A DNA stretch of 64,000 bases. It comes from Murdochiella massiliensis. GTDB taxonomy: Bacteria > Bacillota > Clostridia > Tissierellales > Peptoniphilaceae. Below, in pieces: positions 1 through 64,000 of this stretch (positions within the stretch are counted from its first letter, which is position 1; each line of letters opens with the position of its first letter). The stretch covers positions 186,001 through 250,000 of the forward strand of contig NZ_FIZW01000002.1 of the NCBI RefSeq assembly GCF_900059565.1, written 5' to 3'. The notes under the pieces were generated by a model that ran no database searches, had not been told where the DNA came from, and saw nothing but the letters and a program-made list of their open reading frames with translations. Both the position numbers and the translations under genes were made by a program.

Positions 1-1524
1 CATCGCATAATGCGCATCCGCCAAAGCGGCAATCTGCGGAAGATGGGTGATAACAATGATCTGGTGTTTGTCCGTGAGACGGAACAATTTCTCCGCTACA
101 ACTTGCGCGGTACGACCGCTTATACCGGTGTCAATTTCATCAAAGATGAGCGTCGGCATAGCGGTAATTTCCGAAGCGATGATCTTCAGTGCCAACATGA
201 AACGGGACATCTCCCCGCCGCTGGCAACCTCCGAAAGCGACTGCATAGGTTCTCCGGGATTCGTGGAAAGCTGAAAATCAACGATATCTTGTCCGTTAGG
301 TCCGATGACATCCGCCTTCGTCAGCGGGATGGCAAAGGCAATTTGCGCGATAGCCATTTCCAACAGTTCTTCTTTTACCCGCTTTTCCAGTTTTACCGCA
401 GCGGAAACACGAAGCGCATGAAGGTTATCCGTTTTTTCATTAAGGATTAGACGAAGCGAATCCAGTTTTTCCTGAAGCGTTTTTCGCTCCTGCTCAATAT
501 GCTCGAGCTGTTGAAAACGAATATCCGCCTGCTCCCGAAACGCAAGAATTTCGTCATTTGTTTGTCCGTATTTTCTTCGTAAAGTCTGTAAAAGCTGGAA
601 AATGGCATCCACTTCCTCAATGCGCTGCGGATCAATGACGATGGTGTTTCGGTAATTCTCCAAATCTTCCTGCATCGCTTCCGCTTCCGCTTCCATCTGC
701 CACATCCGGTCACGAAGCGAAGAGGCGTCATTATCTTTGTGCGCAAGCTGATCAAAGGTCTGCGCGCAGCTCATCAGTCCGTCGCGCAATCCACGATCAC
801 CGCTCAGGGCGCCGTAAAGACGATTGGCCAATTGCAAACGCTCTGTCGCCGATATAAGCGCACGGTACTCCCGTTCCAGCTCCTCTTCATCCAGGTGCGG
901 AAGGTCCGCCTCATCAATTTCTCCAATTTGATAGCGAAGGAGATCTTTTTCGCGCAGCACTTCATCCGGAGAAAGAGCAAGTCGATCCAGTTCATTTTGT
1001 ACTTTCTGTAATTGAGCGAGTACATCGCGCAAGGCCTTTTTCTCTTTTTCGGCAGGCACTCCGATAAAGCTGTCCAGAAGCGGAAGATAGGTACGAGGCG
1101 TCTTGAGCAGGCTCTGTGCATTTTGGGCATGAATGTCCAGGAGAAGCTCCATGATCCGACGATGCGATTGAAGCGTTACCGTAACATCATTTAGACGTTG
1201 ACGAGAACCTTTGGATGAAAACTCGCGACGTACAATGATCAGGCGCTCCTCCAACGGAATGCCCAACTCCGACATTTCTTTTTTAAGCATCGAATCGGTG
1301 CGCATTTCCTCCGCTGTCCAAGTAAAACAGGCCTCTACAACGGCAGTTTCGTCGCCATGCAAAATTCGTTTATCGGCACGTGCACCGCGGAGAAAATCGA
1401 GCGCGTCCACAAATAGGCTCTTTCCGGATCCGGTTTCTCCGGTTACTGCGGATTCCCCGGAAGGAAAAGAAACCTCTACGGTATCCAGCAGCGCAAAATG
1501 TTGAATCCGCAGTTCGGTAAGCAT
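1..1524 (-). CDS. recN: DNA repair protein RecN (partial, 3' end off window)
   Basis: RecN is an SMC-like ATPase that acts early in recombinational repair of double-strand breaks. About 508 codons are visible; the C-terminal tail (roughly 50 residues by family length) lies beyond the left edge. The protein begins MLTELRIQHFALLD and has Walker A GETGSGKS at residues 29-36. Close to the left edge the second half of the ATPase head reads LIFDEIDTGISG followed by ITHLPQIAALAD, the typical RecN Walker B and H-loop region. The ATG overlaps the argR stop as TAATG, so translation is probably coupled. It is the last visible gene of the efp-to-recN operon. Confidence 0.95.
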   Translation of the reverse strand, partial: MLTELRIQHFALLDTVEVSFPSGESAVTGETGSGKSLFVDALDFLRGARADKRILHGDETAVVEACFTWTAEEMRTDSMLKKEMSELGIPLEERLIIVRREFSSKGSRQRLNDVTVTLQSHRRIMELLLDIHAQNAQSLLKTPRTYLPLLDSFIGVPAEKEKKALRDVLAQLQKVQNELDRLALSPDEVLREKDLLRYQIGEIDEADLPHLDEEELEREYRALISATERLQLANRLYGALSGDRGLRDGLMSCAQTFDQLAHKDNDASSLRDRMWQMEAEAEAMQEDLENYRNTIVIDPQRIEEVDAIFQLLQTLRRKYGQTNDEILAFREQADIRFQQLEHIEQERKTLQEKLDSLRLILNEKTDNLHALRVSAAVKLEKRVKEELLEMAIAQIAFAIPLTKADVIGPNGQDIVDFQLSTNPGEPMQSLSEVASGGEMSRFMLALKIIASEITAMPTLIFDEIDTGISGRTAQVVAEKLFRLTDKHQIIVITHLPQIAALADAHYAM

Positions 1525-1976
1525 TATTGAATGAACTCCTCAATGTCTTTTACAAGCTGATCCAGCTGTTTTATGTCGGTTGGAGCAATAAAGAGCGTAT
1601 CAACGCCGGCCACAATACCTGCGACGTGATCCAATTTTGCGTTGGTGATGGTCATAGACACGACGGGAGCACAGTAGATGACGGTTTCAATGATCACCAT
1701 ATTGCCGTTGTGATAAACGCTGAGGATTGCCGAGCGAAGAATTTTGTGCAGACGCTCATTTAGCGAATCGTGTACGGAATCCAACACCGTATACTTATAA
1801 TCGCCTTTAACGGTTTGCACCTTGGAAATACGTAGCTCTTTGATATCACGAGAAATCGTTGCCTGTGTGGCATGAACGCCGTGTTCACGCAAGAGTTCCG
1901 CCAATCCTTCCTGTGTCTGCACCTCCTGTTGCTCAATCAGATCGAGGATCAGACGTTGCCGATTATATTTTTTCAT
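1524..1976 (-). CDS. argR: Arginine repressor ArgR/AhrC
   Basis: Arginine-responsive transcriptional regulator, 150 aa. The N-terminal winged helix covers about residues 1-65 (MKKYNRQRLILDLIEQQ; ATISRDIKELRI is the recognition helix) and the C-terminal hexamerisation and arginine-binding domain covers the rest (GIVAGVDTLFIAP is the conserved loop). I start at ATG 1976, which has GGAGG about 11 nt upstream; an in-frame TTG at 1997 lies upstream but would absorb that ribosome-binding site. The start lies inside the end of ispA (14 bp overlap) and the stop touches recN. The argR-recN pair is a common Firmicutes arrangement and does not itself imply arginine control of recN. Confidence 0.94.
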   Translation of the reverse strand: MKKYNRQRLILDLIEQQEVQTQEGLAELLREHGVHATQATISRDIKELRISKVQTVKGDYKYTVLDSVHDSLNERLHKILRSAILSVYHNGNMVIIETVIYCAPVVSMTITNAKLDHVAGIVAGVDTLFIAPTDIKQLDQLVKDIEEFIQ

Positions 1977-2835
1977 TTCTTTCCCTTCCTCCTTCAACCT
2001 GATCTTCCGCCATCAGTTCCGAAAAGAGAGCGATCAACTTTTCGCCGTACGCAAAGTCTTTCACCAGTGAAACCGCGGAGGAAAAGAGGTCATCCCTCTG
2101 CTGTTGTACGTTAGAACCCAGCGCCGCGTAGTATGTTTGTTTATGATTCTGCACATCCTGTTCCCGATCGCCTTCATCGTCCTTCAGTTGAAAAGCGAGA
2201 CCATAAAGACGGCCGAAGCGAACGGCACACGTCGTTTCCTCATCATCCGCCCCGGCAAGAATTGCTCCCATTCCGCACGATGCGGCAAAAAGAGCTCCCG
2301 TTTTCTTTTCCACCATCTGACGAAGAGTATGATCATCAGCAAAGTGAGGTTGCATATCCAAAATCTGCCCACCGATCATGCCGTGAAGTCCGGTCATTTG
2401 ACTCAATAATGCGCCGGAAGCCGCTATTCGTTCCCGAAGAGGAGCATCTGCATTAAGGAAGGCGGAAAAAATCACCGTATAGGCGCCGTTAAGAAGCGCA
2501 TCGCCGCAAAGAAGGGCTTCGGCTTCACCGAAGGCGGCATGGACACTCAACTTTCCTCGCCGATAACGATCATTGTCCATACAGGGAAGGTCATCATGAA
2601 CGAGAGAATGGGCGTGCACGAGTTCCACCGCGCAGGCACAGTCCGTCAAGGCCGACAACACGGAAGAGTCGATCTCCTCCCCCATCAACGCTGAGGCGCC
2701 GCAGAAGGCCATCTGCGGACGAATGCGTTTGCCGCCGTCGGTCGCATAAAGTAAACTTTCCCGTCCGCCCAGTTGCGCAAGATTTTCCTTCAGGCGAGGC
2801 AAAAAAAAGTCGGAAATCCACTCATTTCTGTGCAT
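1963..2835 (-). CDS. ispA: Polyprenyl synthetase (farnesyl/geranyl diphosphate synthase type)
   Basis: Head-to-tail isoprenyl diphosphate synthase, 290 aa, expected to make FPP from IPP and DMAPP for undecaprenyl and quinone precursors. The first aspartate-rich motif is HDDLPCMD (D81, D82, D86). The second is in FQLKDDEGDREQD (D219, D220, D223): DDxxD is kept, but compared with the usual FQxxDDILDVxGD it looks about four residues shorter just after DD. GGKRIRP near residue 34 is the IPP-binding motif. Overlaps xseB by 14 bp and argR by 14 bp. Placement after xseB is the usual ispA context. Confidence 0.92.
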   Translation of the reverse strand: MHRNEWISDFFLPRLKENLAQLGGRESLLYATDGGKRIRPQMAFCGASALMGEEIDSSVLSALTDCACAVELVHAHSLVHDDLPCMDNDRYRRGKLSVHAAFGEAEALLCGDALLNGAYTVIFSAFLNADAPLRERIAASGALLSQMTGLHGMIGGQILDMQPHFADDHTLRQMVEKKTGALFAASCGMGAILAGADDEETTCAVRFGRLYGLAFQLKDDEGDREQDVQNHKQTYYAALGSNVQQQRDDLFSSAVSLVKDFAYGEKLIALFSELMAEDQVEGGRERNEKI

Positions 2836-3058
2836 GGTCGTTTGCTTTCTGCTCTACAATCACGGGGATGCTGGCGTTTTCCACATCACGCACAACAAGC
2901 TCCGCCTCATCCAGCATACGATGCAATTGCTCACCCAGCTCTCTGGCTTCTCGATAGAGAGATGTGGATTCTTCCAAGGTCAGGTCATCGCGGTTAAGCT
3001 CTTTGGTCAAGTCATCCAAACGCTTAACCCCTTCCTCAAATGTGCCGTTAAAGGGCAT
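2822..3058 (-). CDS. xseB: Exodeoxyribonuclease VII small subunit
   Basis: Small subunit of exonuclease VII, 78 aa, which assembles in several copies on XseA to degrade single-stranded DNA. MPFNGTFEEGVKRLDDLTKEL is the typical start, and the segment LTLEESTSLYREARELGEQ matches the family helix pair. I start at ATG 3058; a longer open frame upstream is only the xseA 3' end read in another frame. The gene overlaps xseA by 11 bp and ispA by 14 bp. The C-terminal part (VVRDVENASIPV) is somewhat longer than in E. coli. Confidence 0.93.
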   Translation of the reverse strand: MPFNGTFEEGVKRLDDLTKELNRDDLTLEESTSLYREARELGEQLHRMLDEAELVVRDVENASIPVIVEQKANDHAQK

Positions 3059-4244
3059 CTTTTTTCTCCTTTTTCTCCACTGCGATACGGTAACGGTATG
3101 CACCGGATTGCAATAGATATGACGATCCGACGCGCAATTCACCGGCTAACACCGGAAGGCTTTTCAAATCGCTCACTGTCCAGGAGGTCTGCGCCAAACG
3201 TTTTTCACGTATCGATGCCGCCATTTTAATCGTTTCATCAAGAGAAAAGCGTAAACGCTGTATCCGCTTCTGAAAAGTCGTCTGCAGGCGATACTGCTGC
3301 TCCTGTAATCTTCGTCTTCTTTCCTCAATGCGACGAGATGGGCGTCTTGCTTCCAAACGCCGCTGAAGGGTCTCTAGATAAAGCGCACTTCTGTCCATCA
3401 AGCGTTGAAGGTGTAACGAAAGACGATGCATTCGTTCATCGATGGATTGGTGAAGCGTATGCGCATCCGGCGTGGCCAATATAGCGGCCTCGGTGGGCGT
3501 CGATGCGCGGGCATCCGCAACCAGATCACATAGAGTGATGTCCACTTGATGCCCGACGGCCGAAACAACCGGAACTGGGCATGCCGCCAAGTCACGCACC
3601 AACTGTTCATCTTGAAAAGCGCCCAGATCTTCTGTCGATCCACCTCCTCGAGCCAAAACAACCAAATCCGGAGTCACATCCGCCGATCGTTGAAACAGGG
3701 TGCGAAGCGCGCTCCGCATTTCCTCAGCAGCATTTTTTCCCTGCACCGAAGCCGGGGAAACAACAATTTTGGCTAAGGGATAGCGATATTTTACTTCATT
3801 GGCGAAATCATGAAGAACAGCACCTTCTACAGAAGTGATCAGACCGATAACCTGGGGAAATAGCGGAAGAGGACGTTTTCGTTCCGGACGAAACAGCCCC
3901 TCCTTTTCTAATCTTCGTTTACGCTCCTCCAAGGCCAGTAGCGCCTGTCCTCGCCCCTTTTCTTCAAACGCAACGGCGCGAAGTTCAAACTTTCCCTGTT
4001 GCGGATAGACCATCGCCGAAGCGAGAAGGATGACTTGCGCCCCGTCTTTGACCGTTTCAGGAACTACGCCATCAAAGTCAACGCAATGAACGAGGGCGCG
4101 ATCGTCCTTTAAATCGAAATAGGTATAGCGCTTACGTGAAAGATTCACCACTTCGCCTTCGACCTGAACACGCTTGAGAATGGGATCATCCCGTACAATG
4201 CGATCGACGTAACGAAGCAATTCCGAAATACGAAGAGGCTTCAT
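3048..4244 (-). CDS. xseA: Exodeoxyribonuclease VII large subunit
   Basis: Catalytic subunit of exonuclease VII, 398 aa. Residues about 1-100 form the N-terminal OB-fold (KRVQVEGEVVNLSR, YTYFDLKDD), followed by the nuclease domain with VIGLITSVEGAVLHDF, the glycine-rich LARGGGSTEDL and SAVGHQVDITLCDLVADARASTPTEAA. The C-terminal coiled-coil (residues about 270-350) is arginine-rich, and its end is shorter than in E. coli XseA (about 450 aa). The start ATG overlaps the nusB TGA as ATGA. Partner of the xseB product encoded next to it. Confidence 0.95.
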   Translation of the reverse strand: MKPLRISELLRYVDRIVRDDPILKRVQVEGEVVNLSRKRYTYFDLKDDRALVHCVDFDGVVPETVKDGAQVILLASAMVYPQQGKFELRAVAFEEKGRGQALLALEERKRRLEKEGLFRPERKRPLPLFPQVIGLITSVEGAVLHDFANEVKYRYPLAKIVVSPASVQGKNAAEEMRSALRTLFQRSADVTPDLVVLARGGGSTEDLGAFQDEQLVRDLAACPVPVVSAVGHQVDITLCDLVADARASTPTEAAILATPDAHTLHQSIDERMHRLSLHLQRLMDRSALYLETLQRRLEARRPSRRIEERRRRLQEQQYRLQTTFQKRIQRLRFSLDETIKMAASIREKRLAQTSWTVSDLKSLPVLAGELRVGSSYLLQSGAYRYRIAVEKKEKKDAL

Positions 4245-4717
4245 TGTTGACCGTCCAAAGGAGGAATGTCCGCAATCTTTTTTGGATCCACCGAAATACC
4301 GAAACGCTCCGTTAAAGTGCCTTGGCGCATATCTTTCAATAAGGAAGAAAGCACGCCATTGACAAATTTATAGGCCTCCGCGTCGGAATAGCGCTTTGCG
4401 ATGCCCACACTTTCGTGAATGGTCACTACGATGGGCGCAAAATCGGTAAAAAGAATCTCATTTACCGCTACACGCAATACGGCGCGATCAATGGCATGCA
4501 AACGCTCTGTCGTCCAGTCATGAAGGTACGTTTCAATAATCTGATCCACCTTTTTCTGGTGGGCATGGATCTGCGTAAGCGATTCGTACAGATAGGAATT
4601 ATCCTCCGGCAATTCATGTTCCCGCAGCAGACGTTTGGCGTCAAATTCGTTGTTGCTATTCATGTCCTGCGCATAAACAAGACGCACAAGCCACTCACGT
4701 TGCTCCTGTCGTCTCAT
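4241..4717 (-). CDS. nusB: Transcription antitermination factor NusB
   Basis: NusB, 158 aa, helps antitermination on rRNA operons together with NusE (S10), binding boxA RNA. The all-helical NusB fold is supported by MRRQEQREWLVRLVYAQDMN at the N-terminus, AIDRAVLRVAVNEILF in the middle and SVGIAKRYSDAEAYKFVNGVLS near the end. I start at ATG 4717, one nucleotide after the efp stop; a longer frame reaching 4795 would overlap efp and lacks a family-like N-terminus. ATGA overlap with xseA. Second gene of the efp operon. Confidence 0.95.
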   Translation of the reverse strand: MRRQEQREWLVRLVYAQDMNSNNEFDAKRLLREHELPEDNSYLYESLTQIHAHQKKVDQIIETYLHDWTTERLHAIDRAVLRVAVNEILFTDFAPIVVTIHESVGIAKRYSDAEAYKFVNGVLSSLLKDMRQGTLTERFGISVDPKKIADIPPLDGQQ

Positions 4718-4718
4718 G

Positions 4719-5276
4719 TTATACGCGGGAAAGATAATCGCCCGTTCGGGTATCAATCTTGATCGTATCGCCAATATTGACAAAGAGCGGAACATTGATG
4801 GTTGCGCCTGTTTCCACGGTGGCCGGTTTGGTTGTGTTTGAAGCGGTATCTCCGCGAACGCCAGGTTCCGTCTGGGTTACTTCCAATTCCACAAAGTTCT
4901 GCGCCTGCACACTGAAGGCTTTTCCTTGATAGAACTTCATGATGGCCGTATCGCTTTCGCGGATAAACTTCATTGCGTCCGAAGCGACATCGCCCTCCAA
5001 AGCGAACTGCTCGTAGGATTCCGGATCCATAAAATAATACAGAGCACCGTCCGAATACAGATACTGCATCTCTTTCGTTTCAATGCGCGCTTCTTCAAAT
5101 TTATCGTTCGGATTGAAGGTAACATCCTTGGATCCGCCACTCATGACCGAGCGAATTTTCGCACGCACAAAGGCTGCACCCTTCCCTGGTTTGACATGTT
5201 GAAAGTCAATAATTTCATACACATCGTTTTCGTAAACAAACGTCGTTCCTTTTCGTAAATCATTAGCTGAAAGCAT
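4719..5276 (-). CDS. efp: Translation elongation factor P
   Basis: EF-P, 185 aa, relieves ribosome stalling at polyproline stretches. Domain 1 (KOW-like) is residues about 1-64 with the tip loop [12 protein letters not shown], whose lysine is the position modified in many bacteria. OB domains II and III follow ([23 protein letters not shown] at the end, the classic EF-P C-terminus). Well-placed GGAGG before ATG 5276. First gene of a seven-gene minus-strand operon that runs to recN, read from the promoter at 5304-5332. Confidence 0.97.
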
Positions 5277-5303
5277 AGACCCTCCTCAAATATTGATGTG
5301 ATA

Positions 5304-5332
5304 ATTATACCAGTCCCCTCGAAACGATACAA
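5304..5332 (-). promoter_or_regulatory. Sigma-A promoter of the efp operon
   Basis: On the minus strand TTGTAT is followed after exactly 17 bp by TATAAT, and TGG directly before the -10 makes an extended -10 (TGnTATAAT). It lies 28 bp upstream of the efp start. The fit is good enough that I regard it as the main promoter for efp-nusB-xseA-xseB-ispA-argR-recN. Confidence 0.8.
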
Positions 5333-5394
5333 TTCTTCTATTCTGAAAATTGAATGGAATTACATTGCTAACGCATGATCATACAAAACGAATC

Positions 5395-6948
5395 CTATCT
5401 CCATCCATCTGTTGCCCGTCGGTATTGGAAGGCTTCGCCGACAGCACCTTCATCCACTTCCTCCTTGTCGTCAATATCGGCTATCGATCGTGCAACAAGA
5501 AGAAGCCGACGTCGCACGCGAAGAGAAAGATGCTCGTGTGTACATAGCCTATCCAGCAGGATTAACGCTTCTTTTGTCGTATGCAGCGGAGAAATATCAC
5601 GCTGATTCATAAAACGTGCATTGACGGAAAAGGACTCATGTTGATAACGGTCAAGTTGTCGACTTCTTGCCCGTTCAATGTTGTTGCGCATAGTAAGGCT
5701 ATCTAAAACAGGAATTTTTATATCGAAATCTCCCTCCCCCGATAACGTCTTTTTCTGCTCTTCCATAGAAGGGCGTGTAACCCGATAAAGCATATCCATT
5801 CGGTCGATAAGCGGTCCGGGAAGACGCGAACGGTATCGGCGAATTTCCGGTGCCGTACAGGAGCAGGCATGATCCGGATCGCCATAATATCCGCATGGAC
5901 AGGGATTTGCCGTGGCCATAAGCTGAAAGTCCGCCGGCGCCTCCAGACGTCGCCGCGAACGAATCAGTACGATGCGCTGTTCCTCCATCGGCGTGCGCAA
6001 ACCGTTAATGATCTCACGCGAAAATTGCGGCATTTCATCCAGAAATAGAATGCCTTTGTGCGCAAGAGATATCTCCCCCGGAACGGGCGGATTACCGCCA
6101 CCCAAAAAGGCAGCACGTGTGACAGTATGGTGTGGCGCGCGAAACGGAGGGAAAGGATGCGCCGTACAGGACTGTCCGCTCATGGACTGTATGCGAAGAA
6201 CGTCCATCTCTTCTTCATGATGCAGACGCGGTAATATCCCGGGAAGACGGGACATGGCCATCGTTTTTCCCACGCCGGGAGGCCCTACAAGAAGCAAGGA
6301 GTGACGTCCTGCTACCGCAATTTCCAAAAGCCTCTTGAGCGGCTCCTGACCCCGCAGATCTGCAAAATCCATCGAAAACGTCGGTAATGGTTCTTCGGAT
6401 GTCGCTTTTTTTCCTCCTTGAATGGGCTGTATGGTCACTTTCTTCTGTAAAATTGCTTCCACTTGGCGCAGATGTTGTACGGGATAGAGCGTTACTCCCT
6501 CAACCACACTACAGGCGAGCGCATTTTCTGCAGGCAAATAAATCATGGTTTTCCCTGATCTTTTCAGCGCCAGGACCATAGCGAGCGCTCCCGGAACGCT
6601 GCGCAGATGGCCATCCAAAGAAAGCTCTCCAAGAAAGGCGGCGGATGCGATGGCGGAGGTGGGAATTCGTCCCATGGCGGAAAGAAGCGTGACGGCCATG
6701 GGTAAATCCCATTGTGTTCCCGCCTTATGCACATCCCCCGGATACAAATTGATCACAATGCGACCGAGCGGAAGACGGACATCCATCGCATAAATTGCTG
6801 ATCGTATCCGCTCCTTGGCCTCCTGGATGGATGTCCCGGCCAAGCCGACGATGGTAAATTGCGAAAAACCTTTGAGAATTTCCGCTTCCACGCTTACCAC
6901 CTCTGTGGCAAGCCCTTCAAAATGACAAGACGATGTACGTGCAAACAT
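5395..6948 (-). CDS. comM: YifB/ComM-family Mg-chelatase-like AAA+ ATPase
   Basis: AAA+ helicase of the ComM/YifB family, 517 aa; in naturally competent species ComM drives branch migration of incoming DNA, while its role elsewhere is not settled. Domain order: N-terminal Lon-protease-like ChlI domain (about 1-165, GLAGTSIQEAKERIRSA), AAA+ core with Walker A GPPGVGKT (about 222-229) and Walker B GILFLDEMPQF, then the Mg-chelatase C-terminal domain from about 410. The Cys-rich insert NPCPCGYYGDPDHACSC is conserved in the family. GGGGG ribosome-binding site before ATG 6948. No competence genes are adjacent. Confidence 0.93.
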   Translation of the reverse strand: MFARTSSCHFEGLATEVVSVEAEILKGFSQFTIVGLAGTSIQEAKERIRSAIYAMDVRLPLGRIVINLYPGDVHKAGTQWDLPMAVTLLSAMGRIPTSAIASAAFLGELSLDGHLRSVPGALAMVLALKRSGKTMIYLPAENALACSVVEGVTLYPVQHLRQVEAILQKKVTIQPIQGGKKATSEEPLPTFSMDFADLRGQEPLKRLLEIAVAGRHSLLLVGPPGVGKTMAMSRLPGILPRLHHEEEMDVLRIQSMSGQSCTAHPFPPFRAPHHTVTRAAFLGGGNPPVPGEISLAHKGILFLDEMPQFSREIINGLRTPMEEQRIVLIRSRRRLEAPADFQLMATANPCPCGYYGDPDHACSCTAPEIRRYRSRLPGPLIDRMDMLYRVTRPSMEEQKKTLSGEGDFDIKIPVLDSLTMRNNIERARSRQLDRYQHESFSVNARFMNQRDISPLHTTKEALILLDRLCTHEHLSLRVRRRLLLVARSIADIDDKEEVDEGAVGEAFQYRRATDGWR

Positions 6949-6999
6949 GCCAACCCCCTTTTTGTTCAGTGTACAAAAAGGAAGGTCTCTTCGTGTTCC

Positions 7000-7959
7000 T
7001 TACTTCGTATCTTCCGTTTCAATTTCGTCTTGCGAAGGTTCCGCAAAGCCGTAAAGAGCAAAAGCGCGTTGAAATTCATCATCAAAGGATGCGGTAACGG
7101 ATATCCTTTGATGCGAAAAAGGATGAAGAAAAGACAATTTCCAAGCATGCAAAAGATGATGCGAAAAGCGATGACGCTGGCGACGAAATCCGTAGATCGT
7201 ATCTCCTACAACCGGATGCTTACAATAGGCTGCGTGGACACGAATTTGATGCGTTCTTCCCGTTGTGATCCAGACATCCATCAGGCTTGCCTCATCACAT
7301 GCTTCACGCGTAACAAAAAAGCTATATGCTTCGCGTCCATTGGGTAAAACCGCCTGTTTTTGCGGTTTCACCGGGTGACGACCGATGGGTTCATCCACAG
7401 ACTTTCCGACCGTTTCCCAGCGTTCTTCCACAATCGCAAGATAATGCTTACGAACAGCGTGTTCACGAAACAGATCATGCAAAGCCAGAGCCGCACGATC
7501 GGTCTTAGCTAAAAGCAGCGTACCGGACGTTTGTGCATCAAGACGATGCACAATGCCGGGCCGTTCCTCCCCCAAAAGAGTGGAATAGGGACGTCCGGAG
7601 GCAAGCAAGGCATTCACGACGGTATTCGTTCGTACACCGGCAGTGGGATGCGTAATTAAGCCCGCCGGCTTATTGATAATCCAGAATTCTTCATCTTCAT
7701 AGAGCACCGGAAGGGCAATGTCCTCCGGCAATATGGGAGGAACCGAGAAAAACGTCGGATCCAGTCGTATCGTATCGCCGGTGTACACAATGGTACGCGG
7801 TTTTGCACGTTTTTCATTCAAAAGAACACAGCCGGCGGCAATAGCCTTGGCGATCTGTGTGCGCGAAGCGCCGTCCCAAAGCGAATGTAGAGCAGAATCC
7901 AGACGAATGCCGTTAACATCGTCTTCATCTTCAATCAGAAAGTGCAAATCATAAGTCAC
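7000..7959 (-). CDS. RluD-type 23S rRNA pseudouridine synthase
   Basis: RluA/RluD-family pseudouridine synthase, 319 aa. An N-terminal S4-like RNA-binding domain (about 17-75) precedes the catalytic domain; the catalytic aspartate is D141 in HRLDAQTSG, and GRTHQIRVHAAY and PVVGDTIYG are the other signature segments. I start at GTG 7959, which has GGAGG 5-8 nt upstream inside the ung 3' end (11 bp overlap with ung). The position right after lspA-ung resembles the common lspA-rluD pair in Firmicutes, so a RluD-like role in 23S rRNA is likely, but the target uridine cannot be read from sequence. Confidence 0.92.
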   Translation of the reverse strand: MTYDLHFLIEDEDDVNGIRLDSALHSLWDGASRTQIAKAIAAGCVLLNEKRAKPRTIVYTGDTIRLDPTFFSVPPILPEDIALPVLYEDEEFWIINKPAGLITHPTAGVRTNTVVNALLASGRPYSTLLGEERPGIVHRLDAQTSGTLLLAKTDRAALALHDLFREHAVRKHYLAIVEERWETVGKSVDEPIGRHPVKPQKQAVLPNGREAYSFFVTREACDEASLMDVWITTGRTHQIRVHAAYCKHPVVGDTIYGFRRQRHRFSHHLLHAWKLSFLHPFSHQRISVTASFDDEFQRAFALYGFAEPSQDEIETEDTK

Positions 7960-8647
7960 GCTGTTCCTCCGGAATTGTCGGCAATCGCCAATCAATGGGT
8001 TCTTCCCCACGTTCGGTATAGAAACAGTTGATACGCGAAAAGGGGCGAGAACCAAAAAAGCCGCGATGTGCGGAAAGTGGAGAAGGATGAGGAGAAGCAA
8101 TCACAAGATCCTTCGGATTCGTAATAAATGGTCGCTTGGATTGTGCATAACGTCCCCAGAGAACAAAGGCGAGAGGATTTTCACGTTTACCCAACAAGGA
8201 GATGATCCGGTCGGTCAACACACGCCAACCGATGGCTTCATGCGAATTCGCCTGATGCGCACGTACGGTGAGGGTGGCGTTAAGCAACAGAACACCGCGT
8301 TTTGCCCAAGCCGTTAAATCGCCGTGACTTGCTGGAGGAATTCCTAAGTCGCTCTCCAATTCCTGATAGATATTACGTAATGACGGCGGTATCGGTACAC
8401 CCCTATGTACCGAAAAAGCCAGACCGTTCGCCTGGCGCGGCTCATGATAAGGATCCTGGCCCAAAATCACCACACGACAGTGTTCAAAGGACACATATCG
8501 AAGGGCGGAAAAAATATCTTCTGCCGGCGGATAAACCGTGTAGTTTTGATATTCGTTAAGCAAAAGACGACGAAGCGTTTGATAATAGGGCTTTTGCCAT
8601 TCATCGGCTAAAAGTTCATCCCAATCATTTCCGATATGTACGCTCAT
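7949..8647 (-). CDS. ung: Uracil-DNA glycosylase, family 1
   Basis: Ung removes uracil from DNA in base-excision repair; 232 aa. The water-activating loop is GQDPYHEP with catalytic D65, and the leucine-intercalation loop is HPSPLSAHRGFFGSRPFS with H187, both diagnostic of family 1. I start at ATG 8647, which overlaps the lspA TGA as ATGA and has GGAGG 8 nt upstream; a frame opening at 8662 would put the start before this ribosome-binding site. Nested between lspA and the pseudouridine synthase, which is an unusual insertion into that pair. Confidence 0.96.
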   Translation of the reverse strand: MSVHIGNDWDELLADEWQKPYYQTLRRLLLNEYQNYTVYPPAEDIFSALRYVSFEHCRVVILGQDPYHEPRQANGLAFSVHRGVPIPPSLRNIYQELESDLGIPPASHGDLTAWAKRGVLLLNATLTVRAHQANSHEAIGWRVLTDRIISLLGKRENPLAFVLWGRYAQSKRPFITNPKDLVIASPHPSPLSAHRGFFGSRPFSRINCFYTERGEEPIDWRLPTIPEEQRDL

Positions 8648-9117
8648 GACGCGTTCCTCCATACCTTTTCCGGTAAGAGCAGCAACAGCAGAGCAAGCGT
8701 AAAAATTCCTACGGTTACCCCGATATCCGCAACATTAAAAACGGGAAAATGAAGCGCATCAATAAAATCCACTTGAATAAAATCCACAACAGATCCAAAG
8801 CGCACGCGGTCGATGAGATTTCCCACCGCCCCGCCGATAATGAGCCCCATAGCGATCCGATAAAGCGGATGTACACGATGGTGACGTGAAAGCATAACGA
8901 AAAGAAAACCTACGGCGGCAACACTCAACACGACGAAGAACCATTTTTGTCCGGCCAGAATGCCGAATGCTGCGCCTTCATTTTGCACATACGTAAAACG
9001 CAACCACTGACCGAGTACATGGATCGAACCCTGACCTGCTAATACCGAAGACGCCCACGCCTTGGAAAATTGATCCGCGACGATCCACATCAAGGCAATG
9101 ACAATTCCCGTTACCAT
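8644..9117 (-). CDS. lspA: Lipoprotein signal peptidase LspA
   Basis: Signal peptidase II, an inner-membrane aspartyl protease that cleaves prolipoproteins after lipidation; 157 aa with four membrane spans. NEGAAFG is at about 46-52, GNLIDRVRFGSVVDFI supplies catalytic D112 and FPVFNVADIGVTVG supplies catalytic D131, with the family spacing of 19 residues. Two starts are possible: ATG 9117 with GGGAG close upstream, which I prefer because the protein then begins directly with the first membrane helix, or TTG 9132. Substrates in this window include the SBP at 35150 and the lipoprotein at 41178. Confidence 0.95.
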   Translation of the reverse strand: MVTGIVIALMWIVADQFSKAWASSVLAGQGSIHVLGQWLRFTYVQNEGAAFGILAGQKWFFVVLSVAAVGFLFVMLSRHHRVHPLYRIAMGLIIGGAVGNLIDRVRFGSVVDFIQVDFIDALHFPVFNVADIGVTVGIFTLALLLLLLPEKVWRNAS

Positions 9118-9130
9118 AATTCTCCCATCC

Positions 9131-9161
9131 AAATAAAAACTCCCCCGGAACGCCGAGGGAG
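9131..9161 (-). terminator. Intrinsic terminator after sepF
   Basis: Minus-strand stem CTCCCTCGG / CCGGGGGAG (nine pairs, one T-G) with loop CGTT, followed by TTTTTATTT. It lies between the sepF stop and the lspA start, so it separates the sepF unit from lspA-ung; some read-through is plausible because the genes are only about 50 bp apart. Confidence 0.75.
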
Positions 9162-9169
9162 TGTAGTTC

Positions 9170-9685
9170 TTACAGCTGATACATCGACTGGTCGGTCACC
9201 GACTGTTTAACCGCGGCATCGACATCCACGCCCTTCGGAACGATAACGTAAATGTCCTTGGTCACTTTTTGAATATCGCCATTCAAGGCATATACGCCGC
9301 CACTGACAAAGTCGAAAATCTGACGTTTCTTATCGACCTCCAACATCTCAAGATTTAAGACAACCGTACGTGCCTGAGCGATGTTGTCCAATACCTTCGG
9401 TCCGTCATCATACTCCAGCGGTTCCTGAATGCTGATGCGCATACGAGCGGAACCGGAAGCCATATCGATGACTTTGCCCAAACGGGAAGCGGAAGAAGAA
9501 GACTCTTCATATCCTGCAGAGGCATAATCGGAAGAATAATTCGACGCTTTTTCCTGTTCCGGGTGGGCATCATAGGAATTATCATAGGAGCCGCGATCGG
9601 CATAATCGTATTCGTCGTTGTAGTCTTCGTCCTCATACTGATCTTCAATGCCGATCATGTTTTTCATCTTTTCAAAAAAACCCAT
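9170..9685 (-). CDS. sepF: Cell division protein SepF
   Basis: SepF, 171 aa, tethers FtsZ to the membrane and shapes the division septum. The N-terminal amphipathic helix MGFFEKMKNMIG is the membrane anchor; an acidic Tyr/Asp/Ser-rich linker (about 13-70) follows, then the SepF domain (about 80-165: ARTVVLNLEMLEVDKKRQIFDFVSGGVYAL). Placed directly after yggS, the common sepF context in Gram-positives. The hairpin terminator at 9131-9161 ends the unit. Confidence 0.95.
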   Translation of the reverse strand: MGFFEKMKNMIGIEDQYEDEDYNDEYDYADRGSYDNSYDAHPEQEKASNYSSDYASAGYEESSSSASRLGKVIDMASGSARMRISIQEPLEYDDGPKVLDNIAQARTVVLNLEMLEVDKKRQIFDFVSGGVYALNGDIQKVTKDIYVIVPKGVDVDAAVKQSVTDQSMYQL

Positions 9686-9698
9686 TCTATCCTCCTCA

Positions 9699-10382
9699 TC
9701 AGCTTCGTTTTCCGAATAAAGAGGTTCCGATGCGAACCATCGTCGCCCCTTCTTCTAATGCCACTTCAAAATCATGCGACATTCCCATGGACAAAATGTC
9801 CGGCTGGTTTCTATTATAACCGATGGAACGGCACTTTTCGAACAAAGTGCGCATCTTTTTGAACATCGGTCGGACATCCTCGGGATCCGATGCTGCCGGT
9901 GCGACCGTCATCAATCCCCGAAGGCGAACACGACGCATCTCTTCTGCTGCATCGAATAAGGGTAAAACCTCCTCAACCGGACATCCTCCTTTTTGTGCTT
10001 CTTCTCCGATATTGACCTCAATCAATGCATCAAAATGGCGATCATCACGAATGCCGATGCGTTCCATCTCCTGAAGAAGCGACAGACGATCAACACTTTG
10101 GACCAGGACGACATTTGTTGGAAGTTGACGCACTTTATTTCTCTGCAACTGGCCGATCATGTGTAAACGACTGCCTGCAAAAGCCGCTTGCTTGCGCAAC
10201 ATTTCCTGCACGCGATTTTCGCCCAAATCCAACAAGCCGAGTGAAACGGCTTCGTGAATCCGTTCTTCTTCGACGGTTTTTGTCACGGCGATGAGCGTAA
10301 TTTCGTCCGGACGATGACCGAAACGAGCTGCTGCAGCATCCATCCGTTCGCGAATATCTTCCCAATTTTCTTTTAATCCCAT
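9699..10382 (-). CDS. YggS/YlmE-family pyridoxal phosphate homeostasis protein
   Basis: PLP-binding protein of the YggS (ProSC/PLPBP) family, 227 aa, a TIM-barrel like the N-terminal domain of alanine racemase; it keeps free PLP in balance and has no proven enzymatic activity. The PLP lysine is K35 in LIAVTKT; LGENRVQEM, HMIGQLQRNK and SMGMSHDFEVALEEGATMVRIGTSLFG are the other signatures. Sits just upstream of sepF and overlaps the preceding HlyD-like gene by 10 bp, so it is probably translated with it. Confidence 0.95.
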   Translation of the reverse strand: MGLKENWEDIRERMDAAAARFGHRPDEITLIAVTKTVEEERIHEAVSLGLLDLGENRVQEMLRKQAAFAGSRLHMIGQLQRNKVRQLPTNVVLVQSVDRLSLLQEMERIGIRDDRHFDALIEVNIGEEAQKGGCPVEEVLPLFDAAEEMRRVRLRGLMTVAPAASDPEDVRPMFKKMRTLFEKCRSIGYNRNQPDILSMGMSHDFEVALEEGATMVRIGTSLFGKRS

Positions 10383-11389
10383 CGGTACAGTCCTCCCTCC
10401 TTTACGTTCTGTGGACGAAGGATAACACGATCAAATCGACGAAGAGCCGCCTCGTCATCGTTATCATCCCCTCCAGCAACAAAAAATTCATCGTTTTTTT
10501 TCTCCGCACCCATGAGGTGAACCGGTATCTTTTTTGCAACATGATTTTTGTCCAAAACATAGCAGAACGTTTCAGCACCTTCACGAACAATGGCGGTTCC
10601 GGGAATGCGATAGCATTCGGCTTCGGACAGCACTAAACGAATTTGGGCAAAGCGTTCCCCGCGAATGCGCAAAACTCCGTCGCGAAGCGAAAAAATCAAC
10701 AAGCTACGACCGAGCTCATCGTCACTGCGACGCACCAATTTTCCATGAAGAATGACATTCTTATCCGTTTTCAGCGTATATTCTTCATTCAAACGGACAT
10801 CCAGAGGGAGAACTGACTGCGGTAAATCCAAGGCCAGATAAAACAGACGATTATCGATAAATTTAAGGCCCGAGAACTCCTGATGCGAAGCATTCTCTGA
10901 ACCAAGATCGCCGGGAGAAAGCAAATTAAGCGATTCCGGCGTAAAAAGCGATTCATATCCGTCCGAAAACGGATAGACTATTCCGGAAAATGGCGTCAAT
11001 ACGGCATCTTGTTGAAGCATATTTTTCAGATACTCTTCCTCCGCCGTTCCGGCAAGCCGCGTAGCCGCAGATTCCAGACGTCGACGAACGGATTCATCCA
11101 ATTTAATGAGCGGCGTATCTACACGATAGCGAATCTCCGTGTTAACACCATGTAACGCGTCCTTTGGCCAATCCAGGTGCTGAAAAACATCCGGCGCATA
11201 TTCATGAAAAATGAAAGCACCTCTCCCCTCTCGAGATTGCTCCACGCGTTCCGACTGCACAAGGGTAATGGTCTTTGGATGAATAACCCTCCGAAAGAAA
11301 AAAGCCAAGAGGATTATCAGCAGCACAAAGATCAGCAATTTCCAAATGGAAAAACGACGTTTTACTTTTTTCTTCACTTCAATCGGCAT
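10373..11389 (-). CDS. HlyD/membrane-fusion-like protein of the SepF cluster
   Basis: Single-pass membrane protein, 338 aa. A basic N-terminus (KKKVKRRF) is followed by one transmembrane helix at about 15-36; the rest is predicted extracytoplasmic. Around residues 120-165 (AVLTPFSGIVYPFSDGYES) there is a lipoyl/HlyD-like beta segment, and a later beta-barrel-like region ends with RFDRVILRPQNVKEGGLYRW. This resembles the HlyD-family adaptors often annotated beside yggS-sepF in clostridia. No transporter partner is encoded nearby, so an adaptor role in efflux is doubtful and an envelope or division role is equally possible. Overlaps plsY by 11 bp. Confidence 0.75.
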   Translation of the reverse strand: MPIEVKKKVKRRFSIWKLLIFVLLIILLAFFFRRVIHPKTITLVQSERVEQSREGRGAFIFHEYAPDVFQHLDWPKDALHGVNTEIRYRVDTPLIKLDESVRRRLESAATRLAGTAEEEYLKNMLQQDAVLTPFSGIVYPFSDGYESLFTPESLNLLSPGDLGSENASHQEFSGLKFIDNRLFYLALDLPQSVLPLDVRLNEEYTLKTDKNVILHGKLVRRSDDELGRSLLIFSLRDGVLRIRGERFAQIRLVLSEAECYRIPGTAIVREGAETFCYVLDKNHVAKKIPVHLMGAEKKNDEFFVAGGDDNDDEAALRRFDRVILRPQNVKEGGLYRWD

Positions 11390-11981
11390 GGTCGCCTCCT
11401 ATGCGTGCTTCCTTGCCCTGAATAAGACGTTGAATATTATCCTTGTGACGATAAACGCAAACCAAGGCACAAAAAAGCAAAGCCACGCGGATCACCGGTG
11501 GGTGCGCAGTAAAGAACAGCGTGTAAATTGTTGAACCGCTCACTGCAAGAAGCGACCCCAGCGAAACAAAGCGCGTTCCGATCACAATAACAAAGAATAT
11601 AGCAAGCCAAAAAAGGGTTAATGGTGTATCGACCACCATCATCGCACCACAAATCGTCGCAACGCCTTTTCCACCGTAAAAATGCAGAAATGGTGAGTAG
11701 CAGTGCCCAAAGACGGAGAAAAACAAAGCAAGCGCTGTAGCCAGCGGATCATAAGGAACGAGAAGACGAGCAAACCAAATGGACAACGCGCCTTTTCCGA
11801 AATCACCGGCAAACGTCAGAAGGCCGATCTTTACACCAAGCGTACGAAGCACATTGGTCGAACCGATGTTGCCGCTTCCGCTCTGACGAATATCGGTGTG
11901 CGCAAGGGTTTTTCCGAGCAACAGACCTGTCGGCAGTCCACCAAGGAAATAACTGAAAAGAAGAACCGCAAGCAGGTGCAT
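11379..11981 (-). CDS. plsY: Acyl-phosphate:glycerol-3-phosphate acyltransferase PlsY
   Basis: PlsY makes lysophosphatidate from acyl-phosphate and glycerol-3-phosphate, the first acylation of phospholipid synthesis; 200 aa, integral membrane protein with about five helices. Signature loops are visible: SGSGNIGSTNVLRTLG (about 33-48), a glycine-rich YGGKGVATICGA (about 102-113) and the C-terminal VCVYRHKDNIQRL. The N-terminal helix also carries the FLGGLPTG segment. Between der (two nucleotides upstream) and the HlyD-like gene. Confidence 0.95.
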   Translation of the reverse strand: MHLLAVLLFSYFLGGLPTGLLLGKTLAHTDIRQSGSGNIGSTNVLRTLGVKIGLLTFAGDFGKGALSIWFARLLVPYDPLATALALFFSVFGHCYSPFLHFYGGKGVATICGAMMVVDTPLTLFWLAIFFVIVIGTRFVSLGSLLAVSGSTIYTLFFTAHPPVIRVALLFCALVCVYRHKDNIQRLIQGKEARIGGDHAD

Positions 11982-11983
11982 GG

Positions 11984-13297
11984 TTACTCCTTTCTTTCCC
12001 GCACTTCAAGCTGCAGCGCCACACCGGTAAAATCAAAATTTTTGCGCAACTGATTTTCCAGATAGCGGAGATACGAAAAATGCATCAGCTCCGCGTCATT
12101 CACGTAAAACAAAAACTTGGGCGGACGCGTAGAAACCTGTGAAGCATAGAAAATTTTTAACCGATTGCCTTTGTCCGTCGGCGGTGGATTCATTACAACC
12201 GCATCACGAACTAAATTATTCAGAAGTCCCGTGGAAATGCGAAAACTGTAATGTTCATCGACCGCTTCGATCAGAGAAAACAAGCGATCCATACGTTGGC
12301 CCGTTTTAACGGAAACAGAAAGAATCGGTGCGTAATGATTGAACGTCAGCACTTGGCGAATGCGTTCTTCCATATTGCGCAAGGTGTTGGTTTCTTTTTC
12401 AACGAGATCCCATTTGTTTAACACAATAATAGAGGCCTTGCGCTGATCATGCGCATAACCGGCAATCTTTGCATCCTGCTCCGACGGGCCTTCTTTTGCA
12501 TCAATCAAAAAGAGACAGAGATCTGCACGATCTACGGAGGATAACGTACGCAGAACGGAATATTTTTCAATGCGGGTATCCACCGATCGCTGTCGACGAA
12601 GACCTGCGGTATCAATCAGAGTATAACTTCTACCGTTGCGCTCATAATAGGAGTCAATGGCGTCGCGCGTCGTTCCGGGAATATCCGTGACAATCATACG
12701 GTCTTCGCCTAAAAGCGAATTGACCATGGAGCTTTTGCCGACATTCGGTTTGCCGATAAGGGCGATCTTCAGCGAATCATCTTCCTCTTCCGTCTCTACA
12801 CCTTTCGGCAAATGGGCAAAAATCGCATCCAGTAAATCGCCGAGCCCGTATTGCTGCTCCGCGGAAATCACAAAGAGTTCAGGAAAACCCAGTTCATAAA
12901 ATTCATACACCTCATGAGGCGTATCGTGCGTGTCAATTTTGTTGACAACCACCATACAGGGCTTACCGCTGCGACGTATTTTTTCCGCCACCATTTGATC
13001 CATGGCGGTGATACCGGTACGGCCATCCACCAAAAAAAGCACCAACTGACTGTCCGCCAAGGCCAGTTCCACCTGAAAAGCAATCTGCGTTGCCATCACA
13101 TCGTCGGAATTCACTTCCAATCCGCCGGTATCCATGAGCAAAAAATAACGATTCTGCCATTCTACTTCACGATAAAGGCGATCACGCGTAACGCCGGGGG
13201 TATCTTCCGTTATGGCGGCACGCTGACCGACGAGCTTATTAAAAAGAGTGGATTTTCCGACATTCGGACGTCCGACAATCGATACAATAGGTCGCAT
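11984..13297 (-). CDS. der: Ribosome-associated GTPase Der (EngA)
   Basis: Der, 437 aa, an essential tandem GTPase in 50S subunit assembly. The first G domain has GRPNVGKST, DTPG and NKID; the second has GKPNVGKSS (about residue 181), DIPGTTRD, DTAG and NKWD; the C-terminal KH-like domain follows (about 350-437, PPTDKGNRLKIFYASQVSTRPP). I start at ATG 13297, which forms TAATG with the stop of the preceding gene. A 36-nt in-frame extension upstream is unlikely, since family members start MRPIVSIVGRPNVGKS. Confidence 0.97.
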   Translation of the reverse strand: MRPIVSIVGRPNVGKSTLFNKLVGQRAAITEDTPGVTRDRLYREVEWQNRYFLLMDTGGLEVNSDDVMATQIAFQVELALADSQLVLFLVDGRTGITAMDQMVAEKIRRSGKPCMVVVNKIDTHDTPHEVYEFYELGFPELFVISAEQQYGLGDLLDAIFAHLPKGVETEEEDDSLKIALIGKPNVGKSSMVNSLLGEDRMIVTDIPGTTRDAIDSYYERNGRSYTLIDTAGLRRQRSVDTRIEKYSVLRTLSSVDRADLCLFLIDAKEGPSEQDAKIAGYAHDQRKASIIVLNKWDLVEKETNTLRNMEERIRQVLTFNHYAPILSVSVKTGQRMDRLFSLIEAVDEHYSFRISTGLLNNLVRDAVVMNPPPTDKGNRLKIFYASQVSTRPPKFLFYVNDAELMHFSYLRYLENQLRKNFDFTGVALQLEVRERKE

Positions 13298-13761
13298 TAC
13301 GCCTCCATTCCCGATTGTTTTTTCGTACAACAATCGTCCGTTTGTTCCAAAACGCTCGTGCGATACAGCATATGCACTGCCGGAATGTTGCCTTCTTTTT
13401 TATCCACTGGTCGAATGATGAACGAATAGAGAACCAGTCCCAAGAAACCGGCAAGCACACTCAACACTTCATTCCCTTTGCCCATCCGTTGCTGGATAAA
13501 AAGGCTCAAAAGAAGACCGCCGAGAAAAAACACAAGCGGCAATACGTAGAGCAACCCGACGCGACGGAAAAACTGTTTGTTTTCCATTTCGACCATCACC
13601 CATTCGCCCTCGGCAACACCTAACGTATTTTCAATGCGATAACTGCTGGGCTTGGCATGACAAGCGTTGCAGGCTTGACAGGAACCGCACGCTTCTGCGC
13701 GCATAACCATAATCTCACATAGGTTTCCTTCGCATTTCGTCACCAATGCTTTGTTTTTCAT
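13297..13761 (-). CDS. RseC/SoxR-reducing-system-like membrane protein
   Basis: Small membrane protein, 154 aa, of the RseC/MucC family (in Proteobacteria linked to sigma-E control and to SoxR reduction; in clostridia its role is open). The N-terminal part has a four-cysteine cluster CGSCQACNAC (about 24-33) suited to an Fe-S or metal site. Two transmembrane helices follow (about 69-90 and 99-118), then a soluble tail with a terminal Cys pair (DDCC). ATG 13761 has GGAGG five nucleotides upstream. Stop overlaps the der start. Confidence 0.82.
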   Translation of the reverse strand: MKNKALVTKCEGNLCEIMVMRAEACGSCQACNACHAKPSSYRIENTLGVAEGEWVMVEMENKQFFRRVGLLYVLPLVFFLGGLLLSLFIQQRMGKGNEVLSVLAGFLGLVLYSFIIRPVDKKEGNIPAVHMLYRTSVLEQTDDCCTKKQSGMEA

Positions 13762-13827
13762 ACCTGCCTCCTTTCCAACAGCTCCGGTTAAAATTCCGAT
13801 TGATGACACATTTCTTACGCGTATCTC

Positions 13828-15603
13828 TTATTCCTTATTCGGTGCAATATGGAGCTCTTGATATTGTTTTTCGGAAATGACGGTGGGTGCATCCATCATG
13901 AGATCCTGCGCGGTCTGCGTCTTCGGGAAAGCAATAACGTCACGAATATTGCTGCGGTTAATCATCATCATAATAAATCGATCAAGCCCATAGGCAATGC
14001 CGCCATGCGGCGGTGTGCCGTACTTTAACGCATCCACAAAGAAGCCGAAACGTGATGCAATCTCTTCTTCGCTCAGTTTCAGCAGTCGAAAGATCTTATC
14101 CTGCAATTCGGCATTGTTAATACGGATGGATCCGCCGCCTCGCTCATCTCCGTTAATAACGATATCATACGCCTGCGCACGAACACGAAGCGGATCGGTA
14201 TCTAAAAGCGGAAGATCTTCTTCCAAAGGCTTGGTGAACGGATGATGCATCGCGACATAGCGTTGTTCATCTTCATCATATTCAAACATCGGAAAATCAA
14301 CGACCCAGCAAAGCGCAAAATCATCCGGAGCAAAGGTCAGCTGTTCGTTTGCCACCGTTGTACGAAGCGTTCCCAGGCGTTCCAGTGTCTTCATTTCCGG
14401 CCCGATCAGAAGAACAGCGACATCCCCCTCATTAAGCGCCAGACGCTCCTCCAGGAAATGCTTCGTTTCTTCCGTCAAAAATTTATTGAAACTGGACTGA
14501 ATGCCTTCTGTCGTTTTCTTTACCCACAGCATACCATTTGCGCCGATGCCTTTAGCAAATGTCGCAAGAGCATCCAATTTTTTCCGGGTATAGTTCTCCG
14601 CCTGTCCGTCAAAATTGATCCCGGCAATAAGTGAGCCATCGACTTTAGCCTGTTGGAAAAGACCGAAATCGGTAGTTTCCTCGATTCCGTTCAGCTTTAC
14701 AATTTCAAAGCCGTAACGAAGATCGGGTTTATCCGTTCCGAAACGATTCATGGCTTCTTCATAGCGAATGCGACGGAACGGGCGAGGCAAATCCAGACCT
14801 AGAATATCATGAAAAACGGACGCCATTAAACGCTCATTGATTTCCAGGACATCTTCCATCGTCACAAACGACATTTCAATATCTACCTGCGTAAAATCGG
14901 GCTGGCGATTAGCGCGAAGATCTTCATCACGGAAGCACCGCGCTACCTGATAATACCGATCGGTTCCTCCGATCATGAGCAGCTGTTTATAAAGCTGGGG
15001 ACTCTGTGGAAGAGCATAAAACTTGCCTTCGGAAACGCGTGAAGGGACCAGATAATCGCGTGCACCTTCCGGGGTGGGTTTTCCCAAATACGGTGTCTCC
15101 ACTTCAATAAAGCCTTCATGATACAAAAATTCACGAAACGCGCGTGTAATTTCGGCACGTTTGGTCAGCATTTCCTGCATTCTTGGTTTTCGTAAATCAA
15201 GATAACGGTATTTTAAGCGCATTTCTTCTTTGACGTCATCATCGTCACGAATATAGATGGGCGGTGTTTTCGCCACATCCAATATGCGCAAAGTATCGCA
15301 AATCACTTCAATATCACCGGTGGAAAGATCCGGATTCTTCGCGGAACGTTCGACCACATGGCCGACTGCCGCCAGAACATATTCCTGGTGAACGGTCTTA
15401 GCTTTATCGTACAGCGCTTCATCCTCTTCACGGTTAAAAGTCAACTGTACAATGCCCGTACGATCCCTCAGGTCGATAAAGGCTAATGCGCCCAGATCGC
15501 GTACTTTTTGCGCCCAGCCCATCAGCACGACGGTTTTTCCAATGTCTTCTTTACGTAGCACGCCGCAATCATGCGAGCGCGTCAATCCGTTAAGCGATTC
15601 CAT
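13828..15603 (-). CDS. aspS: Aspartyl-tRNA synthetase, bacterial type
   Basis: AspRS, 591 aa, class IIb. The N-terminal OB anticodon-binding domain (about 1-110: GKTVVLMGWAQKVRDLGALAFIDLRDRTG) is followed by the catalytic core with motif 2 YYQVARCFRDEDLRANRQPDFTQVDIEMSF split over residues about 205-235, the bacterial GAD insertion (about 300-410), and motif 3 GGIAYGLDRFIMMM. The ATG at 15603 gives the family N-terminus MESLNGLTRSHDCG; the open frame extends 48 codons upstream through the preceding gene. Whether it is discriminating or also charges tRNA-Asn cannot be told here. Confidence 0.97.
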   Translation of the reverse strand: MESLNGLTRSHDCGVLRKEDIGKTVVLMGWAQKVRDLGALAFIDLRDRTGIVQLTFNREEDEALYDKAKTVHQEYVLAAVGHVVERSAKNPDLSTGDIEVICDTLRILDVAKTPPIYIRDDDDVKEEMRLKYRYLDLRKPRMQEMLTKRAEITRAFREFLYHEGFIEVETPYLGKPTPEGARDYLVPSRVSEGKFYALPQSPQLYKQLLMIGGTDRYYQVARCFRDEDLRANRQPDFTQVDIEMSFVTMEDVLEINERLMASVFHDILGLDLPRPFRRIRYEEAMNRFGTDKPDLRYGFEIVKLNGIEETTDFGLFQQAKVDGSLIAGINFDGQAENYTRKKLDALATFAKGIGANGMLWVKKTTEGIQSSFNKFLTEETKHFLEERLALNEGDVAVLLIGPEMKTLERLGTLRTTVANEQLTFAPDDFALCWVVDFPMFEYDEDEQRYVAMHHPFTKPLEEDLPLLDTDPLRVRAQAYDIVINGDERGGGSIRINNAELQDKIFRLLKLSEEEIASRFGFFVDALKYGTPPHGGIAYGLDRFIMMMINRSNIRDVIAFPKTQTAQDLMMDAPTVISEKQYQELHIAPNKE

Positions 15604-15614
15604 ACTTTCTCCTT

Positions 15615-16244
15615 TTATTCCTGTTCCAGCACAGCGCGGACATAGGGATTCCAACGCCTCTCGTTTTCCATTGTCGTGGTTTCCCCGTGACCGGGATAAA
15701 TCACCCGATTTTCGGATATAGAAAACAGTTTTTTCAGCGATGCACACATTTGCCCTTCATCCCCGGTAAATAAATCCATTCGTCCGATGGAACCGCAAAA
15801 AAGCGTATCGCCGGTAAACAATGCCTCGCCTAACTGAAAGACCACACTTCCCTGCGTGTGTCCCGGCGTTTCAATAGCCGATAACGAAAGCGAGGAAATG
15901 TCGTCTCCTTCTACGAACCAACGGCCCGGTGTAATATCCTTTGCCTGATCACCTAAAAGATCGGCATACTGACGAAGCGTATTGGTCAAAACATCTTTTT
16001 CATTTTTATGCAACCAAATCGGCGCATCATATTCCCGGTGATAATAACCGGCTCCGGCAATGTGGTCCACGTGAGCATGGGTCAATAAAATATCCGTCAA
16101 CGTGAGCTTTTCGTCTTTAAGATAGCGATCAAATGAGGCGATCCTGGCGCCCGGATCAATCAGGATGGCCAGTTTTTTGACTTCGTCGCTCACAAGATAG
16201 CTGTTTTCACCGAAATAAGCACCTAAAGCAGTACGAATTTGCAT
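15615..16244 (-). CDS. MBL-fold hydrolase, glyoxalase II-like (YcbL type)
   Basis: Metallo-beta-lactamase-fold hydrolase, 209 aa, close to the small hydroxyacylglutathione hydrolase-like YcbL group. Metal ligands are in THAHVDH (about 55-61), the single histidine of ETPGHTQGS, the aspartate of FTGDTLF and the histidine of YPGHGE. It lacks the C-terminal substrate domain of full glyoxalase II, so the physiological thioester is unknown. Between relA (upstream, 8 bp) and aspS, the usual relA-(dtd)-MBL-hisS-aspS neighbourhood with dtd and hisS missing. Confidence 0.88.
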   Translation of the reverse strand: MQIRTALGAYFGENSYLVSDEVKKLAILIDPGARIASFDRYLKDEKLTLTDILLTHAHVDHIAGAGYYHREYDAPIWLHKNEKDVLTNTLRQYADLLGDQAKDITPGRWFVEGDDISSLSLSAIETPGHTQGSVVFQLGEALFTGDTLFCGSIGRMDLFTGDEGQMCASLKKLFSISENRVIYPGHGETTTMENERRWNPYVRAVLEQE

Positions 16245-16252
16245 TCTTTCTC

Positions 16253-18448
16253 CTAACCGTTCATGCGGAAAACGCTGATTGTGTTGGGCACAGCGCGTAT
16301 TTTTCGCATGACTTCATATACTTCGTCGGCATCATCAATCTCCATGGTCATGAGAATGTGCGACATATTGTCGTTATCCGTATGCACCTGTAAGCCGGAC
16401 ATATTGATATCCATCTTATTGAGCAATTCGACGATATTGGCCATGTACCCCGTTTTATTGCGCGCCAAAATGCGCAACGTTGAATAGAATTTTGCCTTTT
16501 CGGTCTTTGCCCATTCCACCTGAATCAGGCGTTCCGGTTGTTTTGTGTTGACAATGTTGGCACAGTCACAACGATGCACGGAAATTCCCCGCCCCATGGT
16601 GATATAGCCGATAATGTCATCTCCCGGAACCGGCGAACAGCACTGCGCCAGCTTGATTTGCAGGTTAGAAACGCCTTCTCCGCGAATGCGAACCGCTTCA
16701 TCGGTCATTTTGGAGCCGTGAAGCTCCACTTTTGGCGGCGCAGTCTGTTCCGAAGCCTGCTGCATTTCATTAAGGCGTTTTTCCTCTTCTTCCCTGCTCT
16801 TCTGCTCTTCATAGGCATTCTTCAGGCGTCCTGTGATACTTGCTAAAGATTGAGAGCCAAAGCCGATAGCGGCATAAAGATCGTCCGGAGAAGAATAGCT
16901 CGTGCGGGCAATTATCATACCCATGAGGGCATCGGTCATCAGTTCATTTGCATGATAGCCATCTTTCTTAAGATCCTGAATGAGCATATCGCGCCCAATG
17001 GCAATGTTGTCTTCACGATTAGCATGCTTGAAAAACTGACGAATTTTTTGTTTTGTCGATGGATTTGCAACAAATTTAAGCCAATCTCTTGAAGGGCCGG
17101 CAGTATTTTTTGACGTAAGGACTTCGACAATATTGCCATTCTCCAAAACATGATCCAACGGAACCAATCTTCCGTCCACTTTGGCGCCCACGCAATGATT
17201 TCCGATATCGGAGTGAATGCGATAGGCAAAATCTACGGGAGTCGATCCGCGTGTAAGTTCCACCACATCCCCGCGCGGAGAAAAGACATACACTTCATCC
17301 GAAAAGAAATCGCCTTTCAGTGTTTCCATATACTCCGTAGAATCGGTGGCTGTTTTCTGCCATTCCATCAATTGACGCACCCAGGTCAACTTCTTATCAA
17401 AAGCCGTCTTCTTGCGACGTCCTTCCTTGTATTGCCAATGTGCGGCAATACCGTATTCCGCCGTTTGGTGCATTTCAAATGTACGAATCTGCACTTCAAA
17501 AGTTTCGCCGCCCGGACCGATCAGCGTCGTATGTAACGATTGATACATGTTCTGTTTCGGCATGGCAATGTAATCTTTGAATCGCTTCGGAATCGGCTTC
17601 CATAAGGTATGCACTATGCCCAAAACGGAATAGCAGTCCTTTACCGTATCCACGATGACCCGGATGGCGGACACATCAAAAATCTGGTCAAAGGTCTTAT
17701 TCTGTTGATACATTTTTTTATAAATGGAATAGAGCGTTTTCGGACGGCCGGAAATTTCAAAATGAATACCGATGGCATTGAGCTCATCGCTGAGCTGATC
17801 CATGATATGGCGAATGTATTCCTGTCTCTCTTCCAATCGCTTATGCACGAGCGCGGAAATTTCAAAATACGCATCCGGATCGAGATATTTTAAGCACAGA
17901 TCTTCCAATTCGGATTTAATCGTGGAAATACCGAGACGATGGGCAATCGGCACATAGATTTCAATGGTTTCCGTAGATTTTTCGATCTGCTTCGCTCGAT
18001 CTTTATAGTCCAGCGTGCGCAAATTATGCAGGCGATCCGCCAACTTGACGATGATCACGCGAATGTCGTTCGCCATCGCCATAACCATCTTACGGTAATT
18101 CTCCACCTGATTTTCGACTTTAGATTTGGATTGCAGTTGTTTAAGTTTGGTTACGCCGTCGACAAGATTGGTGATTTCTGCACCGAATTCCTGCGTCATA
18201 TCGGCTTCGGTGACGGACGTATCCTCTAAAACATCATGAAGAAGGCCCGCACAAATGGTCTGATCATCCATTTGCAACTCAGCCAAAATCATTGCCACGT
18301 GTAGAGGATGAATAATATACGGTTCACCGGAGTTGCGCTTCTGGCCTTCATGCGCCGAAGCCGCTAAATCATAGGCACGACGAATCAGCGCTTCATCCGT
18401 AGATGGATGATAGGCTTTTACCGCATTGATCAATTGGTCAATCGTCAT
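16253..18448 (-). CDS. relA: Bifunctional (p)ppGpp synthetase/hydrolase RSH
   Basis: Long RelA/SpoT homologue, 731 aa, that makes and degrades (p)ppGpp. Hydrolase HD domain: HPLHVAMIL, LLHDVLEDT and VKLADRLHNLRTL, all intact. Synthetase domain: PKRFKDYIAMPKQNMYQSLHTT and the EVQIRTFEMH segment. TGS domain around 385-450 (VYVFSPRGDVVELTRGSTPVDFAY), then a helical/CC domain (CCSPVPGDDIIGYITMGRGISVHR) and a C-terminal ACT domain. Both active sites appear intact, so it is probably the only long RSH. GGGGG ribosome-binding site; two TATAAT-like boxes occur at 18482-18496 but no clear -35. Confidence 0.96.
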   Translation of the reverse strand: MTIDQLINAVKAYHPSTDEALIRRAYDLAASAHEGQKRNSGEPYIIHPLHVAMILAELQMDDQTICAGLLHDVLEDTSVTEADMTQEFGAEITNLVDGVTKLKQLQSKSKVENQVENYRKMVMAMANDIRVIIVKLADRLHNLRTLDYKDRAKQIEKSTETIEIYVPIAHRLGISTIKSELEDLCLKYLDPDAYFEISALVHKRLEERQEYIRHIMDQLSDELNAIGIHFEISGRPKTLYSIYKKMYQQNKTFDQIFDVSAIRVIVDTVKDCYSVLGIVHTLWKPIPKRFKDYIAMPKQNMYQSLHTTLIGPGGETFEVQIRTFEMHQTAEYGIAAHWQYKEGRRKKTAFDKKLTWVRQLMEWQKTATDSTEYMETLKGDFFSDEVYVFSPRGDVVELTRGSTPVDFAYRIHSDIGNHCVGAKVDGRLVPLDHVLENGNIVEVLTSKNTAGPSRDWLKFVANPSTKQKIRQFFKHANREDNIAIGRDMLIQDLKKDGYHANELMTDALMGMIIARTSYSSPDDLYAAIGFGSQSLASITGRLKNAYEEQKSREEEEKRLNEMQQASEQTAPPKVELHGSKMTDEAVRIRGEGVSNLQIKLAQCCSPVPGDDIIGYITMGRGISVHRCDCANIVNTKQPERLIQVEWAKTEKAKFYSTLRILARNKTGYMANIVELLNKMDINMSGLQVHTDNDNMSHILMTMEIDDADEVYEVMRKIRAVPNTISVFRMNG

Positions 18449-18501
18449 GCCATCCCCCTTGCCATAGGAAATTCGTCTGTCGAAACGATCGAATTATATT
18501 A

Positions 18502-20283
18502 TTATAGCGCACTGATGCGCATATCGGCTAATTTTAGTTGGATCGATTTTCGTCCGTTGTATTCATTCCATTCGGGACGATAGAGAATATCTACACGTAA
18601 GCCTGACGGCTGACCGCGCAGCGCCGCAAAAAGATCATTTTTATTCTTTTCCGGACACGTGTTTTTGAGCGTCTCTAAGAGCACATCCCCGGAAAATGCC
18701 ACCGCCTGCATAACCACCCCTTGTGATTCCAGACGAGCCTGCAGTACATTTTGCTTTTTTCCTACTAATCGGAAACCAAGAACATTGACGCCCATTGCAG
18801 CAAAAACGGGAGTGGAATTGCCTTTTCCGAATGGTTCCAGAGCCGTAATCTGTTCCATCGTCTCCGCGTGTAATCCGGAAAACGAGAGCTTCCCATCCGC
18901 TTCTATGGACGGCTCCAAATCAGAAGCTGAAAGCGATACTTCCCTGTTCCATATGGTGCGCAAGGTATCTAACTTTTCTTCTTCGATTGTAATACCACAG
19001 GCCATACGATGCCCGCCAAAAGCGACATATTGCTCACGATGACGATTAAGAGAAGAAAACATATCATAGGCCTCTACGCTTCTTCCCGAGCCCTTCAACA
19101 GATGCTCCCCGGCCTGTCCCGGCGCAAAAATGAGTGTCGGCCGATAGAACCGATCCTTTACGCGGCCGGCAATAAGTCCGCATAAACTTTCATGTACATT
19201 GGGTAAGACTTCTACAATCACCTTCGGCAGAGGGCGATTTTCCAACGTTGAAAGCGCCTCCTCGACCCCTTCGCGTGTCATGGCCTTTCGTTCTTCATTC
19301 AGGGAATATAGTTCGCGTGCATAAGCCGTGACCGTCTGCGGATCATTTTCCAAAAGCAGTTCCACACCGAGCCGCGCAGTAAGCAATCGTCCAGAAGAAT
19401 TGATGCAGGGTCCGATAACGAACCCCACTGTATACGTGGTGATCGGTCGATTCCAGGCGTTCGCCGCCAAAAGTGCACGAAGGCCAGGATTCGTTGTCGC
19501 ATTGAGCGCCTTCAGCCCCAGCGTCACGATCACCCGATTTTCTCCTTGGAGATCCATCATGTCACAGATGGTTCCGAGCGTAGCAAAACAAAGCAGTTCA
19601 TCCAGAATAGGCAACGCGATATTTGCATAGCGCATTAAAGCCTGCATCAGCTTGAAGGCGATACCCGCACCGCAAAGTGCATCGAACGGATAGGTCTCTC
19701 CCGGAAATTTCGGGTTAATGAGCGCCTCACAGAGCGGTCGTTTTGCTTCTCCGTCCACCATGGTCGGTTCATGATGATCCGTTACAATGACGGGAATTTG
19801 TCGTCTATAGGCTTCTTCCAGCCCGGCAAATGCAGCAACGCCGTTATCCACGGTGATAATAAGACCGATTCCTTCTTCATCGGCCTGCTCAACCAGGGAG
19901 GGATTGATACCGTAGCCATCCTCAATACGATCCGGAATAGCGTAGCTTACCGCAGTTAATGGATCCTTTCCTTCCTGCTCAGCAAGAAAGCGAAGCCCTT
20001 TGACTAAAATCGCGGTTGCAGCAACGCCGTCCTGATCATAATCGCCGATGATTCGTATAGGGGTGTCGGAAGCGAGGCTTTCCATAATATAGGAGACCGC
20101 AATCTCCATTTCCGAAAAGAGAAAAGGATCATGAAATGCATCCTCCCGCGGATGCAGAAACGTCTCCGCTTCTTGCGAGTCAATGCCGCGATTGGCCAAC
20201 AATAAACGAGTGAGCGGCGGCAACGCCGTCCTCTTTCCCAGTTCTTCATAGGCGGCTCGATTATTTTTCAGGAACCAGCGCAT
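18502..20283 (-). CDS. recJ: Single-stranded-DNA-specific exonuclease RecJ
   Basis: RecJ, 593 aa, a 5'-3' ssDNA exonuclease in recombination and mismatch repair. The DHH domain carries IRIIGDYDQDGVAA (the family usually has GDYDVDG), TVDNGV and VTDHHEP; the DHHA1 domain contains SGRSVEAYDMF and FGGHRMACG. A C-terminal OB domain (about 450-590) ends with RKSIQLKLADMRI. Length and motif order are typical. Starts 25 bp downstream of yajC. Confidence 0.95.
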   Translation of the reverse strand: MRWFLKNNRAAYEELGKRTALPPLTRLLLANRGIDSQEAETFLHPREDAFHDPFLFSEMEIAVSYIMESLASDTPIRIIGDYDQDGVAATAILVKGLRFLAEQEGKDPLTAVSYAIPDRIEDGYGINPSLVEQADEEGIGLIITVDNGVAAFAGLEEAYRRQIPVIVTDHHEPTMVDGEAKRPLCEALINPKFPGETYPFDALCGAGIAFKLMQALMRYANIALPILDELLCFATLGTICDMMDLQGENRVIVTLGLKALNATTNPGLRALLAANAWNRPITTYTVGFVIGPCINSSGRLLTARLGVELLLENDPQTVTAYARELYSLNEERKAMTREGVEEALSTLENRPLPKVIVEVLPNVHESLCGLIAGRVKDRFYRPTLIFAPGQAGEHLLKGSGRSVEAYDMFSSLNRHREQYVAFGGHRMACGITIEEEKLDTLRTIWNREVSLSASDLEPSIEADGKLSFSGLHAETMEQITALEPFGKGNSTPVFAAMGVNVLGFRLVGKKQNVLQARLESQGVVMQAVAFSGDVLLETLKNTCPEKNKNDLFAALRGQPSGLRVDILYRPEWNEYNGRKSIQLKLADMRISAL

Positions 20284-20308
20284 GAAAACTCCTTATCGGC
20301 TCGCAAAA

Positions 20309-20683
20309 TTACTCTTGTTCGATGTGTTCTTCGCTTTCTGCTTCTTGCGGCACTTCTGCATCTGTGCTTTCTTCGCCTTCCCATTTCATCGTATCATCTT
20401 GTTTTTCGTAGCCATCTACCGGCTGTACAACATAGGAAAGTGCATTGCGCAAAAACTCCATGCGGTGATGATCACGGCCGGTTTCAATTTCAAAAGCGTC
20501 CTCAGAAAGCGCGACCACATTTCCGCGGATTCCGCCAATGGTGACAACCGTATCGCCAATCTTCAGGTTGTCACGCACCTTCGCCATCTCTTCCTGGCGT
20601 TTTTTTTGCGGACGAATCATCAGAAAATACATCGCACCGAACATTACCGCCAACATAGCAAAAGCATACCAATTATTGGGCAT
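20309..20683 (-). CDS. yajC: Sec translocon accessory protein YajC
   Basis: YajC, 124 aa, part of the SecDF-YajC accessory complex. One N-terminal membrane helix (about 5-24, ending FLMIRPQKKRQEE), then the conserved NLKIGDTVVTIGGIRGNVVAL domain and a long acidic tail (about 90-124, rich in Glu/Asp) that is longer than usual. The leader between tgt and yajC holds an extended -10 TGGTACAAT (20739-20747) without a clear -35, and a small perfect hairpin TGCGGC-AAC-GCCGCA at 20702-20716. secD/secF are not in this window. Confidence 0.93.
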   Translation of the reverse strand: MPNNWYAFAMLAVMFGAMYFLMIRPQKKRQEEMAKVRDNLKIGDTVVTIGGIRGNVVALSEDAFEIETGRDHHRMEFLRNALSYVVQPVDGYEKQDDTMKWEGEESTDAEVPQEAESEEHIEQE

Positions 20684-20791
20684 TTTTCACTCCTTTTTGT
20701 TTGCGGCAACGCCGCATAGTATTCATGACATCCGTTATATTGTACCACAGATCAAAAGAGCCATAGTGCGCACCTAATTCAAAAATACGCC

Positions 20792-23061
<2,270 letters not shown>

Positions 23062-23149
23062 CGTTTCTCCTTTTCTTTCTCTGTCATCGCTATCTTGCGC
23101 AACAATTCATATTCACGCTTTCCGATAGATTTTGCGAACCGAACAGGTG

Positions 23150-24166
23150 CTATTCAATCGTATCGCGCGGAGGAAGCGCTTTTCCCATATAACGGTATGC
23201 GCTTGGAGTGAGAATACGTCCGCGCGGCGTGCGTGCCAAAAAGCCGATCTGCATTAAGAACGGTTCAATGACATCTTCAATCGTGCGACTTTCTTCCCCC
23301 ATAGAGGCGGCAACCGTATCAAGGCCAACCGGTCCGCCGGAAAACAAATCTGCAATAACCGTTAAGAATCGACGGTCATCACGATCCAAGCCTAACTCAT
23401 CGACTTCTAAAAGACGGAGGGCTTCCTGTGTTATCTGCGGTGTAATCTTTCCCTCACCGCAAACCTCAGCAAAATCGCGCACGCGCCGAAGCAGACGATT
23501 GGCTACGCGAGGCGTTCCGCGAGAACGACGGCCGATCTCCATGCCGGAATCCGCGTCAATGGCTATGTCGAGAATACCGGCTGAACGAGTGACAACACGC
23601 GCCAACTCCTCCGGCTGATACGGCTCAAAAGTAATCAATACGCCGAAACGATCACGAAGAGGCGACGAAAGCATACCGCTTCTTGTCGTTGCACCGATAA
23701 GCGTAAAGGGCTCCAGTTCAAGACGAAGGCTCTGTGCAGTCGTTCCCTTGCCTACCATGATATCCAGCGCGAAGTCTTCCATAGAAGAATACAGCACTTC
23801 TTCGATATTGCGATTGATTCGATGAATTTCATCAATGAAAAGGACGTCACCGCGATGTAAATTGGTTAAAATGCTCGCCAAATCCCCTTGTCGTTCGATG
23901 GCCGGCCCGGAGGTAATCTTTAATCGCGATCCCATTTCATTGGCGATTATGCCCGCCAATGTCGTTTTGCCCAAGCCCGGCGGTCCGGAAAGCAGCACAT
24001 GATCCAGCGCTTCACCACGCGTTTTTGCGGCATCCATGAAAATCTTCAATTTTTCTTTTGTCTTTTCCTGCCCAATATAGTCACTCAACCAACGCGGACG
24101 AAGATTGCCTTCGGTAAATGTATCGTCGGAATTGGCCTGAATGTCAATAATGCGATCCTGCTCCAA
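23150..24166 (-). CDS. ruvB: Holliday junction branch-migration ATPase RuvB
   Basis: RuvB, 338 aa, hexameric AAA+ motor of the RuvABC resolvasome. [19 protein letters not shown], Walker A GPPGLGKT, Walker [11 protein letters not shown], sensor [18 protein letters not shown] and the C-terminal winged helix with [12 protein letters not shown] and RTPRGR are all present. The start appears to be TTG 24166, with AAGGGGAA about six nucleotides upstream, giving MEQDRIID; no ATG is available close by. 25 bp after ruvA. Confidence 0.96.
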
Positions 24167-24191
24167 AGCGTTCCCCTTTCATCTTCCTTTC

Positions 24192-24776
24192 TTAGCCGAG
24201 CCTCTGCAGTGCCATGCGCATGAGCGCGGAAAGCGGAAGCGAGGTATCCAATCCGTTAAGCGCACGCATGGCTTCGTTACGCTGATAGCCGAGGTTGATG
24301 AGCCCTTGAAGCGCAACGTCAAACTCCGCAAGATCCTCGCTGTCCTGCAGAGGAAGGGGATTCTCCGCCGCTGAAAAACTCTTAATCTGATCCACCAGTT
24401 CCAACAATATGCGACCGGCCGTTTTTTTGCCGACACCGGGTGCTTTGGTCAGAACAGAAAGTTCCTGATGTTGCACGGCGTGGACAATCCCTTCCACGCC
24501 GACCGCGGACAAAATGGAAATCGCTACCTTCGGGCCGACGGCGGACACTTTGGTCAATCGATCGAACATTTCCCGTTCCTGTTCATCATAAAAGCCATAG
24601 AGAAAAACGCCGTCATCCCGTACGATGTAGCGTGTATATACCTTTACTTCTTCACCGACCTGAAAGCGCGACATCGCCTTCGTAGAGGTCGCTAATTCAT
24701 AGCCGATACCGTTGTTTTCCAAAATCAGTTTTTCGGCTTCCATGGCGGTCACTTGGCCGATAATATAAGCGTACAT
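24192..24776 (-). CDS. ruvA: Holliday junction DNA helicase subunit RuvA
   Basis: RuvA, 194 aa, tetrameric junction-binding protein that loads RuvB. N-terminal OB fold (MYAYIIGQVTAMEAEKLILENNGIGYE), helix-hairpin-helix pairs in the middle (LTKVSAVGPKVAISILS and LTKAPGVGKKTAGRILLEL) and a C-terminal three-helix domain (about 145-194, FDVALQGLINLGYQRNEAMRAL) that contacts RuvB. Two nucleotides separate it from ruvC. Confidence 0.96.
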   Translation of the reverse strand: MYAYIIGQVTAMEAEKLILENNGIGYELATSTKAMSRFQVGEEVKVYTRYIVRDDGVFLYGFYDEQEREMFDRLTKVSAVGPKVAISILSAVGVEGIVHAVQHQELSVLTKAPGVGKKTAGRILLELVDQIKSFSAAENPLPLQDSEDLAEFDVALQGLINLGYQRNEAMRALNGLDTSLPLSALMRMALQRLG

Positions 24777-24778
24777 GG

Positions 24779-25273
24779 CTACCTCATTCGTTGCTGTTCT
24801 TTGAATCGCTGCCCAAAAGCATGCGTAATCGCTACAGCCAGGCCGTCCGCCGCATCGTCCGGCTTGGGAATGCGATCCAAACGAAGGAGCATTTTTACCG
24901 CATTCTGAATCTGTGTTTTATTGGCTCGACCATAGCCGGTCATTGCTTGTTTGATCTGGCCCGGCGTATATTCATAAAGTGGAATGTGCAGACGCTCAAC
25001 GGCATTAACCTCTACACCGCGCGCCTGTGCGACGGTAATACCGGTCGTCTTATTTTGATAGAAAAAAAGCTCCTCAAAGGCTGCCTCATCCGGCGCGGCG
25101 TCCTTGAGCAGCTGATCCAATTGCTCATCCAATTGTCGTAATCTTGCCGGAAGCGGCATATGCGCCGGAGTTTCTATACAGCCATAGGTCACCGGACGAA
25201 GAAAATTTCCATCAAAATCAATAATGCCATAGCCCATTCGGGCCAAGCCGGGATCGATTCCTACAATTCTCAT
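24779..25273 (-). CDS. ruvC: Holliday junction resolvase RuvC
   Basis: RuvC, 164 aa, dimeric endonuclease with an RNase H fold. The acidic residues are D7 in GIDPGLARMGYG, the glutamate of AFEELFF and the aspartates of KPDDAADGLAVAITH at the end. The four-gene order unknown-ruvC-ruvA-ruvB suggests one transcript; the start overlaps the stop of the upstream gene as ATGA. Confidence 0.96.
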   Translation of the reverse strand: MRIVGIDPGLARMGYGIIDFDGNFLRPVTYGCIETPAHMPLPARLRQLDEQLDQLLKDAAPDEAAFEELFFYQNKTTGITVAQARGVEVNAVERLHIPLYEYTPGQIKQAMTGYGRANKTQIQNAVKMLLRLDRIPKPDDAADGLAVAITHAFGQRFKEQQRMR

Positions 25274-25992
25274 CGCGCATACCTTTCCAGAACGGCGTCA
25301 TTTAAGCCGACCCAGAATGCGGTTTGATAGACCTTGGAAATCGTATTGTAAAGATAATGATTGATCTTGCCGTAAATCATATTGAGTTCGCGCAGTTCCA
25401 ACCCGCTTTCCTCCACGGTAAGACGGGAGAGGTGATCAAAGTCAAGAACAATCTGCGTATCTAAAGAACCGTTCAGTTGCAAAATCTTTTTGCGTAGAAC
25501 ACGACGACAATAGAGATTGGCATAGCGACGCACTTCTTTATTGCCATCTGTAGAGGTTTTAATATGATGAAAAACCATAGATTGCAAACCCATTACTTTT
25601 CCCTGCTTGCAATCGTGATAGAGAATCGGCAATGTCGCCAGCTGTTCCGGTTCATATTCCTGAAGTGCAAGGCGCTCGAGGCGATCCACAAAAAAAGCGT
25701 CCTGACTTCCTGCAACATAGCCTTTCAAAAACACCGCCAATTCAAAGCGGTTGACGTCATCATTGATCAGTTTTTTAATCGCCGAAACGATATAATCGCG
25801 ATCTTTACGATAGCGCAAAGAACGATTCAGCGACTTGTTCATCTGCTTCATCAAACGATAGCCGGGCTGAAGATTCGCCAATTTTTGGCGATGATCAATC
25901 ATAGAAAGAAGAATATGCATCGAGTCCGGGTCATTCTGATATAAAAAACGATTTTCCAGACCTTCTTCGACTTGAAGCAGTCGATCATCCAT
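25270..25992 (-). CDS. Unrecognised 240-aa protein upstream of ruvC
   Basis: I do not recognise a family. The protein is 240 aa, soluble by appearance, helical and rich in Arg, Leu and Tyr, with no signal peptide, no membrane helix and no obvious catalytic motif. Visible segments include LLSMIDHRQKLANLQPGYRLM, a basic cluster RSLRYRKDRDYIVSAIKKL and a C-terminal half with LRELNMIYGKINHYLYN. GGAGG precedes ATG 25992 and the stop overlaps ruvC as ATGA, so it is likely translated with the ruvCAB genes. A TATACT box at about 26026 may be its -10. Function unknown; a link to recombination is suggested only by position. Confidence 0.8.
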   Translation of the reverse strand: MDDRLLQVEEGLENRFLYQNDPDSMHILLSMIDHRQKLANLQPGYRLMKQMNKSLNRSLRYRKDRDYIVSAIKKLINDDVNRFELAVFLKGYVAGSQDAFFVDRLERLALQEYEPEQLATLPILYHDCKQGKVMGLQSMVFHHIKTSTDGNKEVRRYANLYCRRVLRKKILQLNGSLDTQIVLDFDHLSRLTVEESGLELRELNMIYGKINHYLYNTISKVYQTAFWVGLNDAVLERYAR

Positions 25993-26071
25993 GTTCTTCC
26001 CTCCTTTCGTTGATGTCTTTCAGTATACACTATTTCCCTCGCCTCGAGAAACTTTCCGGGGCAAACAGGGC

Positions 26072-26102
26072 AAAAAAAAGCCGCTTGAATTGCTTCAAGC
26101 GG
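26072..26102 (-). terminator. Intrinsic terminator of the tRNA array
   Basis: Minus-strand perfect 9-bp stem CCGCTTGAA / TTCAAGCGG with loop GCAA followed by CTTTTTTTT, a few nucleotides after tRNA-Arg. It ends the nine-tRNA transcript. Confidence 0.92.
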
Positions 26103-26108
26103 CGCGCA

Positions 26109-26182
26109 CGTGCCATTGAGGATTCGAACCCCAGGCCTTCTGGTCCGTAGCCAGACGCTCTATCCAGCTGAGCTAATGGCAC
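26109..26182 (-). tRNA. tRNA-Arg (anticodon ACG)
   Basis: Cloverleaf with acceptor GTGCCAT/ATGGCAC and anticodon loop CTACGGA (ACG), which should be deaminated to ICG by TadA. GGTTCGAATCC is the T-arm. The discriminator is G and is followed by TGCG, so CCA is not encoded. Last gene of the array. Confidence 0.95.
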
Positions 26183-26194
26183 ATATCGTCGAAG

Positions 26195-26265
26195 AGCGGG
26201 TGAAGGGAATCGAACCCTCGTAGCCAGCTTGGAAGGCTGGAGCTCTACCACTGAGCTACACCCGC
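26195..26265 (-). tRNA. tRNA-Gly (anticodon TCC)
   Basis: Acceptor GCGGGTG/CACCCGC, anticodon stem CCAGC/GCTGG with loop CTTCCAA (TCC), T-arm GGGTTCGATTCCC. The discriminator reads T and no CCA follows (CTTCG). 12 bp upstream of tRNA-Arg. Confidence 0.95.
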
Positions 26266-26271
26266 AAGAAA

Positions 26272-26343
26272 AGCGGCAGACGAGATTCGAACTCGCGACC
26301 CTCGCCTTGGCAAGGCGATGCTCTACCCCTGAGCCACTGCCGC
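26272..26343 (-). tRNA. tRNA-Gly (anticodon GCC)
   Basis: Acceptor GCGGCAG/CTGCCGC, anticodon stem CGCC/GGCG with loop TTGCCAA (GCC), T-arm GAGTTCGAATCTC. Discriminator T, no encoded CCA. Second glycine isoacceptor, six bases from tRNA-Gly(TCC). Confidence 0.95.
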
Positions 26344-26436
26344 ACATTGCTTTGAAAAAGCGTTACTTGTGTACCCGAAGATATTACCATATTTCGGGCT
26401 TACCCGTCAACCGAAAACGATCAAGGCGGATAAAAA

Positions 26437-26518
26437 TGGGCGAGAGCGGATTCGAACCACTGAAAGCATAGCTAACGGATTTACAGTCCGTCCCCTTTAG
26501 CCACTTGGGTACTCGCCC
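26437..26518 (-). tRNA. tRNA-Tyr (anticodon GTA)
   Basis: Class II tRNA with a long variable arm. Acceptor GGGCGAG/CTCGCCC, anticodon stem ACGGA/TCCGT with loop CTGTAAA (GTA). Discriminator A followed by TTTTTAT, so CCA is not encoded. A queuosine substrate for Tgt/QueA encoded in this window. The spacer to the next tRNA (about 90 bp) is the longest inside the array. Confidence 0.95.
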
Positions 26519-26528
26519 CTATTAAAAA

Positions 26529-26602
26529 CGACCCGGATGGGCTTCGAACCCACGACCTCCAGCGTGACAGGCTGGCATTCTAACCATCTGAACTACCGGG
26601 CC
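26529..26602 (-). tRNA. tRNA-Asp (anticodon GTC)
   Basis: Acceptor GGCCCGG/CCGGGTC with one G-T pair, anticodon stem CCAGC/GCTGG and loop CTGTCAC (GTC). T-arm GGGTTCGAAGCCC. Discriminator G, followed by TTTTTAA; no CCA. Confidence 0.95.
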
Positions 26603-26622
26603 TCACCACACTAACCGGTAAC

Positions 26623-26694
26623 TGACCCTACCCGGATTCGAACCGGGGATACCGCCGTGAGAGGGCGATGTCTTAACCGCTTGACCATAGGGCC
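26623..26694 (-). tRNA. tRNA-Glu (anticodon CTC)
   Basis: Acceptor GGCCCTA/TAGGGTC, anticodon loop CTCTCAC (CTC) on stem CGCC/GGCG, T-arm CGGTTCGAATCCG. Discriminator A, then GTTACC; no CCA. The CTC isoacceptor reads GAG only, so a TTC isoacceptor must exist elsewhere. Confidence 0.94.
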
Positions 26695-26700
26695 TTAAAG

Positions 26701-26774
26701 TAGCGGAGAAGGGATTTGAACCCATGACACCCCGGGTATGAACCGAGTGCTCTAGCCAGCTGAGCTACTCCGCC
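26701..26774 (-). tRNA. tRNA-Met (anticodon CAT, elongator type)
   Basis: Acceptor GGCGGAG/CTCCGCT, anticodon loop TTCATAC (CAT). The paired 1-72 position (G-T) and D-arm TAGCTCAGCTGGCTAGAGC mark it as an elongator rather than an initiator; an Ile2-type tRNA with a lysidine-modified CAT cannot be fully excluded. Discriminator A, no CCA. Confidence 0.92.
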
Positions 26775-26801
26775 GTATTGCCGAAAGTTGCTTCCGGATA
26801 A

Positions 26802-26887
26802 TGCCGAGGACCGGAATCGAACCGGTACGATCGGTAAGGATCGAGGGATTTTAAGTCCCTTGCGTCTGCCAATTCCGCCACCCCGGC
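26802..26887 (-). tRNA. tRNA-Leu (anticodon TAA)
   Basis: Class II tRNA. Acceptor GCCGGGG/CCTCGGC with one G-T pair, anticodon stem AGGGA/TCCCT and loop CTTAAAA (TAA), long variable arm, T-arm CGGTTCGATTCCG. Discriminator A, then TTATCC; no CCA. Confidence 0.95.
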
Positions 26888-26892
26888 ACAAA

Positions 26893-26965
26893 CGCCTTGT
26901 GTAGGACTCGAACCTACGACAACGCGGTTAACAGCCGCGCGCTCTACCAGCTGAGCTAACAAGGC
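26893..26965 (-). tRNA. tRNA-Asn (anticodon GTT)
   Basis: Acceptor GCCTTGT/ACAAGGC, anticodon stem GCGG/CCGC with loop CTGTTAA (GTT), T-arm AGGTTCGAGTCCT. Discriminator G followed by TTTGTG; no CCA. First gene of the array. A perfect hairpin GCGATGA-AAA-TCATCGC lies immediately upstream (26969-26985) and may take part in 5' processing. Confidence 0.95.
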
Positions 26966-27047
26966 ATAGCGATGAAAATCATCGCCGCTACTTATTTTTT
27001 ACGCTCCCTTCGACCGATGGTCGATCGATTTCGGTAGCGACTTGTAC

Positions 27048-27076
27048 ATTATAGCAACGTTCCAATAGGAATGCAA
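27048..27076 (-). promoter_or_regulatory. Promoter of the tRNA array
   Basis: Minus-strand TTGCAT, 17 bp, TATAAT, about 80 bp upstream of tRNA-Asn. Perfect -10 and optimal spacing. The leader also contains the short hairpin CGACC-ATC-GGTCG at 27011-27023. Confidence 0.8.
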
Positions 27077-27101
27077 GAACCGAAGCATATTTTTTTTGTT
27101 A

Positions 27102-27905
27102 TCACAAAGGCAAATCGATCTCTACTCTTCTTGGCGCTTCCATTCCTACTTTTCCGCCAATCATCACTTCTTCCTCTGCGCCAACCTTCTCCAGTGACAA
27201 TTCAATTACGCCGCGCGGTTGTTGCAAGAGCACCGGTTTTTCACGCAGATGCCATGCGTCTTTTCTGGCTACCCCTACAGCATAGCTTCCTGAACCGCAG
27301 GAACCTTCCCGATACAGCGTTTTCGCTTCGGTGACATAAACGTAGGGAATCATGCTTTTCCTGCTTTCCTGCAAAAAGAGAAGACCATAGGCCTCCGCAG
27401 GATATTGCTCTTCGAGGGAGCAAAGCGCGCGATGCACAAAGGCTTCGTCCTCTTCACGATCCGGAACGAGAACATGAAGAATTCCCGGAAGCTGCACCGC
27501 CGTATACGATCTTCCCTCAAGAAGAACAGAAAACAATGCGTCCGGCTTCGGCAGCGCAATTTTGGCATAAGAACTTCTCGTATCCACGTGCACGGTAAGC
27601 GGATGGGAAACACCGCTCACGTGCACTTTCTCGATTACTTTTCCTTCTCGGTTTTTAGCAATCGCCTGCAATAAGCCGAGCGCCCTGGAAGCATTGCCGC
27701 AAAATTCCCCGCCCATCATATCAAGGCGCAGCGGTTCTCCCCGGTCATTCATGGTGATAAAACCAACCTGTTCCACACTTTGATCAACCTGGTCCATCAG
27801 GGCTCGCCCGATCACTACACGCTCGTACTCTGGAGTCGGGGTAAATACAAACGCCGTAATGTTTCCGGCGGGATCCATGCGCTGATACGTAATCATTTTT
27901 TTCAT
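27102..27905 (-). CDS. Diaminopimelate epimerase-fold racemase (CntK/DapF-like)
   Basis: PLP-independent amino-acid racemase/epimerase of the DapF fold, 267 aa. The two catalytic cysteines sit in MMGGEFCGNASRA (C69) and EGSCGSGSYAVG (C203). The first motif, FCGNA, differs from the NGxRC motif of true DapF and matches the branch that includes histidine racemase CntK and other non-DAP epimerases. Substrate cannot be read from sequence. It overlaps the patatin gene as ATGA, with no lysine, opine or metallophore genes nearby. No stem-loop terminator is visible downstream. Confidence 0.82.
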   Translation of the reverse strand: MKKMITYQRMDPAGNITAFVFTPTPEYERVVIGRALMDQVDQSVEQVGFITMNDRGEPLRLDMMGGEFCGNASRALGLLQAIAKNREGKVIEKVHVSGVSHPLTVHVDTRSSYAKIALPKPDALFSVLLEGRSYTAVQLPGILHVLVPDREEDEAFVHRALCSLEEQYPAEAYGLLFLQESRKSMIPYVYVTEAKTLYREGSCGSGSYAVGVARKDAWHLREKPVLLQQPRGVIELSLEKVGAEEEVMIGGKVGMEAPRRVEIDLPL

Positions 27906-28765
27906 TTCTTTTGCTCCCGAAGATGCAGAAAAGCGGAAATTTTCTCGCCGTCATGATATCCCGCTTCGTATAATTTCAGCAGTGCATTCTTATCACGGCG
28001 CAACGTATCCACCCCGAACGTATCTTTTGGCGCTAAAATCAGTACCTTTCCCTGTTGCCGATATGCTTTGGCTCGTTCCACTCCCTTATTGTACTGTTCG
28101 GCACGAGCTTTAAACGCTTCTGCCGCTTTAGGAAATTCCTGTTCAATATGGCGGGCAATGCGTCGGTCCCGATCCGCCTTTCGCACCGTATCTTCGGGTT
28201 TGGTCAGGATCAGAATCACGCGATCGCAGCCTTCCGCAAAGGCTTTTTTCAGAGGAATACAATCCGCAAGGGCGCCATCATAATAGGCTGTGCCGTCGAG
28301 CGTCACAGGACGACAAAAATACGGAAGCGCCGAAGAGGCTTTAAAGACACCATAATGATCCTGATGGATGTCGTTTTTGTCAAAATAACGCGGACGCCCC
28401 GTCTCCGCTTCGGTCGCTACAACGATCAGATCCATGGGGTTTTTTTTCATCGTTTTATAATCCAGCGGATCTTCTCCGTTACTGTTGCTCAGTGTCCCAT
28501 AGACATAATCCAAATCCACCGCATTACGATGACGAAGAAATTGCCAAATACTCATATATTCTTTTCGGAACGAATAGTCCGCATAAAAACGCAGATTGCG
28601 TTTTGGCTGTTGAGCGAGAAAGGAGGCCAAATTAGCGCTTCCGGCAGAAACGCCGATCCCCAGATCAAACGTAATCCCTTCCTGTAAGCAATAATCAAAG
28701 ATGCCGGCACCATAAATATCGCGCATTCCTCCACCCACATCGATAATGCCGATTTTTTCTTTCAT
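27902..28765 (-). CDS. Patatin-like phospholipase (RssA/YlbK type)
   Basis: Cytosolic serine acyl hydrolase of the patatin family, 287 aa. The nucleophile elbow is GVSAGS (S40) and the catalytic aspartate is in YYDGALAD (D163). The oxyanion segment reads DVGGGMRDIYGAGIFD, where many relatives have GGGxRG. No signal peptide or membrane helix. Likely acts on phospholipids or lysophospholipids, but the substrate is unknown. AGGAG precedes ATG 28765. Downstream of malQ by about 40 bp, so it may be part of that transcript. Confidence 0.88.
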   Translation of the reverse strand: MKEKIGIIDVGGGMRDIYGAGIFDYCLQEGITFDLGIGVSAGSANLASFLAQQPKRNLRFYADYSFRKEYMSIWQFLRHRNAVDLDYVYGTLSNSNGEDPLDYKTMKKNPMDLIVVATEAETGRPRYFDKNDIHQDHYGVFKASSALPYFCRPVTLDGTAYYDGALADCIPLKKAFAEGCDRVILILTKPEDTVRKADRDRRIARHIEQEFPKAAEAFKARAEQYNKGVERAKAYRQQGKVLILAPKDTFGVDTLRRDKNALLKLYEAGYHDGEKISAFLHLREQKK

Positions 28766-28807
28766 CGCTTCTCCTTCCCTCTTCTCCTATTCGTTGCCGA
28801 TTCCTCT

Positions 28808-30517
28808 TTAGCGACCATAAAGCACATTGAGTGCGCGCAGTCTCTTCGTTATTTCCGGATCGGCATAGTCGCGCAAAAGACGCCACTTCCAGTTTCCGCC
28901 AAGCGTTCCGGGAAGATTCGTGCGCGTGCGTTCATCCGTCCACAGAATATCCTGCATTTGCAAAACGCACAAATCCGCTACGGTTGAAATGGCCCCGCGA
29001 AGTAGCCCCCAACGCACACCTTCCGAGTCATGAAGAGCAAAATAGTCTCCCACCAAACATCGAATATGCGGATCCAAATGCTCCCACCAAGTTCTAAGCG
29101 GTTCTGTATCATGTGTACCCGAATAAATACTGGTGTGACGATCAAAGCGATGCGGTAAATAATCCGAATCGCTTCCTCCTCCAAAAGCGAATTGCAAAGG
29201 CTTCATACCGGGAAAGCCTGTCTTTTCTCTTAATGTGATGACTTCGGGAGAAAGCACGCCCAAATCCTCCACTAAAATGGGCAAAGGCCCCAGTTCACGC
29301 TGTAACGTAAGGAAAAGCGAAAGGCCCGGCCCCGGTTCCCAATGGCCATATCGGGCTGTCTCATCCTCCGCCGGGACAGTCCAATAATGCGCAAAGCCGA
29401 TAAAATGATCCAGACGGAGAACATCATACAGGTTGAGATTGGCACGGAAGCGCCGCACCCAGAAGGCATAGTTGCGCTCCGCTATCACATTCCAACGATA
29501 CAAGGGATTTCCCCAGCGCTGTCCGTCCGCCGTAAAGGCATCCGGTGGCGCACCGGCCACCATCGTCGGGTTTCCGGATTCGTCCAGATAGAATTCGTCA
29601 CGTTTTGCCCAGACATCGGCGGAATCATGAGCGATATAGATCGGCATATCGCCGATAAAAAGCAATCCCTTTTCATGAGCATAGTCCTTAAGGGCGCGCC
29701 ACTGCCGGAAAAAATGATACTGTAAAAATATCTGAAACAGCAAATCTTCCTCATGCTCTGCGCGAAAAGCAGCAAGCGCAGCGGTATCCCGATCACGATA
29801 TTCCGGAGCCCACTCCGTCCATTGCACATCAAAGTGCTCCGCTTTTAACGCCTGAAACAGAGCGTATTCTTCAATCCAATCCGCATTTTCTGCGCGAAAA
29901 TGCGCAAGGGTTTCGCACGTTCCCCGATCTCCTTCAAGAAAAGAATACCCGAATATTGTCGTTGTTTCATCGGTGGCAAGAGGCTGTTTCCCGACAGCAC
30001 GCTCGAAGGCTCGGCGAAGAAGACGATAACGCTGATTGTAGAGCAGCGAATAATTGACGTATTCTTCCTCCTCACCGAAGGGAATCGCTTCCAGTTCCTC
30101 ACTCTCCAGCAAGCCGTCGGCACAAAGATATTCGAGGTCAATAAAATACGGATTTCCCGCTACCGTCGAAAAACTTTGATAGGGAGAATCCCCGTAGCTT
30201 GTCGGTCCAAGCGGAAGGATTTGCCAGTAACGCATTCCCGCCTCGTGCAAAAAATCACAAAAGCGATACGCTTCAGCGCCGAAGGTCCCGATACCATATT
30301 TCGAGGGGAGTGAAAAAATAGGCAGGATAATTCCCGTTCCACGCGGAAAGGAAACCACGGATAGTTCAGGATGGGCGGCGATATGCTCTTCCTTATCATT
30401 TCGACTTGCTGTCCAATGGGCATAGGCTTCCTTGTCGCTTCCCCACTCCGTCAAAGAAGAGACGCCGCTATGCGGCGTCTGCGACATGGACAACGTTGAA
30501 TCGTTGGTATAGTCCAT
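28808..30517 (-). CDS. malQ: 4-alpha-glucanotransferase MalQ (GH77)
   Basis: Amylomaltase, 569 aa, disproportionates maltodextrins in the cytoplasm. The GH77 triad is visible: nucleophile Asp in RLDHFIGF, acid/base Glu in VEDLGVL and stabilising Asp in SGTHDTEPL. The catalytic core begins around residue 58 (RGTGIILPIFSLPSKYGIG), so there is an N-terminal extension of about 55 residues over ordinary bacterial MalQ (about 500 aa), Ser/Thr- and Glu-rich and unlike a signal peptide. ATG 30517 has AGAGG six nucleotides upstream; ATG 30541 would overlap the ATPase stop as ATGA but lacks a ribosome-binding site. It processes sugars taken up by the adjacent ABC transporter. Confidence 0.93.
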   Translation of the reverse strand: MDYTNDSTLSMSQTPHSGVSSLTEWGSDKEAYAHWTASRNDKEEHIAAHPELSVVSFPRGTGIILPIFSLPSKYGIGTFGAEAYRFCDFLHEAGMRYWQILPLGPTSYGDSPYQSFSTVAGNPYFIDLEYLCADGLLESEELEAIPFGEEEEYVNYSLLYNQRYRLLRRAFERAVGKQPLATDETTTIFGYSFLEGDRGTCETLAHFRAENADWIEEYALFQALKAEHFDVQWTEWAPEYRDRDTAALAAFRAEHEEDLLFQIFLQYHFFRQWRALKDYAHEKGLLFIGDMPIYIAHDSADVWAKRDEFYLDESGNPTMVAGAPPDAFTADGQRWGNPLYRWNVIAERNYAFWVRRFRANLNLYDVLRLDHFIGFAHYWTVPAEDETARYGHWEPGPGLSLFLTLQRELGPLPILVEDLGVLSPEVITLREKTGFPGMKPLQFAFGGGSDSDYLPHRFDRHTSIYSGTHDTEPLRTWWEHLDPHIRCLVGDYFALHDSEGVRWGLLRGAISTVADLCVLQMQDILWTDERTRTNLPGTLGGNWKWRLLRDYADPEITKRLRALNVLYGR

Positions 30518-30537
30518 TTTTTCCTCTCTTCTTCCTG

Positions 30538-31623
30538 TCATATACGTTTCTTCGTTTCGCCATCAAAATAATGCATAGCTTCATTATCAAAGGCAAACTC
30601 CTCCGCCTGCCCTTGCACAAAATGGTAATGACCGGGCATAGTCATCACAAGGTCTTTTCCACTGGGCAGCTTAACGAACAGAGACTGTTCTTTGCCTAAG
30701 TTTTCAATGACGTCCACATGGAAGGCCACGCGATTTTTTTCGGATGTTTCTTTGTTCAGGAAGCGCTCGGAACGAATACCGGCAATGACCTTTTTTCCCT
30801 CGTACATTTTGAGACGGGATGCATCTGCAGCGGAAGGTTCAATGCGTACTTCATCATTTTCCGTACAGAACACGCCATTAACCATTTTCCCTTCCAGAAG
30901 GTTCATCGTTGGTGAACCGATAAATTGCGCCACGAACGTATTGGCCGGCGTATTGTAAAACTCATCCGGAGAACCGTCCTGTTGAATCTGCCCTTTATCC
31001 AGAAGAATGATCTTGGTCGCCATCGTCATCGCTTCCGTCTGATCATGCGTAACGTAGATGGTTGTGGTTTTCATCTGTTGGTGAATGCGCACCAGCTCGA
31101 TGCGCATATGTTCACGAAGCTTTGCATCTAAGTTGGATAGTGGTTCATCCATCAAGAAAATTCCAGGATTACGGACAATGGCGCGTCCGAGGGCTACGCG
31201 CTGACGCTGACCGCCGGAAATATCCGATGGACGTGAATAGAGGTAATCCTCAATCTGTAAAAGCTTTGCCGCATCTTTTACGCGCTTATCAATGATCCCC
31301 TTTCGCTCTTTGCGCATTTTTAGCGAAAACGCCATGTTATCGTACACCGTCATGTGCGGATAAAGCGCATAACTTTGGAAAACCATGGCAATGTCGCGAT
31401 CCTTAGGAGGTACTTGATTGACCACACGATCACCGAAAATCAATTCTCCCTCGGTTATGGAGTTTAACCCGGCAATCATGCGCAGCAGTGTACTTTTTCC
31501 GCATCCGGACGGTCCTAAAATGACACAGAAATCGCGGCTCTTAATTTCCAGATTGATGTGACGAAGTGTAAATTCTTCTCGTCCTTCATACTTTTTACCG
31601 ATGTTCTTCATTAATACCTGCAT
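30538..31623 (-). CDS. Sugar ABC transporter ATPase (MalK/MsmK/UgpC family)
   Basis: CUT1-type ATPase, 361 aa. Walker A GPSGCGKST (about 37-45), Q-loop, signature SGGQRQRVALGRA, Walker B FLMDEPLSNLD and H-loop VTHDQ are all present, followed by the TOBE regulatory domain from about residue 235. It powers the MalF/MalG-like permeases encoded immediately upstream, and because such ATPases serve several sugar importers it may also drive others. Four base pairs after malG. Confidence 0.95.
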   Translation of the reverse strand: MQVLMKNIGKKYEGREEFTLRHINLEIKSRDFCVILGPSGCGKSTLLRMIAGLNSITEGELIFGDRVVNQVPPKDRDIAMVFQSYALYPHMTVYDNMAFSLKMRKERKGIIDKRVKDAAKLLQIEDYLYSRPSDISGGQRQRVALGRAIVRNPGIFLMDEPLSNLDAKLREHMRIELVRIHQQMKTTTIYVTHDQTEAMTMATKIILLDKGQIQQDGSPDEFYNTPANTFVAQFIGSPTMNLLEGKMVNGVFCTENDEVRIEPSAADASRLKMYEGKKVIAGIRSERFLNKETSEKNRVAFHVDVIENLGKEQSLFVKLPSGKDLVMTMPGHYHFVQGQAEEFAFDNEAMHYFDGETKKRI

Positions 31624-31627
31624 CGCA

Positions 31628-32518
31628 TTATCCTTTCACCGAACCGGAAGAAAGTCCGGATACCAATTGTTTTTGAAGCATGATAAATAACGTGACAATG
31701 GGCAGTGCCGTCAGCAGTCCGCCGGCAGCAAAAAGGGGCTGGCGCATTGTCCGTGTATCGTCAATCAAAGTCTGTAAGCCCGTAGCCAGGGTGTATTCTG
31801 ATGGGCTTGTCAACAACACCTTAGGCAACATGTAGTCCGTAAATGGTGCGATAAACGCCCACAAGGCGATAATGGCAAGCATCGGACGGACAATCGGTGT
31901 GATAATCATGCGGAATACCTGGAAATTGGAGCATCCGTCCATACGGGCAGCCTCATCCAACTCCGTGGAAATGGAATCGATATAGCCCTTCATGATCAGC
32001 GTATTGTTTGCGATGCCGCCTGCTGAATAAATGAGCACCAACATCATCTGTCTGGTAAACGGCGGAATGACACCGGAAATAATCTGATGCATGGTAAAGT
32101 AGGCTGTAATTCCTGCAAACGTCGGAATCACCTGGATAAGTAGAATGGTCAAAAGCGACCCCCTCTTAAACTTAAAGCGAAAACGAGAATAGGCATATCC
32201 GGTAAAAGCGACTACCAGCGTTTGAATGATGGCGGATGCTACGCCGATAAAAACCGTATTTTTTAACCAGGAAAGATACTGCGTATCCTGAAACAGGTCG
32301 CGGAAATTATTCAGCGAAAACTCATATCTTCCGTTTAAGATAAGGTATTTCCCCTGCGCGCCATTAAACGAAGAAACGATGATCTGCAAGATCGGCCAAA
32401 GCACGATAAATGTCCATAGCGCTAATACGACGTATGTGACACCCACACCGACACGACCAATCGGCGTTAATGGCTGCTGGTCCTTCAAATAAAAATTCTG
32501 TCCTTTTTTCTTACGCAT
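31628..32518 (-). CDS. Maltodextrin ABC transporter permease, MalG-like
   Basis: Second CUT1 permease subunit, 296 aa, six membrane helices. The cytosolic coupling loop is the EAA motif ELDEAARMDGCSNFQVFRMIITP (split here into ELDEAARMDG and CSNFQVF). It ends SSGSVKG, the typical MalG end. I start at ATG 32518; the longer open frame overlapping malF lacks support. Four nucleotides after malF. Confidence 0.92.
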   Translation of the reverse strand: MRKKKGQNFYLKDQQPLTPIGRVGVGVTYVVLALWTFIVLWPILQIIVSSFNGAQGKYLILNGRYEFSLNNFRDLFQDTQYLSWLKNTVFIGVASAIIQTLVVAFTGYAYSRFRFKFKRGSLLTILLIQVIPTFAGITAYFTMHQIISGVIPPFTRQMMLVLIYSAGGIANNTLIMKGYIDSISTELDEAARMDGCSNFQVFRMIITPIVRPMLAIIALWAFIAPFTDYMLPKVLLTSPSEYTLATGLQTLIDDTRTMRQPLFAAGGLLTALPIVTLFIMLQKQLVSGLSSGSVKG

Positions 32519-32522
32519 AACG

Positions 32523-34568
32523 TTATCCCTCCCGGAAAGCCGAAGTACGGCGATATCCGATAAAAGCCACCACAATGAGTACGATGGAAATGAGAATGGA
32601 AATGGCAGCGCCAAAGGCTTGATACTCATTTTCCATGGTCAGCTTGAAAATGTAGGAGATGAGAAGATCACTGGTTCCGGCAAGATTTCCGTACTTGGTC
32701 GGATTGAACGGTCCCCCTCCGTTAAAGAGCTGGATAATGGTGTAGTTATTAAAGTTAAACGTGTATTGTCCAACAAGGATCGGTGCGGTCTGAAACAACA
32801 GCATCGGCAGGGTGATGCGATGAAACTGCTGCCAGGCATTTGCACCGTCCATTTCTGCTGCCTCATATAAATCAGCCGGAATAGATTGTAAAACACCGGT
32901 AGCCAGCAAAAAGATATAAGCGTTTCCGCACCATCCCTGAATGAAAATCAAGGCGGCACGCGTCAAATTTGCATCGTTCTTGACGTTTACCGTATGTCCT
33001 GCCACAGAAGACAATACCTCCGTCAAATAGCCATCCGGCGCCAACATAATGGAAAAGAACATAATGGTGATGAACGCAGGAACTGCCCAAGGCAAAATAT
33101 AAACCGTACGGAAGAAGCGTTTACCGCGAATATGTTTTCCGTTAACCAAAATAGCTAATCCCATACCGATCGCAATCGCCAAGGTAGTTGCACCAAGCGT
33201 CCATATTACTGTCCAGCCTAAGATTCGCCAGAAGAGCGAACCCTGCAAGCCTTGCGCACGGAGGATCGTCATATAATTATCCAAACCGATCCAGCTGAAT
33301 TTGGACTGATGGTCGGGGTCCATGCCTGTGAAGGAGAGAAGCACTGCCGTAATTATGGGGATGAGTGTGATAAATAAGATCAACAATACAGCGGGAATAT
33401 TGACGAAATACGGAAATCCCTTTTCATTGATTTCCCGCTTCGTTTCAAACCACTGATTCGGACGTATGCCCAGCATCTCGTCTTTTTCCACTTTTCGTGC
33501 ATCCACAAAAGCAACGCCTATCAAAATGAGGGATAAAAAAACGAGAACAAGGGAGACGATGCCTTCTATCATAAAGATAAGCGATCGGTCTACACGAGCA
33601 CCATTTTTCGCAAGCGTAAACAGTCCCATCAGCCCTTCTCCCTGATAATTGCCAAAGCCCAACGCATACGGGACAGCAATCAGATAGATAAAGAGTACGA
33701 TAAGAAGACAATACGCGCCTTTCTTTTTTTGTCCGTTGAGAATTTGGCCAAGGCCCGGAACGGGCAAAGAAAACAAGCAACGCCACAACGAATTTTTCAT
33801 TGTCTCCGCCGGTACACTGCGACGAATGGCAGAGATTTCCTCATTTAATGTGGCTTCCTGTTGACGGTTGTCATTGCGTAAATGATGTTTGATGTTGTGA
33901 ATCAAATCATCATGATATTTTTGCGGCGCATAATATTGCTTAAGGGCAATATCTTGTTGATATTCATTTTTAGCAATTTTTACCGCATTGTCGTATGCTT
34001 TTCGGGAAATTAACCCTTCATGCAGAGAATTTTTTAACTCCTGCACACGCGCATCAAACTGCTTCTTTCTTTCTTCTTTATACTGCGCTTCTTCCGTTTG
34101 ATACGCAGCTGCTTTTTCGGTATCGACCTTTTGCTGATTGGCATATTCCAAATCCAGCAAAAGAAGACGATACGAGGTAATCATCGCCGGCAACAGCTCC
34201 ACTTTCTTTTCTGCCGTGCGGTAAGCAAGTTCCGCATCGTAGCACAAATCCACGTATGGAGCATAGAATTCCGCCATTTTTTCCGCGCGGAAAAGGGTGA
34301 TCAGATATTGTCTTACTTTAGGATCCTTATCATCAATCTGCGCTTGGGCTTGCGGTTCTTCTGCCTTGAGCGTTGCGAGAAATGTCTTTTCCGCCTGTTC
34401 ATATTCGCGTAATGCGATAAGATAAGGATGAGTATCTTTTTGTGCTTTCAGACGACGAACGGTATCGGTATCCCCCGCATTTTGTGCAACAGCGAGTTCC
34501 CGCAGATATTCATTTTTCCGCGGATATTCTCTCCCGATTCGATCCGTCAGCATCACGGGATAATTCAT
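32523..34568 (-). CDS. MalF-like permease with a 260-residue coiled-coil N-terminal extension
   Basis: First CUT1 permease subunit, 681 aa, against about 430-500 for Firmicutes MalF. Residues 1-262 are soluble, Lys/Glu/Gln-rich and helical (several heptad-like runs), and include a SHOCT-like segment LKNSLHEGLISRKAYDNAVK at about 178-197. Residues 264-358 hold a PGLGQILNGQKKKGA element and two membrane helices, a module seen in many Firmicutes MalF. The transport core starts at about 385 and contains the EAA loop YEAAEMDGANAWQQFHRITLP (568-588). No frameshift or internal start explains the extension: no strong ribosome-binding site is seen near residue 256. The extension faces the cytosol and could regulate transport or bind a partner; its role is unknown. 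Confidence 0.9.
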   Translation of the reverse strand: MNYPVMLTDRIGREYPRKNEYLRELAVAQNAGDTDTVRRLKAQKDTHPYLIALREYEQAEKTFLATLKAEEPQAQAQIDDKDPKVRQYLITLFRAEKMAEFYAPYVDLCYDAELAYRTAEKKVELLPAMITSYRLLLLDLEYANQQKVDTEKAAAYQTEEAQYKEERKKQFDARVQELKNSLHEGLISRKAYDNAVKIAKNEYQQDIALKQYYAPQKYHDDLIHNIKHHLRNDNRQQEATLNEEISAIRRSVPAETMKNSLWRCLFSLPVPGLGQILNGQKKKGAYCLLIVLFIYLIAVPYALGFGNYQGEGLMGLFTLAKNGARVDRSLIFMIEGIVSLVLVFLSLILIGVAFVDARKVEKDEMLGIRPNQWFETKREINEKGFPYFVNIPAVLLILFITLIPIITAVLLSFTGMDPDHQSKFSWIGLDNYMTILRAQGLQGSLFWRILGWTVIWTLGATTLAIAIGMGLAILVNGKHIRGKRFFRTVYILPWAVPAFITIMFFSIMLAPDGYLTEVLSSVAGHTVNVKNDANLTRAALIFIQGWCGNAYIFLLATGVLQSIPADLYEAAEMDGANAWQQFHRITLPMLLFQTAPILVGQYTFNFNNYTIIQLFNGGGPFNPTKYGNLAGTSDLLISYIFKLTMENEYQAFGAAISILISIVLIVVAFIGYRRTSAFREG

Positions 34569-34613
34569 ATCGTTTCCCTTCTATTCGAACAGAAATCAGT
34601 GAATGCGCTATCT

Positions 34614-35048
34614 TTATCGCCGACTCTTACGCCGTGCCTTTTCTTCTATATCGGCATGAAGAATAAAAATTACCGATAAACAGAACAGTTCAACCCACCA
34701 AAACACATTGTTCCACTGAAAAAGCAGAATACGCATCACCAGCGTATAAAACAAAAGCAGTCCCCATACCCAATAGGCTAATTTCGTCAGTCCCATCTTG
34801 TGTACGGCAAAATAGAGATAAACGGCATACCCTGCAGGGATCAAAAGGGAAGAAAACATCTCTCCCGTGCGCATGGCGGTATAATCTCGCAACGTCAGCT
34901 GCGAAGAGATGCTGTCCCGCCACACTTCAAACAGCGCACGGTCTTTCGCCGTAAGCAACGCATAAAGACATATGAATAAAACATAGCATGCTACGGCAAT
35001 ATAGATGGCAAGCGTCTTTTGTTTTGAAGGATGCTTCAGTTGAAACAT
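34614..35048 (-). CDS. Small four-helix membrane protein in the maltodextrin operon
   Basis: 144 aa with four predicted membrane helices at about 13-34, 66-86, 88-110 and 114-132, and short basic termini (KHPSKQK; KARRKSRR). No family recognised. It lies between the binding-protein gene and malF, downstream of the terminator at 35079-35112, so it is made at the lower level of the permease genes. It could be an accessory subunit of the importer; no sequence motif proves that. Confidence 0.8.
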   Translation of the reverse strand: MFQLKHPSKQKTLAIYIAVACYVLFICLYALLTAKDRALFEVWRDSISSQLTLRDYTAMRTGEMFSSLLIPAGYAVYLYFAVHKMGLTKLAYWVWGLLLFYTLVMRILLFQWNNVFWWVELFCLSVIFILHADIEEKARRKSRR

Positions 35049-35078
35049 GTGTCCCTCTCATTCGAACGATAGCTTTGA

Positions 35079-35112
35079 GAAAAAGCGGAGATTTCTTGCA
35101 GAAACCTCCGCT
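35079..35112 (-). terminator. Intergenic terminator/attenuator after the binding-protein gene
   Basis: Minus-strand stem AGCGGAGgTTTCT / AGAAAtCTCCGCT (12 pairs and one G-T) with loop GCA and a following TTTTTC. It lies between the SBP stop and the next gene. Such hairpins in sugar importer operons typically lower expression of the membrane genes relative to the binding protein. Confidence 0.85.
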
Positions 35113-35149
35113 TTCGCTACGGTACATGAACGGGTTGCACCCCGAACAA

Positions 35150-36481
35150 TTATTTCTGCAAGTTGGTCATCATCGCGTCAAAGGAAGCCTTTAACTGTTT
35201 ATAAGCCTCTTCGGCGGACGAGGGCTTTTCAGCATTCCAGGAAAGGACTGCATTCTTCCATGTATCCCAAACCTGACCATACTCCTGGAAAAGTGGACGA
35301 GAAACGGCGTTCTGATAGGAATTAATCATGTTAACCACCGTCGCCTTCTCCGCATCGGTCAGTCCCGACGCCTCATATTTTTCTGCAGAAACCTGTTCCA
35401 TGACTTTTCCGGTTGCCTTGAAATAGTCCTCAAAGAATTCCGGATTCGCCAACTCCGCAATTAAAGCATTGCAGATTGCCATTTTGTTCGCATCTTCTTC
35501 ATTGCGAACGTTAATCGCATATCCCCAGCCGCCTTTCCAATGTGCCAGCGGCTTTCCGGCAATGGTTAAATTATCCAGCGCGCCCAATTCCAAATTCTCT
35601 TCACCGGCTGCTTTTGCAATGGTGTTGTAATCCCACGGACCGCCGAGACGGATGACGCCATTCTTTCCCGTTTCAAACTGTGTATCGGTATACGCATACC
35701 CAGCTTTATCATCAAACAGACTCGTATTATTATCGGCATTGCCTTTCCAATAGCCATATAACGCTTCGATTACCGCCTGTTTTTCTTTCGGAAGTTTCGC
35801 CCATTCCATCGTTAAATCTGAAGCAAAAGTTCCATCTTCTTTCTTCTCCAGCAATTCAATTCCTGCTGAGTTCAAAAGCGCGACACCATACCAAGCATCA
35901 AATGCGGGAACCTGTACTTGTGCCCAAGTCGCTTCTCCAATTTCTATAGGCTTTGTCAAATCGATATTTTGCGCTTTTGCATTTGCCTTTTGTTTGAAAG
36001 CAAGTAAGCACTCAATATTCATCGGGAAAGCAAAATACTCGTCATCAATCTTAAAGTTTCCGCCCAAGCCTTGATTGAATTCGGCAAAATCTTTCCATCC
36101 GCCTACAGTTTTGCACAGCCCTTCGGCATCAATCGCTGCCAGGTTTTCGCCTTCTACCATGCCGTAAAGGCGATCCGCCGGAATCGAAAATACGTCAGCG
36201 ACGTCTTCATTCTTCGGACCGGTCTTATCAATCACTTCAATGTGATCAAATGCGCCCTTTTCAATAATGGAAATCTCTACATCAGGATTGGCTTTTTTAA
36301 CACGTTCAATCGCTGCTTCGTAATAAGGTTTCCATCCCTCTTCCGCCTGAACAGTAATAGAGCCTTTAAGCCCACCGGTTTCTGGTTTCTCTTCTGTCTG
36401 TTTGCCCCCTCCTCCACATGCAACAAGGGACAGGGACATAGAGCCTGCCAGCAGTAAAGATAATGCCTTTTTCCAATTCAT
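35150..36481 (-). CDS. Maltodextrin ABC transporter substrate-binding lipoprotein (MalE-like)
   Basis: Extracellular solute-binding protein family 1, 443 aa. N-terminal signal MNWKKALSLLLAGSMSLSLVAC with lipobox LVAC and lipidated C22, followed by a glycine linker GGGG. The body contains the CUT1 binding-protein features (GKNGVIRLGGPWDYN, WGYAINVRNEEDANKM). ATG 36481 has GGAGG with five-base spacing; the long upstream open frame has no coding support. First gene of the operon SBP-membrane protein-malF-malG-ATPase-malQ. Processed by LspA, which is encoded in this window. Sugar specificity inferred from malQ; maltose/maltodextrin is likely. Confidence 0.93.
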   Translation of the reverse strand: MNWKKALSLLLAGSMSLSLVACGGGGKQTEEKPETGGLKGSITVQAEEGWKPYYEAAIERVKKANPDVEISIIEKGAFDHIEVIDKTGPKNEDVADVFSIPADRLYGMVEGENLAAIDAEGLCKTVGGWKDFAEFNQGLGGNFKIDDEYFAFPMNIECLLAFKQKANAKAQNIDLTKPIEIGEATWAQVQVPAFDAWYGVALLNSAGIELLEKKEDGTFASDLTMEWAKLPKEKQAVIEALYGYWKGNADNNTSLFDDKAGYAYTDTQFETGKNGVIRLGGPWDYNTIAKAAGEENLELGALDNLTIAGKPLAHWKGGWGYAINVRNEEDANKMAICNALIAELANPEFFEDYFKATGKVMEQVSAEKYEASGLTDAEKATVVNMINSYQNAVSRPLFQEYGQVWDTWKNAVLSWNAEKPSSAEEAYKQLKASFDAMMTNLQK

Positions 36482-36491
36482 AAATCCCTCC

Positions 36492-36505
36492 TGTAAACGT
36501 TTTTC
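36492..36505. promoter_or_regulatory. cre-like site in the mal operon leader
   Basis: TGTAAACGTTTTTC matches the cre consensus TGWAARCGYTWNCW at 12 of 14 positions. It lies just upstream of the SBP ribosome-binding site and about 30 bp downstream of the predicted -10, a typical roadblock position for CcpA. The window encodes a CcpA-like regulator (52654-53661) and HPr with Ser46. Confidence 0.5.
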
Positions 36506-36536
36506 TTTTGTCAAAAAAAGCAATTTGCTTTCTTCT

Positions 36537-36565
36537 ATTCTATCAGATAAAACTTGTTGTGGCAG
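36537..36565 (-). promoter_or_regulatory. Candidate promoter of the maltodextrin operon
   Basis: Minus-strand CTGCCA, 17 bp, TAGAAT. The -35 is imperfect (4 of 6), as expected for a regulated promoter. Spacer and -35 overlap the tandem repeat at 36544-36581. Confidence 0.5.
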
Positions 36566-36581
36566 ATAAAAAGTGTTGTGG
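36544..36581. repeat. Tandem 19-bp direct repeat over the mal promoter
   Basis: Two adjacent copies, CAGATAAAACTTGTTGTGG at 36544-36562 and CAGATAAAAAGTGTTGTGG at 36563-36581, identical at 17 of 19 positions. They cover the promoter spacer, the -35 and the region just upstream, spaced by about two helical turns, as expected for a pair of activator or repressor binding sites. The remaining gap sequence 36582-36728 shows nothing else I can name. Confidence 0.6.
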
Positions 36582-36728
36582 AAAATAATGGCATCAAACA
36601 ACCATCGTTCTTGCACACGATCTTTTACGCTTATCGATGAAACGGATCATACTCCCCATCGGATAGATGCAGAACAGCAAAAGTATCCACTGCGATCTTT
36701 TCCATGCCTTATATCGTCCCATTAAACA

Positions 36729-36757
36729 CAAAAAAGCGACCTTCCGGTCGCTTTTTT
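36729..36757 (-). terminator. Intrinsic terminator of greA-lysS (bidirectional shape)
   Basis: Stem GCGACC/GGTCGC with loop TTCC, flanked by A and T runs of seven and six. It lies about 30 bp beyond the lysS stop on the minus strand and insulates the mal operon. Confidence 0.9.
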
Positions 36758-36786
36758 AAATTCGCCATATAAAAACAGCTCGTATC

Positions 36787-38703
36787 TTAATACAGTTTGG
36801 CTCCTGCCGGAATGTGTTCATCCACCATCAGCAGGTGCAGCTTCTCTTCCCCTTCTTCCTCATGAATGGCGCTGATCAGCATACCGCAAGAGTCGATGCC
36901 CATCATCTTGCGCGGCGGAAGATTAGTAATGGCGATACAGGTTTTCCCGACAAGTTCCTCCGGTTCATAGTAGGCATGAATACCGCTTAAAATAGTGCGT
37001 GGTTCCTCTGTGCCGTCATCCAATTCGAAGCGTAACAATTTTTTTGACTTGGGCACGGCTTCACACGAAAGCACCTTGACCGCACGAAAATCCGACTCGC
37101 TGAACGTGTCAAAATCCACATAATCCGTAAAGAGCGGCTCAATCTCCACCTTGGAAAAGTCAATCGGCGTAGGCGAAGCAGCCGACTCGCTCGAAGCGGT
37201 CACCGATTCTGCTGCAGACTCCGTCTTTTCCATGCCCAGCGGCTTCATGGTTGGGAATAGCAATACGTCGCGGATGGACGTCTGATTGGTCAGGAACATG
37301 ACAATGCGGTCGATGCCCAGACCCATGCCGCCCGTCGGTGGCAGACCGACTTCGAGAGCATGCAGGAAGTCTTCATCCATCATGCCCGCTTCTTCATCAC
37401 CCGCCTCGCGCAAAGCGACCTGGTGTTCAAAACGGCCGCGCTGATCTTCGGCATCGTTTAGCTCCGAGAACGCGTTGCCAATTTCGCTTCCGCAAATAAA
37501 CGCCTCGAAGCGCTCCGTCATATCCGGTTTATTCGGCATGCGTTTGGCCAGCGGACTGATTTCCACCGGATATTCGTAGATGAACGTCGGCTGAATCAGA
37601 TGCTCCTCGGCATACGCATCAAAGAAATATTGCAGAATTTTTCCTTTTCCGTCGGTCGGCTTGGTCTCAATGTTGTGTTTCTTCGCCAGCTCCTTAGCTT
37701 CCTCATCGGAATGAATCGTATCGAAGTCCACATCGGCATATTCACGAACCGCTTCCGTCATGGTCATGCGCTTCCAAGGCGGTCGAAATTCGAGGCTCTG
37801 TCCCTGATATTCCACGGTCGTGCTGCCGCAAACTTCTTCAGCCACAGTCGAGAGCATCTCCTCGCAAAGCTGCATCATGCCTTCATAGTCGGTATATGCC
37901 TTATACAGTTCAATGGCGGTATACTCGGGATTGTGTTTGGCGTCCATCCCTTCGTTGCGAAACATCCGTCCCATCTCATAGACGCCGTCGAACCCGCCGA
38001 CAATGAGGCGTTTGAGGTAGAGTTCATTGGCAATGCGCAAATACATATCCAGATCAAGCGTATTGTGATGGGTGATGAAGGGACGAGCATTGGCGCCACC
38101 GGAAATGGTGTTTAAAATAGGTGTTTCCACCGCCAAATAGCCGTGGTCATCCAGATAACGGGAAATACCAGAAAGGATTTTGCTGCGCTTGACAAAAACG
38201 TCCTTAACCTCAGGATTGACGATTAAATCGACATAGCGTTCCCGATAGCGCAGATCCTGATCCTTTAAACCATGAAACTTTTCCGGCAACAACGCTAAGG
38301 ACTTGGTGAGCAAGGTCACTTTTTCTGCGGAAACGGAAATCTCGCCGCGCTCGGAACGCATGATTTGACCTTCCACGCTGAGAATATCACCAAGATCCAA
38401 ATCGCGAATGACGGCAAAGACATCTTCACCCATGATGTTTTCACGGCAGATCAACTGAATTTTTCCCGTTGAATCCTGCAAATCCAAAAAGCTCATTTTG
38501 CCGTGTCCACGCTTTGCCATGAGACGTCCGGCCATGCGGACGGATTTTCCGTCCCAGTCTTCAAAATGGTTGTGCACATCAGCGGCATGTGCCGTAACGT
38601 CCACTTTTGTAATGGTGTGCGGATCGTTACCGGCGTTGCGTAACGCCTCAAGCTTTTGCCGACGATTGGCAATCATTTCATTATCGGATCTCTGCTTCGC
38701 CAT
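36787..38703 (-). CDS. lysS: Lysyl-tRNA synthetase (class II) fused to a C-terminal tRNA-binding domain
   Basis: 638 aa against about 490-500 for ordinary LysS. Residues 1-490 are a complete class II LysRS: OB anticodon domain (about 50-140), motif 2 MFRNEGMDAKHNPEYTAIE (247-265) and motif 3 GLGIDRIVMF (461-470). After a Ser/Ala-rich linker (about 491-515) comes an EMAPII/Arc1p-type tRNA-binding domain (about 526-638: FDTFSESDFRAVKVLSCEAV, LSGIHAYYEPEELVGKTC, NLPPRKMMGIDSCGMLISA), the domain normally found at the MetRS C-terminus. AGGAGG precedes ATG 38703. Co-transcribed with greA. The frame is continuous, so this is a real fusion. Confidence 0.96.
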   Translation of the reverse strand: MAKQRSDNEMIANRRQKLEALRNAGNDPHTITKVDVTAHAADVHNHFEDWDGKSVRMAGRLMAKRGHGKMSFLDLQDSTGKIQLICRENIMGEDVFAVIRDLDLGDILSVEGQIMRSERGEISVSAEKVTLLTKSLALLPEKFHGLKDQDLRYRERYVDLIVNPEVKDVFVKRSKILSGISRYLDDHGYLAVETPILNTISGGANARPFITHHNTLDLDMYLRIANELYLKRLIVGGFDGVYEMGRMFRNEGMDAKHNPEYTAIELYKAYTDYEGMMQLCEEMLSTVAEEVCGSTTVEYQGQSLEFRPPWKRMTMTEAVREYADVDFDTIHSDEEAKELAKKHNIETKPTDGKGKILQYFFDAYAEEHLIQPTFIYEYPVEISPLAKRMPNKPDMTERFEAFICGSEIGNAFSELNDAEDQRGRFEHQVALREAGDEEAGMMDEDFLHALEVGLPPTGGMGLGIDRIVMFLTNQTSIRDVLLFPTMKPLGMEKTESAAESVTASSESAASPTPIDFSKVEIEPLFTDYVDFDTFSESDFRAVKVLSCEAVPKSKKLLRFELDDGTEEPRTILSGIHAYYEPEELVGKTCIAITNLPPRKMMGIDSCGMLISAIHEEEGEEKLHLLMVDEHIPAGAKLY

Positions 38704-38713
38704 GTGTCCTCCT

Positions 38714-39190
38714 CTACCGTACAATTTCCACAACGCGGTATTTCACACTCTCGCCCGGTGTTTCCACGACAAGCTCATCGCCTGCTTTTTTGCCCAACAA
38801 CATGGCGCCCAAGGGCGATTCATTGGAAATCTTGTTTTTTTTCGGATTTGCCTCCACCGTCCCGACAATGGTAAAGGTCATCTCTTCGTTGTATTCCGTA
38901 TCCAACACCTTTACGGTGGAGCCGAGATGAACCACGTCCTGCTGCGTGGAGTCATCTTCCTTAATCACCTGGGCATTTTTCAGCTGCTGCTCAATTACGA
39001 GAATGCGTTCTTCCAACTGGCGTTGTTCTTCTTTTGCTGCATCATACTCGGCATTTTCCGACAAGTCGCCAAATCCGCGTGCTACTTTTAAGTGTTCGGA
39101 AACTTCCGCACGCCGTGTAGATTTAAGATATTCCAGTTCTTCCTGAAGCTTGGTATATCCTTCCTGGGTTAAGATTGTTTGTTCCGTCAT
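38714..39190 (-). CDS. greA: Transcript cleavage factor GreA
   Basis: GreA, 158 aa, rescues backtracked RNA polymerase by stimulating transcript cleavage. N-terminal coiled coil with the acidic tip GFGDLSENAEYDAAKEEQ (about 40-57), whose DLSENAEYD is the family signature, and a C-terminal FKBP-like domain (SPLGAMLLGKKAGDE). ATG 39190 preferred; a GTG at 39202 lies inside the ribosome-binding site GGGAG. greA-lysS is a common Firmicutes pair. Driven by the consensus promoter at 39250-39278. Confidence 0.96.
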   Translation of the reverse strand: MTEQTILTQEGYTKLQEELEYLKSTRRAEVSEHLKVARGFGDLSENAEYDAAKEEQRQLEERILVIEQQLKNAQVIKEDDSTQQDVVHLGSTVKVLDTEYNEEMTFTIVGTVEANPKKNKISNESPLGAMLLGKKAGDELVVETPGESVKYRVVEIVR

Positions 39191-39210
39191 GCTCTTTGTC
39201 ACTCCCTTAT

Positions 39211-39241
39211 CAATTATAAAAATAAGCAGGTGGAAACCTGC
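39211..39241 (-). terminator. Hairpin with U-tract in the greA leader
   Basis: Minus-strand stem GCAGGT/ACCTGC with loop TTCC followed by TTATTTTTAT. It begins about ten bases after the -10 of the greA promoter, so it forms at the very 5' end of the greA-lysS transcript, and it could also terminate read-through from the CYTH gene. The stem is short (6 bp), so terminator strength is uncertain. Confidence 0.6.
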
Positions 39242-39249
39242 CTTTTCCT

Positions 39250-39278
39250 ATTATAGCGGCGTAAAGAGGGCGTGTCAA
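39250..39278 (-). promoter_or_regulatory. Consensus sigma-A promoter for greA-lysS
   Basis: Minus strand TTGACA, exactly 17 bp, TATAAT: a perfect match to the housekeeping consensus. It sits between the CYTH stop and greA, and the hairpin at 39226-39241 follows at once. Confidence 0.9.
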
Positions 39279-39294
39279 AAATCGCAATTCTCTT

Positions 39295-39900
39295 CTATCG
39301 ATTTGTTTTTCCGCTCGCCTTTAGATCTTTGTTGTCGTCCAGGGGCAGAGTAAGTGTTCCCCGATGCCAGGCTTCTTTCAATTCCGAAATCGATAACGTC
39401 GATACCTTCTCCTCCGGAATGGAAAAAGCCGCGTAAAACGCGTGAAGTCGCGCAGGGCTCGGCGCCTCGACCTCAATGTAGGGAAAGGGAAAACTTTGCT
39501 CATCCCACTGATCGAATTCAATACGATAGTCTTCAAAGAGATAGCGGCGTCGAATTTTATGCATGGGAATCTGTTGATCGTAGCCGAGCTGCAGAAGCAA
39601 AAGACGAAGTGCCTGTTCATCCTCAATGTGAACGGTATACTCCTCGTTTACCCGACAATCTTCCGTGGCCAGACGCTTCTTATATGTCCATTCCCGCGCC
39701 ACGATTTTCCCCTCCACCTCAATGAGACGAATGCGCATATGCGCAGAAGCCGGCAACGGATGCGCTGACGAATCGAGATGAATATTGGTCTGGTTTTCCT
39801 CGACATCAAAGACCGCCCCTCGAGCAAGAATTTCCTGTTCAAACGCTTCCGCATCCATACCGATGAGCTTGACCTCGACTTCTCTTTCCGGCTCAGTCAT
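39295..39900 (-). CDS. CYTH-domain phosphatase-like protein
   Basis: 201 aa CYTH-superfamily (triphosphate tunnel metalloenzyme) protein. The N-terminal EVEVKLIG gives the ExExK metal/triphosphate motif; further tunnel residues come from HMRIRLIEVEGK, WTYKKRL and YRIEFDQWD, with YIEVEAPSPARL near the end. Likely hydrolyses an inorganic or nucleoside triphosphate, or acts on thiamine triphosphate; the substrate is not predictable. Overlaps the PC4-like gene by 8 bp, so the two form a small operon. Confidence 0.88.
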   Translation of the reverse strand: MTEPEREVEVKLIGMDAEAFEQEILARGAVFDVEENQTNIHLDSSAHPLPASAHMRIRLIEVEGKIVAREWTYKKRLATEDCRVNEEYTVHIEDEQALRLLLLQLGYDQQIPMHKIRRRYLFEDYRIEFDQWDEQSFPFPYIEVEAPSPARLHAFYAAFSIPEEKVSTLSISELKEAWHRGTLTLPLDDNKDLKASGKTNR

Positions 39901-40120
39901 GCGCGACTTCTTCCTGCAAAAGCGAAGCCAAGATTTCCACTTCTTCTTTCGTAAGCGTAATGCCCTTGCTCATGCGTGTGTGATCCGCATTCCAGCTGCG
40001 CAAATCGTATTTTGGGTCGCGTTCATTCCAGGAAACTAAATTCAGCTCTTTTTTCCATCCCTTCGCATCTTCACTAAGCACGCCCAAACGTTCAACAACC
40101 TCATATTTTAATTCTGCCAT
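39893..40120 (-). CDS. PC4/YdbC-family single-stranded nucleic acid-binding protein
   Basis: 75 aa, matches the YdbC family: MAELKYEVVERLGVLSEDAKGW, KELNLVSWNERDPKYDLRSWN and GITLTKEEVEILASLL. The fold is that of the eukaryotic coactivator PC4, a dimer that binds single-stranded DNA or RNA. Role in bacteria is unclear; transcription or repair is suggested for the family. A TTGACA at about 40188-40193 has only a poor -10, so its promoter is uncertain. Confidence 0.9.
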   Translation of the reverse strand: MAELKYEVVERLGVLSEDAKGWKKELNLVSWNERDPKYDLRSWNADHTRMSKGITLTKEEVEILASLLQEEVAHD

Positions 40121-40266
40121 TTTGAATCCTTTCTTATTTGATTTCCCACATCCGATCTATTGCTTGGATCGTTGTCAACGCCCCCTATAAGAGCCGCCAA
40201 TCTTCACATCCTTGAGCAGTCTACCACAAATGGAACGTCACGGTGTCCCAATGTCATTCGATCGCA

Positions 40267-40275
40267 TGCTATAAT
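40267..40275 (+). promoter_or_regulatory. Extended -10 promoter of recX
   Basis: TGCTATAAT is a perfect extended -10; no -35 is recognisable 16-18 bp upstream. It lies 18 bp before the recX ATG, with AAAGGAG between, so the leader is very short. Confidence 0.6.
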
Positions 40276-40292
40276 CAGGAAAAGGAGAAATT

Positions 40293-40907
40293 ATGATTAT
40301 TGTTCAGATTCTCTATGATGACCAAAAAAACGGCTTCGTCTTTACCTGCGATGATGGCCGTGAACTGCTTATATCCTATGATATTTACCAGAAGCTTCGT
40401 CTTCATGCTCCGGCGGAGCCGTCGGTAGAACAGGAAGAGCTTCTTCTTGCGGAAGATGCCCGCTTTCGCGCGTTTACCGTCGGTTTACGGTATGCGAGCT
40501 ATCAGCCTCGTACAACAAGCGAGGTGAAGCGGCGATTAAGTCGAGAAAAAATTCCGTCTTCCGTACAAGAGGAAGTCGTTGAAAAGCTGGTAAAAAACGG
40601 ATGGCTGGATGATGCGGAGTATGCTCGCCGCTATGTACAGGATAAACAGCGCAAAGGCTGGAGTCTTCGCCATATTTCCGCCGCGTTGCGTGAAAAAGGG
40701 GTCGATTATGGGCTCATTCGTGACGTCATCGAAAACATACCGGCAACAGCAGAACAGGATGTTTTACGTCAGCTCATCCAAAAGAAATATGCTCGTCGTA
40801 ATTTATCCGACGAAAAGGAGTTTCAACGCACCGTGCAGGCGCTTTGTCGTCGCGGATTTCTTCTTCAAGATGTGTTGCGTACACTGCGCGAAGGAGCGGA
40901 CGAATGA
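40293..40907 (+). CDS. recX: Regulatory protein RecX
   Basis: RecX, 204 aa, modulates RecA filaments. Three-helix repeats typical of the family are visible: ALRYASYQPRTTSEVKRRL-like FTVGLRYASYQPRTTSEV, LVKNGWLDDAEYARRYVQD, and KGWSLRHISAALREKGVD. The first 60 residues form a divergent N-terminal domain. First of two plus-strand genes; the stop overlaps the next ATG as ATGA. recA is not in the window. Confidence 0.93.
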   Translation: MIIVQILYDDQKNGFVFTCDDGRELLISYDIYQKLRLHAPAEPSVEQEELLLAEDARFRAFTVGLRYASYQPRTTSEVKRRLSREKIPSSVQEEVVEKLVKNGWLDDAEYARRYVQDKQRKGWSLRHISAALREKGVDYGLIRDVIENIPATAEQDVLRQLIQKKYARRNLSDEKEFQRTVQALCRRGFLLQDVLRTLREGADE

Positions 40908-41215
40908 GCGAAACGTGCTTCTTTGTCTATATGTTGCGTTGCGGAGACGACAGTCTTTATACCGGTTACACCAACGATGTTGAAAAACGTCTACGCGCTC
41001 ACGCTCAAGGCCTCGGAGCAAAATATACTCGTTCACACCTTCCCGTCAAACTTGCGGGATATTGGCCCTGTTCAAGCAAACGCGAAGCCTTGCAGATTGA
41101 AGCTGCTATTAAAAGACTCCCCCGTGAAAAGAAAGAAGCGCTATTATCCCATTTTAAAAGCGGCGCTCCACTATCGATTACTCAATTCTTGCCCCAGGAT
41201 TGTCGTGATAATTAG
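40904..41215 (+). CDS. GIY-YIG nuclease-superfamily protein (YhbQ/YazA type)
   Basis: 103 aa single-domain GIY-YIG protein. The motif reads VYMLRCGDDSLYTGYTNDVEKRLRAH, with the tyrosines and the arginine of the active site in place, and KYTRSHLPVKLAGYWPC and REALQIEAAIKRLPREKKEALL follow as in the YhbQ/YazA family. Likely a structure-specific endonuclease or DNA-binding protein, which fits its coupling to recX. Its last 38 bp overlap the 3' end of the convergent lipoprotein gene. Confidence 0.92.
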   Translation: MSETCFFVYMLRCGDDSLYTGYTNDVEKRLRAHAQGLGAKYTRSHLPVKLAGYWPCSSKREALQIEAAIKRLPREKKEALLSHFKSGAPLSITQFLPQDCRDN

Positions 41216-42734
41216 GATTGGTTTCAGTATAAAGAACCTGTGGCTGCGTGAGCTCCTGTTTCGTAAATTGCTCCTGCACCTGTTTTCCCTGTTCATCGTA
41301 AAAGTAGCGCACGCCGATGAGATCAGCCTCTTTTCCGAGTTGAATCGAAAGAAGTGAACGATCTTCAATATGATTCGCCGTTGACCGAAAATAGAGCAGC
41401 TCATCTTCCGTTTTAATCCATAGGCGATCGGATGCCGGAGATATCGATGCCGTAGTCGCCAAGGGTGCCTTATTTGTCACCCTCGTCCACGACAGCGATT
41501 CTGTCGGCGCGGTAAACATCTTCACGAGGGGAACAAGATCAATATTAATCGGCGCGGGAAATAGTCTATCCCCTGCACGCCAGTTCATGCTGGTAACAAA
41601 ACCCCAATTCAAATTACGACGCACGATCCCGATATTGCTTTCATCCACAGGGAAGCGCTTGGGATCGACTTCACCTTCCGGATCCAGAAATTCCAGCTGC
41701 GCATTCACCTGTTCCTTCATGCTTTCCGTCTCCTTCTCCCCGCCAATTTCGGTGACCGTAAGCGGACGATCATCCGAGAGTTTATCCAGGCGTTGAATCT
41801 CATATTTCTTCGGTGTATCCTTTTGTGCCGGATATTGACCGGGTTTATCAAACGATACCGTATTCCCTTCCAGAAAGGTGATGCCGCGACCGAGTTGATC
41901 AAAAAGCACTTGCTGATTATCGCGATCGGTATCACGTGTGGAGTGATACGTAAACGTTCCGTTCATTACGCCGTTGTTGACGTCCGGCTCTTCCGGCGTA
42001 TAATCCAGAAGCCATGCGACATTATCCGCATTAAAAATAAAAAGTTGATCCATTTTATAGACAAGAGGGCGATCCATATCGGGATGATCCGCGACAAGAT
42101 AAGAAGCATAATCATAATAAGCAATGCCGGAATCGCTGATTTTTTTTGTTCGCAAACTTAAAACCGTGGTGATGTGGCTCGCGTAGGTTGCTCCTTTGCT
42201 CGACGAGGAAGTGTTTTTGACTTTCGCAAGAATATCTTCCTTTTCTCGTACAGGAACCACGCCGTTCTTCTGTTCCAAAACATAAATATGCGAACCGCTG
42301 ATATACGCCAGCTGATGGTCCGGAAGCAAAATCAAGTCCATCGAAAAGAGATCGGCATCGCGAATCATCGCAATAAAGACATTGGATGTCGGATCAACAC
42401 CAAAGTCTTCCTGGCTGTAGCGCATGGAAAGATAATCCTGCAATTTTACCGACTTGGAAGAAAAGGTCGGCGAAACGGTAGTCACCTCGCCGAAGGCAAC
42501 TACGTCCGGATCAATGTATAATTTATCCCCGACCCGATAGGTAGATTCGGTTTTATCGCTTTCATCACGCGTAATAATGCGCGTGACCTGCCAAATGCCT
42601 TCCAGCGGAAGAGAACGAAGCTCCGGTGAGCGCAGTACCGAAGTAAGATCGTTGACCGCCCGTTCGTTTGAAGAAGTGCACCCCGCCAGAAGAAGGAGCA
42701 GCAACAAAACAAGAACTCTATATGCACGCTTCAT
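41178..42734 (-). CDS. Lipoprotein encoded with a two-component system
   Basis: 518 aa with an N-terminal lipoprotein signal (MKRAYRVLVL, then a Leu run) and lipobox LAGC with C19. No family recognised; the mature part is rich in beta-prone segments (YRVGDKLYIDPDVVAFGEV, LLPDHQLAYISGSHIYVLE, WIKTEDELLYFRSTANH) that look like repeated sheets, possibly a beta-propeller. The ATG overlaps the histidine-kinase stop as ATGA. The layout regulator-kinase-lipoprotein resembles mtrA-mtrB-lpqB of actinobacteria in organisation; homology to LpqB is not shown. It may modulate the sensor from outside the membrane. Confidence 0.85.
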   Translation of the reverse strand: MKRAYRVLVLLLLLLLAGCTSSNERAVNDLTSVLRSPELRSLPLEGIWQVTRIITRDESDKTESTYRVGDKLYIDPDVVAFGEVTTVSPTFSSKSVKLQDYLSMRYSQEDFGVDPTSNVFIAMIRDADLFSMDLILLPDHQLAYISGSHIYVLEQKNGVVPVREKEDILAKVKNTSSSSKGATYASHITTVLSLRTKKISDSGIAYYDYASYLVADHPDMDRPLVYKMDQLFIFNADNVAWLLDYTPEEPDVNNGVMNGTFTYHSTRDTDRDNQQVLFDQLGRGITFLEGNTVSFDKPGQYPAQKDTPKKYEIQRLDKLSDDRPLTVTEIGGEKETESMKEQVNAQLEFLDPEGEVDPKRFPVDESNIGIVRRNLNWGFVTSMNWRAGDRLFPAPINIDLVPLVKMFTAPTESLSWTRVTNKAPLATTASISPASDRLWIKTEDELLYFRSTANHIEDRSLLSIQLGKEADLIGVRYFYDEQGKQVQEQFTKQELTQPQVLYTETNPNYHDNPGARIE

Positions 42735-44173
42735 GCTTTTCCCTCCTTTTTTTCGTCATTTTCTTCGCGAGGCAAGATGACGGTGACACTGGTGCCCATC
42801 CCCAGCTTACTCTTGATCGTTAGTTCTCCGCCATGCGCTTTGACAATCTCTTCGCAAATGGAAAGACCCAGGCCGGTATGGGAGCGGGAAGTTTTTCCCT
42901 TCCAGAATTTTTCGGTCACAAAACCGATCTCTTCTTCCGAAATGCCGATGCCCGTGTCGGTCACACTGAGAATTACCTGCTGCGGATCCGTGTCCATCGT
43001 AAGATAGATGGTACCTTCCTCGTCGGTGAATTTAATGGCATTATCCAAAAGATTGAGAAGAACCTGTTTAATGCGTCCTTCGTCACCTAATATTTCTACG
43101 TTGTTTTGGGCATAGCTGTAGTTCATATTGATGTGCTTTTCTTCAATGCGCGGACGCATCTGTAACAGAATATGATTAGCTACCTCGACGAGATTAAAGC
43201 GGCTCTTGCTTAATTTGATACGACCGGAAGAGAAGCGGGAGAAATCCAACAGATCCTCAACCATCGCGCCAAGACGTTCCGATTCCTTTTCAATAATCTT
43301 GAGACCTTCTCCCACAATTTCCGGTTTAATGCCTTCCGTTTGCAAGGTGATCGCCCAGCCTTTTATCGAGGTCAGCGGCGTGCGTAACTCATGGGAAACA
43401 GAGGAAATGAATTCATTTTTCAGCTCTTCTTTCTCACGAATATTGTCGCTCATCCGATTCATGGTGCGTGCCAGTTCGCCGATTTCTCCGCGCGGTGTCT
43501 CATCTGCACGCTCCTCATACTGACCATCCGAGAGTTTTAAGGCAACAGCCGTTAAATTGTGTATCGGACGCACAATCGAACGGGACATTAAAAAAGAAAG
43601 CAAGCCAACCAGAGCAATCATCAAAATAGCAAATAAGACCGAGGGCCAAATTCGTTGAAGAATTAAATCGTTCACACCGGTCAATGACGTCGTCAGCCGA
43701 ATCATGCCGACCTGATCCGTCTGATTGCGAAGAGGATAGGAGAGACACATGACGGGCTCATCCGAATAAGATACTCTGCCCACCATGATCCCGGTCGCAT
43801 TCTTCTGGGCCTGCTGAACATCCTGGGCGTTTACCTTTGTGCCGGGAAGAGCGGTACCGCGATTGTCAAAGAGAACTGTGCCGTCGTTGTTGAGAATTTG
43901 TACCTGCATCGTATTGGCACGATAAAACTGGTTCTTGTTTTCCAGAACAATGGTATGCAGGTCATCATCCGACACGTAACTCAAAAAAAGCTCTGCACTG
44001 TAGCGCGCCTGTGATTCCAACACGCCACTGACGTTGTCGTAATAATAGCTGTAGAGCGATTGAATATAGAATACCTCAAAAACAACGGCAACAAGCAAAA
44101 TGGCGGTCATGAACAACCCCATAATGCGCACGCCGATCAGGTCGGTGATATTGTTTATTCGCTCTTTTTCCAC
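42731..44173 (-). CDS. Membrane sensor histidine kinase
   Basis: 480 aa HK. Two membrane helices (about 18-38 and 178-198) flank an extracytoplasmic sensor domain of about 140 residues, followed by HAMP (about 199-252), the dimerisation domain with phospho-acceptor H261 in SSVSHELRTPL, and an HATPase domain with LLNLLDNAIKF (N box), DTGIGIS and GLGLSICEEIV. No PAS domain. I start at GTG 44173, which has GGGGGG ten bases upstream and overlaps the regulator by 19 bp; ATG 44191 lacks a ribosome-binding site. Cognate regulator immediately upstream. Confidence 0.93.
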   Translation of the reverse strand: MEKERINNITDLIGVRIMGLFMTAILLVAVVFEVFYIQSLYSYYYDNVSGVLESQARYSAELFLSYVSDDDLHTIVLENKNQFYRANTMQVQILNNDGTVLFDNRGTALPGTKVNAQDVQQAQKNATGIMVGRVSYSDEPVMCLSYPLRNQTDQVGMIRLTTSLTGVNDLILQRIWPSVLFAILMIALVGLLSFLMSRSIVRPIHNLTAVALKLSDGQYEERADETPRGEIGELARTMNRMSDNIREKEELKNEFISSVSHELRTPLTSIKGWAITLQTEGIKPEIVGEGLKIIEKESERLGAMVEDLLDFSRFSSGRIKLSKSRFNLVEVANHILLQMRPRIEEKHINMNYSYAQNNVEILGDEGRIKQVLLNLLDNAIKFTDEEGTIYLTMDTDPQQVILSVTDTGIGISEEEIGFVTEKFWKGKTSRSHTGLGLSICEEIVKAHGGELTIKSKLGMGTSVTVILPREENDEKKEGKA

Positions 44174-44862
44174 CGGTATCCGACCCCCCATACCGTTTCC
44201 AGATACGCCGGTTTTGCTGCATTGTCCTCAATTTTAGCACGAATGCGGCGCACATTGACGTCGACGATTTTACTCTCCCCCTGATAATCCTCGCCCCAGG
44301 CATGATGCAAAATCTCTTCACGACTAAGTGCCTTACCCGGATGCGTCATAAACATTTTGATGATGGCCAGTTCGGTCGGCGTCAGATCGATGAGTGACCC
44401 GTTTTTTGTAAAGGTGCGCGCATAAAGATCAAGCGTAAACGGGCCGTCGGCTATAATTGGTGAAGAATCTCTTTGCGCACCCGACTCCTCCTCCAGTTTT
44501 AGACGCCGGATAAGCGAGCGGACACGCAAAACCAGTTCATGCGGATTAAAGGGTTTGACCATATAATCGTCAGTTCCCTTCTCCAGGCCGAGAATACGGT
44601 CTATTTCCTGTGATTTCGCGGTTAACATAATAATGCCGATATGCGGCATTTCCGTGCGTAATATGCTGCAAACCTCATAGCCGCTGATCCCCGGAAGCAT
44701 CAGGTCAAGAACGACAATGTCCGGATGTTCACTTCGAGCCAGTTCCACACCCTGTTCGCCACTTTCCGCCTCCACAATTTGAAAGCCTTCATTCTCTAAA
44801 TTAATCTTTGTAAACATTCTGATGGGTGCTTCGTCCTCCACCAGAAGAATCTTAATGGTCAT
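44155..44862 (-). CDS. OmpR/PhoB-family response regulator
   Basis: 235 aa. Receiver domain with acidic pocket VEDE, phosphorylation site D53 in VVLDLMLPG, conserved T of MLTAKS and K of YMVKPFNPHE; C-terminal winged helix (about 138-233: LTPTELAIIKMFMTHPGKALSREEILHHAWG, IVDVNVRRIRAKIEDN, WGVGYRW). Shares an overlap with the kinase gene and follows the pseudouridine synthase gene by 21 bp. Target genes unknown; the co-encoded lipoprotein suggests envelope sensing. Confidence 0.94.
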   Translation of the reverse strand: MTIKILLVEDEAPIRMFTKINLENEGFQIVEAESGEQGVELARSEHPDIVVLDLMLPGISGYEVCSILRTEMPHIGIIMLTAKSQEIDRILGLEKGTDDYMVKPFNPHELVLRVRSLIRRLKLEEESGAQRDSSPIIADGPFTLDLYARTFTKNGSLIDLTPTELAIIKMFMTHPGKALSREEILHHAWGEDYQGESKIVDVNVRRIRAKIEDNAAKPAYLETVWGVGYRWKKSE

Positions 44863-44883
44863 TTTCTCTCTCCTGTAGACGGC

Positions 44884-45819
44884 TTATTTCGGCGCTATTA
44901 TCGCCATCATTGCCTTGAATTGTTCTGTCTGTCCCGAGTATACGTTGAATGGTGTGGAAAGTGCAAGCGCTTCGCCGTTGTGAAACAGCAAACGGGATGA
45001 AAGCAAAAGATGATGCGAAAAAACATTTGTTCGATATCGTGCTCCGTAAGGGCGATCCCCTATTAGTGGGTGGCCGGTTGCCGCAAGATGGGCACGAATC
45101 TGATGTGTTCGGCCCGTTTCAAGACGAACAGCGACGAGGGAAAACGAAGAACGAGAAACCAGCGGAGAAACATGCGTGATGCAGACTTTTCCGTTCGGAT
45201 CGACGACACTTCGACCGTTTTCTGTGCGCAGAGGAAACCTAATGGTCTCTTCCCGCTCAATCGCCCCTTCCACATAGGCTAAATAGTGCTTCTCAATACT
45301 TCCATCCTTAAGTCCTTGTTGAAGAAGAAGCATGGCGGAATGATTCTTTGCCCCGATAAGCAAGCCGGCCGTCTGCATATCCAGACGATTGACCAGAGCC
45401 GGCACAAAACTCTTTTCTCTGCGCGGTACAAACTCTCCGGATTGCAAGAGATCACGCACAAAGGCATCGACAGCCGTTTTTCCGTAATCGCGCGCATTTG
45501 CAGGGTGAGAAAGCATTCCCGCCGGCTTATCGATCACGCTGAACTGTGGCCCATCATATGCATACGAAAGCCGAAGAGAAGAAGTGGGAAAGCTGCGACG
45601 CTCTTCCAGCGGAAGAAGCGTCTCTTCATAAAGATAAATCTGTACGCTATCCCCTTCGCGCAGAAACGTTCCGGCTTCTGCACGCAAGTGATTGACTTTA
45701 ATTTTTTTCTGACGAATCTTCTTTTGTAAAAATGAGGTCGTTGCCCGGGGAAACACTTTGATCAGAAATCGATCCAAACGCTGATCGGCATCATTCTTAC
45801 CCACGGTCAGTTCACGCAT
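44884..45819 (-). CDS. RluA-family pseudouridine synthase
   Basis: 311 aa. N-terminal S4 domain (about 12-62, QRLDRFLIKVFPRATTSFLQKKIRQKKIKVN split over that range) and catalytic domain with D147 in VNRLDMQTAGLL; most relatives read HRLDxxTSG, so the residue before the RLD is changed. GRTHQIRAHLAATGHPLIGDRPYG is intact. This is the second RluA-type enzyme in the window (other at 7000-7959). It probably shares a transcript with the response regulator 21 bp downstream. Confidence 0.9.
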   Translation of the reverse strand: MRELTVGKNDADQRLDRFLIKVFPRATTSFLQKKIRQKKIKVNHLRAEAGTFLREGDSVQIYLYEETLLPLEERRSFPTSSLRLSYAYDGPQFSVIDKPAGMLSHPANARDYGKTAVDAFVRDLLQSGEFVPRREKSFVPALVNRLDMQTAGLLIGAKNHSAMLLLQQGLKDGSIEKHYLAYVEGAIEREETIRFPLRTENGRSVVDPNGKVCITHVSPLVSRSSFSLVAVRLETGRTHQIRAHLAATGHPLIGDRPYGARYRTNVFSHHLLLSSRLLFHNGEALALSTPFNVYSGQTEQFKAMMAIIAPK

Positions 45820-45832
45820 CGAACATCCTTTC

Positions 45833-45868
45833 TAAAAAGGAAAAAGCGCATTCCTCGAGGAATGCGCT
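45833..45868 (-). terminator. Intrinsic terminator after the P-loop gene
   Basis: Perfect palindrome AGCGCATTCC-TCGAGGAATGCGCT (24 nt) followed on the minus strand by TTTTTCCTTTTT, between the P-loop gene stop and the pseudouridine synthase start. Confidence 0.88.
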
Positions 45869-45876
45869 TCGGTTGA

Positions 45877-46299
45877 TCAAGCTTCGGAAATATCCACAAT
45901 TTCGACGCCATCCACCTTAGGAATATCCCCCGGCTTGAGGTTCAGGCCGATGATGAAATCGGCATTATTCTCAGACGAAAGGGTAATTAGCGCTTCCAGA
46001 TTTTTCTGAAAATCGCCCGCCTGTAACAGATCGGCATGTAAGCCGTCAATAAAAACACGCTCAATGTCAAAATCTCTCGCTAACATACCGGCAAGGAGAC
46101 CATAAAGACGATCCATGGTATGAATGTGATACTGCTTCATATTGATCAGACGAACCGAATGATCAAGACGAAACATCTGCGAATCATCGGTGTCCACAAA
46201 AACAAGATGACCGCTGTGCGATTTATGCTCCTCATTGGCCTGATCAATCATGCGTGTTGTTTTTCCACTTCCGCTTGGGCCCAATACTAACTGAATCAC
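45877..46299 (-). CDS. Small P-loop NTPase of unknown function
   Basis: 140 aa. Walker A GPSGSGKTT at 7-15, a Walker-B-like hydrophobic strand FDIERVFIDGLH at about 76-87, and a short beta/alpha core resembling the minimal RecA/PilT-like ATPase fold or an adenylate-kinase-like fold. No substrate-binding motif that I recognise. It is 12 bp downstream of the DUF1292 gene and likely co-transcribed with it. Function unknown. Confidence 0.82.
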   Translation of the reverse strand: MIQLVLGPSGSGKTTRMIDQANEEHKSHSGHLVFVDTDDSQMFRLDHSVRLINMKQYHIHTMDRLYGLLAGMLARDFDIERVFIDGLHADLLQAGDFQKNLEALITLSSENNADFIIGLNLKPGDIPKVDGVEIVDISEA

Positions 46300-46311
46300 C
46301 GCATCCTCCTC

Positions 46312-46689
46312 TCAACGTTCTTCTTGCGAATGATCATGTCCACATTCGCAATCGCAATCGTCATCTTCTTCTGCTAAGAGGCGATCGAATTCATCCGCCA
46401 CGGCATTGTACTCTTCTTCCGAATCAATCTGTGACAACTCAATTTCTTCACCATCTTCGCTTTCGGCATATTCGTAGAGAAGGATACCTTCCTCTTCCTC
46501 ATCTTCCGTTATGGGAAAGAGAGCAATATATTCTTTATCATGGAACGGGAAAATGTCCAGTACGACACATTCCAATTCCGTGTCGTCATCCAAGGTAAGA
46601 ACGATGTGATCTTCCTCGTCCAGATCCCATTCTTCCTCGTCCAATTCGTCTACTTGAGGTTCTAAATCCTTGTTTTTTTCATCCGTCAT
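46312..46689 (-). CDS. DUF1292 family acidic protein with Cys/His tail
   Basis: 125 aa, very acidic. The centre (about 27-78: HIVLTLDDDTELECVVLDIF, KEYIALFPI, GILLYEYAE) is the DUF1292 domain found in many Firmicutes. The C-terminus has a metal-ligand-like tail EEDDDCDCECGHDHSQEER. Family function unknown. GGAGG before ATG 46689 and a TATAAT at 46736-46741 without a clear -35. Confidence 0.9.
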   Translation of the reverse strand: MTDEKNKDLEPQVDELDEEEWDLDEEDHIVLTLDDDTELECVVLDIFPFHDKEYIALFPITEDEEEEGILLYEYAESEDGEEIELSQIDSEEEYNAVADEFDRLLAEEDDDCDCECGHDHSQEER

Positions 46690-46747
46690 GGCGGATCCTC
46701 CTTATGCTTGATGTGGGAAATGCTCTGCCTTCTTCATTATACACATT

Positions 46748-48199
46748 TCATCGCATCGTGGCGATGCGCGCAATCAGTTTTTTGAGCATCGCGTACGTGC
46801 TTCGTGTCGAAGAGATGCTCAGGCGTTCGCTCGTCGTATGCGCTCCCTCAATATCCGGACCGATAGAAATCATGTCCAACTCCGGATTATATTGGGCAAA
46901 TAACCCGCATTCCAATCCCGCGTGAATATCCAGAACTTCCGCTTCTTTTCCGGTTTCTTCACGATACGTTTCCAAAAAGAGTTCACGCAGTGCAGACTCT
47001 TTCGCTAATTCCCATGCCGGATAAACATCGCCATAGCTTCCTTTTCCTTCAAAGGTATGCACGGCCTGATCAATCTTTTCCTTCAATTCGGCAAGCACTT
47101 CTTCCGAACTGGAACGAACGGAAACCATGACATCCGCATGATTCTCTTTGGTATCCACAATGGCTAAGTTATCGGACGCCAGAACATTTTTTCCATCTTC
47201 GCGCATGCGATAAACACCGTGCGGCAAAACATCAATTAAATTCAATAGTTGCTTTGTCGATTCTGCCGTAAGCGGCGCTTCTTCTACGTTAAACCCATCC
47301 ACATGAATCGCGATGTCCGGTTCCTGTTTTAACAGGCGCTCCTGTGTAGCTGTCCAAATCTGCCGGATTCCCTGTTTTATAGTTTCTTCGTCATCAGGCG
47401 AAAGACTAATCCAGACCTGTGCTTCATTGGGAATGGCGTTGTGCTTTTCGCCGCTATGGTAGCGCACAATACGAATAGGCGCAATCTGCATAAGGGCATG
47501 TAAAAACTGCGCCATGACTTTACAAGCGTTATTCGGTTCCGCCAGGATATTCTGTCCTGAATGACCGCCATTCATACCGGTAATGGTGATATACAGCCCG
47601 CTTTGTCCCGAAATTGTTTCACGCGTAAGCGGCATAGTGAATTCTCCCGTAGCGCCACCAGCACATCCACAGGTGACAAATCCTTCTTCTTCGGAATCAA
47701 TGTTAATGAGCATTTCCGCATCCAGCCAAGAGGGCGAAAGCGAGAGAACACCATTCATCCCCTCTTCCTCATCGGTGGTAATGACAAGGGAAGTTTCCGG
47801 CATATCCATTTGTTCGTCAAGAATCGCCAGTCCCATGGCTACACCGATACCATCATCTGCGCCAAGCGTTGTTCCGATGCCATGAAGCCAGCCGTCTTTT
47901 TCTTCCATCGCAATCGGGTCACGAGTAAAATCGTGTTCCACACCTTTACCCTTCACACAGACCATGTCCATGTGTCCCTGCATAATAATGCGCGGCGCCG
48001 ACTCAAGCCCCGGTGAAGCGGGTTTGGTCATGCGGACATTTCCGGCCTCATCCTGTTCCGTTTTCCAACCCTTTTCTCTTCCCCACGCTGTCAGCGCATC
48101 GCTTATCGCCTGTTCATTCCCGGAACCGCGGGGAATTTGGTTCATGCGATAGAAATACGTGAAAATAGGATGACTCTCAAAGATAGTTTGTTCACTCAT
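46748..48199 (-). CDS. pepD: Aminoacyl-histidine dipeptidase PepD (M20C)
   Basis: Cytosolic metallo-aminodipeptidase, 483 aa, releasing N-terminal residues from Xaa-His and similar dipeptides. Metal-site motifs: MQGHMDMVCVK, the bridging Asp in TLGADDGIG and the glutamates of TTDEEEGMNG; the lid domain lies at about 190-390 and HAGLECGLFA near the end. Typical N-terminus HPIFTYFYRMNQIPRGSGNE. Overlaps the SurA-like gene by 8 bp. Confidence 0.95.
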   Translation of the reverse strand: MSEQTIFESHPIFTYFYRMNQIPRGSGNEQAISDALTAWGREKGWKTEQDEAGNVRMTKPASPGLESAPRIIMQGHMDMVCVKGKGVEHDFTRDPIAMEEKDGWLHGIGTTLGADDGIGVAMGLAILDEQMDMPETSLVITTDEEEGMNGVLSLSPSWLDAEMLINIDSEEEGFVTCGCAGGATGEFTMPLTRETISGQSGLYITITGMNGGHSGQNILAEPNNACKVMAQFLHALMQIAPIRIVRYHSGEKHNAIPNEAQVWISLSPDDEETIKQGIRQIWTATQERLLKQEPDIAIHVDGFNVEEAPLTAESTKQLLNLIDVLPHGVYRMREDGKNVLASDNLAIVDTKENHADVMVSVRSSSEEVLAELKEKIDQAVHTFEGKGSYGDVYPAWELAKESALRELFLETYREETGKEAEVLDIHAGLECGLFAQYNPELDMISIGPDIEGAHTTSERLSISSTRSTYAMLKKLIARIATMR

Positions 48200-48698
48200 G
48201 GTTTTCCTCCTTTTCTTCGGATATGCTCATGCGCGTAACCGGATAGGTTTTCTCTAATGTGCCGGTGTAATTTACATAGGTAGCCTGTTGACGAAGCAAC
48301 AACAGCTGCATATATATCTGTGATTTCTGTCTATCGGGATTCTTTTTTTCTTCCTCGCTAAAATGCTCTTCGTTCGCACGATAATACTCTTCCACCTCCT
48401 GCGGCAACACCTGTACGGCGGAAAGCAATTTTTGCAGCGCATATTGTTGCAAAAGCTGTTTTTTTATCATGGCAATCTGCGCATCGAGTTGCTTTTGGAA
48501 CTCCTCCTCTTCATCCATTTTTTTGTCCATCGCATCGCGATAGAGAAGTTCCTGATGAATAATTTCCTCAAGCAGACGGGAATCCCCTTCTTCTCCCTGA
48601 AAATGCTCTGCCTGTTCGCCCAACAATTTACGCAGTTCTTCTACTTCCTGTTTTGTAATCGTTCTTTCTCCGACACGGGCTAAAATCGTATCGTCCAT
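48192..48698 (-). CDS. SurA N-terminal-like chaperone domain protein without PPIase
   Basis: 168 aa. The N-terminus DTILARVGERTITKQEVEELRKLLG and the following helices, including LLEEIIHQELLYRDAMDKKMD, match the SurA/trigger-factor-like helical chaperone domain, ending EEVEEYYRANEEHFSEEE where PrsA/SurA proteins would begin the parvulin domain. No parvulin domain and no signal peptide are present, so it is a cytosolic, holdase-like protein. ATG 48698 preferred over ATG 48716. Translationally overlapped with pepD. Confidence 0.82.
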   Translation of the reverse strand: MDDTILARVGERTITKQEVEELRKLLGEQAEHFQGEEGDSRLLEEIIHQELLYRDAMDKKMDEEEEFQKQLDAQIAMIKKQLLQQYALQKLLSAVQVLPQEVEEYYRANEEHFSEEEKKNPDRQKSQIYMQLLLLRQQATYVNYTGTLEKTYPVTRMSISEEKEENHE

Positions 48699-48768
48699 AT
48701 TTTCTCCTCTCCGCATTTGTTATATCCCTTCGGGTACAGACGTAAAAAACTTCTTTTTTTTGCCTATT

Positions 48769-49584
48769 TTATTTTTTAAGCGCGATGCCGTCTTCACAAA
48801 ATGTGATGCGTCCCTGCTTTAACAGTCGCCCAATGCAGCGTTTGAATTGTGCTTTGCTCATGCCGAAAAGCAGTCGTATCGTTTCCGGATCACTCTTATC
48901 GTTAACACGTAAAAAGCCCTGATTTGCCTGAACCATCCGTAAAATAGCGATCGCATCCGCATCCATCTTTTCGTGGGCACGCGATTGCAAGCTGAGATCT
49001 ATTTTTCCATCCGGCTTAATCTGCTCCACGCGAGCACGTACAGATTCTCCAATACGCAACGCACCGCGCATACCGTCAGCAGGGATTAACCCGTTGTAAC
49101 GCTGTTCAACAAGGATAAAGGCGCCGATTTCCGGATTATTGGCATAGACCACACCGTCCACCCAGTCGTTTTCATGCAATTTTTCGGGAACGGCGAAATG
49201 ATTTTTAACGCGCATCGTTGAACAAAGACGATCCGACTTATCCACATAGCAATAGATGAGCAGTATTTCTCCCACCCTTACATGATGCATCTGCTCCTGG
49301 AAAGGCAAAAATAAATCCTTGTCCAAGCCCCAGTCTAAAAAAGCGCCCTGGCGGGATACATCTTTAACGGTAAGAAGCGCCAGTTCACCCACCTGAACCT
49401 TAGGACGACGTGTTGTGGCGATGAGACGATCTTCGGAATCACGCAAAAGGAAAATTTCCACTTCGTCGTTCACCTTCGCTCCTTCGGGAACAAAGCGTTT
49501 CGGCAAAAGAACATTGCCCTGCAATATGGCTCCCGGAGGCGTTAAGGATTTTATTTTAAGCGTTTGTATTTTGCCCAGCTGCAT
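48769..49584 (-). CDS. cvfB: S1 RNA-binding protein CvfB/YitL family
   Basis: 271 aa. Several OB/S1-type domains: residues about 1-60, an S1 domain at about 65-130 (GAFLDWGLDKDLFLPFQEQ), another at about 140-205 (GAFILVEQRYNGLIPADGM), and a C-terminal winged helix (about 213-271, MSKAQFKRCIGRLLKQGRI). CvfB proteins affect virulence and RNA metabolism in staphylococci; the role here is unproven. Overlaps the YitT gene by 29 bp. Confidence 0.92.
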   Translation of the reverse strand: MQLGKIQTLKIKSLTPPGAILQGNVLLPKRFVPEGAKVNDEVEIFLLRDSEDRLIATTRRPKVQVGELALLTVKDVSRQGAFLDWGLDKDLFLPFQEQMHHVRVGEILLIYCYVDKSDRLCSTMRVKNHFAVPEKLHENDWVDGVVYANNPEIGAFILVEQRYNGLIPADGMRGALRIGESVRARVEQIKPDGKIDLSLQSRAHEKMDADAIAILRMVQANQGFLRVNDKSDPETIRLLFGMSKAQFKRCIGRLLKQGRITFCEDGIALKK

Positions 49585-50533
49585 AGTTTTCCTCGTTCAT
49601 TTCGCTATGACCTTCAATTGACAAAGTATTCGTCTGCACTGTCTTTTCTTCCTCCGGATCTATAAAGCGGTTAGGCAGACGTTGACCCGGCGCATAGGTA
49701 AAGCCTTCACCCAATACCTCATTTGCCGAATAGACAAAAACAAAAGCGCTGGGATCAATTTTCTCCACATAGTCCTTAATCCGAATGTACTCGTTATTAT
49801 GAACCACCGAGAGAATCGCATAATGTGGCCGATGGGAAAATCCACCCTGTGTAGTATAGATCGTTGTTCCGCGATGCATCTTCTGAATAATGTAGTCGTT
49901 CACTTCATCTACTTTGGACGTCGTAATATTCATTACCATGCGTCGACCGAAACCGGCAATCATCTTATCAAGCATCATCGCCTGTAAATAAATGGCCACA
50001 ATGGCGTAAAGGGCATTCTCCAGAGAAATGAACATCCCGCCCAACATCACGACGATGGCATCCACAAGTAACAAGCTCTTGGCCATGCCGATATGCGTAA
50101 TGTTGTTCAAAATGGCGCCCAAAATATCTGTGCCTCCGGTGGAAGCATTCTGCGTAAAAACGAAACTTAAGCCGATGCCGCTGATCGCGGAACCAATTAA
50201 AATCACCAACAGTTGGTCCGCAACAATGGGCTCGGTGACGGGCGCAACGTGCTCAAAAAAAATAATCCATACAGAATAGGAGATGGAACCGACTAAAGTC
50301 ATCAGGCCGAATTGCTTGCCCAGAATGAGAAAGGCCATGACAAAGAGCAAAACGTTGCCGACCAAAATCAGTGAGCCGATGCCCAAAAAAGGAAAGACGT
50401 AGTTAATAACGATCGCCAGTCCGCTGATTCCGCCTGCGGCGATATGGTTGGGGATGAAAAAGTAATTCATCGCTAAGGCAAGAATGAAACAGCCCACGAA
50501 AATCCAGAGCATCTTCTTCCCGTTTTCTTTCAT
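49556..50533 (-). CDS. YitT family membrane protein (DUF161/DUF2179)
   Basis: 325 aa. Five to six membrane helices (about 5-205) with the glycine-rich AAGGISGLAIVIN and QNASTGGTDILGAILN repeats of DUF161, then a cytosolic DUF2179 domain (about 215-295, HRGTTIYTTQGGFS). The last 30 residues are a hydrophilic tail. Transport substrate unknown for the family. ATG 50533 overlaps the ptsI stop as ATGA. Confidence 0.92.
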   Translation of the reverse strand: MKENGKKMLWIFVGCFILALAMNYFFIPNHIAAGGISGLAIVINYVFPFLGIGSLILVGNVLLFVMAFLILGKQFGLMTLVGSISYSVWIIFFEHVAPVTEPIVADQLLVILIGSAISGIGLSFVFTQNASTGGTDILGAILNNITHIGMAKSLLLVDAIVVMLGGMFISLENALYAIVAIYLQAMMLDKMIAGFGRRMVMNITTSKVDEVNDYIIQKMHRGTTIYTTQGGFSHRPHYAILSVVHNNEYIRIKDYVEKIDPSAFVFVYSANEVLGEGFTYAPGQRLPNRFIDPEEEKTVQTNTLSIEGHSEMNEENYAAGQNTNA

Positions 50534-52260
50534 TCTTTCTCCCCTTCCGTCTTTTCCGCTGTAAACGCAGAAACCGCTTGCACGATCTCTTCCGTGGCAT
50601 GCATTATACACACCTCATCCGCCAACTTTTTTGCTTCTTTCAGTGTAATTCCTCTTACGCGTTCTTTCAACCGGGGAAGGATGGAAGCCGGAGCGGAAAG
50701 CGAATCCAGTCCCAAACCCAGCAACAAGGGAGTAGCGCGTAAATTCCCCGCAAAACTTCCGCATAATCCACAGGAAATACCCGCATCATGGGCAGCTTCC
50801 ACCGCCTGTTTAATAGCGCGCACGACCGCCGGATGAAAGGGAGAATGCAGCTTGGCCACATTGTTGTTCCCTCGATCGGTAGCCAGGATGTATTGCGTAA
50901 GATCATTGGTTCCGATGCTGAAAAAATCGCAACATTCGGCCAAATCTCGAGCCAAGAAAATGGCTGCCGGCGTCTCGACGGTAATCCCCACAGGCAGATC
51001 AGGATCAAAGGACTGCTTTTGCTCTATAAGGCGGCATTTCTCTTCTTCGAGCATTTCCCGAACGCGATAAACTTCAGAAGGACTGATAACCATGGGAAGC
51101 ATGAGCTGTATGTTTCCTACAGAAGAGGCGCGTAAAATCGCACGAAGTTGAGCGCGAAAAATATTCTCCCGGTCAAAGCAGAAGCGAAGCGCACGCCACC
51201 CGAGAAACGGATTGGCTTCACGAGGAAAAGCATAATAGGGCAATCGCTTATCACCGCCTATATCCAAGGTGCGAATGATGAGCGGCCGATTGGCTAAAAG
51301 AACCGCCGCCTGATGATAGACACGATATTGCTCTTCTTCCGTAGGAAAATGATCCTGTTCCATGTAAAGCAGTTCCGTACGGAATAATCCTACACCTTCC
51401 GCGCCGGCAAGCAATCCGACCGATAGATCATCCAGACCTCCAATGTTGACAAAGGTATCAAGAGCTCGACCGTCTTGCGTTACCGCCTTCTCCTCAGGAT
51501 TCATCTCCAGACGAAGATTATAACGTTTCCCCACATCCATTTTTGCCTGAACCAGTGCAAGGGTGTCCTCATCCGGATCCAAAATCACTTCACCGTTTTC
51601 CGCGTCCAGGATAATCAATTCTCCATCTTTCACCGTGGAGATGAGATTGGTCAATCCGACCAATGCAGGAATACCCATGGTCTGTGCAATCATCGCCGTA
51701 TGGGATGTCGCACCTCCGCGATCACTGGTGAATCCTAACACATTCGTTTTATCCAGAAGAAGCGCATCAGATGGGGCAAGCTCTTCGGTAAGAAGAATGC
51801 AGGGTGCGGTAAGATGGCTTAGGCGAGGCACGGGAAGGCCCTTAAGCTCATAAAGCAAACTTCTGCCCATATCACGATAATCACTTCCCCGTTCACGCAG
51901 ATAAGGGTCTTCAAGAGCTTCCAACTGAGCCGCCATCATCCGTATCGTGGAATCCAGTGCACGATCTGCGGACATATGCTTTTCCCGAATGTATTGTTCC
52001 ACCGTCTCGAACAAATACGGATCATCCAGCAAAGCAATATGCGCCTCTCGCAATGAGCAAAGCAAAGGGGACGGTGCTTCCTCCTGTACCAATTTCTTAC
52101 GGAAAGCGGAAAAAGCATTTTTTATCGCTAATACTTCACCTTCCACTTCCGACTCCCTGATCCAATCGTTGCGAATCGGAATTTCCTCCGGAACCCAGCG
52201 TTTGACTCTTCCCACCGCCAAGCCGTATGAGGCGATGATTCCCGATATTCGCTTTGTCAT
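50530..52260 (-). CDS. ptsI: PTS enzyme I
   Basis: Phosphoenolpyruvate-protein phosphotransferase, 576 aa, transfers phosphate from PEP to HPr. Active-site H187 in GGATSHTAMIA, PEP-binding RTLDIGGDK, and the C-terminal barrel with GTNDLTQY, and FFSIGTNDLTQYILATDRGN and GLCGSFAG split over residues about 455-515. ATG 52260 with GGAGG. Separated from ptsH by the terminator at 52310-52342, so read-through sets its level below HPr. No PTS permease is in the window. Confidence 0.96.
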   Translation of the reverse strand: MTKRISGIIASYGLAVGRVKRWVPEEIPIRNDWIRESEVEGEVLAIKNAFSAFRKKLVQEEAPSPLLCSLREAHIALLDDPYLFETVEQYIREKHMSADRALDSTIRMMAAQLEALEDPYLRERGSDYRDMGRSLLYELKGLPVPRLSHLTAPCILLTEELAPSDALLLDKTNVLGFTSDRGGATSHTAMIAQTMGIPALVGLTNLISTVKDGELIILDAENGEVILDPDEDTLALVQAKMDVGKRYNLRLEMNPEEKAVTQDGRALDTFVNIGGLDDLSVGLLAGAEGVGLFRTELLYMEQDHFPTEEEQYRVYHQAAVLLANRPLIIRTLDIGGDKRLPYYAFPREANPFLGWRALRFCFDRENIFRAQLRAILRASSVGNIQLMLPMVISPSEVYRVREMLEEEKCRLIEQKQSFDPDLPVGITVETPAAIFLARDLAECCDFFSIGTNDLTQYILATDRGNNNVAKLHSPFHPAVVRAIKQAVEAAHDAGISCGLCGSFAGNLRATPLLLGLGLDSLSAPASILPRLKERVRGITLKEAKKLADEVCIMHATEEIVQAVSAFTAEKTEGEKE

Positions 52261-52309
52261 CTTCGCCTCCTCCGTCGCGCAAGGAAATACGTCCTTTTTT
52301 GGGTTAGAC

Positions 52310-52342
52310 AAAAAAAGAGAGGGAGCATCAATCGGTGCTCCC
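52310..52342 (-). terminator. Intrinsic terminator between ptsH and ptsI
   Basis: Minus-strand stem GGGAGCA/TGCTCCC with loop CCGATTGA and following TCTCTTTTTTT. It trims the ptsH transcript and presumably lets only part of transcription continue into ptsI. Confidence 0.85.
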
Positions 52343-52350
52343 TTCTATCG

Positions 52351-52611
52351 TTAATCGGTCAGCTGCGAAATGAACTCGACAATTTGATCGACATGTGCCT
52401 CCGCGTCATCGCCATTCACGCGAACCGTGATATCCATACCTTTGGAAATCCCCAGACTCATCACATTGAAGATGCTCTTCGCATTGGCTACTTTTCCATT
52501 TTTTACCAATTCGACGTCGCCGGGAATATTTTTTACAAATTGCACCAGCGCTGCTGCCGGGCGTGCATGTAAGCCGGTCTCATTAACCACCGTTACCGTT
52601 TTTTCTGCCAT
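52351..52611 (-). CDS. ptsH: PTS phosphocarrier HPr
   Basis: HPr, 86 aa. H15 (ETGLHARPAA) is the PEP-dependent phosphorylation site and S46 (NAKSIFNVMSLGI) the HPr-kinase site that in Firmicutes lets HPr act as CcpA corepressor. Well-formed AAGGAGG ribosome-binding site. Directly downstream of a LacI/CcpA-like gene by 42 bp. Confidence 0.97.
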   Translation of the reverse strand: MAEKTVTVVNETGLHARPAAALVQFVKNIPGDVELVKNGKVANAKSIFNVMSLGISKGMDITVRVNGDDAEAHVDQIVEFISQLTD

Positions 52612-52636
52612 GTAAACCTCCTTCAGTATAATAAGG

Positions 52637-52650
52637 GCTATAAACGTTAT
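52637..52650. promoter_or_regulatory. cre-like sequence upstream of ptsH
   Basis: TATAAACGTTATAC matches the cre consensus TGWAARCGYTWNCW at about 11 of 14 positions, centred on AACGTT, 26 bp upstream of the ptsH start. The same AACGTT core occurs in the mal leader. Support is weak on its own because an AACGTT hexamer is expected about 15 times in 64 kb. Confidence 0.3.
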
Positions 52651-52653
52651 ACA

Positions 52654-53661
52654 TTACTTTCGTTGTTCTGTCGACTCTCCAATAAGGATTTGCGTTGGTA
52701 AATACAAGGTTTCGTCCAAGGTTGCTTTTGCTTGCAAAGTTTTCGTCAGCGCACGCATAGCCACCGCGCCAATGTCATAATAGGGTTCTTCCATCGTCGT
52801 CAAGCGCGGACGGAAGATCTGAACATCAGGAGATCCGCCAAATCCGGCAATCTGAAACGCTTTGGGGATGGCCAGATCATGATCATAGCAATAGGTCATC
52901 ACACCAATCGCCAGTTCATCATTCTCACAGATTAACGCATCAAACGGTTCCTTTTTGCTAAGCTGTGTGATTTCTTCTGCGGCGTGATAACCCGCCTCAA
53001 TATCTGCACCATCGGCATCAAACTTCATCGGAACAAGTCCTTCCTCACGCATCGCATCATCATAGCCACCGGAACGCTCTTTGGAAAAGTCAAAATTCAG
53101 ACTGCTTCGCAGATAACGTACCGAGCGATTTCCCAGGGAAAGGATATATTCCGTCAGCTCTTTCATCGCCTCGCGATGATGAATCGTCACCGTATGTAGA
53201 TCTGCCGACTTATAAAAGCGGTCAAGCAGTACATAGGGCAAACGATATTCCTTAATCTTCACCATCGTTTCCGGTTCAATGCTCTCGGAAATAATGATGA
53301 TCCCTTCCACTTGTTTTCGGTAGAGAAAATCTATCGCGCGCTGTTCCAATTCCCTCTCTCCATAAGTGCTGGAAAGTAAAATATCGTAATTGTACATACG
53401 CCCGATTTCTTCAGCGCCGCGAATCATTTCCGCCATGTAATGAATGCCGATGTCTTTTACAAGAATGCCGATGGAGTTCGACTTCTTCATCACCAGACTG
53501 CGAGCCAGCTCATTGGGCTTGAACCCAAGCTTATTAATGGCATCGATGACTTTTCGTTGCGCTTCAGGGCTGACCGGTTTCGACTTATTCATTACGCGCG
53601 AAACGGTGGAGATCGATACCCCTGCCAGCTTTGCTACATCCTTTATTGTCGGTTGTGTCAT
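52654..53661 (-). CDS. LacI-family regulator, CcpA-like
   Basis: 335 aa. N-terminal HTH with DVAKLAGVSISTVSRVMN and hinge NELARSLVMKKSNSIG, then a periplasmic-binding-protein-like effector domain. The C-terminal stretch EEPYYDIGAVAMRALTK closely resembles the CcpA segment that contacts the core dimer, and the gene adjoins ptsH with Ser46 HPr, so catabolite control is likely; a dedicated sugar repressor is the alternative. A cre-like site lies in its own promoter. Confidence 0.92.
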   Translation of the reverse strand: MTQPTIKDVAKLAGVSISTVSRVMNKSKPVSPEAQRKVIDAINKLGFKPNELARSLVMKKSNSIGILVKDIGIHYMAEMIRGAEEIGRMYNYDILLSSTYGERELEQRAIDFLYRKQVEGIIIISESIEPETMVKIKEYRLPYVLLDRFYKSADLHTVTIHHREAMKELTEYILSLGNRSVRYLRSSLNFDFSKERSGGYDDAMREEGLVPMKFDADGADIEAGYHAAEEITQLSKKEPFDALICENDELAIGVMTYCYDHDLAIPKAFQIAGFGGSPDVQIFRPRLTTMEEPYYDIGAVAMRALTKTLQAKATLDETLYLPTQILIGESTEQRK

Positions 53662-53697
53662 AGCTCACCTCTATTCCCTGTGCTTCGACCTGATTTC

Positions 53698-53726
53698 AGA
53701 ATACCATAAAAACGATTCCATGTGAA
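53698..53726 (-). promoter_or_regulatory. Promoter of the LacI/CcpA-like gene with cre-like spacer
   Basis: Minus strand TTCACA, 17 bp, TATTCT. The spacer contains TGGAATCGTTTTTA, which matches the cre consensus TGWAARCGYTWNCW at 11 of 14 positions, suggesting autorepression. Confidence 0.6.
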
Positions 53727-53831
53727 TGAATTTTCTACACCGCTTTCCTTTTTGCTTAGTGAGGCGTTTTCCCACGTTTTCATTTTTATAGATGAAGCGT
53801 TATGGAAAAAAGGGATTAACCTTTTCACAAG

Positions 53832-53858
53832 AAAAGAAGCGTCCATACGGGCGCTTCT
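53832..53858 (-). terminator. Intrinsic terminator after the DUF948 gene
   Basis: Minus-strand stem AGAAGCGcCC / GGaCGCTTCT with loop GTAT and one internal mismatch, followed by TTTTC. It lies about 40 bp beyond the DUF948 stop. Confidence 0.7.
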
Positions 53859-53900
53859 TCCGAAACATATTTTATTTTTTGATACGCTTAGCCGTTCGCC

Positions 53901-54359
53901 TTACTTGTGTAGGACATCGCGTATGATGCGTAATATTTCTTTCGCATAGTTTAATGTGGAACTTCCTCGATTGACGTTAGTCGAGATGAGATCGGCCGTA
54001 TCCACTGCTGTCGTGGCTACATACTGCACCGTGTCTGCGACATCGCTGCTTAGTCGATTGGCATTTTCCAATGTTGTTTTTGCCTGGGCAAGTGACTCGA
54101 CAATGGAATCGGAAGAATTGTCAAGAATGGTATTCACTTTATCCAAGGTATGATCCACCCGCTCCGTCAGCACGGGTAAGGATTTTATCGTCGCATCCAG
54201 TTCCTCACCGTTTTTTTCTATGACCTCCTGTAATGCGCATGTCATCGTTTTCAGATTTTTCAACACCTGAATGAGTACAACAACCGCAACAATCAGCAGA
54301 ACGAGCAAGGCGAATAGCAAGACATCCTGCAAAGATACGGTTAAGGTCAAGTTGTTCAT
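53901..54359 (-). CDS. DUF948-type membrane-anchored coiled-coil protein
   Basis: 152 aa. N-terminal membrane helix (about 10-33) followed by a long amphipathic helix with Asn/Asp/Ser-rich heptads (LPVLTERVDHTLDKVNTIL, SLAQAKTTLENANRLS). The arrangement matches DUF948 proteins that commonly accompany YtxH genes. Function unknown; an envelope or stress role is the family's usual context. 24 bp downstream of ytxH. Confidence 0.82.
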   Translation of the reverse strand: MNNLTLTVSLQDVLLFALLVLLIVAVVVLIQVLKNLKTMTCALQEVIEKNGEELDATIKSLPVLTERVDHTLDKVNTILDNSSDSIVESLAQAKTTLENANRLSSDVADTVQYVATTAVDTADLISTNVNRGSSTLNYAKEILRIIRDVLHK

Positions 54360-54383
54360 CGCAAACCTCCTGACTGTTCGCCG

Positions 54384-54941
54384 TTATTTATCCGCCTTTT
54401 TCGCCGTCTCTTTGACGTCTTTTTTAACGTCCTTGGCCGCATCCTTCACATCGTCAGCGGCTTTCTTTGCGCCTTCTTTCAGATCTTCCGCCGCCTTTTT
54501 AGCGCCTTTTCCGGCATCGTCGGCAACTTCCTTCGCGCCTTCTTTTACAACTTCCGCTTTATCGCTCGCCTCTTCTTTTGCCTTAGCAATCTCAACTTTC
54601 ACGCCATGAACGGATTCTTCGTACTGCTCACCCAAGTCTTCCATTTTCTCCTGAATAGCAGGACGAATCTGGCTTAATTTTTCTCCGACATCATTGCCGA
54701 AATCACGTGCAAGATTGACGTATTCATCCGCTTTATCGCGAACAATGTCACCCGCTTCTTTGGCCTTCTTTGCGATATCCTGACGCGTCTCTTCACCGGA
54801 CTGCGGTGCAGTCAAAATGCCGATTCCGGCGCCGATGGCGGCACCGATAAGCAAACCGAGGCCCACCTTCTTGCTATCTTCGCGACGTGCGCGATTGACG
54901 CGTTCTCTGTTTTTCGCTTCAATATAATCGATAATCCCCAT
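54384..54941 (-). CDS. YtxH domain general-stress-like protein with LEA-like repeats
   Basis: 185 aa. YtxH domain at about 25-60 (VGLGLLIGAAIGAGIGILTAPQSGEETRQ split over that range) with a hydrophobic glycine-rich helix. The C-terminal half, about 110-185, is Lys/Ala/Asp/Glu-rich with repeats of the type KEGAKKAADD, resembling LEA-like desiccation proteins. In B. subtilis the ytxGHJ genes belong to the general stress response. A TATAAT/GGGTAT box lies about 120 bp upstream, overlapping the terminator region of the RNA at 55085-55281. Confidence 0.85.
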   Translation of the reverse strand: MGIIDYIEAKNRERVNRARREDSKKVGLGLLIGAAIGAGIGILTAPQSGEETRQDIAKKAKEAGDIVRDKADEYVNLARDFGNDVGEKLSQIRPAIQEKMEDLGEQYEESVHGVKVEIAKAKEEASDKAEVVKEGAKEVADDAGKGAKKAAEDLKEGAKKAADDVKDAAKDVKKDVKETAKKADK

Positions 54942-55060
54942 AACAACTCCATTTCTTTACTATTCCTGTTTGCATGATGCCCGTAATCTTCGTGCATATC
55001 CGGCATCTCACGTCCTTACGGTGTTCGCTTGCTAAAGCCTGACACCTTACCTTACGTTCT

Positions 55061-55083
55061 TAATTATACCCAACTCGTTAACA
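55061..55083 (-). promoter_or_regulatory. Candidate ytxH promoter
   Basis: Minus strand reads GTTTTT, 13 bp, GGGTAT, followed by AATT, so it fits both a housekeeping TATAAT -10 without a good -35 and, loosely, a sigma-B-type promoter (GTTTAA-N12-14-GGGTAT). Placed right after the RNA terminator. The stretch 54942-55060 between it and ytxH shows no other feature. Confidence 0.3.
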
Positions 55084-55084
55084 T

Positions 55085-55110
55085 AAAAACTCCCGCCGTT
55101 CAGGCGGGAG
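55085..55110 (-). terminator. Intrinsic terminator of the structured RNA
   Basis: Minus-strand stem CTCCCGCC/GGCGGGAG with loop TGAAC and following TTTTTATG, immediately after the closing helix of the RNA. Confidence 0.92.
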
Positions 55111-55277
55111 GAATAGACAAATCCTTGGGCCTTACTCGTTTAATACCTTCTGTATGTGAAGGTGGGACAGCTGCCTTGCTCTTCCGACTTCCCCTCCGAG
55201 GGGGCTTGTCTTCGGTTGTAGGACTCCGCCGTTCCTTATAAGATGCGTAGGTTTAATTTTCAGGCGTATCCAAGGAC
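55085..55277 (-). ncRNA. ssrS: Structured small RNA, probably 6S RNA
   Basis: About 190 nt. A closing helix pairs TCCTTGG (55276-55270) with CCAAGGA (55128-55122) and GCCT (55265-55262) with AGGC (55132-55129). A large internal loop follows whose 3' strand holds a small hairpin ACCTTC-ACATACA-GAAGGT (55163-55145), then an apical arm capped by CCCC-CTCGGA-GGGG. The single rod with a central bubble and 3'-side hairpin, ended by a strong terminator, is the architecture of 6S RNA, which sequesters sigma-A RNA polymerase. No tmRNA, SRP or RNase P signature is present. Exact 5' end is inferred from the promoter. Identity as 6S is likely, not proven. Confidence 0.6.
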
Positions 55278-55283
55278 AACTTG

Positions 55284-55312
55284 AGTGTAGCATACCTTTT
55301 CCTCTTGTACAA
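55284..55312 (-). promoter_or_regulatory. Promoter of the 6S-like RNA
   Basis: Minus strand TTGTAC, 17 bp, TACACT, with TGC before the -10 (extended). The -35 lies inside the perfect 14-bp palindrome CTCTTGTACAAGAG (55302-55315). The predicted start falls about six bases after TACACT, just before the closing helix. Confidence 0.5.
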
Positions 55313-55445
55313 GAGTTGTCCTATGTAGCGTCATCGTGATAGCCCCTCCTCTCCGTTATCTGATCGGCTATTTTTCACCAATTCTCATTTTCCTCTTTGC
55401 AAGATGTGATACCATAACTGCAGTACGGTTGGGAAGGAATTCCAG

Positions 55446-56243
55446 ATGAAAACGATCAATCTTTTTTGCAAACCGGATAAGGCTTCTGCTGTTGTTCATC
55501 AGCAAGTGCAGCATTTTTTTCAAGATCACGGCTATGGGATCTCCCGAGTTTATGACGAACGCGCGGAATATAATGTCGTTATCGGTGGGGACGGAACGTT
55601 TCTTCGTGCTGTACATTCCACAAACTTTTCTTCCATTCCCTTCTTTGGCATCAATACAGGCCACTTGGGTTTTTTTCAGGAAGTCAATACCACCGATTTA
55701 GAAGAACATCTCACCCAATTGCTTCATAAACAGTATGAGATTCATCCTCAGGGATTATTGGGCGTTCACGTGGAGACATCCGCTTGGCCTTATACTTTGC
55801 TTGCGGTAAATGAATTTTTAGTACAAAGCAATGATGAACACATCCTTCATCTGGGCGTGAATATTGATGATGTCGATTTTATCAACACCTCCGGGGACGG
55901 TCTCATGTTCTCGACTCCGGCCGGTTCAACCGCCTATAACCTTTCGGCCGGCGGATCTATTCTGCATCAAACGCTCAACGGCTATCAGATCACCGCCCTA
56001 CATCCCGTACGTTCCAAAAGTTTTGATTCTTTACCCACTTCTTTGGTTCTGCCTTCCGAATCCAAAACGGTGCTCGCCATAGACAAAAGCGATTGCGATC
56101 GTATTGCACTTGTCGGAGATGGTGTCTCGCATCGATTTCGCCACGTCAAACGGTTCACTTTTTTCGTTCCGGACGAAACTATTCATCGCGTGATCTTTCG
56201 TACAAACTGGTATTGGAAAAATTTACGTGATAAACTTTTCTGA
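55446..56243 (+). CDS. nadK: NAD kinase
   Basis: NadK, 265 aa, phosphorylates NAD to NADP. The GGDGT motif is at 47-51, followed by FFGINTGHLGF, and the conserved NTSGDGLMFSTPAGSTAYNLSAGG region (split over about 148-171) and the C-terminal DGVSHRF segment. Plus strand, transcribed away from the RNA gene with a 160-bp gap that holds no clear promoter match. Next gene is trkA, 82 bp downstream. Confidence 0.93.
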   Translation: MKTINLFCKPDKASAVVHQQVQHFFQDHGYGISRVYDERAEYNVVIGGDGTFLRAVHSTNFSSIPFFGINTGHLGFFQEVNTTDLEEHLTQLLHKQYEIHPQGLLGVHVETSAWPYTLLAVNEFLVQSNDEHILHLGVNIDDVDFINTSGDGLMFSTPAGSTAYNLSAGGSILHQTLNGYQITALHPVRSKSFDSLPTSLVLPSESKTVLAIDKSDCDRIALVGDGVSHRFRHVKRFTFFVPDETIHRVIFRTNWYWKNLRDKLF

Positions 56244-56325
56244 CCGATGCGCATAAGCGATCGAATGAGAGAAATATCGTCGACCTTCACATGGTTTTTG
56301 ATGATAAAAAATAAAAGGAGATAAG

Positions 56326-57687
56326 ATGGACATTGTTATCGTCGGTGCGGGAAAGATGGGCGAAGAGCTCTGTCGAAGTCTTTCCGCCGAAGGGCACAAC
56401 ATCACGTTAATTGAAAAAAATCCGGATCGCTTGCAGTTAGTTCTCGAGACCTATGACATCACCGGTGTATTAGGAAACGGGTCCTTTTATGAAATTCAAT
56501 CCCGCGCGAATGTCAACAAATGCGATATTTTCATCGCCGTCACCGAACAGGATGAAATGAACATCATTTCCTGTGTTATTGCCAACCGTATCGGTGCAAA
56601 ATACACTGTAGCGCGAATCCGTACGCCGGAATACGCCGAACATTTGGATTTCACCTCCAAAAATTTAGGCATATCACTGATGGTTAATCCGGAACGCGAA
56701 GCTGCCCGCGAGATTTTCCGTACGTTGCAATTTCCTACGGCATTAAGCGTCGAATCCTTCGCGCACGGACAAGTGAATATGGTCGAGCTCCTTGTTAAAG
56801 AGGACAGCCCCATGATCGGCATGAACATGATCGCGTTTCGCAAGCGTTTCCCTGGCCTTATCACCGCGATTATTCAGGAGAATGATCGTTCGGTCATTCC
56901 CACCGGCGAAACGACATTTCAGGCAGGGCAGCATTTCTATGTTCTCGGAGAACATAAGGATTTGCGCAACCTCTATGCGGAATTTGGCGGCCTCTCGCGC
57001 ATTAAATCGGTGCTCATCGTAGGTGGTGGCCGTATCGCGCGCTATGTCCTGGATATGCACCGCAAAACCTCGAAACACATCAAGCTGATTGAAGCCAATG
57101 AACTCATTGCCAATGATCTGGCGGAGGAATTTCCCAATTTTGAGATCATTTTAGGTGACGGTACCGATCAGGCGTTGCTTAAAGAAGAAAACATCCATCA
57201 ATATGACTGTCTGGTCGCCATGACCGGCATTGATGAAGAAAATATCATCCTCTCCATGTTTGCCGCCTCAGAAGGTGTTCCGCGCACGATTACAAAGGTT
57301 AACCGTCTGGCTCTATTGCCCATTGCCTTCAGCGTCGGCGTACAATCCATGATCACCCCCGTCAATTTGGGCGCGACGGCCATTATCCGCTACGTGCGTT
57401 CCATTGACAACGCTTCACAGAGTTCCAACATTGAAGCGCTCTATCGCGTGCGCAGCAGTTCGGTTGAAATTATGCAGTGCTTTGCTCGTCCAACCTTCCA
57501 TGCGATTGATGTGCCTCTGTCGCAGGTTAAGTTCCGTGAGGGTGTGCTCGTTGCCTTGATCGTACGTGATCATGAGATTATCATCCCCTCCGGACATGAT
57601 ACGATTCAGGTGGGGGATCACGTTCTTGTCGTATCCAATCAAGGTGAGGCCAATGAATTAAACGGCTTTTTACGAGGTGAAGGATGA
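56326..57687 (+). CDS. trkA: Trk potassium uptake regulatory subunit TrkA
   Basis: TrkA, 453 aa, the cytosolic gating ring subunit. Two tandem RCK units: IVIVGAGKMGEELCRSLSAEG (about 3-23) starts the first Rossmann domain, and VLIVGGGRIARYVL (about 228-241) starts the second, each followed by a TrkA-C domain. Nucleotide binding is by GxGxxG. Pairs with TrkH, with which it overlaps as ATGA. AAAGGAG ribosome-binding site. Confidence 0.95.
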   Translation: MDIVIVGAGKMGEELCRSLSAEGHNITLIEKNPDRLQLVLETYDITGVLGNGSFYEIQSRANVNKCDIFIAVTEQDEMNIISCVIANRIGAKYTVARIRTPEYAEHLDFTSKNLGISLMVNPEREAAREIFRTLQFPTALSVESFAHGQVNMVELLVKEDSPMIGMNMIAFRKRFPGLITAIIQENDRSVIPTGETTFQAGQHFYVLGEHKDLRNLYAEFGGLSRIKSVLIVGGGRIARYVLDMHRKTSKHIKLIEANELIANDLAEEFPNFEIILGDGTDQALLKEENIHQYDCLVAMTGIDEENIILSMFAASEGVPRTITKVNRLALLPIAFSVGVQSMITPVNLGATAIIRYVRSIDNASQSSNIEALYRVRSSSVEIMQCFARPTFHAIDVPLSQVKFREGVLVALIVRDHEIIIPSGHDTIQVGDHVLVVSNQGEANELNGFLRGEG

Positions 57688-59144
57688 ACCATTCCATTAC
57701 GCGCTACATCATGGGAAGAGTGTATGGCGTATTTTCCATGCTACTCACTCTGCCCCTCGTTATTTCTCTTCTTTATCAGGAAAGTTGGAATCATCAGATC
57801 GCATGGCTTATCGCTATTGCGCTGTCGTTGATACTGTTTTTTTTGTTTGGACGTAAGCAGCCTTCCGATGCCGAATTCTATGCGCGGGAAGGCTTGGTGA
57901 TGTGCGCCCTGCTCTGGCTGACTCTGTCCCTTATCGGAGGACTCCCCCTCTATCTTACAGGCGAATTCCCCAGCATCATCGATGCTTTTTTTGAGATTGC
58001 TTCGGGCTTAACGACAACAGGTGCATCCGTTTCCCTTAACGTTGAACTCCTCAGCCATTCGGTTCTCTTCTGGCGTTCCTTTACCCACTTCATCGGAGGA
58101 ATGGGCGTGCTGGTCTTTGTACTCGCTTTGACACCCCATGCTTCCTCCAGTTCGGTGCAGATTGCTAAAGCGGAGATGCCGGGACCTGCCTTCGGTAAGT
58201 TGGTGGCCAAGCTTTCCGACACGGCGCGCATTTTGTATGGCATATATCTATCACTCACGGTGATTTTAATTGTATTTCTCCTGTTGGGGAATATGCCACT
58301 TTTTGACGCCGTCTGCCATGCTTTCGGTACGGCAGGAACAGGTGGATTCAGCGTAAAATCCGCTTCTATCGGTTATTATCAATCCTCGTATATTGAATGG
58401 GTTCTCGGCATCGGCATGCTGGTCTTTACGGTAAACATCAATCTCTACTACTTTGTACTGATCGGTCACGCGAAAAAGATGATCAACAACGAAGAATTTC
58501 GTTGGTTTTTGGGCATATTCGGTGTTCTTTTTTCCGCATTGACACTATGCCAGCTGAATTACGGCGCTACGACACCGGCCACCACCGTACGGGATTCCTT
58601 TTTCTCCCTTTCGTCCGTACTTTCGACTACCGGTTTCTGCACGGCGGACTTTGCGCGCTGGCCACTCTTTTCGCGCGTCATTTTGCTCATCGCCATGGTC
58701 ATTGGCGGATGCGGCGGATCCACAGCAGGAGGATTTAAAGTTTCACGCGTAGCGATTACCGTCAAATCCGCATTTCGCACGCTGACACAAACACGCCATC
58801 CGCGTCGCGTTGTACCGTTGCACTTTGACGGAGAGGCTATGGACGGTCCTTCGCTGCGCAAGCTCTATGGTTATCTTGCCATTTACTTACTTTGCATTAT
58901 TGTTCTACTTTTGATCGTTTGTCTGGATCCCCTTACGGATACTTTAGAGACGGCAGTATCCACCGTATTCGCAACCTTTAATAATGTTGGACCCGGTCTG
59001 GGAAAAGTGGTCGGTCCCACCGGAAATTATGCAGGATATCGCACCTTTACCAAATTCATGTTGACAGTGGGTATGATTGCCGGACGACTCGAAATTTGGC
59101 CCGTACTTATTCTGTTTGCGCCACGTACATGGAAAAAGCACTGA
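57684..59144 (+). CDS. trkH: Trk potassium uptake channel subunit TrkH
   Basis: TrkH, 486 aa, about ten membrane helices, K+ permeation subunit. Selectivity-filter type segments are visible: SGLTTTGASV (about 105), FGTAGTGGFSV, LSTTGFCTADFARWP and ATFNNVGPGLGKVGP-like FATFNNVGPGL near the end. Ends with GRLEIWPVLILF, as in the family. Transcribed with trkA. Convergent with the PBP gene 70 bp downstream, with no visible hairpin between. Confidence 0.95.
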   Translation: MNHSITRYIMGRVYGVFSMLLTLPLVISLLYQESWNHQIAWLIAIALSLILFFLFGRKQPSDAEFYAREGLVMCALLWLTLSLIGGLPLYLTGEFPSIIDAFFEIASGLTTTGASVSLNVELLSHSVLFWRSFTHFIGGMGVLVFVLALTPHASSSSVQIAKAEMPGPAFGKLVAKLSDTARILYGIYLSLTVILIVFLLLGNMPLFDAVCHAFGTAGTGGFSVKSASIGYYQSSYIEWVLGIGMLVFTVNINLYYFVLIGHAKKMINNEEFRWFLGIFGVLFSALTLCQLNYGATTPATTVRDSFFSLSSVLSTTGFCTADFARWPLFSRVILLIAMVIGGCGGSTAGGFKVSRVAITVKSAFRTLTQTRHPRRVVPLHFDGEAMDGPSLRKLYGYLAIYLLCIIVLLLIVCLDPLTDTLETAVSTVFATFNNVGPGLGKVVGPTGNYAGYRTFTKFMLTVGMIAGRLEIWPVLILFAPRTWKKH

Positions 59145-59214
59145 GAAAAAGCAGCACACTAACCGCGATAGCAAAGGCGAATCCGTTCCAACATCCCTTG
59201 TGTTCGTCTTACCA

Positions 59215-60609
59215 CTATTCCTGCGTTGCCAGGGCTTGCGAAAGAATTTCAGCCACAACCGGCAGCGCCGCTTCGCCGCCGGAACGTCCATCGTCTTCCA
59301 GGACAACGCAAACCACCACACGAGGGTCTTCCGCAGGAGCAAAGCCGATTGTCCACGCGTTGGTGGAGTTATTTGCGGTTTCCGCCGTTCCGGTCTTTCC
59401 TCCGGCACTTTGTCCCAGTGCGTCGGAAAGGCCGATCGTATCACCGGTTGCGACCAGATCTTCGCGAAGAATTGCTGCATGGGAAGCGGAAATCCGGTTC
59501 AGAACATTCGGCTTTGTCGGTTTGATTTCTTCTCCGGCAGGCGTGAGAAAGTTCTTCACGATATGCGGTTCCAACACTTTTCCCCCATTTGCAAAAGCGG
59601 CATAGGCTACGGTCATCTGTAACGGCGTGACCAGAACATCGCCTTGTCCGAAACTGTCGGAAACTTTCAAATTAACGTCCATGCCTTCCTTGTAATCGGC
59701 AGTGGACTTTGCCGTCGGCAACAGGAACGGCAATTCCTTATTAAATCCCACCGACTCCATTGCCTGTCTGAGCACGGAAGGATCCATATTTTTTGTCTTA
59801 TCGATAAAGTACACATTCGATGAGTGCATAAGCGCTTCTTTTAAGCCGATTTCTCCATACGCCGCTTCGCCGGCATTGGTATAACGCTTGCCGTCTACCG
59901 TCGTTTCTCCCTTGTCCTCATAATTCAAATCCAAGCCTTGGCTTAATAACGCCAGAGCTGTGATCGGCTTAATGACGGAACCCGGCGTATATCGTCCGAG
60001 GGTGGTGCGTGGAAAGAGCACATCGCCTTCATCTTCAATCAGCTCGTTCCAACGTTCGTCCACATCATTCACATTGAACGAGGGAAGTGAAACCATCGCC
60101 AGGATTTCCCCCGTTTTCACATCCATAGCGATCGCCGCACCCTTATGGCCTTCCATCGCGCTATAGGCACAATATTGCAAATCATTGTCAATCGTAAGAA
60201 CAGCGTCGTTTCCCGTTCCTTCGTTCAGTACCGTTCCGCGCAGAGCCGCAATGGGGTTATCGCTCGATAAGTTAAGCAATTCGCTATTGAGCGCTTTTTC
60301 CAAACCGGTTTTACCATATAAGCCGGAATGATATCCGATCAGATGAGAATACATATTCGGGTGATTGGAATAACGATAATATTCGCCGTCTTCATCTTTC
60401 TCCCGTCCGACAAGTTCCTGTCCGTTCCGATCATAAAAACGCCCGCGACCAAAATGCGTTTCATCTACCCAATTTCGCATATTCATCGAATTGGCACGCA
60501 AGTCCGGCGCTTTGACCAATTGAAAAAACACCAAGTACAACACCAGACCGAGAAAAAGCACTAAAAACAGGCCGACAACAATCGCCAATCGACGTTTACT
60601 TCGTTCCAT
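59215..60609 (-). CDS. Penicillin-binding protein, class B-like transpeptidase
   Basis: 464 aa. N-terminal membrane anchor (about 7-28), then a PBP dimerisation-like region (about 40-120) that lacks the long PBP2x-type extension, and a transpeptidase domain with S211-V-I-K214 (TPGSVIKP), S263-S264-N265 and K405-T-G (AGGKTGTAE). This layout matches the short FtsI/PbpA group encoded beside FtsW/RodA in Actinobacteria and clostridia. GGAGG before ATG 60609. Cross-links peptidoglycan, partner of the SEDS protein encoded with it. Confidence 0.93.
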   Translation of the reverse strand: MERSKRRLAIVVGLFLVLFLGLVLYLVFFQLVKAPDLRANSMNMRNWVDETHFGRGRFYDRNGQELVGREKDEDGEYYRYSNHPNMYSHLIGYHSGLYGKTGLEKALNSELLNLSSDNPIAALRGTVLNEGTGNDAVLTIDNDLQYCAYSAMEGHKGAAIAMDVKTGEILAMVSLPSFNVNDVDERWNELIEDEGDVLFPRTTLGRYTPGSVIKPITALALLSQGLDLNYEDKGETTVDGKRYTNAGEAAYGEIGLKEALMHSSNVYFIDKTKNMDPSVLRQAMESVGFNKELPFLLPTAKSTADYKEGMDVNLKVSDSFGQGDVLVTPLQMTVAYAAFANGGKVLEPHIVKNFLTPAGEEIKPTKPNVLNRISASHAAILREDLVATGDTIGLSDALGQSAGGKTGTAETANNSTNAWTIGFAPAEDPRVVVCVVLEDDGRSGGEAALPVVAEILSQALATQE

Positions 60610-61879
60610 GAAGACCTCCTTTATACGGCATATGCTCCGAGCAGGTCTGCAGAATGGCAAGTAAAAGAAAACTGGAGAGAAGAGATGACCCGCCATAGGT
60701 TAAAAACGGCACAGTAATACCCGTCAAGGGAATTACCTTCAACACGCCGGCAAACATAATGATCGCCTGAGAAGCGAAAATAGCGCTCACTGCAACTGCC
60801 GCCGCCGCATAAAAATCACGCTCTTGCTGCATTGCAATTTTGATGCCGCGATAGAGGAGCAGCACAAAAAGCAGAATCAGACAGATACCCATAAATGAGC
60901 CCATCTCCTCAATAACCGAAGCATAGATAAAATCCGAATGACCGAGAGGCACGCTTTCTGGATGGCCCATCCCGATTCCGGTACCGAAAAAGCTGCCTTC
61001 CGCAACGGCAAAAAGAGCCTGTATGATTTGGTAGCCTTTATCGTTAAAGTCCTGCCAGGGATCCCACCACATGGCAAAACGGACGCGCACATGGCTGAAA
61101 AGATGATACGCCATATATAAACCGACCAACGCCAGAAGGAAGTTCACCACCGGTATCCAACGCCGCCGTTCAAAGGCGATTTGCGTGGTTAACAGCGTTG
61201 CAAAAAACACGGCCGCCGTACCCAGTTCACGCTGCAACAGAAATAGGCCAAGCAACACATAGACTAAAACAGTCAAGGAAATACGCCCTAAAAATGTCTT
61301 CTCATGCTGTTCATAATTCTTGTACCACGAGGCAAGAAACAGCACAAACGGCACCTTCGCAAATTCAGAAGGCTGCACGCGAACGCCGGCAATCGAAATC
61401 CAGTTACGCGCTCCACCGAAGGTTATGCCGAAAGCCAGGGTGATGAGAAAAAGAAGGATCGTAACGACGAAATAAAATATCGTGTGCCCCTCCCAAAGCT
61501 GAGGCGTATTGCGCAGAACAAAAGTCACCACGAAAAAAGCGACGAGGCTTGCAAGATAAATCATCAGCTGTCGTTCTCCCCGACCGGGATCAAGGCGATA
61601 GATCATAATGATGCCGATGGTGAAAATCATGTTGGCGATAAGCAGGAGATAGCTGTCCCCCTTTGTCACTACATGTAAAATCGTCAATGAAAGTAAGGAC
61701 ACGAGCAAAAGCCCGCCTCCAAACAGAAGGGATTGTTCATTGAGCTCTTTGATCTGAAAAAGATATACCAGAAAAATAGCCAGGAACTGAAACAGAAACA
61801 GCAACCACTTCGTCTGTGCAAAAGCTGCTTTCGCACGCTGTGCCGTCGGTTCCTGTCGATGGAGTAAATCAGTCTTCAT
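60596..61879 (-). CDS. FtsW/RodA/SpoVE-type SEDS protein
   Basis: 427 aa, about ten to eleven membrane helices. SEDS signatures include SIAGVRVQPSEFAKVPFVLFLASW, RELGTAAVFFATL and FLTYGGSSLLSSFLLLAILQ at the end. SEDS proteins are peptidoglycan glycosyltransferases working with a class B PBP, here encoded downstream with a 14-bp overlap. Whether it serves division (FtsW) or elongation (RodA) is not decided by sequence alone. Overlaps FHA by 11 bp. Confidence 0.94.
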   Translation of the reverse strand: MKTDLLHRQEPTAQRAKAAFAQTKWLLFLFQFLAIFLVYLFQIKELNEQSLLFGGGLLLVSLLSLTILHVVTKGDSYLLLIANMIFTIGIIMIYRLDPGRGERQLMIYLASLVAFFVVTFVLRNTPQLWEGHTIFYFVVTILLFLITLAFGITFGGARNWISIAGVRVQPSEFAKVPFVLFLASWYKNYEQHEKTFLGRISLTVLVYVLLGLFLLQRELGTAAVFFATLLTTQIAFERRRWIPVVNFLLALVGLYMAYHLFSHVRVRFAMWWDPWQDFNDKGYQIIQALFAVAEGSFFGTGIGMGHPESVPLGHSDFIYASVIEEMGSFMGICLILLFVLLLYRGIKIAMQQERDFYAAAAVAVSAIFASQAIIMFAGVLKVIPLTGITVPFLTYGGSSLLSSFLLLAILQTCSEHMPYKGGLHGTK

Positions 61880-62375
61880 GTTCTTCCTCGTTCAAAAACA
61901 CAAAATGGAGACCGCCAAGGGAGACGATATCTCGAGAATGCAGTTCTGTCGGTTGAAGGACGGTGCCGTCATTCACCGTTGTCGGATTGGTGGATTGTAA
62001 ATCGTCAATAAAAAAATGACGTCCGTTCTGCACGATAACGGCTTGATGTTTGCTCATCTGGCGATCCTTGATGACAATCGTGTTATCATCCGCACGTCCA
62101 ATTGAGGTGTTGTCCGAAAGATAATATTCATCCCGCAAAGGAAAATCATAGTCTTGCGGATTGCTCAACAGTCGTAAGGACGCCGCCTGTACAGGTCGAT
62201 GCGTAGCCGTTTGCTGAATGTCCATCGTGATCATGCGCACAATACGACTCACAAAAGACAGGACGATGAGGACAAATACAAATTTAAGCACGGTGGAAAG
62301 AATCATGTAGAGCGTAATCTTTCCAAACAATTCCGTAAAAAACAATGCTTCCATAGCGTTAAAAAATTCATTCAT
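61869..62375 (-). CDS. FHA-domain membrane protein
   Basis: 168 aa. N-terminal membrane helix (about 19-45), then an FHA phosphothreonine-binding domain (about 85-160: IGRADDNTIVIKDRQMSKHQAVIV, STNPTTVNDGTVL, DIVSLGGLHFVF). First gene of FHA-SEDS-PBP, an arrangement that in Actinobacteria and clostridia includes PASTA kinase and PP2C phosphatase genes; none is seen here. It likely reads Ser/Thr phosphorylation and feeds into peptidoglycan synthesis. Confidence 0.9.
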   Translation of the reverse strand: MNEFFNAMEALFFTELFGKITLYMILSTVLKFVFVLIVLSFVSRIVRMITMDIQQTATHRPVQAASLRLLSNPQDYDFPLRDEYYLSDNTSIGRADDNTIVIKDRQMSKHQAVIVQNGRHFFIDDLQSTNPTTVNDGTVLQPTELHSRDIVSLGGLHFVFLNEEEHED

Positions 62376-62472
62376 CGCTTCGCCTCAATTCTATGGGTAA
62401 TTAACGTCCTCATCTTACGAGTCTTCTGTGACGATTTTTTGTATATGCGCATGATGTTTTTGCTCCTTCATG

Positions 62473-62507
62473 CAAAAAAAGCCCTCCTGCGGAAGAAGCA
62501 GGAGGGC
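62473..62507 (-). terminator. Intrinsic terminator after the phosphohexomutase gene
   Basis: Minus-strand perfect 10-bp stem GCCCTCCTGC/GCAGGAGGGC with loop TTCTTCC and TTTTTTT, directly after the mutase stop. Confidence 0.95.
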
Positions 62508-62512
62508 GATGC

Positions 62513-64000
62513 TTATTTCACGCTGTGCATCTGCGCGGTAATCTTCTCCGTCAATTCGTCACAAATGGCATTGGCCTCTTGTTCCTGTTCCCCTACCGAA
62601 TAGACATAGAGCTTAATTTTGGGTTCCGTTCCTGAGGGACGAATCGCACACCAACTCTCGTCATCAAACTCGTATTTTAAGACATTGGATTTAGGCAGTC
62701 CGGTGTCATCATTAAGATAATCCAATACCTTAATGACCTTGCGCTCTCCGGCATCCTTAATTCCCTTCTCGCGGAAAGTGTCCATAATGCGCCCGATGAG
62801 CGCCTGTCCGTCCGCTCCCTCCTTCACAATGGAAATCAACTTATTCCCATAATAGCCATACTCCTCGTAGATATCGTGCAAAATATCCAGAAGTGTTTTT
62901 TTCTGCGTTTTCTTGTAAAAGGCCGCTGCTTCAACAAGCAGCATTGCCGAAGAAACAGCATCCTTATCCCGCACAAATTCACCGTGATTGTACCCGATGC
63001 TTTCCTCGTAGCCGAACACAAAGGTATGTTCTTTTGTGGTATCCCATTCGTTAACCGGAGCGGCAATGTTCTTAAAACCGGTGAGAACATCAAAAAGGGC
63101 CAGCCCGTACTTTTTTGTAATCTTTCGCGCAATATCGCCGGTCACGATGGATTTAATAACAGCACCGTCTTTTGGCAATTTCCCCGTAGCAGCCATCTCC
63201 GAAACAATATAATGTGTAAGCAAAGCGCCGATATGGTTTCCATTGAAAAATTGATACGTGCCGTCGGGCTTGCGCACTTCCAGAGCCAAACGGTCGGAAT
63301 CCGGATCGGAGGCGATCAGCAGTTCCGCGCTCACTTCCTGTCCTTTTTTTTCTGCCAGGCGGAAGCACTCCGGACGTTCCGGATTGGGATAGCCGGTCGT
63401 AGTGAAATCCGGATCCGGTTCAATTTCTTCCTCAACAAGTGTAATGCCGGTAAACCCTCTGCGTGTCAACACCGTACGGATAGGAATGTTTCCGCATCCG
63501 TTAAGTGGTGAATACACAAACGGCACAGATTTGTCGACATCCTCATGAATAGCCAGCGCAAGCACCTTGTCCAGGTAACGTTCCATCAGACTGTCGTCGA
63601 TGAGAACAATTTTCCCTTCGGATACCCCCTGATCGAAAGCGATGCGTTCAATACACCCATCCTTCTCACACGCATGAATGTTTTTTTCGATTTTTTCCGC
63701 CCAGTCATCCAGAATCTGTGAGCCGGCTGTGCCGTATGCTTTATAGCCATTATACTCTCGCGGATTGTGTGACGCGGTCACCATCACGCCGGCAAAGGCA
63801 CCAAGATCCCGAATGGTATACGACAAAACCGGTGTCGGCACAATATCCCGATGCAGGTATACGCGAATGCCGTGCGCAGCAAAAATCTGCGCCGAGAGAT
63901 GCGCAAATTCACGTGACATATGGCGTACATCATAACCGATGGCGACGCCTTTTTTCTTGGCTTCTTCCCCACAATCCGCAATCATGCGTGCAAAGCCTTC
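62513..64000 (-). CDS. Phospho-sugar mutase (PgcA/PMM-PGM type), 5' end off window
   Basis: Alpha-D-phosphohexomutase; about 495 residues are visible and the N-terminus lies beyond the right edge (the family averages about 570). The phosphoserine loop reads TASHNPREYNGYK, the metal loop DPDSDRLAL, the sugar loop FGYEESIGYN and the phosphate-binding C-terminus RPSGTEPKIKLY, all intact. The open frame is open at the right edge, and ATG 63985 is only an internal Met. Interconverts glucose-1-P and glucose-6-P, linking maltodextrin breakdown to glycolysis, and may also use mannose phosphates. Confidence 0.94.
   Translation of the reverse strand, partial: EGFARMIADCGEEAKKKGVAIGYDVRHMSREFAHLSAQIFAAHGIRVYLHRDIVPTPVLSYTIRDLGAFAGVMVTASHNPREYNGYKAYGTAGSQILDDWAEKIEKNIHACEKDGCIERIAFDQGVSEGKIVLIDDSLMERYLDKVLALAIHEDVDKSVPFVYSPLNGCGNIPIRTVLTRRGFTGITLVEEEIEPDPDFTTTGYPNPERPECFRLAEKKGQEVSAELLIASDPDSDRLALEVRKPDGTYQFFNGNHIGALLTHYIVSEMAATGKLPKDGAVIKSIVTGDIARKITKKYGLALFDVLTGFKNIAAPVNEWDTTKEHTFVFGYEESIGYNHGEFVRDKDAVSSAMLLVEAAAFYKKTQKKTLLDILHDIYEEYGYYGNKLISIVKEGADGQALIGRIMDTFREKGIKDAGERKVIKVLDYLNDDTGLPKSNVLKYEFDDESWCAIRPSGTEPKIKLYVYSVGEQEQEANAICDELTEKITAQMHSVK

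Follow-up and report, generated by a model that had tools for sequence, protein, structure and literature searches.

The maltose system MalFGK2-E is a textbook type I ABC importer. In OpuA/OpuC (CBS), MetNI (C2) and ModBC, extra cytosolic regulatory domains are carried on the ATPase subunit, where they bind a small ligand. MusEFGK2I is a maltose importer of the CUT1 type with an additional membrane protein, MusI, whose function is unknown, and to our knowledge it has no cytosolic MalF extension. The name given to this Corynebacterium glutamicum system includes MusI, and it is listed as TC 3.A.1.1.45 (Gardnerella paper, PMC10101108). In E. coli, MalFGK2 is inhibited by EIIA-Glc, through MalK (PMC10710835).

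The window, that is, the whole 64,000-nucleotide stretch of Murdochiella massiliensis DNA analysed here, encodes an importer that resembles the E. coli system (CUT1, TC 3.A.1.1) in its MalE, MalF, MalG and MalK components, in the alignment of its MalF core and in its EAA loop. However, a 250-residue cytosolic domain is absent from E. coli MalF, the E. coli system has no counterpart of the small membrane protein that we call OrfX, and MalK is the target of the cytosolic regulator known for that system (PMC10710835). The short Firmicutes-type MalF/MdxF proteins (430–450 aa) share the PGLGQ hairpin and the core with the long MalF and are about 35% identical to it from residue 250 on, but they have no extension, no orfX and no malK nearby, and often use a shared ATPase. 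The nearest parallel to OrfX is MusI, the extra membrane protein of MusEFGK2I. Like OpuA/OpuC, MetNI and ModBC, the importer has a cytosolic accessory domain through which transport could be gated, whereas the domain is on the ATPase in those systems and is here on the permease, without a recognisable fold. We consider it quite possible, if still short of probable, that the extension and OrfX together make up a module intrinsic to a distinct CUT1 maltodextrin importer, acting on that importer's own MalK dimer.

Organization of the importer locus

The genes of the locus are as follows.

35150..36481, minus strand: malE, lipoprotein solute-binding protein (PDB 9kha extracellular solute-binding protein, E 4.4e-11)
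34614..35048, minus strand: orfX, 144-aa small membrane protein, upstream of malF, with about four hydrophobic segments by inspection
34568..32523, minus strand: malF (long), 681 codons in a single frame with an ATG start
31628..32518, minus strand: malG, second permease subunit (MalG model, 3.6e-41; start chosen at MRKKKGQ)
30538..31623, minus strand: malK, dedicated ATPase of the UgpC/MalK type (UgpC model, 1e-133; ABC_tran, 1.3e-30)
28808..30541, minus strand: malQ, 4-alpha-glucanotransferase (GH77; Glyco_hydro_77, 4.5e-164)

The gene order malE-orfX-malF(long)-malG-malK was found in the six long-form loci fetched. Orthologues of malE, 46–51% identical, occupied the same place in six relatives, and MalE of the long-form importer gave no significant match to a Pfam solute-binding family in the window or in locus L067. 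MalG was 62–64% identical to that of the window in long-form loci versus 32–36% in short-form loci (six each), and the MalK proteins of the six long-form loci were 64–70% identical to that of the window. Neither orfX nor malK was found nearby in six short-malF loci, and the binding-protein gene of two short-malF operons on plasmids lay 18–41 bases upstream of malF, with no orfX between them. The cores of the long MalF proteins formed one clade with a branch support of 100/100, as against eight short ones. The extension, orfX and the dedicated malK thus travel together, indicating one importer type: the long MalF architecture is conserved, has a single origin, co-occurs with orfX and is associated with a dedicated malK.

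The GH77 gene malQ in the same gene run supports maltodextrin as the probable substrate of the importer. Four of the six long-form loci inspected had a malQ gene nearby, in varying positions; none was found near short malF genes or in the sequence fetched for L068 and L070. This distribution would suit an extension that holds MalQ or a phosphorylase at the importer and thereby channels the imported glucan, but the two loci in which malQ was not found, its variable position and the clustering of sugar genes that is expected anyway make such a scaffold improbable.

Reading frame and permease core of the long MalF

The initial annotation had described a continuous 681-codon frame. The frame itself held up, with stop-free homologues in dozens of genomes, and it was assigned to the minus strand; the plus strand at the malF coordinates (32523–34568) contains many stops. 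An AAGGG motif lies 5′ of the start codon (GAATAGAAGGGAAACGAT-ATG). The protein was divided into the following regions.

33801..34568, minus strand: residues 1–256, N-terminal extension, predicted to be cytosolic, all-helical in the model and conserved in relatives
33996..34016, minus strand: residues 185–191, LISRKAY region, conserved hairpin tip with I187/S188 invariant and a predicted turn
33486..33800, minus strand: residues 257–361, PGLGQ two-helix module and the subsequent loop, with an invariant motif and two hydrophobic segments
32523..33485, minus strand: residues 362–681 and the stop codon, MalF core, a CUT1 permease matched by BPD_transp_1, the MalF model and PDB MalF

By every sequence feature tested, the long MalF is a member of the CUT1/MalF family. 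Residues 465–673 matched BPD_transp_1 (PF00528, 4.7e-18), residues 426–669 matched the MalF model PRK10999 (1.1e-56, with 192.7 bits lying below the curated cut-off of 392 bits), and residues 428–671 aligned with the PDB MalF structures 3fh6/2r6g (E 1.4e-56). The EAA loop, previously placed at residues 568–588 of a CUT1 permease core, was recovered as DLYEAAEMDGANAWQQFHRITLP at residues 566–588. The PGLGQ module, with which the short MalF proteins also begin, has P271, G272, G274 and Q275 invariant among 20 diverse members, and its hydrophobic segments span residues 280–307 and 325–361.

The N-terminal region had been read as soluble and charged, and this was borne out for residues 1–256, which contain no transmembrane segment and are 32–50% charged across the family; averaged over 20 relatives, the first transmembrane segment does not begin before residue 280. 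The extension is followed by eight hydrophobic segments. Since six of these precede the cytosolic EAA loop, the N-terminus of the long MalF is predicted to be cytosolic.

It had also been considered that translation might start near residue 255 instead. The sole candidate for such a start in the window is Met257, which is present in only 1 of 20 homologues; an internal start is therefore unlikely, and no conserved one was found. In the window, GGAG directly precedes Met257 (33798–33830, minus strand), although Met257 itself is not conserved, and a minor, shorter second MalF product from this codon is conceivable in this species.

Distribution and conservation of the extension

Murdochiella belongs to the Peptoniphilaceae (Tissierellales). 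Whole-protein searches recovered full-length long MalF from 43 of the 130 genomes in the family and, across the order, from 58 of 249, where it was distributed over families f1, f13, f16 and f18; in one genome, G206, the long malF gene is split across two contigs. Nearly all long-malF open frames were 670–730 residues long, and the extension is 100% identical in Murdochiella sp. Marseille-P8839. A profile of the extension (alignment A2, residues 1–256) was run on partly overlapping sets of 249 genomes from the order, 391 from the class and 398 from the phylum. It additionally detected the extension in the class families f49, f57 and f58 and in the phylum family f154, and beyond the order full-length long MalF occurs in 7 sampled genomes. 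The initial annotation had weighed the existence of the same domain as a separate gene of known function, and no stand-alone homologue was found by the A2 profile in these genomes. Apart from long MalF, its matches were limited to a divergent, permease-like relic shared by two genomes and to two weak ones interrupted by stops. No homologue of the extension was present in the plasmids and viral contigs searched, where plasmid matches to a long-MalF relative were short MalF proteins; a phage or plasmid origin of the extension was accordingly rejected.

Among 20 diverse members, D9, R17, N19, Y21, F101, Y102, Y110, I187, S188, P253 and E255 of the extension are invariant, and K190 and A191 are conserved in at least 90%. 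In close pairs, dN/dS was 0.06–0.22 for the extension versus 0.02–0.06 for the core. The extension and orfX are under purifying selection, and the conservation and dN/dS values rule out a chance or mis-frame origin of the long malF. The faster evolution of the extension indicates that most of its surface is free of tight constraint. This difference in rate, together with the absence of the extension from short MalF, is what would be seen if the extension were a lineage-specific decoration of little function, retained through its fusion to an essential subunit; we regard that as highly improbable, given a dN/dS of only 0.06–0.22, motifs that are invariant across the families of a phylum and the strict pairing of the extension with orfX. 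These observations point away from a peculiarity of one genome and toward an accessory module, so far unstudied, of a transporter of the textbook kind.

The relic is found in two genomes of one genus, G054 (L066:5391-7681) and G055 (C2:1434348-1434914), as a 564-residue frame in which the extension is faintly recognisable, a PGVGQ motif is present and the permease region has degenerated. In G054, this frame is followed by a 201-residue ATPase-like remnant that is MalK-like around the Q loop, and no malE, orfX or malG was found nearby; the 564-residue protein may belong to a relic or a repurposed pair. In a further genome (G035:C9:97090-97820), the extension frame is interrupted by several stops near residue 50–90 and otherwise intact, which reflects either a sequencing error or a decaying N-terminus.

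Predicted structure of the extension

The initial annotation, which knew of no such architecture, had suggested a search of the N-terminal region against sequence and structure databases, and this search returned no match to the extension in Pfam, NCBIfam, PHROGs or PDB sequences; a fold search with the single-sequence model gave a best E of 1.5, which is meaningless. No description of the architecture of extension, OrfX and long MalF was found in the open-access literature searched, and both the extension and OrfX are undescribed in the sequence and domain libraries and open-access papers covered here.

A single-sequence AlphaFold model of residues 1–262 was all-helical and weak overall (pLDDT 62, pTM 0.36), and a model of the full-length protein was uninformative overall (pLDDT 47). 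The confident part of the model comprises residues 161–200 (pLDDT 80–91), and a bend at GLISRKA separates helices 126–183 and 189–251, the same bend appearing in the full-length run, with a pLDDT of about 90 at the tip in both runs. If this model holds, the C-terminal end of the extension is a long helical hairpin; its tip is conserved, and its second helix leads toward the PGLGQ membrane hairpin. From hydropathy and the models, we infer that the extension is cytosolic and forms a helical hairpin.

Two structural assignments made earlier fared less well. The region had been called a coiled coil; it is helical in the weak model, but hydrophobicity follows a clear helical period only at about residues 113–140 and 211–252, and with regular periodicity in parts only, a coiled coil is not established. 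A SHOCT-like stretch had been noted at residues 178–197, but residues 160–214 did not match Pfam SHOCT at E 10, nor did the 20 members at E 1, and in the model this stretch is the tip of the long helical hairpin.

OrfX is an obligate partner of the long MalF

The companion gene orfX, overlooked in the earlier reading, is an obligate partner of long malF. When an A3 profile search was compared with the list of long-malF genomes, orfX was encoded in all 58 such genomes of the order; in 57 it lay directly upstream of malF on the same strand, and in the 58th the malF gene is at a contig end. It was likewise present in all seven long-malF loci beyond the order (within L049–L056). OrfX gave no significant match to any protein family searched, and its aligned relatives (alignment A3) are on average weakly alike and clearly one family. 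OrfX-like matches outside the long-malF genomes were obtained in G032 and G106 (E 6.5e-8 and 5.7e-5), and are probably chance or remote ones, since the gene neighbourhoods are unrelated.

Because the co-occurrence of the extension with orfX is confined to related genomes and a single clade, it partly reflects inheritance, and with this shared ancestry behind it its Fisher p value is not to be read at face value. Beyond the divergence of the core, that of the extension correlated weakly with that of OrfX (partial r 0.20, 2 of 500 permutations), a correlation no more specific than that between OrfX and MalG (0.23).

The obligate pairing with a small membrane protein would suit a structural role, in which the extension and OrfX assemble or hold MalF-MalG-MalK, or dimerise or cluster transporters, without regulating turnover. 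Fast evolution within a conserved frame and the helix-rich nature of the extension would fit the same role. However, the invariant residues fall in short motifs (D9, R17, N19, Y21; F101, Y102; I187, S188), a pattern better suited to specific binding sites than to a spacer, and short MalF proteins work without the extension and OrfX; we judge an assembly or stability factor unlikely, while allowing it an appreciable chance.

A PTS-dependent role of the extension is unlikely

Binding of a PTS protein by the extension had been suggested in the initial annotation. The genome of the window has enzyme I and HPr, whose genes adjoin in the window (50572–52605, minus strand) at about 16 kb from the importer. 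The long-MalF genomes G096 (100% complete, 3 contigs) and G219 (97%, 1 contig), as well as G221 and G063 (both 97%), G364, G313 and G207, have no enzyme I, and the last three also lack HPr (G364 and G313 being about 90% complete). The existence of long-MalF genomes without enzyme I, some of them without HPr, means that PTS phosphotransfer cannot be required for a conserved role of the extension, and that HPr is probably not required either. The adjacent enzyme I and HPr genes and the inhibition of E. coli MalFGK2 by EIIA-Glc, although via MalK (PMC10710835), would agree with an extension that serves inducer exclusion or activation by binding HPr, enzyme I or an EIIA; with long MalF kept in four well-assembled genomes (G096, G219, G221 and G063) without enzyme I, and in G364 and G313 without both proteins, we consider PTS docking very unlikely. 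In genomes that have HPr, its Ser-phosphorylated form may retain a residual role.

Proposed mechanism

In the reading that we favour, an intrinsic module acting on a dedicated ATPase, the importer would have five encoded components, MalE, OrfX, the long MalF and MalG, together with a MalK of its own. The last two long helices of the extension would pair as a hairpin that continues at its base into the PGLGQ transmembrane hairpin and directs its conserved tip (around residues 185–191) into the cytosol. OrfX would pack against the membrane helices of PGLGQ/MalF, and the extension would brace or gate the MalK dimer from the side, such that ATP hydrolysis is coupled or restrained by the extension together with OrfX. 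We infer contact of the extension with OrfX and with MalK, and likewise a regulatory effect; the extension may gate the transporter, or it may bind another regulator. A bolder and more doubtful proposal, which we hold to be on the unlikely side, is that of an undescribed control module in which OrfX is a fifth, membrane-embedded subunit and a helical arm of the permease clamps its own ATPase dimer, setting transport according to a cytosolic signal.

A widespread clade of this importer whose permease has gained a conserved cytosolic extension, along with an obligate membrane protein, would offer a natural test of regulation exerted at the permease and not via MalK. Its carriers include the Peptoniphilaceae, members of which are common in the human microbiota, and two protein families that so far have neither a name nor a model, the extension and OrfX, would gain one.
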